Source: Tissierellia bacterium (GTDB taxonomy: Bacteria; Bacillota; Clostridia; Tissierellales; Tepidimicrobiaceae). Taken from it: a stretch of 36,886 nucleotides of DNA. Below, piece by piece: positions 1-36,886 of this stretch; position 1 is the stretch's first letter, and each line of letters opens with the position of its first letter. The notes under the pieces are model-generated. The model worked only from the letters and a program-made list of their open reading frames with translations, was not told where the DNA came from and did no database searches. Where the stretch lies: the NCBI GenBank assembly GCA_012735405.1, contig JAAYHM010000084.1:1-36886 (forward strand), read 5' to 3'. The position numbers and the translations under genes are program-made.

Positions 1-1
1 C

Positions 2-367
2 ATACTTGAGCTCTTATCAATGGAGGATCAAAAATCCATCAAAACTTACTTGACAAACAATTCCTTTGCTGATGTGTCTAAAATAACAGATGTAATAATA
101 TTAGGCAAAGGAGAGAGAAAAGTTATTGAAGGTAAAGATGGATTTATTGAGAGTATATTAAACTTAAATAAATATGAATTTAATTACCATAGATCTCCAA
201 TGATGCTGGTTATGAATTATTTTAATCCTGACTTTTCCATAGACAATATGTACGAATGGGAAAAATATATCTTATCCAGTTTAATAAAAAAAACTAATTG
301 TTACAGAATTTATGCTCAAAATCCAATAGATTATCATAAAGAGATTATTGAAAAAGTATTAAGATAA
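2..367 (+). CDS. 3' end of an unidentified protein, cut by the window edge
   Basis: The reading frame is open from base 2 to a TAA at 365-367, so the gene most likely begins left of the window. The ATG at 20 has no ribosome site that I can see and is probably internal. The visible 121 residues are hydrophilic with no membrane segment. They are rich in Asn, Lys, Ile and Tyr, with an aromatic C-terminal half containing NYFNPDF and EWEKYI. I recognise no family motif. A terminator hairpin begins inside the last codons, so this is the last gene of its own transcript and not part of the glycan operon that follows. Function unknown. Confidence 0.55.
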   Translation: MLELLSMEDQKSIKTYLTNNSFADVSKITDVIILGKGERKVIEGKDGFIESILNLNKYEFNYHRSPMMLVMNYFNPDFSIDNMYEWEKYILSSLIKKTNCYRIYAQNPIDYHKEIIEKVLR

Positions 368-390
368 GTGATTTTTGCTTATCTTTTTTA
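361..390 (+). terminator. Rho-independent terminator after the first partial gene
   Basis: The arms AAGATAAG (361-368) and CTTATCTT (378-385) form an 8 bp stem with a 9-base loop, followed by a T-rich run. The stop codon of the upstream gene lies in the left arm. Confidence 0.75.
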
Positions 391-509
391 TTTTATAATT
401 TACTGTTCATAATATAAACTTTAAATTCATAGTATTAATAAACGGATTGTAGTGTACTTGAAACAGCTTGCCTATAACTAAACAAATCCCTTTATAGGAG
501 GTAAAATTG

Positions 510-1166
510 TTGGAAGAAATAAGCTTTAAGGAAATATTTTCTATTCTACGAAGGCGGTTATGGCTGATTATTCTACTACTTATTCTTTTTATGCTTGCTA
601 GTGGACTTGTCAGCTATTATGTAATAGATAAAAAATATGAAGCTTCTACTACACTTATGATAGTGACTACAGATGAAATTGAGTATAATGAAATTTTGTT
701 GAATCAAAAACTGGCATCAATCTATAGTGAGCTAATTAAAACAAGAGCGGTAGCTAATAAAGTTATAGAAAATTTAAAACTTAGGATTTCCTATGAGCAA
801 TATAAATCTAAAGTAAAAGTAAATTTTGTTGAAGATGCTGGATTAATTAGAATTCAAGTAAGTGATAAGAATCCAAAACTGGCAGCAGATATTGCCAATG
901 AAATTGCACTAGTATTTATAGAAGATGTTAAGAGGGTTATGAGAGTGGAAAATATACAGGTTATTGATGAGGCACAGGTACCTACGAAACCAGTAAGTCC
1001 TAAACCAGTTTTAAATATTTCCATTGCCGGCATTCTTGGCTTTATGATTGGTGTTTTTATATCCTTTTTAAAGGAGTATCTGGATAATACAATCAAGTCT
1101 TATGAAGATGTGGAGAAGTACTTGGAACTTCAGGTTTTAGGTGCCATACCAAAATTTAAAGTTTAA
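510..1166 (+). CDS. Wzz/CpsC-type polysaccharide co-polymerase (chain-length determinant)
   Basis: A membrane protein of about 218 residues with the Wzz layout. A short basic N-terminus (FSILRRRLW) leads into a transmembrane helix at about residues 15-37, then a mostly helical extracytoplasmic domain, a proline-rich stretch (VPTKPVSPKP), a second membrane helix at about 168-186, and a cytoplasmic tail ending near LGAIPKF. In Firmicutes such proteins pair with a separate BY-kinase, and that gene follows directly. They set polymer length in Wzy-dependent synthesis. Two TTG codons at 507 and 510 could start it; AGGAGG at 496-501 sits 5 or 8 bases away, and I prefer 510. First gene of the glycan operon. 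Confidence 0.85.
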   Translation: MEEISFKEIFSILRRRLWLIILLLILFMLASGLVSYYVIDKKYEASTTLMIVTTDEIEYNEILLNQKLASIYSELIKTRAVANKVIENLKLRISYEQYKSKVKVNFVEDAGLIRIQVSDKNPKLAADIANEIALVFIEDVKRVMRVENIQVIDEAQVPTKPVSPKPVLNISIAGILGFMIGVFISFLKEYLDNTIKSYEDVEKYLELQVLGAIPKFKV

Positions 1167-1181
1167 AATATGAGGTGTAAT

Positions 1182-1823
1182 ATGGAGAATATAAAATTGT
1201 ACTCATTAAAGAATCCAAAGTCAGGTTTTTCCGAATCCTTTAAATCACTAAGAACCAGCCTTCAATTTTCTAGTAGGGACAAAAAAATACAGATAATAGT
1301 TGTCACGTCTCCTGGAAGGGGTGAGGGTAAAACTACAATAGCCAGTAATCTAGCCTTGTCTTTTGCTCAGTCTGAAAAAAAGGTGCTATTGGTGGATTGT
1401 AACATGAGAAAACCCACTATACATGAGATATTTGACATCCCAAATGAAAAAGGTTTAACTAATATACTATTAGGCGAAGGAAATCTGGAGGATGTGGTAC
1501 ATAATTGGGTGGGAGAGTTACAAGGTTTAAATGTAGTTACTTGTGGCCCAATTCCATTGAATCCATCTGAAATACTTGGCTCTGACCAAATGAAGAAGTT
1601 TTTGGAGGATGTAAGGAAAGAGTTTGATATGGTCATAATAGATACCCCGGCTATTAACTCGGTTACCGATGGTGTTATTTTATCTGCCCTTGCTGATGGG
1701 ACTATTATGGTTGTAGAGCTGAGAAGAACTGATAGAGATACTGCTAAAAAAGGGAAAAAACTTCTAGAGTCTGTTCATGCCAATATTATAGGAGTTGTAT
1801 TGAACAAGGTGCCTACTAAATAG
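1182..1823 (+). CDS. CpsD/CapB-type tyrosine kinase-like ATPase (BY-kinase family)
   Basis: A cytoplasmic P-loop protein of about 213 residues. It has Walker A GEGKTT (Lys50), the Walker A' motif LLVDCNMRKP and Walker B MVIIDTPA, the three BY-kinase motifs, plus an N-terminal ESFKSLRTSL segment typical of the family. It should interact with the tail of the Wzz-like protein just upstream and regulate polymerisation. The tyrosine-rich tail that these kinases usually autophosphorylate is missing: the protein ends in NKVPTK with no Tyr cluster. An ATG at 1170 is in frame, but GAGGTG at 1172-1177 only makes sense as the ribosome site for the ATG at 1182. Confidence 0.87.
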   Translation: MENIKLYSLKNPKSGFSESFKSLRTSLQFSSRDKKIQIIVVTSPGRGEGKTTIASNLALSFAQSEKKVLLVDCNMRKPTIHEIFDIPNEKGLTNILLGEGNLEDVVHNWVGELQGLNVVTCGPIPLNPSEILGSDQMKKFLEDVRKEFDMVIIDTPAINSVTDGVILSALADGTIMVVELRRTDRDTAKKGKKLLESVHANIIGVVLNKVPTK

Positions 1824-1844
1824 GGGAGAACTGGAGGTATTAAG

Positions 1845-3365
1845 TTGAGGATAGCTAAAAAGGTAGCAAAGTCTGCCATAATCATCATGGTATTTACATT
1901 GAGTAGTAAATTTCTAGGATTCATAAGAGAAGTACTCATAGCTTCAAAATTTGGTTCAGGAATGGAAACAGATGCCTATTTTGTGGCTTATTCTGCCACA
2001 TATATGCTTATAAGGCTAATAGGAACGGGGTTAAATACTACAATGATACCAATACTTTCTGAAATAGAGACAAAAAAAGGTAAGGCTAAAAAGGATTTTT
2101 ATGTTAACAATTTATTAAATTCAGTAGGCTTGTTAGCAATATTCATAATTGTGTTAGGCTGGTTTGTAGCACCAGGGCTTATCAAAATAATGGCTTATGG
2201 CTTTAAATACAAGGAGTTTCAATTAGCTGTAAGGCTTACCAGAATTGGTTTACCTATAATGATAATATCAGGGACATGCTATATACTGACAGGTTATCTC
2301 CATAGTAGTGAAAGCTTCTTTGTTCCAGCTGTGGCAGGTCTTCCATTTAACTTTGTGCTTATAATCTATTTATTATTTTTTTCCCAAAATTATGGCATTA
2401 TGGGATTAATGGCAGCCACTGTATTGGCTGAATTGATAATGCTAACCATACAAATTCCAGCAGTAAAAAAATTAGCTTTTAAATACAGATTTATAGTGGA
2501 TTTTAGAGACACATATATAAAGAAGGCATTACTATCAACCTTACCTGTAATTATAGGTACTGCTATAAACGAATTAAATGGAATAATAGACAAAACCATG
2601 GCTTCAAGCTTGGTGGAAGGTAGTATATCAGCCTTGAATTATGCAAACAAAATAAACAGCTTAATATTGGGCGTATTTATAACAGCAATAGCTACTGTTG
2701 TATTTCCGGTATTATCCAGAGAATTCAATAAAGACAATATTGAGGAAGTAAAGTCTGTATTAGGCTATGGTTTAAATATAGTGATATTAATAACTGTACC
2801 TGCAGCTACCGGGTTAATTATTCTATCTAAGCCAATTGTAAGGGTGTTTTTTGAAAGGGGAGCCTTTAGCTCAACAGATACAATAATGACAAGTTTTGCC
2901 CTTGTTTTTTATGCAATTGGATTGATAGGTTCAGGAACAAGTCTTCTCCTAAGCAGAGTTTTCTATTCATTAAAGGATACAAAAACTCCTATGATAAATG
3001 GAGCAATTGCAGTAGCTGTAAATATATTGTTAAACATAGTTTTTATAAAACCGCTTAAGCATGGTGGTCTTGCTTTGGCTACCAGTATTTCTTCAATAAT
3101 TGCAGCCTTATTGCTCTTGAAGGACCTGAGTAGAAAAATAAAAGATGTGTATTTTGAACCTAATTTAAAGTGTTTAATTAAATCTATATTAGCAGCAGTT
3201 ATTATGGCTGTAATTGTATATGGACTTTACAGCCTAATTAGAGATATTTTTATTGGAAGCAAATTGATGGAGTTAATAGCCTTGGCTGTAACAGCAGCAG
3301 TTGGTGCATTAGTTTATGGTATTCTTTGTTTTCTTTTTAAAGTTACACGGTTTCTATTATTTTAG
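1845..3365 (+). CDS. MurJ/MviN-family lipid-linked oligosaccharide flippase
   Basis: A 506-residue polytopic membrane protein of the MOP superfamily, with roughly 14 hydrophobic helices. The N-terminus has the MviN/MurJ signature SSKFLGFIREVLIASKFG followed by DAYFVA, and later ALNYANKIN and FFERGAF, all typical of MurJ. MurJ flips lipid II. Placed between the Wzz/kinase pair and sugar-nucleotide genes, it may instead move the lipid-linked repeat unit of this glycan, the role usually taken by Wzx; that is inference. It starts with TTG behind GGAGG at 1831-1835. The stop codon is within the right arm of a strong terminator. Confidence 0.85.
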   Translation: MRIAKKVAKSAIIIMVFTLSSKFLGFIREVLIASKFGSGMETDAYFVAYSATYMLIRLIGTGLNTTMIPILSEIETKKGKAKKDFYVNNLLNSVGLLAIFIIVLGWFVAPGLIKIMAYGFKYKEFQLAVRLTRIGLPIMIISGTCYILTGYLHSSESFFVPAVAGLPFNFVLIIYLLFFSQNYGIMGLMAATVLAELIMLTIQIPAVKKLAFKYRFIVDFRDTYIKKALLSTLPVIIGTAINELNGIIDKTMASSLVEGSISALNYANKINSLILGVFITAIATVVFPVLSREFNKDNIEEVKSVLGYGLNIVILITVPAATGLIILSKPIVRVFFERGAFSSTDTIMTSFALVFYAIGLIGSGTSLLLSRVFYSLKDTKTPMINGAIAVAVNILLNIVFIKPLKHGGLALATSISSIIAALLLLKDLSRKIKDVYFEPNLKCLIKSILAAVIMAVIVYGLYSLIRDIFIGSKLMELIALAVTAAVGALVYGILCFLFKVTRFLLF

Positions 3366-3377
3366 AAACCGTGTTTT
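3345..3377 (+). terminator. Strong terminator overlapping the end of the flippase gene
   Basis: A 12 bp perfect stem, ACACGGTTTCTA (3345-3356) with TAGAAACCGTGT (3363-3374), a 6-base loop and a T-rich tail. It covers the last codons and the TAG, and divides the glycan cluster into two transcripts unless read through. Confidence 0.85.
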
Positions 3378-3468
3378 GTGTGTTTTTATAAATTTATAAA
3401 CAAAGCTTGTACACTGTTCTGTTTTGTAATTTATAAAAATAAAATATATACAAGGTTAGGAGATATGG

Positions 3469-5367
3469 GTGAATGATATGGGAAGAAAGGTTATGGCTAT
3501 AATTTTTCTATTAATAGATGCTGTACTAATAAATCTTACTTATATATTGTCGTTGATAATTAGATTTGAAGAGGCTATATATAGTAATCAATTCATATTA
3601 TATTTTACAAGATATAAGGAGCAGTTTATCTATATTACTCTAATCAAGCTAATCATATTTGCTTTTTTTAAAATGTATAGGAGTATATGGAGATATGCAA
3701 GTGTTGAGGAGCTAGTGAATATTGTCCTGGCAGCTATAGTATCTAATTTGGCAATATTAAGCTACACCCATCTGATAGGAAGTAACTTGCCAATAAGCGT
3801 CTATATTATAGCAACTCTATTTGACATGATGTTTATTGGAGGGGCACGGTTTTGCTTAAGAGTTGTTAAATTATATATGGATAAATTTAACCAAGACAAG
3901 AACAAAAAAAGAATAATGATTATAGGTGCTGGAGAAGCTGGTGTTTTAGTAATAAAAGAATACAAAAATCATCCCCAGTTAAACAGCAAACCAGTAGCTT
4001 TAATAGATGATGATGAATATAAGCAAGGAAGGGTTATCATGGGAGTGCCTGTGGTTGGAAAGAGGGATGATATACTGGCTCAGGTTGAAAAGCTTAAAAT
4101 TGATGAAATAATTTTAGCTATGCCATCTGCTTCAAAAAAAGACATTAGTAGTATTGTAGATATATGTAAGAAGACCAAGGCCAAATTAAAAATACTGCCT
4201 GGAGTATATGAGTTAATAGATGGTAAAGTGACAATCAAGAATATTAGAGATGTTCAAATTGAGGATCTGCTTGGTAGAGAAGAGATAAAAACAGACATAA
4301 ATGCAATAAGCAGCTATATCAAGGATAAGGTAATTCTAGTAACTGGTGGCGGCGGTTCAATAGGCTCTGAGCTATGCAGGCAGATAGCCAATATTAAACC
4401 AAGGAAGCTAGTAATAATTGAAATATATGAGAATTCTGCCTATGATATTGAAAATGAATTGCTAAGGCGCAATAAGGACCTAAATCTTAAGATTTATATA
4501 GCCTCTATCGTTGACAGGGATATAATGTTTGACTTATTCAATATAGAAAGACCAGATGTGGTATTTCATGCAGCAGCACATAAACATGTACCTTTAATGG
4601 AGGCTAGTCCAAAGGAATCAATAAAAAATAATGTATTTGGAACCTTAAATCTTGTCCATGCAGCAGATAAATATGGTGTAAAAAAATTTGTAATGATTTC
4701 AACAGATAAGGCGGTAAATCCAACTAATATTATGGGAGCAAGTAAAAGAATATGCGAGATGATCATTCAATCTGTAAATCCTGTGTCTAAAACTGATTTT
4801 GTTGCTGTAAGATTTGGAAATGTACTGGGAAGCAATGGCAGTGTTATACCACTATTTAAGAAACAGATTGAAGAAGGGGGACCAGTTACAGTAACCCATA
4901 AGGATGTTATAAGGTATTTTATGACAATTCCTGAAGCTGTAAGCTTGGTGATTCAAGCTGGTGCCATAGTTAAAGGTGGAGAGATATTTGTATTAGATAT
5001 GGGAAAACCTGTAAAGATTTTGGATTTAGCTGAAGATTTAATTAGGTTATCAGGATTTGAACCTTATAAGGATATTCAAATAGAAATAATAGGATTAAGA
5101 CCAGGAGAAAAATTATACGAAGAGCTATTTTTTGAGGAAGAAAATGTTACATCCACAATGCATGACAAGATATTTGTAGCAAAACCCACTTTTACAGATT
5201 ACAAACTGCTAATGAAATCCTTAGAAGAAGCAAAAAGAATTATTAAGGAAGGTACAGATGAAGATCTTAAGGTTTACATACAATCTATAGTGCCTAATTA
5301 TACAATACAAAGAACTCCATCTTATACCTGTCTTAATGCTACAATACCCAGGTACTATAAAGACTAG
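3469..5367 (+). CDS. Membrane-bound UDP-GlcNAc 4,6-dehydratase, PglF/WbpM/CapD family
   Basis: At 632 residues it has the long-form layout. Four membrane helices occupy about residues 8-130, then a Rossmann-like CoA-binding domain with IIGAGEAG, then an extended SDR domain starting at about 287. The SDR cofactor loop is TGGGGSIGSE (near 290-299). The catalytic region reads STDKAVNPTNIMGASK, with Met422 where short dehydratases have Tyr, and Lys426. That Ser/Met/Lys arrangement is known from the large WbpM/PglF enzymes. They turn UDP-GlcNAc into the 4-keto-6-deoxy sugar at the membrane. GTG at 3469 is chosen because TAGGAG lies 6 bases upstream; ATG at 3478 is an alternative. The aminotransferase after it takes its likely product. 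Confidence 0.9.
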   Translation: MNDMGRKVMAIIFLLIDAVLINLTYILSLIIRFEEAIYSNQFILYFTRYKEQFIYITLIKLIIFAFFKMYRSIWRYASVEELVNIVLAAIVSNLAILSYTHLIGSNLPISVYIIATLFDMMFIGGARFCLRVVKLYMDKFNQDKNKKRIMIIGAGEAGVLVIKEYKNHPQLNSKPVALIDDDEYKQGRVIMGVPVVGKRDDILAQVEKLKIDEIILAMPSASKKDISSIVDICKKTKAKLKILPGVYELIDGKVTIKNIRDVQIEDLLGREEIKTDINAISSYIKDKVILVTGGGGSIGSELCRQIANIKPRKLVIIEIYENSAYDIENELLRRNKDLNLKIYIASIVDRDIMFDLFNIERPDVVFHAAAHKHVPLMEASPKESIKNNVFGTLNLVHAADKYGVKKFVMISTDKAVNPTNIMGASKRICEMIIQSVNPVSKTDFVAVRFGNVLGSNGSVIPLFKKQIEEGGPVTVTHKDVIRYFMTIPEAVSLVIQAGAIVKGGEIFVLDMGKPVKILDLAEDLIRLSGFEPYKDIQIEIIGLRPGEKLYEELFFEEENVTSTMHDKIFVAKPTFTDYKLLMKSLEEAKRIIKEGTDEDLKVYIQSIVPNYTIQRTPSYTCLNATIPRYYKD

Positions 5368-5425
5368 GAGACATGGGATACCCGATGATAATATAGAAGA
5401 GTTTATGATAATAGGGGGAAGGCTG

Positions 5426-6568
5426 ATGGATAGGCGGATTTATCTAGCATCGCCACATATGAGTGATGAAGGTTATGAGTTGGAATATATCAAGGAAGCT
5501 TTTGATACCAATTGGATTGCACCATTGGGAGCCAATGTAGATAGCTTTGAAAAGGAATTTGCTGAAAAAATAGGGGCAAAACATGCTGCTGCTTTAGTAA
5601 CCGGAACTGCTGCAATACACATGGCTTTGAAGGCAGCTGGTGTTGAGGAAGGTGATATAGTCTTATGTCAGGATCTTACCTTTGCAGCAACTGCTAATGC
5701 AATTATTTATCAAAATGCCATACCAGTGTTTGTAGACAGTGATTACGAAACCTGGAATATGAATCCTAAAGCCTTGGAAGAAGCCTTTGAAAAATATCCA
5801 AATGCCAAGGCTGTTTTAGTAGTTCACCTATATGGACTTTCAGCAGATATGGATAGGATTGTAGATATATGTAAGAGATACCAGGCTGTATTAATTGAAG
5901 ATGCAGCAGAAGCCCTAGGGACCTATTATAAGGGAAGGCATGTGGGAACCATTGGTGATTATGGTGTATTTTCCTTTAATGGTAATAAAGTAATTACTAC
6001 TTCTGGTGGAGGCATGCTTGTTTCAGATAATGAAGAGAGAATTGCAAAGGTAAGATTTTGGGCGAGCCAATCAAGGGAAAAGGCCAGGTATTATGAACAC
6101 AGGGAGCTGGGATACAACTATAGAATGAGCAACATATTAGCTGGAATAGGCAGGGGGCAGCTAAAGGTCTTGGATAAAAGGTTAGCCAAGAAGAAATATA
6201 TATTTGAATTCTACAAAAGAGAACTAGACCATCTTGAAGGAGTAAAGTTTATGCCAATTAATGAATGGAATGAACCAAATTACTGGCTAACTTGTATAAG
6301 GCTAAATGATTGTTATTCCGGGCATAGTAAAGGATCGGGGATTCTACCTGTTGATATTATAGAAGCATTAGAAAAAGAAAATATAGAATCGCGACCTCTC
6401 TGGAAACCAATGCATCTGCAACCCTTTTTCGCAGGATATGATTATATAGGTGAAAATGTCAGTGGAAACCTGTTTGAAAAAGGCCTTTGTTTACCAAGTG
6501 ATACAAAGATGACGGATGAAGATTTGAGCAGGGTTTGCAGGGCTATTAAGAGGTTGTGGTATAGTTGA
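5426..6568 (+). CDS. DegT/DnrJ/EryC1/StrS sugar aminotransferase, PglE-like
   Basis: A 380-residue PLP enzyme. Visible family marks are [14 protein letters not shown] in the cofactor pocket, EDAAEALG with the pyridine-binding Asp, and [15 protein letters not shown], where Lys188 should form the Schiff base. The C-terminal part has [13 protein letters not shown], also typical. It probably puts an amino group on C4 of the keto sugar made by the preceding dehydratase, as PglE does in bacillosamine synthesis. The frame stays open upstream into the dehydratase gene, but GGGGGAAGG at 5413-5421 and the standard N-terminus fix the ATG at 5426. Its stop overlaps the start of the next gene. Confidence 0.9.
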
Positions 6569-7200
6569 AAAACGGAATATATAAAAGGTACTTAAAAAGG
6601 CCAATGGATATCCTATTATCCTTAGTAACCTTAATAGTACTATGGCCTTTAATATTGATAATTGCAGTATTAGTAAAAATCAAATTAGGTAGTCCAATAA
6701 TATTTAAGCAGGAAAGAGTAGGATTAAATGAGAAAATATTTACCTTATATAAGTTCAGAACTATGACAGATGCTAGAGATGAAAAGGGGGAACTGTTGTC
6801 TGATAGTGCCAGGCTTACTAAATTTGGCAAGATGCTTAGGTACACATCTTTAGATGAACTTCCCCAGCTGTTTAATATTTTGAAAGGTGATATGTCTATT
6901 ATAGGACCCCGGCCATTACTAGTAGAGTATCTTCCTTTTTATAAGGAATATCATAAGCAGCGTCACAGTGTAAGACCAGGCTTATCCGGCCTTGCTCAGG
7001 TTAATGGCAGAAATGCTATTACATGGGAGGATAGGTTTGATTTAGACGTGAAATATACCCTTAACATTACCTTCCTTGAAGATCTGAAGATTATATTTTT
7101 GACATTAAAAAAAGTATATAAAAAAGAAGGTATAGATTTTGATGGGCCTATATCTATGGAATATTTTGAAGGAAGTAAGGAAGAGTCATTTCCATTGTAA
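6565..7200 (+). CDS. PglC-like initiating phosphoglycosyl transferase
   Basis: A 211-residue small-form polyprenol-phosphate sugar transferase. One hydrophobic membrane segment at about 14-36 is preceded by KRPMDILLS. The core has [24 protein letters not shown] with the catalytic Asp97-Glu98 pair, [12 protein letters not shown] and [13 protein letters not shown], all hallmarks of the monotopic PGT family. It moves a sugar phosphate from UDP-sugar to undecaprenyl phosphate and so starts the repeat. The TTG start overlaps the aminotransferase stop (TTGA), with AAGAGG 11 bases upstream, so the two are translationally coupled. The PglF-PglE-PglC order suggests an amino-dideoxy first sugar. Confidence 0.9.
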
Positions 7201-7238
7201 AATTATCTTCAGTAATAAATATAAAAGGATGAATAAGG

Positions 7239-8231
7239 ATGAAGTATAGTGATATCTATTTTTTAGAAAAGTATGGAAGGTTGTATGAAGAAATTGAAAA
7301 TGGCAAATTAGAAGTATTTGAATATAATTCAAATATTGGCTCAATAAGAAACATGTTTATTAAAAGGGATATTCCAATAATTATAGATAATGTTAAATAT
7401 TATGACATAGTAACACCTTATGGATATGGCGGACCAATAATAGTGAAATGTTATGATGAATCAAAAAGAAAGGAATTGGTAAGAGGTTATCATAACCAGT
7501 TTAGGACCTATTGCTTAGAAAATAATATAGTTACAGAATTCATACGCTTTCATCCTATAAATAATAATGCAAGGGATTTTATGGATATATACCAGGTAGA
7601 ATTTGTTAGAAAAACAGTAGGAACAAATATAAAAGACTATGATGATCCAATACAAAGTGAGTTTAAAAAGGGATGCAGAAAAGAAATTAGAAGGGCTCTT
7701 AATAGAGGGGTTAAATACAGAATAAAAAGAAGCCCTGACAACTTAGATGTATTTAAGGAACTATATTATAAGACAATGGACAGGAATAGGGCTAATGATT
7801 ACTATTATTTTGATGATAAATATTTTGACAATATATTATTAAGTTTTAGGGATGAATTATTAATAACAGAATTAATATTTGATGATAAAGTAATAGCAAG
7901 TGAAATGTATTTTGTGTCAGATAGGCTTATACATGCCCATCTATTAGGAAATTTAGATGAATATTTACATTTATCAGCAGGTGTTTTGCTTGAATATGCA
8001 ACAGTTCTTTGGGGGAAAGAAAATGGATATGATTATTTACACCATGGTGGGGGAAGGACAAATGATGAAAATGATCCCTTATTTAAGTACAAAAAAAAGT
8101 TTGGCAAGAATACAGAATTTGATTTTTACATAGGAAAGAAAGTTTGGAATGAAGAGGTATACAAAAAATTGATTGAAGTAAGCAAGGTAGATCCAAATGT
8201 GGATTTCTTCCCTGCTTATAGGAGTAGATAG
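7239..8231 (+). CDS. FemAB-type GNAT acyltransferase of the glycan cluster
   Basis: A soluble 330-residue protein with the double-GNAT look of FemAB/Acetyltransf_6 proteins: YGYGGPI in the first half, a basic helix KKGCRKEIRRALNRG near the centre, ELIFDDKVIASEMYF, and YDYLHHGGGR with FKKKFG-like residues near the end. Some relatives add amino acids from tRNA to peptidoglycan, others acylate sugars or glycan intermediates. No PglD-like acetyltransferase for the 4-amino sugar is present in the window, so this gene is a candidate for modifying it; that is inference. ATG 7239 follows AAGGATGAATAAGG. Confidence 0.7.
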   Translation: MKYSDIYFLEKYGRLYEEIENGKLEVFEYNSNIGSIRNMFIKRDIPIIIDNVKYYDIVTPYGYGGPIIVKCYDESKRKELVRGYHNQFRTYCLENNIVTEFIRFHPINNNARDFMDIYQVEFVRKTVGTNIKDYDDPIQSEFKKGCRKEIRRALNRGVKYRIKRSPDNLDVFKELYYKTMDRNRANDYYYFDDKYFDNILLSFRDELLITELIFDDKVIASEMYFVSDRLIHAHLLGNLDEYLHLSAGVLLEYATVLWGKENGYDYLHHGGGRTNDENDPLFKYKKKFGKNTEFDFYIGKKVWNEEVYKKLIEVSKVDPNVDFFPAYRSR

Positions 8232-8243
8232 AAAAAAAGGCAG

Positions 8244-9455
8244 GTGTGCATAATTAAAGACATATTACTTATTGCCCATTTTTCACAAGTACCAGGGGAA
8301 AAAGGTAATTGCAGGTTTAATTATATTGCAGAGAGAATAGATAAAAGTAAGGCCAGTGTTGAATTAGTGACATCAAATTTTGCCCATGATACAAAATCCC
8401 ATAGAAGCATTGCTGATGTACAAAGAAGCAGCATTAACTATAAGCTTACTATGCTTTATGAACCTGGTTATTATAAGAATGTTTCACTTAGAAGATTTTA
8501 TAGCCATTTTGTAATGGGAAACAGTTTAAAAAGGTATTTAAAGAAAAGAAAAAGACCAGATCTTATATATTGTTCAGTGCCTTCCCTTGATGTAGCTAAG
8601 GTTGCGGCTAAATATGCCAGTAAAAATAAGGTACCCTTTGTTATTGATATTCAGGATTTATGGCCTGAAGCCTTTAGAATGGTTTTCAATATACCCATAA
8701 TAAGTCATATTTTATTTTATCCCATGAAAATAAGGGCTAATTATATTTACAGGACGGCTGATGGAATAATAGCCGTTTCTCAAACCTATGTAGACAGGGC
8801 GTTAAAAAATAATAGTAAGTGTAAATTTGGATATAGTGTATACTTGGGAACTGATTTAGGTTACTTTGACCAGATAGTACAAAATAATAAATTTAAAAAT
8901 AAGCCTGAGGATGAAATATGGCTGGTATATATAGGCACTTTAGGGCATAGCTATGATTTAATTTCAGTAATCGATGCATTAAAGATCATTAAAGACAAAG
9001 GAATTCACAATATCAAGTTTATTGTCATAGGAGATGGACCCATGAAGTCCAAATTTGAGAGGTATGCAAAGGAAAAAGGCATATATGCAGAATTTACCGG
9101 TAGCTTAAGCTATGAAAGAATGGTTGGTATTTTAGCTGTATGTGACATAGCAGTCAACCCTATCAGGAAGGGTTCAGCAGGTAGTATTATTAATAAAGTT
9201 GGAGATTATGCAGCTGCTGCTTTACCTGTAATAAATACCCAAGAATCCTCTGAATATCAAGAGCTGCTTGTGAAGTACAATGCAGGATTTAATTGCAGAA
9301 ATGGAGATGCAGAAGATATTTCAGAAAAAATACTAACCCTGTATTTTGACAATGATCTGCGTAGGAAGATGGGAAAGAATAATAGATTGCTTGCAGAAGA
9401 GAAATTTAATAGGGCAAACACTTACTCAACCATAATAGATTTATTAAACAGTTAA
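8244..9455 (+). CDS. Glycosyltransferase family 4 (WbuB/PglA-like)
   Basis: A 403-residue GT-B fold enzyme. The N-terminal half holds IAHFSQVPG and later DIQDLWPEAF, usual in the WbuB/WcaI group. The C-terminal nucleotide-binding half has VYIGTLG, FIVIGDGPMKSKFE and the acidic region DIAVNPIRKGSAGSI followed by KVGDYAAAALPVI. It should add a sugar from a nucleotide donor to the lipid-linked acceptor on the cytoplasmic side. The start is uncertain: GTG 8244 follows AGGCAG closely. Confidence 0.82.
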   Translation: MCIIKDILLIAHFSQVPGEKGNCRFNYIAERIDKSKASVELVTSNFAHDTKSHRSIADVQRSSINYKLTMLYEPGYYKNVSLRRFYSHFVMGNSLKRYLKKRKRPDLIYCSVPSLDVAKVAAKYASKNKVPFVIDIQDLWPEAFRMVFNIPIISHILFYPMKIRANYIYRTADGIIAVSQTYVDRALKNNSKCKFGYSVYLGTDLGYFDQIVQNNKFKNKPEDEIWLVYIGTLGHSYDLISVIDALKIIKDKGIHNIKFIVIGDGPMKSKFERYAKEKGIYAEFTGSLSYERMVGILAVCDIAVNPIRKGSAGSIINKVGDYAAAALPVINTQESSEYQELLVKYNAGFNCRNGDAEDISEKILTLYFDNDLRRKMGKNNRLLAEEKFNRANTYSTIIDLLNS

Positions 9456-9542
9456 GTTTAAATAAATTGATGTAGATAAGACAAGGAATGATTAAATAGT
9501 TGGGGAAGTTTAAAGAAAAATGCAAAATAAGGAAGGATCTAT

Positions 9543-10472
9543 ATGAAAATAAAATGGCCAGACAATAAAAAATTTGCTTTTACTATAGTAGATGATACGG
9601 AAAACTCCACCATTGAGAATGTAAAACCTATATATGATTTCTTGTACCAGCATGGACTTATAACAACAAAAACTGTATGGGTTTACCCATCCAGGGATTG
9701 TTTTACCGGCGGGTGCTTATTAGACAATGATTATTTGGAATTTATTGCTGATCTTAAGGCAAAGGGATATGAAATTGGGATACACAATGTAGGGGCAGGA
9801 GAATATACCAGGGAAGAAATAATAAAGGGCTTGGATTTGTTTAAGGAGAAACTTGGATTTTATCCCAGCATCCATATTAATCATTATAGCAATAAAGATA
9901 ATATTTATTGGGGCCATGAAAGGTTTCAGCTTATTTTGCGTAGCTTGTTTAAAATAATATATGGAGAAAAAAGAAAGTTTTATGGCACCGATATAAATTC
10001 CAAATATTTTTGGGGGGACATATGTAAAAGCAAAATTAGATATATAAGAAATTATACATTTAATGATATAAACACCTTAAAAATTGATCCCTTGATGCCT
10101 TATATGGACAAAAATAAAGAAAAATACAGTAACTATTGGTTTAGTTCCTCTGATGGGCATACAGTGAAGGAATTCAATGCCCTGTTGAAAAGGGAGAATG
10201 TTGACAGATTGGAATATGAAGGTGGTGCATGCATAGTTTATACACATTTTGCCTACAACTTTGTTGATAGTAAAGGGAGAATTAATGAGGACTTTGCAGA
10301 GAAGATAAAATATCTTGCCAGCAAGGATGGATGGTTTGTACCAGCAGGAGTTTTGCTGGATTATTTACTATCCTTTAAGGGAAATCATTATGTTTCAAAA
10401 TCATATTTAACAGCATTAGATTTTAAATGGTTATTGGATAGGATAATTAAAAGAATCAGGTTTAATAAATAA
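9543..10472 (+). CDS. Divergent polysaccharide-deacetylase-like protein
   Basis: A 309-residue protein without signal peptide or membrane helix. The N-terminus FTIVDDTEN resembles the NodB first motif, with two acidic residues, and YEIGIHNVGAGEYTREE occupies the place of the second, but only one His of the usual His-x-x-x-His pair is present. Later HINHYSN and YTHFAYNF could complete a metal site. The (beta/alpha) pattern and the GYEIGIH step suggest a CE4-like fold. Activity and substrate are uncertain; in this cluster an acetylated glycan precursor is the natural guess. AAGGA at 9531-9535 precedes the ATG. Confidence 0.55.
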   Translation: MKIKWPDNKKFAFTIVDDTENSTIENVKPIYDFLYQHGLITTKTVWVYPSRDCFTGGCLLDNDYLEFIADLKAKGYEIGIHNVGAGEYTREEIIKGLDLFKEKLGFYPSIHINHYSNKDNIYWGHERFQLILRSLFKIIYGEKRKFYGTDINSKYFWGDICKSKIRYIRNYTFNDINTLKIDPLMPYMDKNKEKYSNYWFSSSDGHTVKEFNALLKRENVDRLEYEGGACIVYTHFAYNFVDSKGRINEDFAEKIKYLASKDGWFVPAGVLLDYLLSFKGNHYVSKSYLTALDFKWLLDRIIKRIRFNK

Positions 10473-10520
10473 GAAGGTGATCGTATTTTAATACCAGAAA
10501 TAAGCAATAGAAAACCTAAA

Positions 10521-11738
10521 TTGGGAAGGGTTTTATTTGCCTGTATACTATTTAGTTTATTCCCTATTGTATTTGCACATACCATATCACCTGATTTTGC
10601 TTCAAGTATGATGTATCAGGTCTTAGTTGGAATTATGTTTATACTGCAATCAGTTATTGTCTTGAAATATTTTTTAACATCTGAAACAAAAACCATTAAG
10701 ATAATATTTTTAATATACGCATTGATACTAACAATTTCCCAGTTGATTACACTGCTGTTATCTTCATTGACAATAGGAATTAATTATTTAGATATAATTA
10801 ATGCTTTTGCACGTTTTATAAGTGTTTTTATATTCCTATGCATTCCATCAAAAATGACTATCTCTAAAGATGACTTTAGAAGATTTATGCTATTAATAAC
10901 AATTTTAGGATTAGTAGCCAGTTTATATAACTTAGTTACAAACTTTAGGGAAGCCTTAAATATATTAAATATAAACAATGCATATGAAGTAAGTTTTACC
11001 TCATTTTACCTAAATAGAAATAGTTTCGCCCAATTACTTTTATTTTCAATTATTGCTAATTCATTTTTAAACAGTGAAACAAAAAGAAAATACAGGCTGC
11101 TTTTTTACCTTCTTTATTTCATTAATATATTTTTGACCTTATCAAGAACTGTTTTGGCTTCTGTAATTATATTTTTAGTAGTGTCATCTGTAATTTACAA
11201 AAGAAATATAATAAAGGGCAGTATTATTATTTTGATTGCTATAATTATTCTAGCTTTATTGATTCAAACTAAACCAGATATAAAAAGGTTTATTATTGAT
11301 ATGGTTGTAAGAAAGGAAACCGGCACAAGCGGGAGAACTGATCTCTGGTCTGTGGGGATTCGGATATTGGATGATTCAAACTGGTTTTTTGGTGTAGGTT
11401 ACATTAGTAGTATAGATATTATTAATGATATGGGCTTTAGTTCCCATGAGTTCCATAGTTTTTATATAGAAACTTTAGTAGGCGGAGGCATAATAGATCT
11501 CTTATTACATTTAATTATCCTCATATTCATTAGCGCTAGAATAAAAGTTATATATAAAAATGATAGAAAAATAGGTGCCCTATATTTTTCAGCATATATT
11601 TCTCTACTGGTGTATGCTATGTTTGAAAGTGCTTCTATTTTTTCAATGGGATATGTGGGGACCTTATTTACTATTTTCATTGTAACCATACCGCTTTTGT
11701 ATTCTAATAATTTTTTATCAGAGCCAACTGCAACGTAA
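10521..11738 (+). CDS. Wzy/O-antigen ligase-type membrane protein
   Basis: A polytopic membrane protein of at least 405 residues with about 10-12 hydrophobic helices. The diagnostic part is the extracytoplasmic loop GTSGRTDLWSVG, then FFGVGYIS, then SSHEFHSFYIETLVGGG, which matches the Wzy_C domain. It should polymerise or ligate repeats outside the membrane. TTG 10521 is the first conventional start but has no ribosome site. A good site, AGAAGGTGA at 10473-10480, stands 40 bases upstream and would serve an unconventional ATT at 10485 or ATA at 10491, giving up to 12 more residues. Last gene of the glycan cluster. Confidence 0.82.
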   Translation: MGRVLFACILFSLFPIVFAHTISPDFASSMMYQVLVGIMFILQSVIVLKYFLTSETKTIKIIFLIYALILTISQLITLLLSSLTIGINYLDIINAFARFISVFIFLCIPSKMTISKDDFRRFMLLITILGLVASLYNLVTNFREALNILNINNAYEVSFTSFYLNRNSFAQLLLFSIIANSFLNSETKRKYRLLFYLLYFINIFLTLSRTVLASVIIFLVVSSVIYKRNIIKGSIIILIAIIILALLIQTKPDIKRFIIDMVVRKETGTSGRTDLWSVGIRILDDSNWFFGVGYISSIDIINDMGFSSHEFHSFYIETLVGGGIIDLLLHLIILIFISARIKVIYKNDRKIGALYFSAYISLLVYAMFESASIFSMGYVGTLFTIFIVTIPLLYSNNFLSEPTAT

Positions 11739-11861
11739 TAAAATGTAAGGGTACTCTGTTTATTTTTTGATGGCTGTTAGTGGACAAGAATCTTTAAATA
11801 AATAAATTTTTAAAAGTTAAGGATTATGTAAATTTTTCAAAAATTAGAAAAAAATGAATTT

Positions 11862-11877
11862 ACGAAAACGATTACCA
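11862..11877 (+). promoter_or_regulatory. Possible catabolite-responsive element (cre) upstream of the AbgT gene
   Basis: ACGAAAACGATTACCA agrees at 14 of 16 places with the known Bacillus/Clostridium cre consensus WTGNAARCGNWWNCAW. It lies about 48 bases upstream of the predicted -35. Binding by CcpA is inference. Confidence 0.35.
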
Positions 11878-11924
11878 TGTTTAAAAAACAGGCTTTGCCC
11901 ATTTTTGTCCTCCTTAATGGTGAC

Positions 11925-11954
11925 TTGCTTAAATACTATATATTCAGATATAAT
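11925..11954 (+). promoter_or_regulatory. Predicted sigma-A promoter of the AbgT gene
   Basis: TTGCTT (11925-11930), an 18-base spacer and a perfect TATAAT (11949-11954). The ribosome site AAAGGAGG follows just before the ATG at 11989. The rest of the intergenic stretch shows only AT-rich DNA. Confidence 0.6.
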
Positions 11955-11988
11955 ATAAAAGTCGAATTATATAGAAAAGGAGGATATT

Positions 11989-13536
11989 ATGGCAGAAAAA
12001 GGAATACAGCACAGAAATCAAGATGTAGGAGGATTTTTAAAAACTGTTGAAAGATTAGGTAATGCATTACCCCACCCGGCAATGATCTTTGTAATTTTGA
12101 GTCTAGCTATTGTTTTAATATCTGCAGTAGTTGCTAAGGTTGGGGAACCGGTTACCTATTTTGATGCAAGGGCTGGAGAAACAGTTACAGTTGAAGCTGT
12201 ATCTTTGTTGAATGCTGAGGGACTAAGATACATGTTCAACAGCGCAGTAAAGAACTTTACAGGCTTTGCACCCTTAGGTACTGTACTTGTAGCCATGCTG
12301 GGGGTAGGAGTTGCTGAGTGGACAGGACTGATTAATACATCCTTAAGAAGGCTATTAACAGCCGTGCCACCTAGATTGTTAACTGCAATTATAGTATTTA
12401 CAGGGGTTATGTCCAATATAGCTTCAGATGCTGGTTATGTAGTTGTTATACCACTGGGAGCTTTGCTATTTGCCAGTGTAGGACGTCATCCAATTGCTGG
12501 ACTTGCAGCAGCCTTTGCAGGAGTATCTGGTGGATTCTCAGCAAACCTTATATTTGGTACTACAGATGCTTTACTTGCAGGAATTACAAACGAAGCCTTA
12601 AGAGGTGTAGGTATTGACTATGAAGTCTTAACAACTGGAAACTGGTATTTCTTAGTTGTGTCTACATTCGTACTAGTAATTTTAGGTACATTAATAACAG
12701 AAAAGGTAGTAGAAAAGAACCTTGGACCATACAATGGCAAATTTAAAGTTAATGATGAAAAGATTTCAGATATTGAAAATAAAGGGCTAAGAAATGCAGG
12801 CTTAGCACTTTTAGCATATATTGTTGTTATGGCCTTGTTAATGGCTTTACCAAATGCTCCACTTAAATCACCTAACGCAGAAGGAAAACTAACACTAAAT
12901 GAATTCTTAAGTAATGGACTTATACCAGCAATAGCATTATTATTCTTGATACCAGGACTTGCTTACGGTAAAACTACTGGAAAGATTAAGGATAGCAACG
13001 ATTTTGTGGCAAGTATGACTGAGGCAATGAAGAGTATGGGTTCATATTTAGTATTAGCCTTCTTTGCAGCTCAGTTTATTAGTTACTTTAGCTATACAAA
13101 TATTGGAACTATTATATCTGTTAAGGGAGCAAAATTCTTAGAAAGTGTAGGATTTACAGGATTACCTTTAGTACTGGTATTTATCCTAATTACCGCATTC
13201 CTAAACCTATTTATGGCTTCAGCATCAGCAAAATGGGCTATTATGGCACCAGTATTTGTTCCTATGATGTTCCAGTTGGGCTTAAGTCCAGAATTAGTCC
13301 AAGTTGCATATAGGATTGGAGACTCTTCAACAAATATTATAACTCCATTAATGAGTTACTTTGCCATGATAGTTGTATTTGCCCAAAGATATGATGAAAA
13401 AGCAGGGCTTGGTACATTGATATCAACAATGATACCATATTCAATAACCTTCTTAATATTCTGGTCTGCATTACTGGCAGCATGGTTCCTATTAGGTTTG
13501 CCACTAGGACCAGAAGGAGCTCTATTATTTGTATAG
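11989..13536 (+). CDS. AbgT-family transporter (p-aminobenzoyl-glutamate transporter-like)
   Basis: 515 residues with 11-13 hydrophobic helices in the AbgT pattern: VERLGNALPHPAMIF at the N-terminus, GVAEWTGLI, the Asp-containing SNIASDAGYVVVIPLGA, GGFSANLIFGTTDALLAGIT, NLFMASASAKWAIMAPVFVPM and RIGDSSTNIITPLMSYF. Such proteins import p-aminobenzoyl-glutamate or export sulfonamides; the true substrate cannot be read from sequence. The M20 peptidase gene that follows fits import of small peptides or amide conjugates that are then hydrolysed. Confidence 0.9.
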   Translation: MAEKGIQHRNQDVGGFLKTVERLGNALPHPAMIFVILSLAIVLISAVVAKVGEPVTYFDARAGETVTVEAVSLLNAEGLRYMFNSAVKNFTGFAPLGTVLVAMLGVGVAEWTGLINTSLRRLLTAVPPRLLTAIIVFTGVMSNIASDAGYVVVIPLGALLFASVGRHPIAGLAAAFAGVSGGFSANLIFGTTDALLAGITNEALRGVGIDYEVLTTGNWYFLVVSTFVLVILGTLITEKVVEKNLGPYNGKFKVNDEKISDIENKGLRNAGLALLAYIVVMALLMALPNAPLKSPNAEGKLTLNEFLSNGLIPAIALLFLIPGLAYGKTTGKIKDSNDFVASMTEAMKSMGSYLVLAFFAAQFISYFSYTNIGTIISVKGAKFLESVGFTGLPLVLVFILITAFLNLFMASASAKWAIMAPVFVPMMFQLGLSPELVQVAYRIGDSSTNIITPLMSYFAMIVVFAQRYDEKAGLGTLISTMIPYSITFLIFWSALLAAWFLLGLPLGPEGALLFV

Positions 13537-13564
13537 TATAGTGTATAATATAATATGAAAATAT

Positions 13565-13594
13565 AAAATATGAGGCCTTGGTGCCTCATATTTT
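13565..13594 (+). terminator. Hairpin between the AbgT and peptidase genes (terminator or attenuator)
   Basis: A 12 bp perfect stem, AAAATATGAGGC (13565-13576) with GCCTCATATTTT (13583-13594), and a 6-base loop. The T-run is partly inside the stem, so some read-through into the peptidase gene is likely. Confidence 0.65.
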
Positions 13595-13615
13595 ATAATA
13601 CTAGGAGGTGTACTT

Positions 13616-14728
13616 ATGATAAATGAAAAAAGGCTATTAGACAGATTTTTGAAATATGTACAAATTGATAGCCCTACAAAGTTTGAAAGGGAATTTGCAG
13701 AGTACTTAATGAAAGAAATGGAAGAAATGGGCCTAGAAGTATATATGGATGATGCCGGAGAAAAGGTAGGGAGCAATTCAGGTAATGTAATAGGGAAATT
13801 AAAGGGAAACACTAATGGAGAAACAATTTTATTTAGTGCCCATATGGATACTGTATCTCCAGGTAAAGGCATAAAGCCTGTAATTAAAGATGGGGTTATC
13901 TACAGTGATGGTACTACAGTTTTAGGCGGAGATGATAAGGCAGGGATAGCTGCTATTTTAGAAGCTGTTGAAACCGTAATAGAACAGGATATACCCCATG
14001 GAGATATAGAAATAGTATTTTCCATATATGAAGAGGGAGGCTTGTTTGGAGCCAAAAATTTAGACTATAGCAAATTAAAAGCAAAAAGGGGATTTGTATT
14101 CGATAGTAGTGGAAAGCCAGGACAAATAATTATTCAAGGACCAGCACAAAATAAAATAAGTGCTAAATTTATTGGAAAAGAAGCCCATGCAGGAGTAGCA
14201 CCTGAGAAAGGAATAAGTGCTATACAAATGGCAGCTGCAGCCATAAGCAATATGAAACTATTGAGAATAGATGATGAAACTACAGCAAATATAGGGATTA
14301 TTTCTGGCGGCCAGGCTACCAATATAGTGACTAAGGAGGTTAATATAGAAGGAGAAGCCAGAAGCTTATCAAATGAAAAGTTAAAGGAACAAACAGAACA
14401 TATGGTAAAATGTTGTGAGGATGCTGCAAATAAATTTGGTGGTTCTGTTGAAATTGATCTTGAAAACTCCTATGGAGCATTTAAAATAGATGAAGATTCT
14501 GTAATAGTGCAAAAAGTAAAGGAAGCATGTGCAAATATTGGATTAGAGCCCCGTACAAGTGCTTCAGGTGGAGGTAGTGATACAAATATATTAAATGCCA
14601 ATGGTATAGAGGCTGTAAATCTAGGAATAGGAGAAAGACAACCTCATACCCTGGAGGAGCATTTGCATATTAAGGATCTGGAAAATGCAGCAAGACTTGC
14701 ATTAGAATTGATAAAAGTACATGCATAA
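13616..14728 (+). CDS. M20-family metallopeptidase, PepT-like
   Basis: 370 residues of cytosolic two-zinc peptidase. AHMDTV (His76, Asp78), TTVLGGDDKAGIA with the bridging Asp, IYEEGGLFGAKN with the catalytic Glu pair, VFDSSGKPG, and GGGSDTNILNANGI near the end are the expected motifs in the right order; the lid domain lies about 180-290. This subgroup is often named PepT-like or tripeptidase T, but substrate is not certain. With the AbgT transporter it may form an uptake-and-hydrolysis pair. GGAGG at 13604-13608 serves the ATG. Confidence 0.85.
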   Translation: MINEKRLLDRFLKYVQIDSPTKFEREFAEYLMKEMEEMGLEVYMDDAGEKVGSNSGNVIGKLKGNTNGETILFSAHMDTVSPGKGIKPVIKDGVIYSDGTTVLGGDDKAGIAAILEAVETVIEQDIPHGDIEIVFSIYEEGGLFGAKNLDYSKLKAKRGFVFDSSGKPGQIIIQGPAQNKISAKFIGKEAHAGVAPEKGISAIQMAAAAISNMKLLRIDDETTANIGIISGGQATNIVTKEVNIEGEARSLSNEKLKEQTEHMVKCCEDAANKFGGSVEIDLENSYGAFKIDEDSVIVQKVKEACANIGLEPRTSASGGGSDTNILNANGIEAVNLGIGERQPHTLEEHLHIKDLENAARLALELIKVHA

Positions 14729-14737
14729 AATACATAA

Positions 14738-14775
14738 AACAATTCTCAAAGTTTTTCCTTTGAGAGTTGTTTTTT
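14738..14775 (+). terminator. Terminator after the M20 peptidase gene
   Basis: A 14-pair stem (14738-14751 with 14758-14771, one G-T pair), a 6-base loop, and a run of T. Confidence 0.88.
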
Positions 14776-14884
14776 AGTTGTCATCTATGGTATATAAGAT
14801 ATAAAATACACTATAATTATTATTAATAAAGATATGGTTAAATTATAAAAAGACATGAAGAAAATCCTGAAAGGAGATGTATAT

Positions 14885-15151
14885 ATGAAAAAAGTAATTG
14901 TTTTCGGTAGTAAACACTGACCAACTTGTGAGCCAGCGAAAGAGTATCTTTCAGAGAACAATATTGAATTTATTTATCTGGATATTACAGAAAATATGAT
15001 AAATCTTAAGAAGTTTTTAAAATACAGAGATACAAGGCCGGAATTTGATAAAATTAAAGAAGCTGGAATGGTTGGCCTGCCTTGTATAGTCATAAATAAT
15101 GGAGAAAAAATTATATTTGATGTAAAGGAAATAGAGGGCATAAATAGCTAG
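14885..15151 (+). CDS. Selenocysteine-containing glutaredoxin-like protein (in-frame TGA)
   Basis: Reading the TGA at 14918-14920 as selenocysteine gives an 88-residue thioredoxin-fold protein. It starts MKKVIVFGSKH, has the redox motif U12-P-T-C15, and carries the glutaredoxin cis-proline region GMVGLPCIVIN. The usual glutaredoxin motif is C-P-x-C, so U replaces the nucleophilic Cys, which argues against a nonsense mutation. AAGGAG at 14871-14876 is 8 bases before the ATG, terminators flank the gene, and coding quality continues past the TGA. Selenoprotein glutaredoxins are known in Clostridia. It probably reduces disulfides or glutathione-like mixed disulfides. Standard gene callers would miss or split it. 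Confidence 0.88.
14938..14952 (+). promoter_or_regulatory. Candidate bacterial SECIS hairpin
   Basis: GAAAG (14938-14942) pairs with CTTTC (14948-14952) around the loop AGTAT. The loop starts 22 bases after the TGA and has G as its second base, which fits the known bacterial SECIS rules of a small apical loop 16-37 bases downstream with an early G. The stem is only 5 bp, so the fold is tentative. Confidence 0.5.
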
Positions 15152-15202
15152 TGCTGAAAAAAGTATGATTTTGCAATTTTAATGTATTTAAACTTTGAAT
15201 TG

Positions 15203-15235
15203 GCATCAGGCTAAGGAGTGCTTGATGCTTTTTTT
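15203..15235 (+). terminator. Terminator after the selenoprotein gene
   Basis: GCATCAGGC (15203-15211) pairs with GCTTGATGC (15220-15228) over 9 bp including one G-T, followed by seven T. Confidence 0.85.
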
Positions 15236-15336
15236 AAATGTTTTGTAAACGAATTTTTACTATTTGTTTATAAAACTAATATAAAATAAAAAAGGGATGA
15301 TACTATATCATAGATATATTGAAAGGAAGGGATAGT

Positions 15337-16023
15337 ATGTATAGAAATAGATTGTTAGCCATTGCTTTAATACTAGTTCTTTTAATATCCTTGACAGCCT
15401 GTGCTACTGAAGAGACTCCTCCTTTAGAAGAACAAAAAGTTAAGGCAAAAGATGAGGAAATTGCTCAACTTCAAGAAGAAAACAAAAAGCTTAAAGATAG
15501 AATTAATGAACTTGAAAAAGAAAATAAAAGCCTTCTTTCAAGAAGCATAGATGTAATAGAGCTTATAAAAGAAAAGGATATGGAAGGCTTGTCTGAATTT
15601 GTTCATCCAACTAAAGGTCTCAGATTTAGTCCCTATGCTTATGTAGATGTGGAGAAGGATCAGGTATTTACTAAGGAAGAAGTAGCAAAATTAGGAGAGG
15701 ATACTAAAACTTATACTTGGGGAAATTATGATGGTTCCGGTGAGCCCATAGATTTAAACTTTAACGATTATTACGATAGATTTATATATGATGAAGATTT
15801 TGCCAATCCCCACATAATTGGCAACAATACAATAATAGGGGAAGGAAATACTATAAACAATATAAGTGAAGTATATTCAGAAGGCCATTTCATTGAATTG
15901 CATTTTACCGGGATTGAACAGCAGTATGAAGGTATGGACTGGAGAAGTCTAATACTGGTTTTTGAACAATATGAAGGGCAATGGTATCTGGTGGGTATAG
16001 TTCATAATGAATGGACTATTTAA
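15337..16023 (+). CDS. Lipoprotein with N-terminal coiled coil, function unknown
   Basis: 228 residues. A lipoprotein signal peptide runs to the lipobox LTAC with lipidated Cys22. Residues about 37-70 are a strongly heptad-patterned coiled coil rich in Glu, Lys and Leu (QLQEENKKLKDRINELEKEN). A globular C-terminal domain with many aromatic and acidic residues follows, with FVHPTKGLRFSPYAYVD and ending GIVHNEWTI. The layout resembles Firmicute lipoproteins in which a coiled coil precedes an NTF2-like or DUF4830-like domain; I do not assign a family. GGAAGG at 15325-15330 selects the ATG at 15337 over an in-frame TTG at 15319. Confidence 0.78.
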   Translation: MYRNRLLAIALILVLLISLTACATEETPPLEEQKVKAKDEEIAQLQEENKKLKDRINELEKENKSLLSRSIDVIELIKEKDMEGLSEFVHPTKGLRFSPYAYVDVEKDQVFTKEEVAKLGEDTKTYTWGNYDGSGEPIDLNFNDYYDRFIYDEDFANPHIIGNNTIIGEGNTINNISEVYSEGHFIELHFTGIEQQYEGMDWRSLILVFEQYEGQWYLVGIVHNEWTI

Positions 16024-16043
16024 TAAACAAGGTTAATTTTAAT

Positions 16044-16083
16044 AAAGACATACTGTGGAGTCTTATCTCCATAGTATGTCTTT
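16044..16083. terminator. Bidirectional terminator between the convergent lipoprotein and LysE genes
   Basis: A 17 bp stem with one G-T pair (16044-16060 with 16067-16083), a 6-base loop, and A or T runs on both sides that suit both converging genes. Confidence 0.88.
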
Positions 16084-16668
16084 TTATACAAATAAGGATA
16101 TGGCACTGTATACCAGTAGCAAGGCCATTATAGTATTTATTATTTTATTGTTTTTGCTAATAAACTTTTGAAATACCGATCCAAATAAGGACCAGCATAG
16201 GGTGGATATAAGGGCAACAAATGGTATGGCTATGCAAAATAGGATAATTATGAATATAGATTCATAATAAGGAATTATAAAGTTTGAAATAGTAGTTATA
16301 CAAAATAGTATAACTTTAATATTTACAAATTGTAGTAGCAATCCTGAAATAAAAGTGTTTGTAGCCTTTTTATATTCATTACTTGTATCAGCTTTACTCT
16401 TATATATTTTCCATGCAAGGTAAAGTATATAAGCTGCACCTATAATAGTCATTATAGGTTTAATGGAGGGGATAATTCTATATAAGGATATGCTGAATAT
16501 ACTGGATAGGGCCATTATGATAATAAAACCAGTAAATACTCCAAAATTAAAAGGAAGACTTTTTCTAAATCCGTATCTTGTTGCATTTGACATTGACATA
16601 ATGGTATTTGGGCCAGGAGTAAAAGTTGTAATGAGAACATAGGAAAAAAAGGCAGCTAAGTTGGGCAT
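16084..16668 (-). CDS. LysE/RhtB-family amino acid exporter
   Basis: A 194-residue membrane protein with six hydrophobic helices. The N-terminal segment TFTPGPNTIMSMSNATRYG is the family signature, followed by AAYILYLAWKIYKS and FISGLLLQFVNIKVILF, both usual in LysE/RhtB proteins. It should export an amino acid or a derivative; the substrate is not predictable. The ATG is preceded on its strand by GGAGG. It is a single gene on the - strand, diverging from the pyr operon. Confidence 0.88.
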   Translation of the reverse strand: MPNLAAFFSYVLITTFTPGPNTIMSMSNATRYGFRKSLPFNFGVFTGFIIIMALSSIFSISLYRIIPSIKPIMTIIGAAYILYLAWKIYKSKADTSNEYKKATNTFISGLLLQFVNIKVILFCITTISNFIIPYYESIFIIILFCIAIPFVALISTLCWSLFGSVFQKFISKNNKIINTIMALLLVYSAISLFV

Positions 16669-16766
16669 AGTACAACCTCCAGATTTGCTTACAAAATTTT
16701 CTAACTATTATCTTAATGATATTGTTTAGCTGTTTAATTGTCAATAATAAACTTCATTTATATACA

Positions 16767-16795
16767 TTGACATTTTGACTTCAATATGCTATTCT
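16767..16795 (+). promoter_or_regulatory. Predicted promoter of the pyr operon
   Basis: A perfect -35 TTGACA (16767-16772), a 17-base spacer and -10 TATTCT (16790-16795). Transcription would begin near 16802, just ahead of the PyrR-type leader. Confidence 0.75.
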
Positions 16796-16813
16796 TATGA
16801 CAAATATAGAGAA

Positions 16814-16844
16814 CCTTTAAGCTGAACCTGTGAGTTCAGAAAGG
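16814..16844 (+). promoter_or_regulatory. PyrR-binding anti-antiterminator of the pyr leader
   Basis: A lower stem CCTTT/AAAGG (16814-16818 with 16840-16844), an internal purine bulge AAG, an upper stem CTGAAC/GTTCAG and the hexaloop CTGTGA (16828-16833). This fits the known PyrR-binding loop: hexaloop CNGNGA, short upper stem, purine-rich bulge. Its right arm overlaps the antiterminator strand GAAAGGAA (16839-16846), which can pair perfectly with TTCCTTTC (16869-16876) in the terminator. PyrR with UMP bound here would favour termination. Confidence 0.82.
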
Positions 16845-16865
16845 AAAGCGTAAGGTGCAATTTAT

Positions 16866-16892
16866 GCCTTCCTTTCGAGGAAGGCTTTTTTT
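16866..16892 (+). terminator. Conditional terminator (attenuator) of the pyr operon
   Basis: GCCTTCCT and AGGAAGGC form an 8 bp stem closed by a TTCG tetraloop (16866-16885), followed by seven T. The left arm is shared with the antiterminator, so it is a switch rather than a constitutive stop. Confidence 0.85.
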
Positions 16893-16899
16893 ACGCTAC

Positions 16900-16932
16900 C
16901 CTTTAACTTAGTCCTGAGAGACAAGAAGGAGG
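16900..16932 (+). promoter_or_regulatory. Second PyrR-type hairpin covering the pyrB ribosome site
   Basis: CCTT pairs with AAGG (16900-16903 with 16926-16929), then comes a TAA bulge, CTT-A-GTC paired with GACAAG with one bulged A, and the hexaloop CTGAGA (16914-16919), again CNGNGA. The core AGTCCTGAGAGAC also matches the published linear consensus ARUCCNGNGAGGYU closely. The right arm is the start of AAGGAGG, the pyrB Shine-Dalgarno, so PyrR bound here should block translation. Confidence 0.65.
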
Positions 16933-16940
16933 TAAAAAAT

Positions 16941-17855
16941 ATGAAGCATTTAATTGACCCTATGGATTTTTCTGTAGAAGAATTGGAGGATTTGTTTGAA
17001 CTGGCAGATGAAATAATAGATAGGGAAGATGATTTTAGCCAAGTTTGTAAAAACAAAATATTAGCAACCTTGTTTTATGAACCAAGCACAAGAACAAGAC
17101 TTAGTTTTGAAGCTGCAATGATTAGACTAGGAGGGCAGGTCATTGGTTTTTCCAGTTCAACTTCCAGTTCAGTAATGAAGGGGGAAAGTATCCCCGACAC
17201 TGTTCGTACTGTTGGCTCCTATGCAGATATTATAGCTATGAGGCATCCAAAGGAAGGAGCTCCTAAATATGCATCTAAATATTCACCAGTTCCTCTCATA
17301 AATGCTGGTGATGGTGGACATCAGCATCCAACCCAAACCTTAACAGATCTATTTACAATAAGAAAATTAAAGGGTAAATTTTCTAATCTTACCATAGGCC
17401 TATGTGGAGATCTAAAATTTGGCCGTACAGTCCATTCTCTTATAAAAGCGCTTTCAAGGTATGAAAATATTAAATTCATATTAATCTCTCCTAAAGAATT
17501 ACAAATACCCCAATATATTAAAATGGAAATACTTAATTATAAAAATATACCTTTTGTTGAAGTGGAAAAGTTAGAAGATGCAATCCATGAACTTGATATA
17601 CTCTATATGACCAGGGTGCAAAGAGAGAGATTTTTTAATGAAGAAGACTATATACGCCTAAAAGACAGCTATATTTTAAATAAGGATAAATTAAAGTTGG
17701 CAAAAGATGATTTGGCTGTTCTTCATCCACTGCCCAGGGTAAATGAAATAAGTTATGAAGTAGACAATGACCCAAGGGCCTGTTATTTCAAACAGGTAAA
17801 ATACGGAATGTATGTTAGGATGGCCCTTATTATTAGGCTCTTGGAGGTGATGTAG
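16941..17855 (+). CDS. pyrB: Aspartate carbamoyltransferase, catalytic chain
   Basis: 304 residues joining carbamoyl phosphate and aspartate, the committed step of pyrimidine synthesis. The carbamoyl-phosphate site [13 protein letters not shown] (near 50), [41 protein letters not shown] and HPLPRV all match PyrB. A regulatory-chain gene follows directly, as in enterobacteria, so a catalytic-regulatory holoenzyme is expected. The ATG is preceded by AAGGAGG, which can be hidden in a PyrR-type hairpin. First of seven tightly packed pyr genes. Confidence 0.96.
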
Positions 17856-18284
17856 TTGCTATATATAGATAGTATTCAAAGAGGGATAGTAATAGACCAT
17901 ATAAAGGCTGGTTATGGTTTAAGCATATTTAAATACCTTAAATTAGATGAGGCAGATTATACTGTAGCTTTAATAATGAATGCACCAAGTAAAAAGTATG
18001 GGAAAAAAGATTTAATCAAAATAGAAAATACTATTGATATGGACCTAACCATTCTAGGTTTAATAGACCCAAATATAACAATAAATATTATAGATGATGA
18101 AAAAATAGTTAAAAAAATAAAATTGTCCTTACCTAAAAAAGTTGAAGGTCTAATTAAGTGTAAAAATCCTAGATGTGTTACTTCCGAGGAGAGGGATATA
18201 GAGCACAGGTTTGTCCTAATAGATGAAGACAAAGGTATATATAAGTGTGAATACTGTGAGCAAATTTATACCTGGGAGGAATAA
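17856..18284 (+). CDS. pyrI: Aspartate carbamoyltransferase, regulatory chain
   Basis: 142 residues. The N-terminal domain, with [15 protein letters not shown] and [21 protein letters not shown], is the nucleotide-binding part. The C-terminal zinc domain has C-x4-C (CKNPRC) and C-x2-C (CEYC), the four ligands known from E. coli PyrI. It makes the enzyme respond to CTP and ATP. It begins with TTG immediately after the pyrB stop, behind GGAGGTGAT. A feedback-controlled enzyme in addition to RNA control gives this step several layers of regulation. Confidence 0.94.
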
Positions 18285-18285
18285 T

Positions 18286-19488
18286 ATGGATTTGTTGATA
18301 AAAAATTGTAGAATTGTAGACGAGACCAAGGACATGCAGGGAGACATATATATTAAAGATGGTAAAATAGCCCACTATGGTGAAAATATAAATGTAGAAT
18401 GTAATACCATAGATGGGACAGGTCTACTAGCCATGCCTTCCTTTATAGACATGCATGCCCATTTTAGGGATCCAGGCTATACCTATAAGGAAGATTTGTA
18501 CACAGGTAGTAAGTCAGCACTAAAGGGAGGATATACTTTTGTAAACCTAATGGCAAATACCAATCCTGTATGTAGCAATATGGATATTGTAGAATATGTA
18601 CTTAACAAAAGTAAAGAATTGGACCTAATAGATATTCACCAAACAGTTTCAATAACCAAGGATTTTGATGGCAAGACCCTTGACCATTTAGATCAGATTG
18701 ATAATAGGGTTAAATTTATATCTGATGATGGAATGGGGGTCCAATCAAATCTTACTATGTATAAGGCCATGCTTAAGGCAAGGGAAAAAGGCTTAATCAT
18801 TATTGCCCATGAGGAAGATGAGGAGATAGTAGCAATTGATACCAGATTATCAGAAAATGTAATGACCTTAAGGGATATATATCTTTCCAGCCTTACAGGT
18901 GGAAGGTTACATTTAGCCCATGTTAGTACCAAGGAGTCCATAGAAGCCATTAGAAGGGGAAAAAAAGAAGGCATTAAAATTAGCTGTGAAGTTACTCCCC
19001 ATCATGTAGCCCTGTATTCCAATGACTATAGGGTGAACCCTCCAATTAGGGAAAAGGAGGATGTTGAAGCCCTTATAGAAGGAATAATGGATGGAACTGT
19101 AGATGCAATAGCAACAGACCATGCACCCCATTCATTAGATGACAAGAAAAGGGGAGCACCAGGTATATCAGGATTGGAGACTGCTTTTTCCATATGTTAT
19201 ACCAGCCTGGTTAGAACAAATATTATTTCATTAAACAGATTGTCCCAGCTAATGTCAGCAACCCCTGGAAAATTAATGGGAATAAATAAGGGGAAAATAA
19301 AGGAAGGCTATGATGGAGACATAGTATTAGTTGATTTAGATAAAAAGCTTATTGTAAGAGGAGAAGAATTTGTTTCAAAAGGTAAAAATACACCCTTTGA
19401 AGGTATGGAATTTTACGGCAAGGTAATGGCTACCTTTAGGAAAGGTGAACTTAAGTATAATGGGGGGATAAAGGTTGATAATAGATAG
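18286..19488 (+). CDS. pyrC: Dihydroorotase
   Basis: 400 residues of the amidohydrolase superfamily, ring-closing carbamoyl aspartate to dihydroorotate. The metal motif MHAHFRDPG, the later [10 protein letters not shown] and EVTPHH, and IATDHAPHS with the catalytic Asp place it in the class I (Bacillus PyrC-like) group. The frame is open upstream into pyrI, but GGGAGGA at 18275-18281 and the [12 protein letters not shown] start fix the ATG at 18286, one base after the pyrI stop. Confidence 0.95.
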
Positions 19489-20344
19489 GCTTTATAATGA
19501 GGTGGAAAAAAAGGGAAATGTATGTGTAGGCTTGGATGCCCACTTAGATTATGTACCAGAAAAGATAAAGGAGAAATATAAGGATATAGATGAGATACTG
19601 TTCCAGTTTAATAAAAGAATTATAGATGAAACTTTAGATATTGTTCCTATATATAAGCTACAAATAGCCTTTTATGAGGCTCATGGCATAAAAGGACTTA
19701 TGGCATATAAAAGGACCTTAGAATATATTAAATCTAACAAGTCCCTGTCCATAGGGGATATTAAAAGAGGAGATATTTCTTCTACGGCCCAAATGTATGG
19801 CAAGGCCCATTTTGAAGGGGATTTTGAGGCAGATTTTATAACTATTAATCCCTATATGGGTTTTGACAGTATAACCCCTTACTTAAAATATATAGAACAG
19901 GGTAATAAGGGTATATTCGTATTAGTTAGAACTTCAAATCCAGGTGCTAAAGATATACAGTACCTTAGGGTTGGTTCAGAAGGAGACAGACTATATTATC
20001 ATGTAGGGGATGGATTAAATGAAATATCATTAAAACACCTGGGAACTTGTGGATATAGTCCAGTTGGTATGGTAGTAGGTGGAACCCACACAGATGAAGG
20101 CAGGGAAATAAGAGAAAGGTATAAAAATATATTCTTTCTTATTCCCGGTTATGGACATCAGGGTGCTAGAGGCAGGGATGTGGCCTTATATTTAAATAAT
20201 GGAAATGGGGGAGTAGTAAATTCCTCCAGAGGAATTATAACTGCCTATAAAAAATATGAAGATGGTGCTAACAATTTTGAAAAATATGCAAGGAAGGCAG
20301 TACTGGATATGAAGGAGGACATAGAAAGTGAAAGCAGGGTATAG
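19475..20344 (+). CDS. pyrF: Orotidine 5'-phosphate decarboxylase (type 2)
   Basis: 289 residues, the longer type 2 form. [12 protein letters not shown] at the N-terminus, [12 protein letters not shown] with the catalytic Asp-Lys-x-x-Asp set, [18 protein letters not shown] and PGYGHQGA are the expected motifs. It decarboxylates OMP to UMP, the last step of the pathway. TTG 19475 lies inside the end of pyrC (14-base overlap), behind a GGGGGGATAAAGG stretch. Confidence 0.94.
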
Positions 20345-21071
20345 AAAGGCTATAGTAAATACTAATGCGGAAATAGCATCCAATATTTTTGAAATAAAGC
20401 TATCCTATCCTAAGGATGAGAACTTTCAAGGACAACCAGGACAGTTTTATATGCTGAAAGCCTGGGAAGCTTTGGATCCATTTTTACCTAGACCATTGAG
20501 TATATCAAATATAGTAGGTGATACTATAACCTTCCTATATGAGGTAAAGGGTAGAGGTACCCAATTTATATCAAAATTGCATCCAGGACATACTTTGGAA
20601 CTACTTGGCCCTTTGGGAAATGGATTTGATTTAAATATAGAAGGGAATATTGCCATTATATCTGGTGGTATAGGTATAGCACCTATGATTTATCTGATGA
20701 AATCATTGAATAAGAAGGTAGATTTTTATTGTGGATTTAGGGATGAAGCTTATTATATAGATGAAATAAAGGGCTATGTTGATAGTGTATTTGTATCAAC
20801 GGAAAATGGATCCTTAGGCCACAAAGGATTTATTACAGACATATTTACACCTGAAAAATATGATGTAATTTTTACCTGTGGTCCCTTGGCAATGATGGAG
20901 AAGGTATGGAGTATGTGCAAGGGCAAGAAAGTATACATGTCTATGGAAAACAGGATGGCTTGTGGAATAGGTGCCTGTTTAGGCTGTACCATAAAAACCA
21001 GATATGGGATAAAAAGGGTTTGTAAGGAAGGACCGGTTTTCTCAGGAGAGGAGGTCTTTTTTTATGATTGA
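20328..21071 (+). CDS. pyrK: Dihydroorotate dehydrogenase electron-transfer subunit
   Basis: 247 residues with FAD, NAD and [2Fe-2S] sites. RPLSI is the flavin motif, [11 protein letters not shown] the NAD-side loop, TCGPLAMM the ferredoxin-reductase motif, and C-x4-C-x2-C (CGIGACLGC) plus a later Cys in RVCKEGPVF hold the cluster. It passes electrons between NAD+ and PyrD, the class 1B arrangement. GTG 20328 overlaps the pyrF end by 17 bases, with GGAGG about 10 bases upstream. Confidence 0.94.
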
Positions 21072-21966
21072 GACAAAGGTTAATATTTGTGAGGTGGAAT
21101 TTAAAAATCCTGTAATTGCAGCATCCGGCACCTTTGGGTTTGGGAGGGAGTACTCTGAATATTTTCCCTTGTCAAGGCTGGGGGGAATAAGCACTAAAGG
21201 TTTAACACTGGAAAAAAGAGAAGGAAATGAAGGTATTAGGATATATGAAACTACTGGAGGTCTTTTAAATAGCATTGGGTTACAGAATCCAGGCATTGAA
21301 GGTTTTATAAGGGAGGAGCTTCCTTTTCTTGAAAAGCAGGATACAGTAATTATAGCCAATGTAGGTGGCTCTACTATAGAGGATTATGTTAAAGCTGTTG
21401 AGAAGCTAAATGAAACCAGTATTGATATGATAGAGTTAAATATATCCTGTCCTAATGTGAAGGAAGGAGGCATGGCCTTTGGCATAAAAGCAGAAACTGC
21501 CTTTGAGGTTGTTTCTCAGGTGAGGAAGGCTTGTAAAAAACCTCTAATTGTGAAACTGTCTCCAAATGCAGAAAATATAGTAAACATGGCTAAAAGTTGT
21601 GTAATGGCAGGAGCAGATGCTCTAAGCCTTGTAAATACCTTTAGTGCAATGGCTATAGATATAAAATCCAGAAAGCCTGTATTTGATAATATAATAGCAG
21701 GGCTATCCGGTCCTTGCATTAAACCAATAGCCTTAAGGATGGTATATGAGGTTTCAAGGGCTGTTGATGTACCTATTGTAGGCATTGGGGGAATAACAAA
21801 TTATAAGGATGCCATAGAATTTATAATGGCAGGGGCATGGGCTATACAGGTGGGAAGTGGAAATTTTATTAATCCCAATATAAGTATAGAAATAATAGAA
21901 GGAATAGAAAAGTTCATGTTAGATGAAGGTATAAAAAATTTAGAAGAGATAAGGGGGATTATATAG
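21064..21966 (+). CDS. pyrD: Dihydroorotate dehydrogenase, class 1B catalytic subunit
   Basis: 300 residues of the FMN barrel. [37 protein letters not shown] with the catalytic Cys of class 1 enzymes, IVKLSPNA and [19 protein letters not shown] binding FMN phosphate are visible. It oxidises dihydroorotate to orotate and should form a heterotetramer with PyrK, whose gene overlaps it by 8 bases. GAGGAGG at 21048-21054 precedes the ATG. Confidence 0.95.
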
Positions 21967-22527
21967 ATGTTGATGGAAATGTTAAGAGAAACTGGAGCTT
22001 TATTGGAAGGCCATTTTTTATTGTCTTCAGGGAAGCACAGCGATGTATATATTCAATGTGCCAAGCTTTTAATGTATCCAGATAAGGCAGAGAAGGCTAT
22101 TGGTTTAATTGTAGAAAAGATAAAGGATATAGATTTTGATATAGTAGTAGGTCCAGCTATGGGAGGAATTATTGTTAGCTATGAACTTGGTAGACAGACA
22201 GGAAAACCCAGTATTTTTGTGGAGAGAGAAAATGGCACAATGAAGTTAAGACGAGGATTTACCATAGAAAAAGGGCAAAGGGTTTTAATAGCCGAGGATG
22301 TTATAACTACAGGCAAATCCTCCTATGAGGCTATAGAAGTAGTAGAAGAACAGGGGGGTGTAGTTGTAGGTATAGGTTGCTTAATAGACAGGGGTAAAGG
22401 AGATTATAAATATCCTGTTTTTAGTGCTTTAAAAATAGAGGCAAATACCTATGAGCCAGAAAACTGCCCACTATGTAAAGAGAACAAGCCCTTGATTAAA
22501 CCTGGCAGTAGAAAGATGGCCTTATAA
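21967..22527 (+). CDS. pyrE: Orotate phosphoribosyltransferase
   Basis: 186 residues. The PRPP motif [13 protein letters not shown], the family start [28 protein letters not shown] and [14 protein letters not shown], the flexible loop, are present. It joins orotate to PRPP to give OMP. The C-terminal CPLCKEN with two Cys is common in this Clostridia/Thermus-type subgroup. The start follows the pyrD stop directly; ATG 21967 and ATG 21973 are both possible. No clear terminator follows, so transcription may run on. Confidence 0.94.
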
Positions 22528-22630
22528 ATATGACAATATGGATTTCATCTTAATTCATTTATAGTATTTATCCATTTACATAAAATATGTTATATTATTG
22601 TAGTAATCATAAATATAAGGGGATGGTCTA

Positions 22631-23221
22631 GTGATAAAAGACAAACTTAAGAGGGATATAGATTTTATAATTGAACTGGATAAGATGAAATCCATACTGA
22701 GACAAAATAGCCTTATAGATGGATCCAGGAAGGAAAATGATGCTGAGCATTCTTGGCATATAGCTGTAATGGCAATGGTTTTACATGAATATTCAAACCT
22801 ACCTATAGATTTATGTAAAGTTATAAAAATGCTGCTTATACATGATTTAGTTGAAATATATGCTGGAGATACATTTTGCTATGATGAGGAAGGTAATGAA
22901 ACTAAAGAGGAAAGAGAGCTGAAAGCAGCAGACAAATTATTTAATATGCTGGATGAGGATAAAGGAAAAGAGTTGAGAAGTCTATGGGCTGAATTTGAAG
23001 AAAGAAAAACTAATGAAGCTATATTTGCAGCAGCCATGGATAGACTTCAGCCCCTTTTTAGCAATTATTATAATGAAGGTGGTACATGGAAAAAATTTAA
23101 TGTTAATAAAGAAGCTGTATATAAGAGAATTGAGCCAATAAAAGAAGCCTCAGATGAGATATGGAAGTTAGTTACAAATATGATAGAGGATGCAATAAGG
23201 AAGGGATATATAGCTAATTAA
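22631..23221 (+). CDS. HD-domain phosphohydrolase (YfbR/HDDC2-like)
   Basis: 196 residues. Metal ligands are seen as ENDAEHSWHIA (the first His), LLIHDLVEIYAGD (the HD pair) and a distal AAAMDRLQP Asp, in the order of the HD_3 group that includes 5'-deoxynucleotidase YfbR and HDDC2. A role in trimming nucleoside monophosphates would suit its place after the pyr operon, but a 103-base gap makes common transcription uncertain. GTG 22631 follows AAGGGGATGG. Confidence 0.8.
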   Translation: MIKDKLKRDIDFIIELDKMKSILRQNSLIDGSRKENDAEHSWHIAVMAMVLHEYSNLPIDLCKVIKMLLIHDLVEIYAGDTFCYDEEGNETKEERELKAADKLFNMLDEDKGKELRSLWAEFEERKTNEAIFAAAMDRLQPLFSNYYNEGGTWKKFNVNKEAVYKRIEPIKEASDEIWKLVTNMIEDAIRKGYIAN

Positions 23222-23230
23222 TAGGACAAG

Positions 23231-23310
23231 GGGACGGTTCTTTATCATGAAAATGGCATATAGGTAAAGAAAAGGCTGGATTTTAAAGAACCCTTCTTTA
23301 CCTATATGCC
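23231..23310. repeat. Long-hairpin intergenic element with REP-like GGGACGGTTCTTTA head
   Basis: A perfect 17 bp stem (23255-23271 with 23294-23310) encloses a 22-base loop. A second pairing, GGTTCTTTA (23236-23244) with TAAAGAACC (23284-23292), would cross the first stem as a pseudoknot or act as an alternative fold. The head GGGGACGGTTCTTT resembles interspersed repeats I recall near IS200-like (RAYT) transposases in Firmicutes. It lies between convergent genes and may also end transcripts from both sides. Confidence 0.5.
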
Positions 23311-23323
23311 TTATCTATCTTAA

Positions 23324-24124
23324 TTAGAATGCAGGTACTACTCCACCTTCGTAGTTTTCTTCAATAAATTGTTTTACTTCATCACTTTGCAGAGCTTCCA
23401 TCAATTTCTTAAACTTTTCTTCATTTTCTTCTCCTGCTCTTACTGCAACTATATTAGCATAAGGTGATTCCTTTCCTTCCAATAAAATTGCATCCTTTGT
23501 AGGAACCAAACCTGCTTCTAAAGCATAATTTCCATTTATGATTGCACCATCAACTTCATCAAGAACCCTTGGAAGTTGTGCAGCTTCTAAAGGTCTAAAA
23601 GTCAGGTTTTTTGGATTTTCTATTATATCATTTTCTGTGGCTAATATGCCTGCTTTTTCATCTAATTTTATTATGCCTGCTTCTTGAAGAAGCAGTAGAG
23701 CCCTTCCACCATTGGTTCCATCATTTGGAATAGCAATTTCTGCACCATCTTCAAGTTGGTCAATTGAATCATATTTTGATGAATATAGTCCCATTGGTTC
23801 TACATGAACCCCTCCAATAGAAACTAAGTTTGTGCCATTTTCTTCGTTAAAATTGTTTAGATATGGCTCATGTTGGAAGAAGTTGGCATCTAAATCTCCA
23901 TCTTCTAAAGCAGTATTTGGAGTTACATAATCAGTAAAGGTTATTATTTCAAGACTTATACCCTCTTCTTCTAAATTATCCTTAATTAATTCTACTATCT
24001 TTCCATGGGGCTCTGGAGATACACCTATTCTAATTACATTATCATCTGAACTATCTTGGCTACAAGCTGCAAATGTTAAAGCTAAAATAGCAACTAATGA
24101 TATTAGCAATAATTTTTTCATCAT
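23324..24124 (-). CDS. metQ: Methionine ABC transporter substrate-binding lipoprotein
   Basis: 266 residues of the NlpA/MetQ family. The signal peptide ends at lipobox FAAC. The mature part has RIGVSPEPHGKIVE, ALEDGDLDANFFQHEPYL and IAIPNDGTNGGRALLLLQ, with later NLTFRPLEAAQLPR and DGAIINGNYALEAGL, all standard in MetQ. It captures methionine outside the membrane for MetNI. Last gene of the SAM-controlled transcript; 17 bases separate it from metI. Confidence 0.93.
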   Translation of the reverse strand: MMKKLLLISLVAILALTFAACSQDSSDDNVIRIGVSPEPHGKIVELIKDNLEEEGISLEIITFTDYVTPNTALEDGDLDANFFQHEPYLNNFNEENGTNLVSIGGVHVEPMGLYSSKYDSIDQLEDGAEIAIPNDGTNGGRALLLLQEAGIIKLDEKAGILATENDIIENPKNLTFRPLEAAQLPRVLDEVDGAIINGNYALEAGLVPTKDAILLEGKESPYANIVAVRAGEENEEKFKKLMEALQSDEVKQFIEENYEGGVVPAF

Positions 24125-24141
24125 AAATCCTCCTTATATTT

Positions 24142-24783
24142 TTATTTTTTGTTAAGTTTTGTAGATAATCTATTTCCTACAAATTGGATGCCTTGAACTA
24201 GTATAATGATTACTATAACAGCTACAACCATTACATCAGTTTGAAACCTGTAAAGCCCATATCTAATTGCCACATCACCTAAGCCACCGCCACCTATGGC
24301 ACCAGCCATGGCAGAATATCCAATTATATTAATAATTGTGGTAGTTACATCTAATACAAGTGAAGGCAATGATTCAGGAATAAGTACCTTAAATATGATT
24401 TCAGGTACGCTACAACCCATAGCTAGGCTGGATTCAATTATTCCTTTATCTATTTCCTTTAAAGAGCTTTCAATTACTCTGGCTACAAAGGGTGCGGCTG
24501 CTATAGATAATGGAACAATAGTAGCTGTTGTACCTATGGTTTTCCCAATAATTAATTTTGACAAGGGAAACAAAAGAATCATAAGTATAATAAAAGGAAA
24601 GGAACGCAATGCATTAATAATGCCGTTAAGTATCTTATTAAGCTGTTTCTTTTCCCATATGCCATTTTTTTCTGTAATAACCAAAAGTATCCCCATAGGA
24701 AAACCTAATAGCAAGGAAAAAAGTGTAGAAAAAAATACCATATATATTGTTTGTAAAAGTGCAGGAATAATTAAATCAGCCAT
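24142..24783 (-). CDS. metI: Methionine ABC transporter permease
   Basis: 213 residues with five membrane helices. The EAA loop region EIDKGIIESSLAMGCSVPEIIFKVLIPESLP and GYSAMAGAIGGGGLGDVAIRYGLYRF are typical of MetI. It forms the pore with a MetN dimer. The start codon abuts the metN stop. Confidence 0.94.
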   Translation of the reverse strand: MADLIIPALLQTIYMVFFSTLFSLLLGFPMGILLVITEKNGIWEKKQLNKILNGIINALRSFPFIILMILLFPLSKLIIGKTIGTTATIVPLSIAAAPFVARVIESSLKEIDKGIIESSLAMGCSVPEIIFKVLIPESLPSLVLDVTTTIINIIGYSAMAGAIGGGGLGDVAIRYGLYRFQTDVMVVAVIVIIILVQGIQFVGNRLSTKLNKK

Positions 24784-25791
24784 CTACATCACCTCCACAT
24801 TTACATTATTGCTGATTAAATAGTTAATTGCTTTGTTTATTTCTTCATCTTCTCCCTGTATTTCAAGAATCAGATGTCCTACACTAGTTTTTATCAACCT
24901 GTTAATATCACCAGATAATATATTCACTTCAATATCAAAATTCTTTACCATCCTGGATACAATAGGTTTTTTGGCATTTTCTCCAGTATAGCCAAGCCTT
25001 ACTATTGTTGCGGAAGATTCATTAGGTTCTATAATTTCCTCTGTAATATCAGATTTAATTCTACTTATAAATTCATGAGCAGTTTTGGTCCTTGGATTTT
25101 TAAATAGTTCTTCCACAGTATTTATTTCAATTATTTCTCCATTTTCTATTATCGCAACCCTGTCGCATATATCTTTTATAACTTCCATTTGATGGGTTAT
25201 CAGTACAATGGTAAGGCCAAATTCATCCCTTGTCCTTCTTAAAAGATCTAATATGGATTTTGTAGTTTTTGGGTCTAAGGCTGAAGTACCCTCATCACTT
25301 AGAAGTATTTTTGGATTGTTTGCCAAAGCTCTTGCAATTGCAACCCTCTGTTTTTGACCTCCGCTTAATTGGGAAGGGTAGGCATATTTTTTATCCTCTA
25401 GACCTACATATTCCAGAAGGGTGTCGACCCTTTTTTCAATTTCATCTTTAGATAAGCCTTCTAATTCCAAGGGAAAGGCTATATTTTTGTATACAGTTTT
25501 TTGTGAGAAAAGATTAAAATGTTGAAAAATCATACCTATATTTTTTCTTAAATTTCTTAAATTTTCTTTATCATAGACTGTAATATCTTCGCCTTGTATA
25601 TAAATTTTTCCTTGGGTTGGTTCTTCAAGTCTATTTATACATCTTATTAAAGTGGATTTACCAGCGCCGCTTAACCCGATTATGCCAAATATTTCACCTT
25701 CGTTTATTTCTAAATTTACATTTTTTAAGGCTTCTATATTATTGTTGTTTTCATCGTAAAAAGTTTTGGATAAATTTTCAATTCTAATCAA
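24784..25791 (-). CDS. metN: Methionine ABC transporter ATPase with NIL domain
   Basis: 335 residues. Walker A GLSGAGKST, Q-loop IFQHFNLF, ABC signature LSGGQKQR, Walker B ILLSDEGTSALDP (Glu kept, though SDEG replaces the more common CDEA) and the H-loop LITHQ are in place. The last ~80 residues form a NIL-type regulatory domain that binds methionine and inhibits transport in known MetN. TTG start, with GGGGG about 9 bases upstream. The whole operon is behind the SAM-I riboswitch. Confidence 0.94.
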   Translation of the reverse strand: MIRIENLSKTFYDENNNNIEALKNVNLEINEGEIFGIIGLSGAGKSTLIRCINRLEEPTQGKIYIQGEDITVYDKENLRNLRKNIGMIFQHFNLFSQKTVYKNIAFPLELEGLSKDEIEKRVDTLLEYVGLEDKKYAYPSQLSGGQKQRVAIARALANNPKILLSDEGTSALDPKTTKSILDLLRRTRDEFGLTIVLITHQMEVIKDICDRVAIIENGEIIEINTVEELFKNPRTKTAHEFISRIKSDITEEIIEPNESSATIVRLGYTGENAKKPIVSRMVKNFDIEVNILSGDINRLIKTSVGHLILEIQGEDEEINKAINYLISNNVNVEVM

Positions 25792-25814
25792 AATTTATTC
25801 CCCCTTCTAACTAA

Positions 25815-25872
25815 AGAAAAAACCTCTATGCACATAGAGGTTAAATAAAAAACCTCTCATAAGAAAGAGGTT
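25815..25872 (-). terminator. Two tandem terminators after the SAM riboswitch
   Basis: On the - strand the first hairpin (25872-25851) has arms AACCTCT/AGAGGTT with a T-run, and the second (25842-25821) is a longer perfect inverted repeat with the same AACCTCT/AGAGGTT ends and its own T-run. The riboswitch antiterminator strand ATAAGGAAGAG (25886-25876) can pair with CTCTTTCTTAT (25869-25859) of the first hairpin. If so, the freed right arm of hairpin one could pair with the left arm of hairpin two. Confidence 0.8.
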
Positions 25873-25881
25873 ATGCTCTTC

Positions 25882-25985
25882 CTTATCTCTCGACATCAAA
25901 GATGTCGCTGGAATTGGCACCTTGTAGTGCAAAACTACAGGTTGCCGGGTTTCATTGGGCCAGTCCCTCCACCACTCTTGATAAG
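25882..25985 (-). ncRNA. SAM-I (S-box) riboswitch
   Basis: On the - strand, P1 is CTTATC/GATAAG, followed by AGAGTGGTGGAGGGACTGGCCC, interrupted here after the core GGAGGGACTGGCCC, then ATGAAACCCGGCAACC, then GGTGCCAATTCC, which are the conserved S-box blocks in order. The upstream P2-P3 region and the P4 stem GACATC/GATGTC are complete. With SAM bound, P1 closes and the downstream terminators form, shutting off metNIQ. Confidence 0.95.
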
Positions 25986-26018
25986 TGCATGTTATCAAGT
26001 TTTTGTATTTTAGATTAT

Positions 26019-26047
26019 ATTCTAATACTAAGATTATATTTTGTCAA
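26019..26047 (-). promoter_or_regulatory. Predicted promoter of the metNIQ operon
   Basis: On the - strand a perfect TTGACA (26047-26042), a 17-base spacer and TAGAAT (26024-26019). The riboswitch begins about 34 bases downstream of the -10. Confidence 0.72.
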
Positions 26048-26065
26048 CTATTTTTATTACAAAAC

Positions 26066-26338
26066 TTATTTGATTTTTTCTAACCTGTTTTCTATAATAT
26101 TTTGAACTTCTTGTGGAGTAAGACCTTTTGCTTCTATAATTGGAACAGGTGGATTGTTATAGTCTGTTTCCCTTTCACTAAAAACATCTAGTCCTGATAC
26201 AACAATTGCTCTATATTCATCAGATGTTATATTTTTAAGATTAAAATTTCTATTTAAAGTGTAAACATCATATCCAGCATTTTTTAAATGCTCTATAAAG
26301 GGTGTTAAAGTATTTTCAACTACCACTTTGTTTTTCAC
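26066..26338 (-). CDS. YkuS/UPF0180-like small protein
   Basis: 90 residues. The N-terminal VENTLTPFIEHLKNAGYDVYTL and the middle EYRAIVVSGLDVF resemble the UPF0180 (YkuS) family, which has a small alpha/beta fold and no established function. A GTG start follows GGAGGTGATTTT. A single - strand gene, ending just upstream of the met promoter. Confidence 0.65.
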   Translation of the reverse strand: MKNKVVVENTLTPFIEHLKNAGYDVYTLNRNFNLKNITSDEYRAIVVSGLDVFSERETDYNNPPVPIIEAKGLTPQEVQNIIENRLEKIK

Positions 26339-26474
26339 AAAATCACCTCCTTTTTAAAATATTATGTCCCTATTTTAGTCCATTATTTATGATGTTTTTT
26401 TCCATGAATATTTGACAATCCTGGAGACAAAATAGATTTGAAAAGGTCAAAAAATTAAAGAAAGGAGTGATTAT

Positions 26475-26684
26475 ATGCCACTAAAGAACCCTATTAACTT
26501 AGGAAATATTAATCAAATGGAATTAAACCACTTAAGAGAAATTACAAGCCTTCACCAAAATATGGTAGTCAAATATGAGACATTTGCCAATCAGTGCCAG
26601 GACCCACAATTAAAGCAACTGTTTAAACAAGCATCTCAAGATGCACAGACAACAGTAAATAACCTAATAAATTCACTAAAATAG
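26475..26684 (+). CDS. Small CotF-like spore coat protein
   Basis: 69 residues, all helical, with NQMELNHLREITSLHQNMVVKYETFANQCQDPQLK cut here to the key parts LNHLREI and KYETFANQCQDPQLK, typical of small coat proteins paired with a CotF-domain partner in Clostridia. AAAGGAGTGA precedes the ATG. The next gene starts 13 bases later and the pair should be co-expressed during sporulation. Confidence 0.7.
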   Translation: MPLKNPINLGNINQMELNHLREITSLHQNMVVKYETFANQCQDPQLKQLFKQASQDAQTTVNNLINSLK

Positions 26685-26697
26685 GAGGTGAAATTTT

Positions 26698-26958
26698 ATG
26701 ATGCATGAAAGGGATATGGTAAATGATGCTATAAACATGACTAAACTAAGTATAAACTGCTATCATTCTGCAATTGTAGAATGTGCCAATCAACAGTTAA
26801 GAAATACATTACAGCAGTTAAGAAATGAAGCAGAACAGTTCCAATATGAATTATTCCAAGTAGCTGAGCAAAAAGGATATTATTCACCAGCACCTACAGC
26901 TAAAGCTGAAGATATACAGCAGGTGAAAAACGGGTTAAATGTTATGCAAATGAAATAA
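26698..26958 (+). CDS. CotF-domain spore coat protein
   Basis: 86 residues of four-helix CotF/ferritin-like type: HERDMVNDAIN, MTKLSINCYHSAIVEC, QLRNTLQQLRNEAEQFQYELFQ and a short YYSPAP tail. CotF-family proteins are coat components of spores. AGGAGGTGA stands 5 bases before ATG 26698; ATG 26701 is equally possible. It supports a spore-forming host. Confidence 0.78.
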   Translation: MMHERDMVNDAINMTKLSINCYHSAIVECANQQLRNTLQQLRNEAEQFQYELFQVAEQKGYYSPAPTAKAEDIQQVKNGLNVMQMK

Positions 26959-26984
26959 AAGCAGGGCAGAAGCCCTGCTTTTAT
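26957..26984. terminator. Terminator after the coat gene pair
   Basis: An 11 bp perfect stem, AAAAGCAGGGC with GCCCTGCTTTT (26957-26967 and 26972-26982), loop AGAA. A and T on both sides let it serve the convergent gene as well. Confidence 0.88.
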
Positions 26985-26999
26985 ATTAACTGCAAATTG

Positions 27000-27365
27000 C
27001 TAAATTTCTAACTCGTTTAATATCAGTATATCATCTTCGTATTCAAAATTAAGTATTTCTAAGAAATTTTTTCTTGTATCTCCGTAAGATTTATGAATTT
27101 CAATAATGTCTAAGGTGTAGCCTTCATCTAATTTTTCCATTATATCTTCAATAAACCAACTTAGATAAATTTTTATCCTGTCGTTTAAATTAAAACTTGC
27201 CCCTGAACCCATAATATTTGCGTGAACTGTTAAAGTTTCCTTGTCTTTGATATTTAATACTGAGTACTTAGTAACAAGTTTTTTGATCTTTTCATCAAGG
27301 CGTTTATAGGCAATAAGCATTACTTGGTATGTAGTTTTTTCTTCTGGCTTGAGGATGCCAATCAT
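27000..27365 (-). CDS. Orphan 121-residue protein behind paired operators
   Basis: A soluble protein with an N-terminal amphipathic part (YQVMLIAYKRLDEKIKKLV), a small-residue stretch NIMGSGASFNLNDR in the middle, and an acidic C-terminus (FEYEDDILILNELEI). There is no membrane helix and no DNA-binding motif I can name. I do not recognise the family. AAAGGGG is placed 8-9 bases before the ATG on its strand. It diverges from the CRISPR operon, and its upstream region holds two matching palindromes. Function unknown. Confidence 0.6.
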   Translation of the reverse strand: MIGILKPEEKTTYQVMLIAYKRLDEKIKKLVTKYSVLNIKDKETLTVHANIMGSGASFNLNDRIKIYLSWFIEDIMEKLDEGYTLDIIEIHKSYGDTRKNFLEILNFEYEDDILILNELEI

Positions 27366-27391
27366 ATAAATACCCCTTTAAAGGACAAAGT

Positions 27392-27436
27392 GTTTGTTAA
27401 ATAACAAACTAACTATATGTATGTTATATAACAAAC
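27392..27436. promoter_or_regulatory. Two operator-like palindromes in tandem
   Basis: GTTTGTTA-AA-TAACAAAC (27392-27409) is a perfect 8+2+8 inverted repeat. GTATGTTA-TA-TAACAAAC (27419-27436) is the same element with one change, 27 bases further. Both lie upstream of the orphan - strand gene, within its likely promoter, and 350 bases before the CRISPR operon. They look like binding sites of a dimeric regulator; which one is unknown. Confidence 0.6.
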
Positions 27437-27792
27437 TTTGCAAAAAGTACATACAAAAAATTCAAAAAATTATTTTTATTTAAGATTATTAAATATACTT
27501 GTTTATAATTCAATAAATAGAAAAGATAAGATAAGATACTGCTTTTTATATTATTTTTTGCTTCTTTAGTAGCCTGCCGCCAAAGAATTAAAACACATGC
27601 TTAAAATAACTCTCAAAGTGGTCAGCGTGGTCAGCCTTTGTTGCTAACTATGACAATAATTTCTCATTCCTATAGAGTGAGTTTTTTGATTTTCTAAAAT
27701 TATTAGTAATTTTGAAGGAAAATTCCCTTTTACGTCGAATATATAATTAAGATTAAATTTGATTTATTTTTGTCGACAAGGAGGTGTTTTTT
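27437..27792 (+). other. Noncoding leader region of the type III CRISPR operon
   Basis: No ORF with coding character on either strand. From left to right it contains AT-rich DNA, a more GC-rich patch near 27568-27640 with a tandem 9-mer GTGGTCAGC repeated twice (27618-27635) flanked by CAAAG and CTTTG, a small AT hairpin (27696-27713), TATAAT-like DNA near 27740, and the palindrome TTGTCGACAA (27770-27779) just before the csx1 ribosome site. No CRISPR repeat is present. I see no convincing -35 box. Confidence 0.5.
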
Positions 27793-29073
27793 TTGGCTAG
27801 GAAGTTTTTATCCTTTCTGGGGGTAAATGATTATAAGGAGTGTGCTTATAAATTTGGTGACACTAAAGAAAGTTATTGTACAAAATTTATACAGGAAGCC
27901 ATATTGAAATTGGCCTGTAAAGATTGGACCAAGGAGGATACTGCTGTAATATTTATTACAGAAAAGGCAAAAAAGCTAAATTGGTACAATGAGGAGGATG
28001 ATAGGAGAAGACTTAAAACTATATTAGAAAAGTTAAATATAAATATAAAAGGTGTATCAATTCCAGAAGGAAAAACAGAAGAAGAAATATGGGAAATATT
28101 CCATATTGTAACTAATGAAATAGAAGATGGAGATGAAATAGTATTTGACATTACCCATAGCTTTAGATCTATACCCATGTTAGCACTAGTAATATTAAAC
28201 TATGCAAAGGTTACAAAAAATGCAAACCTACTTGGTATATATTATGGAGCCTTTGATTCAAAAGATGAGAATGACGTTGCGCCTATATTTGATTTAACTC
28301 CACTTGATGAAATGCTAACCTGGTCCCAGGCAGTAAATGTATTTTTAAAATATGGAATAAGTGGGCCACTAAAAGATATATCCACCAGGCAGCTTAGACC
28401 CCATTTAAGAAGTGAACAATGGGCAAGGGATACAAGACAATTTATAGATAGTATTAATAATCTAACCATGTGCTTATACACCTGTAGAGGAAGGGCAATA
28501 AGTGGAAAGGGCTCTGCTAGAAAATCAATATCTGCTGCTGTTGACCTGGCACATGAAAATTTTAGGCAAATGAAAAGTATGGATGAGGCCAAAAAATTAA
28601 AGCCCCTTATACCTTTAATGGATAAAATAGAGAAGAGGCTGGAACTATTTGATGGAAGCGATAATTTAAGTGTTGGTATAGCTGCTGTAAAGTGGTCAAT
28701 AGAAAATAATTTAATACAACAAGCCTATACTGCCTTGGATGAAACTATTAAGACCTATACCTGTGAGAGATTTGGCTTGGATTCTTCAAATTATGATAAT
28801 AGGGAAGAAATAGTTCAAAAAGCTTTAAAAATAAAAGCACAAAAGAAGCCAGAAGAGGAATGGCTGGTTGAAAAGGAATACTGGGATAAGGTTAAGGAAA
28901 TAGTGGAAAAGCTTGATGATGAATTAGTGGATATATCTAATGGTGTTACCAGTAAAAGGAATGATATAAACCACTTTGGTTTTAGAAATGATGCATCAAA
29001 TTATGGTGATCTGGAGAAAAAAGTAAAAGATTACTTTGAGAGATTTTTAAATTACATAAATGGCAATGAGTAG
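27793..29073 (+). CDS. csx1: Csx1/TM1812-family CARF-HEPN ribonuclease
   Basis: About 426 residues. An N-terminal CARF-type Rossmann domain starts KFLSFLG and carries the TM1812-family signature DITHSFRSIPMLAL (Asp119 on). The C-terminal half is helical and ends with a HEPN R-x4-H motif, RNDINH (Arg389, His394). Family members bind cyclic oligoadenylate made by Cas10 and then degrade RNA. AGGAGG at 27779-27784 points to TTG 27793; a GTG at 27784 is in frame but lies in the ribosome site itself. It leads the CRISPR operon, ahead of the ring nuclease candidate two genes downstream. Confidence 0.88.
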   Translation: MARKFLSFLGVNDYKECAYKFGDTKESYCTKFIQEAILKLACKDWTKEDTAVIFITEKAKKLNWYNEEDDRRRLKTILEKLNINIKGVSIPEGKTEEEIWEIFHIVTNEIEDGDEIVFDITHSFRSIPMLALVILNYAKVTKNANLLGIYYGAFDSKDENDVAPIFDLTPLDEMLTWSQAVNVFLKYGISGPLKDISTRQLRPHLRSEQWARDTRQFIDSINNLTMCLYTCRGRAISGKGSARKSISAAVDLAHENFRQMKSMDEAKKLKPLIPLMDKIEKRLELFDGSDNLSVGIAAVKWSIENNLIQQAYTALDETIKTYTCERFGLDSSNYDNREEIVQKALKIKAQKKPEEEWLVEKEYWDKVKEIVEKLDDELVDISNGVTSKRNDINHFGFRNDASNYGDLEKKVKDYFERFLNYINGNE

Positions 29074-29091
29074 AAGAAAAGGAGAGTAAAC

Positions 29092-29835
29092 ATGCAGTAT
29101 ACAATAAAATTTAAATGCAACAATCTTAAGCTTCCAATCCATTACAATCACATATTGCAGGGTTTTATATACAAGAACATATTTGATGATAATTTTAGAG
29201 AGTTTTTACATGAAAAGGGCTTCCAGCTTGATGGAAAAAGTTTCAAATTATTTACCTTTTCTCAACTATATGGAGATTATATTTTTGATAAGATAAATAA
29301 AACCATAACTTTTTTAGATAGTGTTGAGCTAACTGTATCAAGTATTGTAGATGATTTTAATAAGGAATTTTTGAAATCCTGCCTTTACAATAAGGAACTG
29401 GAAATTGACAACCAAAGGGTAGAGGTTGCAGAAATAGTTGTAAATGAAAACAATACAAAAGCAAGCAAAGCTATTGTTAGGACTCTTTCTCCAATAACGG
29501 TTTATTCTACCGTCAGCTTAAACAAAAGAAAGAAAACTATTTATTATTTTCCAGAAGATGGCCTTTTTCAAAAGTACATAAAGGATAATTTAATAAGAAA
29601 GGCCAGATTGATTTATAATGAATCTTTTGAAAATGCTAAGTTTGAAATAAAAGCTGTAGAAGATAAGGTGTCCAAAAATATTTTATACTTTAAAAAGTTT
29701 ATAGTTAAAGGAACTAGTGGAATATTTAAAATATCCGGAGATGAAAAATTAATATACACAGCATTAAACTGCGGTTTAGGAAGCAAAAATTCCCAAGGGT
29801 TTGGATGTGTAAAATTAGTTAAATCTATACAATAA
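29092..29835 (+). CDS. cas6: CRISPR RNA endonuclease Cas6
   Basis: 247 residues with two ferredoxin-like RAMP folds. LPIHYNHILQGFIYK near the start and the glycine-rich loop GLGSKNSQGFGCV at the C-terminus are the Cas6 marks. By position, Tyr27, His40 and a Lys near 49 could be the catalytic set known in archaeal Cas6; this assignment is inference. It cuts the precursor CRISPR transcript within the repeats. AAGGAG precedes the ATG. A second, different Cas6-like gene closes the operon. Confidence 0.88.
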   Translation: MQYTIKFKCNNLKLPIHYNHILQGFIYKNIFDDNFREFLHEKGFQLDGKSFKLFTFSQLYGDYIFDKINKTITFLDSVELTVSSIVDDFNKEFLKSCLYNKELEIDNQRVEVAEIVVNENNTKASKAIVRTLSPITVYSTVSLNKRKKTIYYFPEDGLFQKYIKDNLIRKARLIYNESFENAKFEIKAVEDKVSKNILYFKKFIVKGTSGIFKISGDEKLIYTALNCGLGSKNSQGFGCVKLVKSIQ

Positions 29836-29851
29836 TTTTGGAGTGAAATAT

Positions 29852-30241
29852 ATGAAGCTATTGTCATTAATATCCCATACATTAACAGAGAAACAAATAG
29901 AAGAGGCTAAAAATAGGCTAAAGGTTAGTTCAATAGTTTTGATGCCGGAAGAGATTAAGGTTATATGGTCAAATATTTCTCCTTATGGAGATTTACCAAT
30001 AGATGACATTAACAAAATAATAAAATGGATAGATAATGAATCAAATGAAGGAGACTATGTTTTAGTTCAAGGAGATTTTGGTGCTACCTATTATGTAGTT
30101 GATTATTGCATAAACAATGATAGAATACCTATATATTCAACTACAAAGAGGGAAGTGGAGGAATATATTGAAGATGGATTAGTTAAGACCAAAAGGGTAT
30201 TTAGGCATATAAATTTTAGAAAATATATTCCTCATGACTAA
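29852..30241 (+). CDS. csx20: Csx20-like CRISPR ring nuclease candidate
   Basis: 129 residues. KLLSLISHTLTEKQIEEAK, then PEEIKVIWSN, then the strongly family-like GDYVLVQGDFGATYYVV, and PIYSTTKREV match Csx20 as I recall it. Csx20 proteins have been reported as ring nucleases cutting cyclic tetra-adenylate, so it would switch off Csx1. ATG 29852 is preferred, with TGGAG 8 bases before; an in-frame GTG at 29843 lies in that site. It lies between cas6 and cas10 in the same transcript. Confidence 0.75.
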   Translation: MKLLSLISHTLTEKQIEEAKNRLKVSSIVLMPEEIKVIWSNISPYGDLPIDDINKIIKWIDNESNEGDYVLVQGDFGATYYVVDYCINNDRIPIYSTTKREVEEYIEDGLVKTKRVFRHINFRKYIPHD

Positions 30242-30259
30242 AAGAAGGAGGTGTGAGGC

Positions 30260-32557
30260 TTGGATAATTATGATATAGCCATTGCTGGACTATTGCATGA
30301 CCTAGGAAAGATTTTTAAGCGAGCTGGATTGCCTTCCCATTACACAGTACAATTTTTACAAGAAAATCTAAAAACAGCATTAAGTGAAGATATAATATAT
30401 ACTCTTGAAAAATACGATGAACCAAAGGACAGATGGCAAGAAATATTAAAGGAAGCTGATAGACTTTCTTCTGGTATGGACAGTGGAGATAGGAAGGAAA
30501 GTATTAACAATGAACAATATTATAATAAAAGATTGTATTCCATATTTGATGACATCAATATAGGCAAAGAACATAGGAAGGGGAATTATTGCTACAAGAT
30601 TGTCCCTCTAAATATTTCAGAAGAAATATTTCCAATGAAGGAAGAAAAGGCAAGTCCTGAAGAGATTGAAAAGGAATATAAAAATATATTAAAGCTAATG
30701 GAGGAAGATATAAAAAAGGAAATAGATACTTCAACAGATTCAATTAATAAGGAGGCAATTTACAATAAAATATACTATATTTTAGAAAAATATACTACCT
30801 TTGTCCCTTCCACTACAAGTAAATATTCAGACATAAGCTTATTTGACCACTTAAAAACTACATCTGCTATAGCAGTTTGCTTAAGGGAATTTCATAATAG
30901 CAATGAAAAAAAGGATAGTCAATTTATACTGTTAGAAGGGGATGTATCAGGTATACAGAATTTCATATTTCAGGTAACGGAAGGGGAAGAAACTAAGAGA
31001 TATGTTTCAAAAATTTTAAGGGGTAGGTCTACTTACATTAATGTATTAATTGATTTTCTAAGCAAGTATTTTGTAAAAAAGCTTGGGCTTACCATTTCAA
31101 ATATCCTCTATTGTGGTGGTGGCAAATTTCAACTACTGCTTCCTAATACTGAAGATACTAAAACTACAATAGAAGAAATTAAGGTTCAAATACAAAAATA
31201 TCTATATGAAAAGTACAAGACTAAGTTAGGTCTTGTAATATCATATATTGAAGTAGATGAAGAAGGAGTTAAAAACTATTCAGATTCTCTTGTAAAATTG
31301 CAGGAACATACATTAATGGAAAAGAACAGAAAATTTATAGACATAATTAATATAGAAAAGGATAATTTCTTTATAAATAAAGGCACAATTAAAAATCTAT
31401 GTAAATACTGTTATGCTAATGAAGCAAAAACCCAATTATATAAAAATGAGCAAATAAATATATGTGATGAATGCTATATTCATATTCATTTGGGAGAGTT
31501 CCTTGTAAGGAACAGATATAAGTACATAGCATACGATTTTGATAATAGCATAGAAGATGCAGACTTGTTAGTTAAATTTGGAAATATGGGACAAGTTGCT
31601 TTTTATGAAAGGTTAGAAAATAACAATATAGGATTTATGATAGAGAACATAAATGGAGCAGGGAATTTTGGAAGATTAAAATTTGTTGGAAATACTGTAC
31701 CAATTAAAGAAGGTTCTGTGGCTTCTTTTAATGATATTGGTACTATGGCTGAAGGGGAAGACAAGATTGCAGTATTAAAGATGGATATAGACAATCTAGG
31801 GACCATATTTTCTACTGGATTAGAGGATAGAAACAAAAGTATATCCAGGGTTTCAACTTTAAGCAGAATGATAGATATATTTTTCTGCGGATATATAAAC
31901 AAAATATGTGAAGATTTGTACCAAGAATATATTCAAGAATCAAAAAATAATAAAGTTTCTCTGGACAACCTATACTACATTAATTTTTCCGGCGGAGACG
32001 ATTTAGCCATAATTGGACCCTGGGACTGGACTATTGAATTGGCCATTAGAATAAAGGAAAAGCTTAATTATTTTGTATGCCTTAATCCAAACATAACCAT
32101 ATCTGCTGGAGTATATTTTGCTGACTCAAAAATGCCCATTAGAATTTCCCTCCAGGAAGGGGAAAAATACTTGGAAAAAGCAAAATCCAGCAAAACAAAG
32201 GATTCTATATGTATTTTTAATGAAGCCTTTAGGTGGGATGAAGATATATATAATATTAAAAAGGTTATGAAGGATGGAGAGTTATATACTAAATGGCTAG
32301 AGGAAAATAAACTTTCAAGGAATTTAGCTTTTACAATTATGGTAGCCAGCAAAAATATAAATAGAAAGGGCAATATAGACTTTGATCTAATACCCTTAGT
32401 TGCTTATTTGATATCCAGAAATGTAAATGATGAGAATGTAAAAAAAGAAATGATAGATAGGTTGGTTACGGCTGATATTAAAGATTCTGAGATAGAATTT
32501 GTAAAATATCCACTTATGATTGCCCTGATGAAAACTAGAAAGGTAAAGGAGGTTTAA
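30260..32557 (+). CDS. cas10: Cas10/Csm1, type III-A large subunit
   Basis: 765 residues. The HD nuclease motif HDLGK stands at His13-Asp14. The first palm domain follows, with LLEGDVSGIQNFIF, then a zinc ribbon with CKYC (from Cys381) and CDEC, and the second palm carrying GGDD at 578-581, then the helical D4 domain. Both active sites are intact, so it should cut single-stranded DNA and synthesise cyclic oligoadenylate when target RNA is bound. TTG 30260 follows GGAGGTG. The csm2 start is one base beyond its stop. Confidence 0.95.
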   Translation: MDNYDIAIAGLLHDLGKIFKRAGLPSHYTVQFLQENLKTALSEDIIYTLEKYDEPKDRWQEILKEADRLSSGMDSGDRKESINNEQYYNKRLYSIFDDINIGKEHRKGNYCYKIVPLNISEEIFPMKEEKASPEEIEKEYKNILKLMEEDIKKEIDTSTDSINKEAIYNKIYYILEKYTTFVPSTTSKYSDISLFDHLKTTSAIAVCLREFHNSNEKKDSQFILLEGDVSGIQNFIFQVTEGEETKRYVSKILRGRSTYINVLIDFLSKYFVKKLGLTISNILYCGGGKFQLLLPNTEDTKTTIEEIKVQIQKYLYEKYKTKLGLVISYIEVDEEGVKNYSDSLVKLQEHTLMEKNRKFIDIINIEKDNFFINKGTIKNLCKYCYANEAKTQLYKNEQINICDECYIHIHLGEFLVRNRYKYIAYDFDNSIEDADLLVKFGNMGQVAFYERLENNNIGFMIENINGAGNFGRLKFVGNTVPIKEGSVASFNDIGTMAEGEDKIAVLKMDIDNLGTIFSTGLEDRNKSISRVSTLSRMIDIFFCGYINKICEDLYQEYIQESKNNKVSLDNLYYINFSGGDDLAIIGPWDWTIELAIRIKEKLNYFVCLNPNITISAGVYFADSKMPIRISLQEGEKYLEKAKSSKTKDSICIFNEAFRWDEDIYNIKKVMKDGELYTKWLEENKLSRNLAFTIMVASKNINRKGNIDFDLIPLVAYLISRNVNDENVKKEMIDRLVTADIKDSEIEFVKYPLMIALMKTRKVKEV

Positions 32558-32558
32558 T

Positions 32559-33020
32559 ATGTCAAAAGTAAAAGATAAAAATCAAAATAAACAGTCAAAT
32601 AGCCCTATAGGTGAACTTATTGATGAAATAAAGAAGGCCAACTCATTAAAGGAAGTTTTTATACCGGAAAAATATGCTTTACCAGGAGGTTGGGCGGAAA
32701 AAGTTGTCAATAGTTTGAGAAAAGGAAAAGATGCTTCAATGAACTCAAATCAGCTTAGAAAAATATTTACCCATCTAAAAACCATTGAAGATAAGGTGGA
32801 TAGAAATAAGGATGGTCAATTAACTACCCAACAGATGAATGAAATCCTATTATTAATGCCTCAAATTGCCTATGCTAAGGGAAGGGATTTAATTACCTGG
32901 GATTTCTATAACCTAATGAAGGAATGTATTACACCTAAAAAGATCAAAGATAAAGAAGACTATAAAAGCTTTGTAGCTTTTTATACGGCAATAGTTGCTT
33001 ATTCAAAAATGAACAAATAG
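32559..33020 (+). CDS. csm2: Csm2, small subunit of the type III-A complex
   Basis: 153 residues, mostly helical after a charged, disordered first 25. SNQLRKIFTHLKTIE is the typical Csm2 helix, followed by LLLMPQIAYAKGRD. Csm2 copies line the target-RNA channel beside Csm3. AAGGAGG precedes the ATG. Confidence 0.9.
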   Translation: MSKVKDKNQNKQSNSPIGELIDEIKKANSLKEVFIPEKYALPGGWAEKVVNSLRKGKDASMNSNQLRKIFTHLKTIEDKVDRNKDGQLTTQQMNEILLLMPQIAYAKGRDLITWDFYNLMKECITPKKIKDKEDYKSFVAFYTAIVAYSKMNK

Positions 33021-33037
33021 TAAAGGAGGTATTGATT

Positions 33038-33778
33038 ATGATTAAAAAATATATTATTGAATATAAATTGGTATGTGAAACTGGTTTGCAAATAGGAGCT
33101 GGAAATACTTCATTTGAAATAGGTGGTATGGACAATCCGGTAATAAAAAATCCAATTACAGGACAACCCTATATACCAGGCTCATCCCTGAAGGGAAAAA
33201 TGAGAAGTTTATTGGAATGGCAGCATTATCCTAAGGATGTAATTGAAAATGGCGGCAAGGTACTAAATGACCCTAAATACGATGTATGTAAGCTATTTGG
33301 GCTTTCCCCGGGAAATAAAGACTATGATAATGACCAAGAAAAGGTCTTGATTACAAGGGCTATAGTACGTGATGCCTATTTAACAGAGGAAAGTGCTGAG
33401 ATGCTGCAAACCTATTTAGGGGATAATATATTTACAGAAATTAAGGCTGAAAACAATATAGATAGATTAACTTCAAAGGCAAACCCAAGATTTTTTGAAA
33501 GGGTCCCAAAGGGCGCAGAATTTGCTGGAGAAATAGTATTTACTCAATACATAGAAGAGGATAAGAAATTATTAAGTTTAATCTTTGAAGGTATGAAGCT
33601 TTTGGAAGATAACTATTTAGGCGGAAGTGGTTCAAGGGGAGCTGGAAAGGTTAAATTTACAGATATTAAGGTATATATCAGGGATAAGGATTATTATATT
33701 GGAGAACAAGACCAGGAAGAAATAAAGAATATAAAATTGGAAGAAATAATACATAAGCTTGATGAGATCATATCTTAA
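33038..33778 (+). CDS. csm3: Csm3, target-RNA-cleaving backbone subunit
   Basis: 246 residues of RAMP fold. IGGMDNPVIKNPITGQPYIPG is the Csm3 signature (given in part), and Asp32 is in the place of the catalytic Asp known in Staphylococcus and Streptococcus Csm3. SSLKGKMRS and the late GGSGSRGAGKV loop complete the RAMP marks. Multiple copies form the helical backbone and cut target RNA at 6-base steps. AGGAGG stands 9 bases before ATG 33038; an upstream TTG at 33032 is too close to it. Confidence 0.94.
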   Translation: MIKKYIIEYKLVCETGLQIGAGNTSFEIGGMDNPVIKNPITGQPYIPGSSLKGKMRSLLEWQHYPKDVIENGGKVLNDPKYDVCKLFGLSPGNKDYDNDQEKVLITRAIVRDAYLTEESAEMLQTYLGDNIFTEIKAENNIDRLTSKANPRFFERVPKGAEFAGEIVFTQYIEEDKKLLSLIFEGMKLLEDNYLGGSGSRGAGKVKFTDIKVYIRDKDYYIGEQDQEEIKNIKLEEIIHKLDEIIS

Positions 33779-33792
33779 TAGGGGTGATGCAG

Positions 33793-34779
33793 GTGAATGT
33801 ATATAAGGTTTACTTAACCCCCTATGGTAGTATGACATCTATCCCCGATTCACAAACTCTTTTTGGCAGCATATGTTGGGCAATTAGGGATTTATATGGA
33901 GAAGAAGAGCTGGAGCATTTACTTAACAATTTTGAAACAAGCGAAAATAAATTTATTGTATCTACTGCATATCCAGATGGGCTTTATAAAGCACCAATGA
34001 TTATATGGGCTACATTAGAGGAATTAATTGAAATTGGAAATAGGGTGGGAGTAAAAGGTAGCAGGCTTTCAAGAAAAAGCAAGCTCTTAAAAAAGATAAA
34101 TTATTTTTCAGAAGGTGTTTTAAAGGAATACCTAAATGGAAAGCTTGATAGGCTAAAAGTAGCAGAAAGTATTATAAGGGAAAAAGGACCTTACTCCTAT
34201 AAAAAAGGCATATTATTTCACAGTGATGAAAAGATTGAGGTGCACGACTTATACGAGGAACACAGCAGGAGAAATATGATTAATAGGCTTAGCAGCACTA
34301 CTACAGAGGGAGGGGAACTTTATTACTATAAAAGAATATTTACACCTGAAAATTCAAGGCTATATTTCTTAATAAAAACAAATAAAATTCAATATTTGAA
34401 GCCAGTTTTCAAGCTTTTATCTGATATGGGCATTGGTGCAGACAAAAGTGTGGGAGCTAATAATTTTAGGCTAGAATTGGCAGGAGAATTTAATTATGAA
34501 AAATCCATTAAGGAGAATATATTGTTATCTAAATACATTCCTAATTATGAAGAGGTGGATTGGGATAAGAGCTTATTTAATATTGGCATAGGTTCTTCTA
34601 GGCTGGAATCAAGGGACGAATTTTTCAGCGAGGATATATTTAAAAATGAAATTATATATCTATCAGAAGGTTCAACTATTATACTAAAAGAAAACAAGGA
34701 GGTATACGGTAGACTTCCAGTAGTAAAAAATTTAAAAGGCAAGAGAATTAGGAATAACGGATTAGGATTTTTCTTATAA
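33793..34779 (+). CDS. csm4: Csm4, crRNA 5'-handle-binding subunit
   Basis: About 328 residues. TPYGSMTSIPDSQTLFGSICWA at the N-terminus (SDTLFG-like motif) and a glycine-rich SDMGIGADKSVGANNF loop identify Csm4. It caps the complex base, binding Cas10 and the crRNA tag. GTG 33793 fits AGGGGTGAT best; GTG 33784 and ATG 33787 are in frame but overlap that site. It begins within a few bases of the csm3 stop. Confidence 0.9.
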   Translation: MNVYKVYLTPYGSMTSIPDSQTLFGSICWAIRDLYGEEELEHLLNNFETSENKFIVSTAYPDGLYKAPMIIWATLEELIEIGNRVGVKGSRLSRKSKLLKKINYFSEGVLKEYLNGKLDRLKVAESIIREKGPYSYKKGILFHSDEKIEVHDLYEEHSRRNMINRLSSTTTEGGELYYYKRIFTPENSRLYFLIKTNKIQYLKPVFKLLSDMGIGADKSVGANNFRLELAGEFNYEKSIKENILLSKYIPNYEEVDWDKSLFNIGIGSSRLESRDEFFSEDIFKNEIIYLSEGSTIILKENKEVYGRLPVVKNLKGKRIRNNGLGFFL

Positions 34780-34793
34780 GGCAGGTGATAAAG

Positions 34794-35948
34794 GTGGCAT
34801 ATAGGCTTAAAGTTTTAACACCTATACATATTCATAATGGAGAAAAATTAAACCCAATGGAATATATTGCAAGGGACAAAGAGGTACTAATATTTGACCA
34901 AATGGATGTAATAAAATCTATTAAAGAAAATGAACTGCTGAACGATGAACTATTAAATAGCTATGCCTTTACAAGTAAAAGATCTGAATATCACAAGAAT
35001 TTAGATTATTATATTGATAAAGGAATTATTGATGAAAGTATTGTAGATAATTATAAAACAAAAGCCATAAACAAAGCATCAGGCTTAGATGGGAAAGAAA
35101 TATACAGGACCATGAGAAATATAAAGGGAACTTATATACCTGGTTCTTCCATAAAAGGGGTAATTAGAACAGCAATATTATATGACTATATTTGCAAAAA
35201 AGGAATTGATTACTTGAAGAATGGAATAAATTTCCTTAGAAAAAATCGGAATTTAGAGATTGATGATTATATTATATTTTTTACCAATACAAAAAATAAG
35301 GCTGGTAAAAACATACAAGGAGATCCATTTAAATTTTTAATTATAAGAGATGTTAATTTAATGGAGAATAAGGTTGTTATTTATAATGAAACTATATATA
35401 ATATTAATAAATTTATTTCAGGCAATGTAATTGAAGCAATAGGGCCAGGGGATTATACAGAAGGCTTCCAATTGATGAATAATTTAGATGAAGGAAATAT
35501 AGACCTATTTAAAAAGAAAATAGATACATTATATAGAAAAATAGATTTTAATATTGACCTAGTGGATTATTTTAATGAAAAAGAAATATTAAGGGTTCTA
35601 TATGAATTTTCAAAAGATATAATAGATGATGAAATAGAATACTTTAAAGTACAAAACAACCAATTTTTTAATTCAAAGGAAGTAATAGAAGCCTTAGAAG
35701 AAATAAAGGAAAAAAATAGTATGGACTCACCAGTAATTAGGCTTGGTAAAGGAAAAGGCTATAAATCAAATACTTTAGCTTTAGCTATAAAAAAGTTGGA
35801 CAAGAATTACTACAATAAGGAGATCAAAAATATTGCTAGACCCTATAAATATAGACAACAATATGAGTTTCCCAAAACCAGGAATTTTGTTGGAAGTTCC
35901 CTTGCACCAAAATTATTAGGATTCACAATATTAGAAAAGGTAGATTAG
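34794..35948 (+). CDS. csm5: Csm5, crRNA 3'-end capping subunit
   Basis: About 384 residues of RAMP type. LKVLTPIHIHNGEKLNPMEYI at the N-terminus, YIPGSSIKGVIRTAILYDYI in the middle and VIRLGKGKGYKSNT near the end are Csm5 features. It holds the outer end of the complex and takes part in crRNA 3' trimming with host nucleases. GTG 34794 follows AGGTGA at 34783-34788; GTG 34785 is the other choice. Confidence 0.9.
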   Translation: MAYRLKVLTPIHIHNGEKLNPMEYIARDKEVLIFDQMDVIKSIKENELLNDELLNSYAFTSKRSEYHKNLDYYIDKGIIDESIVDNYKTKAINKASGLDGKEIYRTMRNIKGTYIPGSSIKGVIRTAILYDYICKKGIDYLKNGINFLRKNRNLEIDDYIIFFTNTKNKAGKNIQGDPFKFLIIRDVNLMENKVVIYNETIYNINKFISGNVIEAIGPGDYTEGFQLMNNLDEGNIDLFKKKIDTLYRKIDFNIDLVDYFNEKEILRVLYEFSKDIIDDEIEYFKVQNNQFFNSKEVIEALEEIKEKNSMDSPVIRLGKGKGYKSNTLALAIKKLDKNYYNKEIKNIARPYKYRQQYEFPKTRNFVGSSLAPKLLGFTILEKVD

Positions 35949-35949
35949 T

Positions 35950-36714
35950 ATGATAAATATAAGAACTATTGAATATAGTATACATTTTTTAACCAATATA
36001 GATTTTGTTGAAGATCCAGAAATTGCAATTTTCAAATGTATATTCAAGAAATTAAAAAATATTTTATGCATAAATAGCAAAGAGAAGTGCATAGAATGTT
36101 CCTATGGCAAAAAATGTGTATATAACTATGTTACAGCAGGAGATTTTATGCATATTAACTTGATGCCTGTCATAATAAAAAAGCCCTTAATTTCAAAAAA
36201 GCATTTTAAACAGGGGGACAGATTAAAGCTTAAATTTTTGTTTCTAGGAGATGCAGCATTACATATGGATTTTGTAGATTTCATATTAAAGGGAATTGAA
36301 GTTAAGGGGCTTTTTAAAGAAAATCATAGATTTATAATTGAAAGTAGAACTATAGATGATACAAGTATAGATATAAATAATCATAGGGGGATTTATAATA
36401 TTGAAATATTGACACCCATAGATAAAACAGAAGATATTTTTCTATATGAAAAAGAAAAAATAGAAGATCTAAATAAACTATATAATATTACAGATGAACC
36501 AATAGAAATAATAGAGGAATTTTATGATAAGGATTTTATTAAATTTAAGGTTAAAAGGCCAATATATTTAGGATCAAATAGAATTAATCTAGATGGCTAC
36601 ATAGGGAGACTTTCCTTTATAAAACCCATCCCTTTAACACCCTTACTATTAATAGCTAAACAAATTGGTATTGGCAAATACTATGGTATTGGCGGAGGAT
36701 GCATAGAATTTTAA
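35950..36714 (+). CDS. Second Cas6-like RAMP protein (Cas6 C-terminal family)
   Basis: 254 residues. A cysteine cluster CIECSYGKKCVYNYV at about 53-67 follows a helical AIFKCIFKKLKNI segment, and the protein ends IGIGKYYGIGGGCIEF, the glycine-rich loop of the Cas6_C (PF10040-like) group. It differs clearly from the Cas6 at the start of the operon. I see no obvious catalytic His in the usual N-terminal place, so it may be a structural or second processing factor. ATG 35950 follows the csm5 stop by one base, so it belongs to the operon. Confidence 0.75.
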   Translation: MINIRTIEYSIHFLTNIDFVEDPEIAIFKCIFKKLKNILCINSKEKCIECSYGKKCVYNYVTAGDFMHINLMPVIIKKPLISKKHFKQGDRLKLKFLFLGDAALHMDFVDFILKGIEVKGLFKENHRFIIESRTIDDTSIDINNHRGIYNIEILTPIDKTEDIFLYEKEKIEDLNKLYNITDEPIEIIEEFYDKDFIKFKVKRPIYLGSNRINLDGYIGRLSFIKPIPLTPLLLIAKQIGIGKYYGIGGGCIEF

Positions 36715-36723
36715 TATGATTTA

Positions 36724-36763
36724 AAAATTCCTTTTCTGTGAAAGCAGGAAAGGAATTTTTTAT
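36724..36763 (+). terminator. Terminator of the type III-A operon
   Basis: A 15-pair stem with one G-T (36724-36738 and 36745-36759), a 6-base loop and a T-run with one A after it. Confidence 0.88.
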
Positions 36764-36842
36764 TGCAAAATTTTCATCCCAAAACTAATAACATAAAGAT
36801 ACTATGGAATACTAAGTAATAAAGCACTAAGGGGGGAATCAT

Positions 36843-36886
36843 ATGATTTCTAAAAGGATAAAAGACAATAAACAACTTTTTACAAG
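36843..36886 (+). CDS. 5' end of an unidentified gene, cut by the window edge
   Basis: An ATG behind AAGGGGGGA (36829-36837) opens a frame of 14 full codons, beginning MISKRIKDNKQLF and still open at the edge. Too short to identify. The 79 bases before it, after the operon terminator, hold no CRISPR repeat. Confidence 0.5.
   Translation, partial: MISKRIKDNKQLFT

Follow-up and report, generated by a model that had tools for sequence, protein, structure and literature searches.

Is the in-frame UGA in a short glutaredoxin-like gene a stop codon, or is it the site at which selenocysteine (Sec) enters the protein? The question is raised by a gene in a contig from a Tissierellia bacterium, the whole 36,886-nucleotide stretch of which was analysed and is called the window here. 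A preliminary description, made from the DNA letters, had read the UGA as encoding Sec in a glutaredoxin. This reading is supported by the conservation of the UGA in homologues, by its exchange with Cys, by a hairpin downstream and by the Sec genes of the host. The observation itself is confirmed as that of a real and widely conserved gene, and with Sec at the catalytic position the gene almost certainly encodes a genuine Sec-containing glutaredoxin-like oxidoreductase.

The gene and its in-frame UGA

The features of the locus are collected in Table 1. Translated with UGA as Sec (U), the gene gives MKKVIVFGSKHUPTCEPAKEYLSENNIEFIYLDITENMINLKKFLKYRDTRPEFDKIKEAGMVGLPCIVINNGEKIIFDVKEIEGINS. The single in-frame UGA is codon 12 and takes the place of the first Cys in a C-P-x-C motif. 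This is the catalytic position earlier assigned to the UGA, and Cys occupies it in 12 homologues. With Cys in place of Sec, the protein matches the Pfam Glutaredoxin family (PF00462) with 35.2 bits, against a gathering cut-off of 22.9. The preliminary description had also noted a well-placed ribosome site and a small hairpin 18 bases downstream of the UGA, both of which are found; most homologues are likewise preceded by GGAG boxes of similar kind.

Table 1. Features of the glutaredoxin-like locus in window coordinates.
Feature	Position	Strand	Basis or detail
Terminator-like hairpin after upstream pepT-like gene	14736..14773	+	16 pairs, then T run
Ribosome-binding site AAAGGAG, 8 nt before ATG	14870..14876	+	Read from sequence
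Putative glutaredoxin-like selenoprotein gene, ATG to TAG, 88 aa	14885..15151	+	Translation with TGA=U, Pfam, homologues
UGA codon, predicted Sec, first position of U-P-T-C, codon 12	14918..14920	+	UGA/Cys homologues
SECIS-type hairpin GAAAGA-GUA-UCUUUC	14938..14952	+	Begins 18 nt past UGA, apical loop 23 nt past
Terminator-like hairpin after glutaredoxin-like gene	15202..15229	+	10 pairs, then TTTTTT

The neighbouring genes encode a pepT-like peptidase on one side and a putative lipoprotein on the other. With terminator-like hairpins both before and after it, the gene probably has a transcript of its own; the region contains three such sites, whereas shuffled sequence gives 0.1. No NCBIfam model matches the protein above its cut-off and, because of this and of the UGA, ordinary gene finding and annotation would be likely to truncate or drop the gene, which is restored here.

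Conservation of the UGA and of the hairpin

In a first search, covering 100 related genomes, UGA was found at exactly codon 12 in 20 loci from 19 genomes, and Cys forms were found in others. A wider scan took in named genomes and 391 genomes of the class, and the combined total is 36 distinct UGA forms and 12 Cys forms (TGT/TGC) at the same codon. The UGA homologues represent several families of the class and include [Clostridium] ultunense, Clostridium sp. Cult1 and Cult3, Tissierella sp. P1, Sedimentibacter acidaminivorans and many Tissierellia MAGs, while the Cys forms come from Parvimonas, Fenollaria and some Tissierellia MAGs. Alignment with Cys homologues, which had been proposed as a check, is close to gapless. 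Throughout the subfamily the second Cys of U-P-x-C is invariant, and there is a GLPC segment with an invariant Pro (P66). It had also been suggested that unrelated stops or frameshifts at this place in close relatives would speak against Sec; none was seen among the compared sequences of close relatives, which have either UGA or Cys there. The median dN/dS is approximately 0.09 over the 8 codons upstream of the UGA and 0.13 over the 59 downstream, indicating purifying selection on the reading frame both before and after the codon, around which good coding sequence had earlier been reported.

In a protein tree the UGA forms do not separate from the Cys forms; at least two changes between them are forced, and parsimony requires five, there being few columns for resolution. 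Because several of the genomes with Cys forms also carry the Sec machinery, Cys is interchangeable with Sec here and does not just mark its loss. It is worth adding that one genome (G013) has both forms on one contig, a UGA copy (L009) lying about 10 kb downstream of a Cys copy (L044, 1882-2136), which is without the hairpin. A more distant second branch of Sec forms (L024 and L091-L094, with GSHxU and U-P/G/K-x-C) has the same hairpin at the same distance, the L024 protein being only 43% identical. Glutaredoxin-like relatives were not found in viral contigs.

The energy of the hairpin was rejected as SECIS evidence when taken alone. Folding the window sequence from the UGA through the 40 nt that follow gives -4.3 kcal/mol, which is no better than shuffled sequence (z = 0.58). 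The main argument that the hairpin goes beyond chance is instead the contrast between UGA forms and Cys forms. All five pairs of the stem GAAAG/CUUUC (+18 to +32) are intact in 35 of the 36 UGA forms, and the stem is found in none of the 12 Cys forms, although the compared sequences are related, so that these counts are not independent events. When synonymous codons were resampled by window codon usage with the protein fixed, the stem appeared in a mean of 2.1% of draws per sequence. The codons AAA, GAG and CTT are invariant across the 20 order-level UGA loci; in window usage GAA outnumbers GAG by a factor of 3.6, and TTA outnumbers CTT by more than two to one. With a further A-U pair, the sixth, the loop comes down to three bases, the G of which is invariant in all 36 UGA forms. 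Of the cells of the stem 98.6% are paired; a single change is compensatory, and a few involve G-U pairs. There is little covariation signal (the observed pairwise score was reached by 31 of 500 shuffles) because the stem hardly varies.

The published model of bacterial SECIS elements has a stem of 4-16 bp, a loop of 3-9 nt with G in one of its first two positions, a distance of 16-37 nt from UGA to loop, and an energy of -7.5 kcal/mol or lower (PMC13188914). The window hairpin lies within these limits for stem (6 bp), loop (GUA), G (first) and spacing (23 nt), but misses the energy limit, at -4.3 against -7.5 kcal/mol (PMC13188914). Folds of 57 nt from the UGA homologues range from -4.3 to -11.1 kcal/mol. 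The energy limit is a search filter of the program rather than a demonstrated functional requirement, and a subset of bacterial SECIS elements lies outside the model (PMC13188914).

Selenocysteine machinery and other readings of the codon

The preliminary description took the UGA to imply a SelA/B/C/D system in the host, and regarded its absence as evidence against Sec. The complete gene set is present in the window's own genome. The genes selD, selA and selB adjoin one another (C51:37376-41737), with scores of 397, 633 and 386 bits respectively, and a tRNA-Sec with anticodon UCA scores 73 bits (C24:8617-8713). The host selD itself contains an internal UGA, as do both of the grdA genes for glycine reductase (L108 and L109, on contigs C152 and C155 of the host genome G000), with one each, which suggests that this genome uses Sec in other proteins too. 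The grdA gene on C155 has a thioredoxin reductase gene about 2 kb away. Of the 19 genomes in which the first search found UGA forms, 18 have selB above cut-off, the nineteenth having only a fragment, and 14 have tRNA-Sec above cut-off, the remaining five being draft assemblies. We infer that Sec is inserted at the UGA, in which case SelB with its Sec-tRNA would bind the hairpin and direct the insertion.

Two other readings of the codon have to be weighed against this. The UGA could be a true stop, the gene then being a broken glutaredoxin (a pseudogene) or the product of a sequencing error; a full-length product does require read-through of the UGA, and the assembly that represents the organism is a fragmented draft of 222 contigs. 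However, the same UGA is present in 36 distinct homologues, which come from separate assemblies and in some cases from cultured strains, the coding constraint persists past it, and SelA, SelB, SelD and tRNA-Sec are present in the host. A stop is thus very improbable, and the conservation of the UGA has in effect refuted it. We regard as still less probable that the UGA is read as another residue, either as Trp under a changed code or through general suppression. A code in which UGA is Trp would likewise yield an in-frame UGA, but the homologues have Cys at this codon and never Trp, all 63 Trp codons counted are UGG, UGA, though rare as a stop, still ends 2 of the 31 window genes, and the tRNA-Sec has the anticodon UCA. 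A pseudogene, an assembly error and UGA as Trp were all rejected, on the UGA conservation, the tRNA-Sec, the codon usage and the dN/dS values.

Proposed redox function and relation to known selenocysteine glutaredoxins

Structure prediction gave a best model, out of five, of moderate quality, with a mean pLDDT of 81 and a pTM of 0.69, the others having pLDDT values of 46-58. The predicted elements are E4-8, H15-24, E29-33, H38-50, H52-60, E67-70 and E75-77, which place C/U-P-x-C before the first long helix of a thioredoxin-like fold. The model matches the dithiol glutaredoxin cGrx1 (PDB 7c10, TM 0.69/0.79) as well as other glutaredoxin and thioredoxin-like proteins. Going by what is established for the chemistry of this fold, the redox pair consists of U12 with C15, and P66 should be the cis-Pro. 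The selenolate of U12 would attack disulfides or similar substrates, and C15 would resolve the mixed selenide-sulfide. The oxidised protein would then regain its reduced state through thioredoxin reductase or another thiol path, and not through glutathione made in the cell. No glutamate-cysteine ligase gene of the two types searched for (Glu_cys_ligase and glu_cys_lig_rel) was found in the host genome and a thioredoxin reductase gene is present, from which we infer that the electron donor is independent of glutathione, other thiols or imported glutathione also being possible. The host selenoenzymes, glycine reductase and others, are plausible redox partners. The gene neighbours show no conservation beyond near relatives: an AbgT-type transporter and the pepT-like gene lie upstream in the window, one near relative also has an AbgT-type transporter, and elsewhere the neighbours are unrelated genes. 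The context therefore names no substrate.

Sec-containing glutaredoxins as a kind are already known, as the preliminary description had said for some Clostridia. They have been listed for Geobacter, Moorella and Alkaliphilus metalliredigens (PMC1794560) and as Grx, PF00462 (PMC13188914), and these, like the window protein, combine the Pfam Glutaredoxin domain with UxxC; the Grx selenoprotein pair of A. metalliredigens may include members of the subfamily described here. The studied example is cGrx1 of Clostridium (Alkaliphilus) oremlandii, which has U13-P-H-C16 and structures 7c10 and 7c12 (PMC4479559). Its likeness to the window protein lies in the Sec at the first position of U-P-x-C, the thioredoxin-like fold and the similar size (84 aa). 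However, the two sequences are alignable only over residues 2-49 (E 1.8e-6), the structural match has about 30% identity, and the F..IK..G.VGLPC segment of the subfamily falls outside the alignable stretch. Judged by its sequence, the subfamily of the window protein is distinct from cGrx1, and what is new here is the member of a separate subfamily. Its Cys members in Parvimonas and Fenollaria are 43-53% identical to the window protein and differ from it in having Cys (C-P-D/G-C) and no hairpin. In the literature searched, nothing was found on this subfamily in Tissierella or Sedimentibacter.

Granted that Sec is inserted, its role could still be other than that proposed above. One alternative is that the protein uses Sec to bind a metal or metalloid, as has been suggested for the Uxx-star group of selenoproteins (PMC13188914), rather than acting as a redox glutaredoxin. 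The UXX-star selenoproteins (NF041114, NF041212) are also small, glutaredoxin-like Sec proteins, and the window protein does give weak NCBIfam matches to UXX-star family 1 (28.4 bits) and Uxx-star (26.8 bits); both are nevertheless far below the cut-offs of 72 and 66 bits. Moreover, family 1 carries UxxT (PMC13188914), whereas the window protein has U-P-x-C with the invariant second Cys and the GLPC segment with its invariant Pro, as in redox glutaredoxins, and we consider metal binding improbable. Somewhat less improbable, though still unlikely, is a role like that of cGrx1 as a glutathione-linked reductant for selenoprotein MsrA. In its favour, no solved structure is closer in sequence than cGrx1, which is also among the nearest in fold, and glutaredoxin reduces Sec-containing MsrA in C. 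oremlandii (PMC4479559). Against it, the MsrA genes found in relatives have no internal UGA, only an MsrA fragment at a contig end was found in the host's own genome, and no glutathione synthesis genes of the types searched for were found there. A pairing with MsrA as in C. oremlandii found no support.

The preferred reading remains a redox glutaredoxin with Sec as its attacking residue. As a more speculative extension, to which we give a low but appreciable chance, it could belong to an unnamed Sec glutaredoxin-like subfamily present across the class and missed by annotation models, free of glutathione, recharged by thioredoxin reductase or by ferredoxin-linked thiols, and serving the selenoenzymes of amino-acid fermentation. 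The protein adds a clear Sec subfamily with a strongly conserved SECIS hairpin of its own. Natural Sec/Cys pairs, such as the two forms in G013, bear on the advantage that a glutaredoxin gains from selenium in bacteria that apparently do not make glutathione.

Elsewhere in the window, a SAM riboswitch (25880-25987 on the minus strand, 97.8 bits) lies upstream of a methionine-type ABC transporter set, which consists of an ABC ATPase with a NIL domain (24784-25791) and an NlpA lipoprotein (23324-24124). A surface polysaccharide cluster at 1845-11738 contains a MurJ-type flippase, a polysaccharide synthesis epimerase, a DegT aminotransferase, a FemAB-like protein, a glycosyltransferase and an O-antigen-ligase-like protein.
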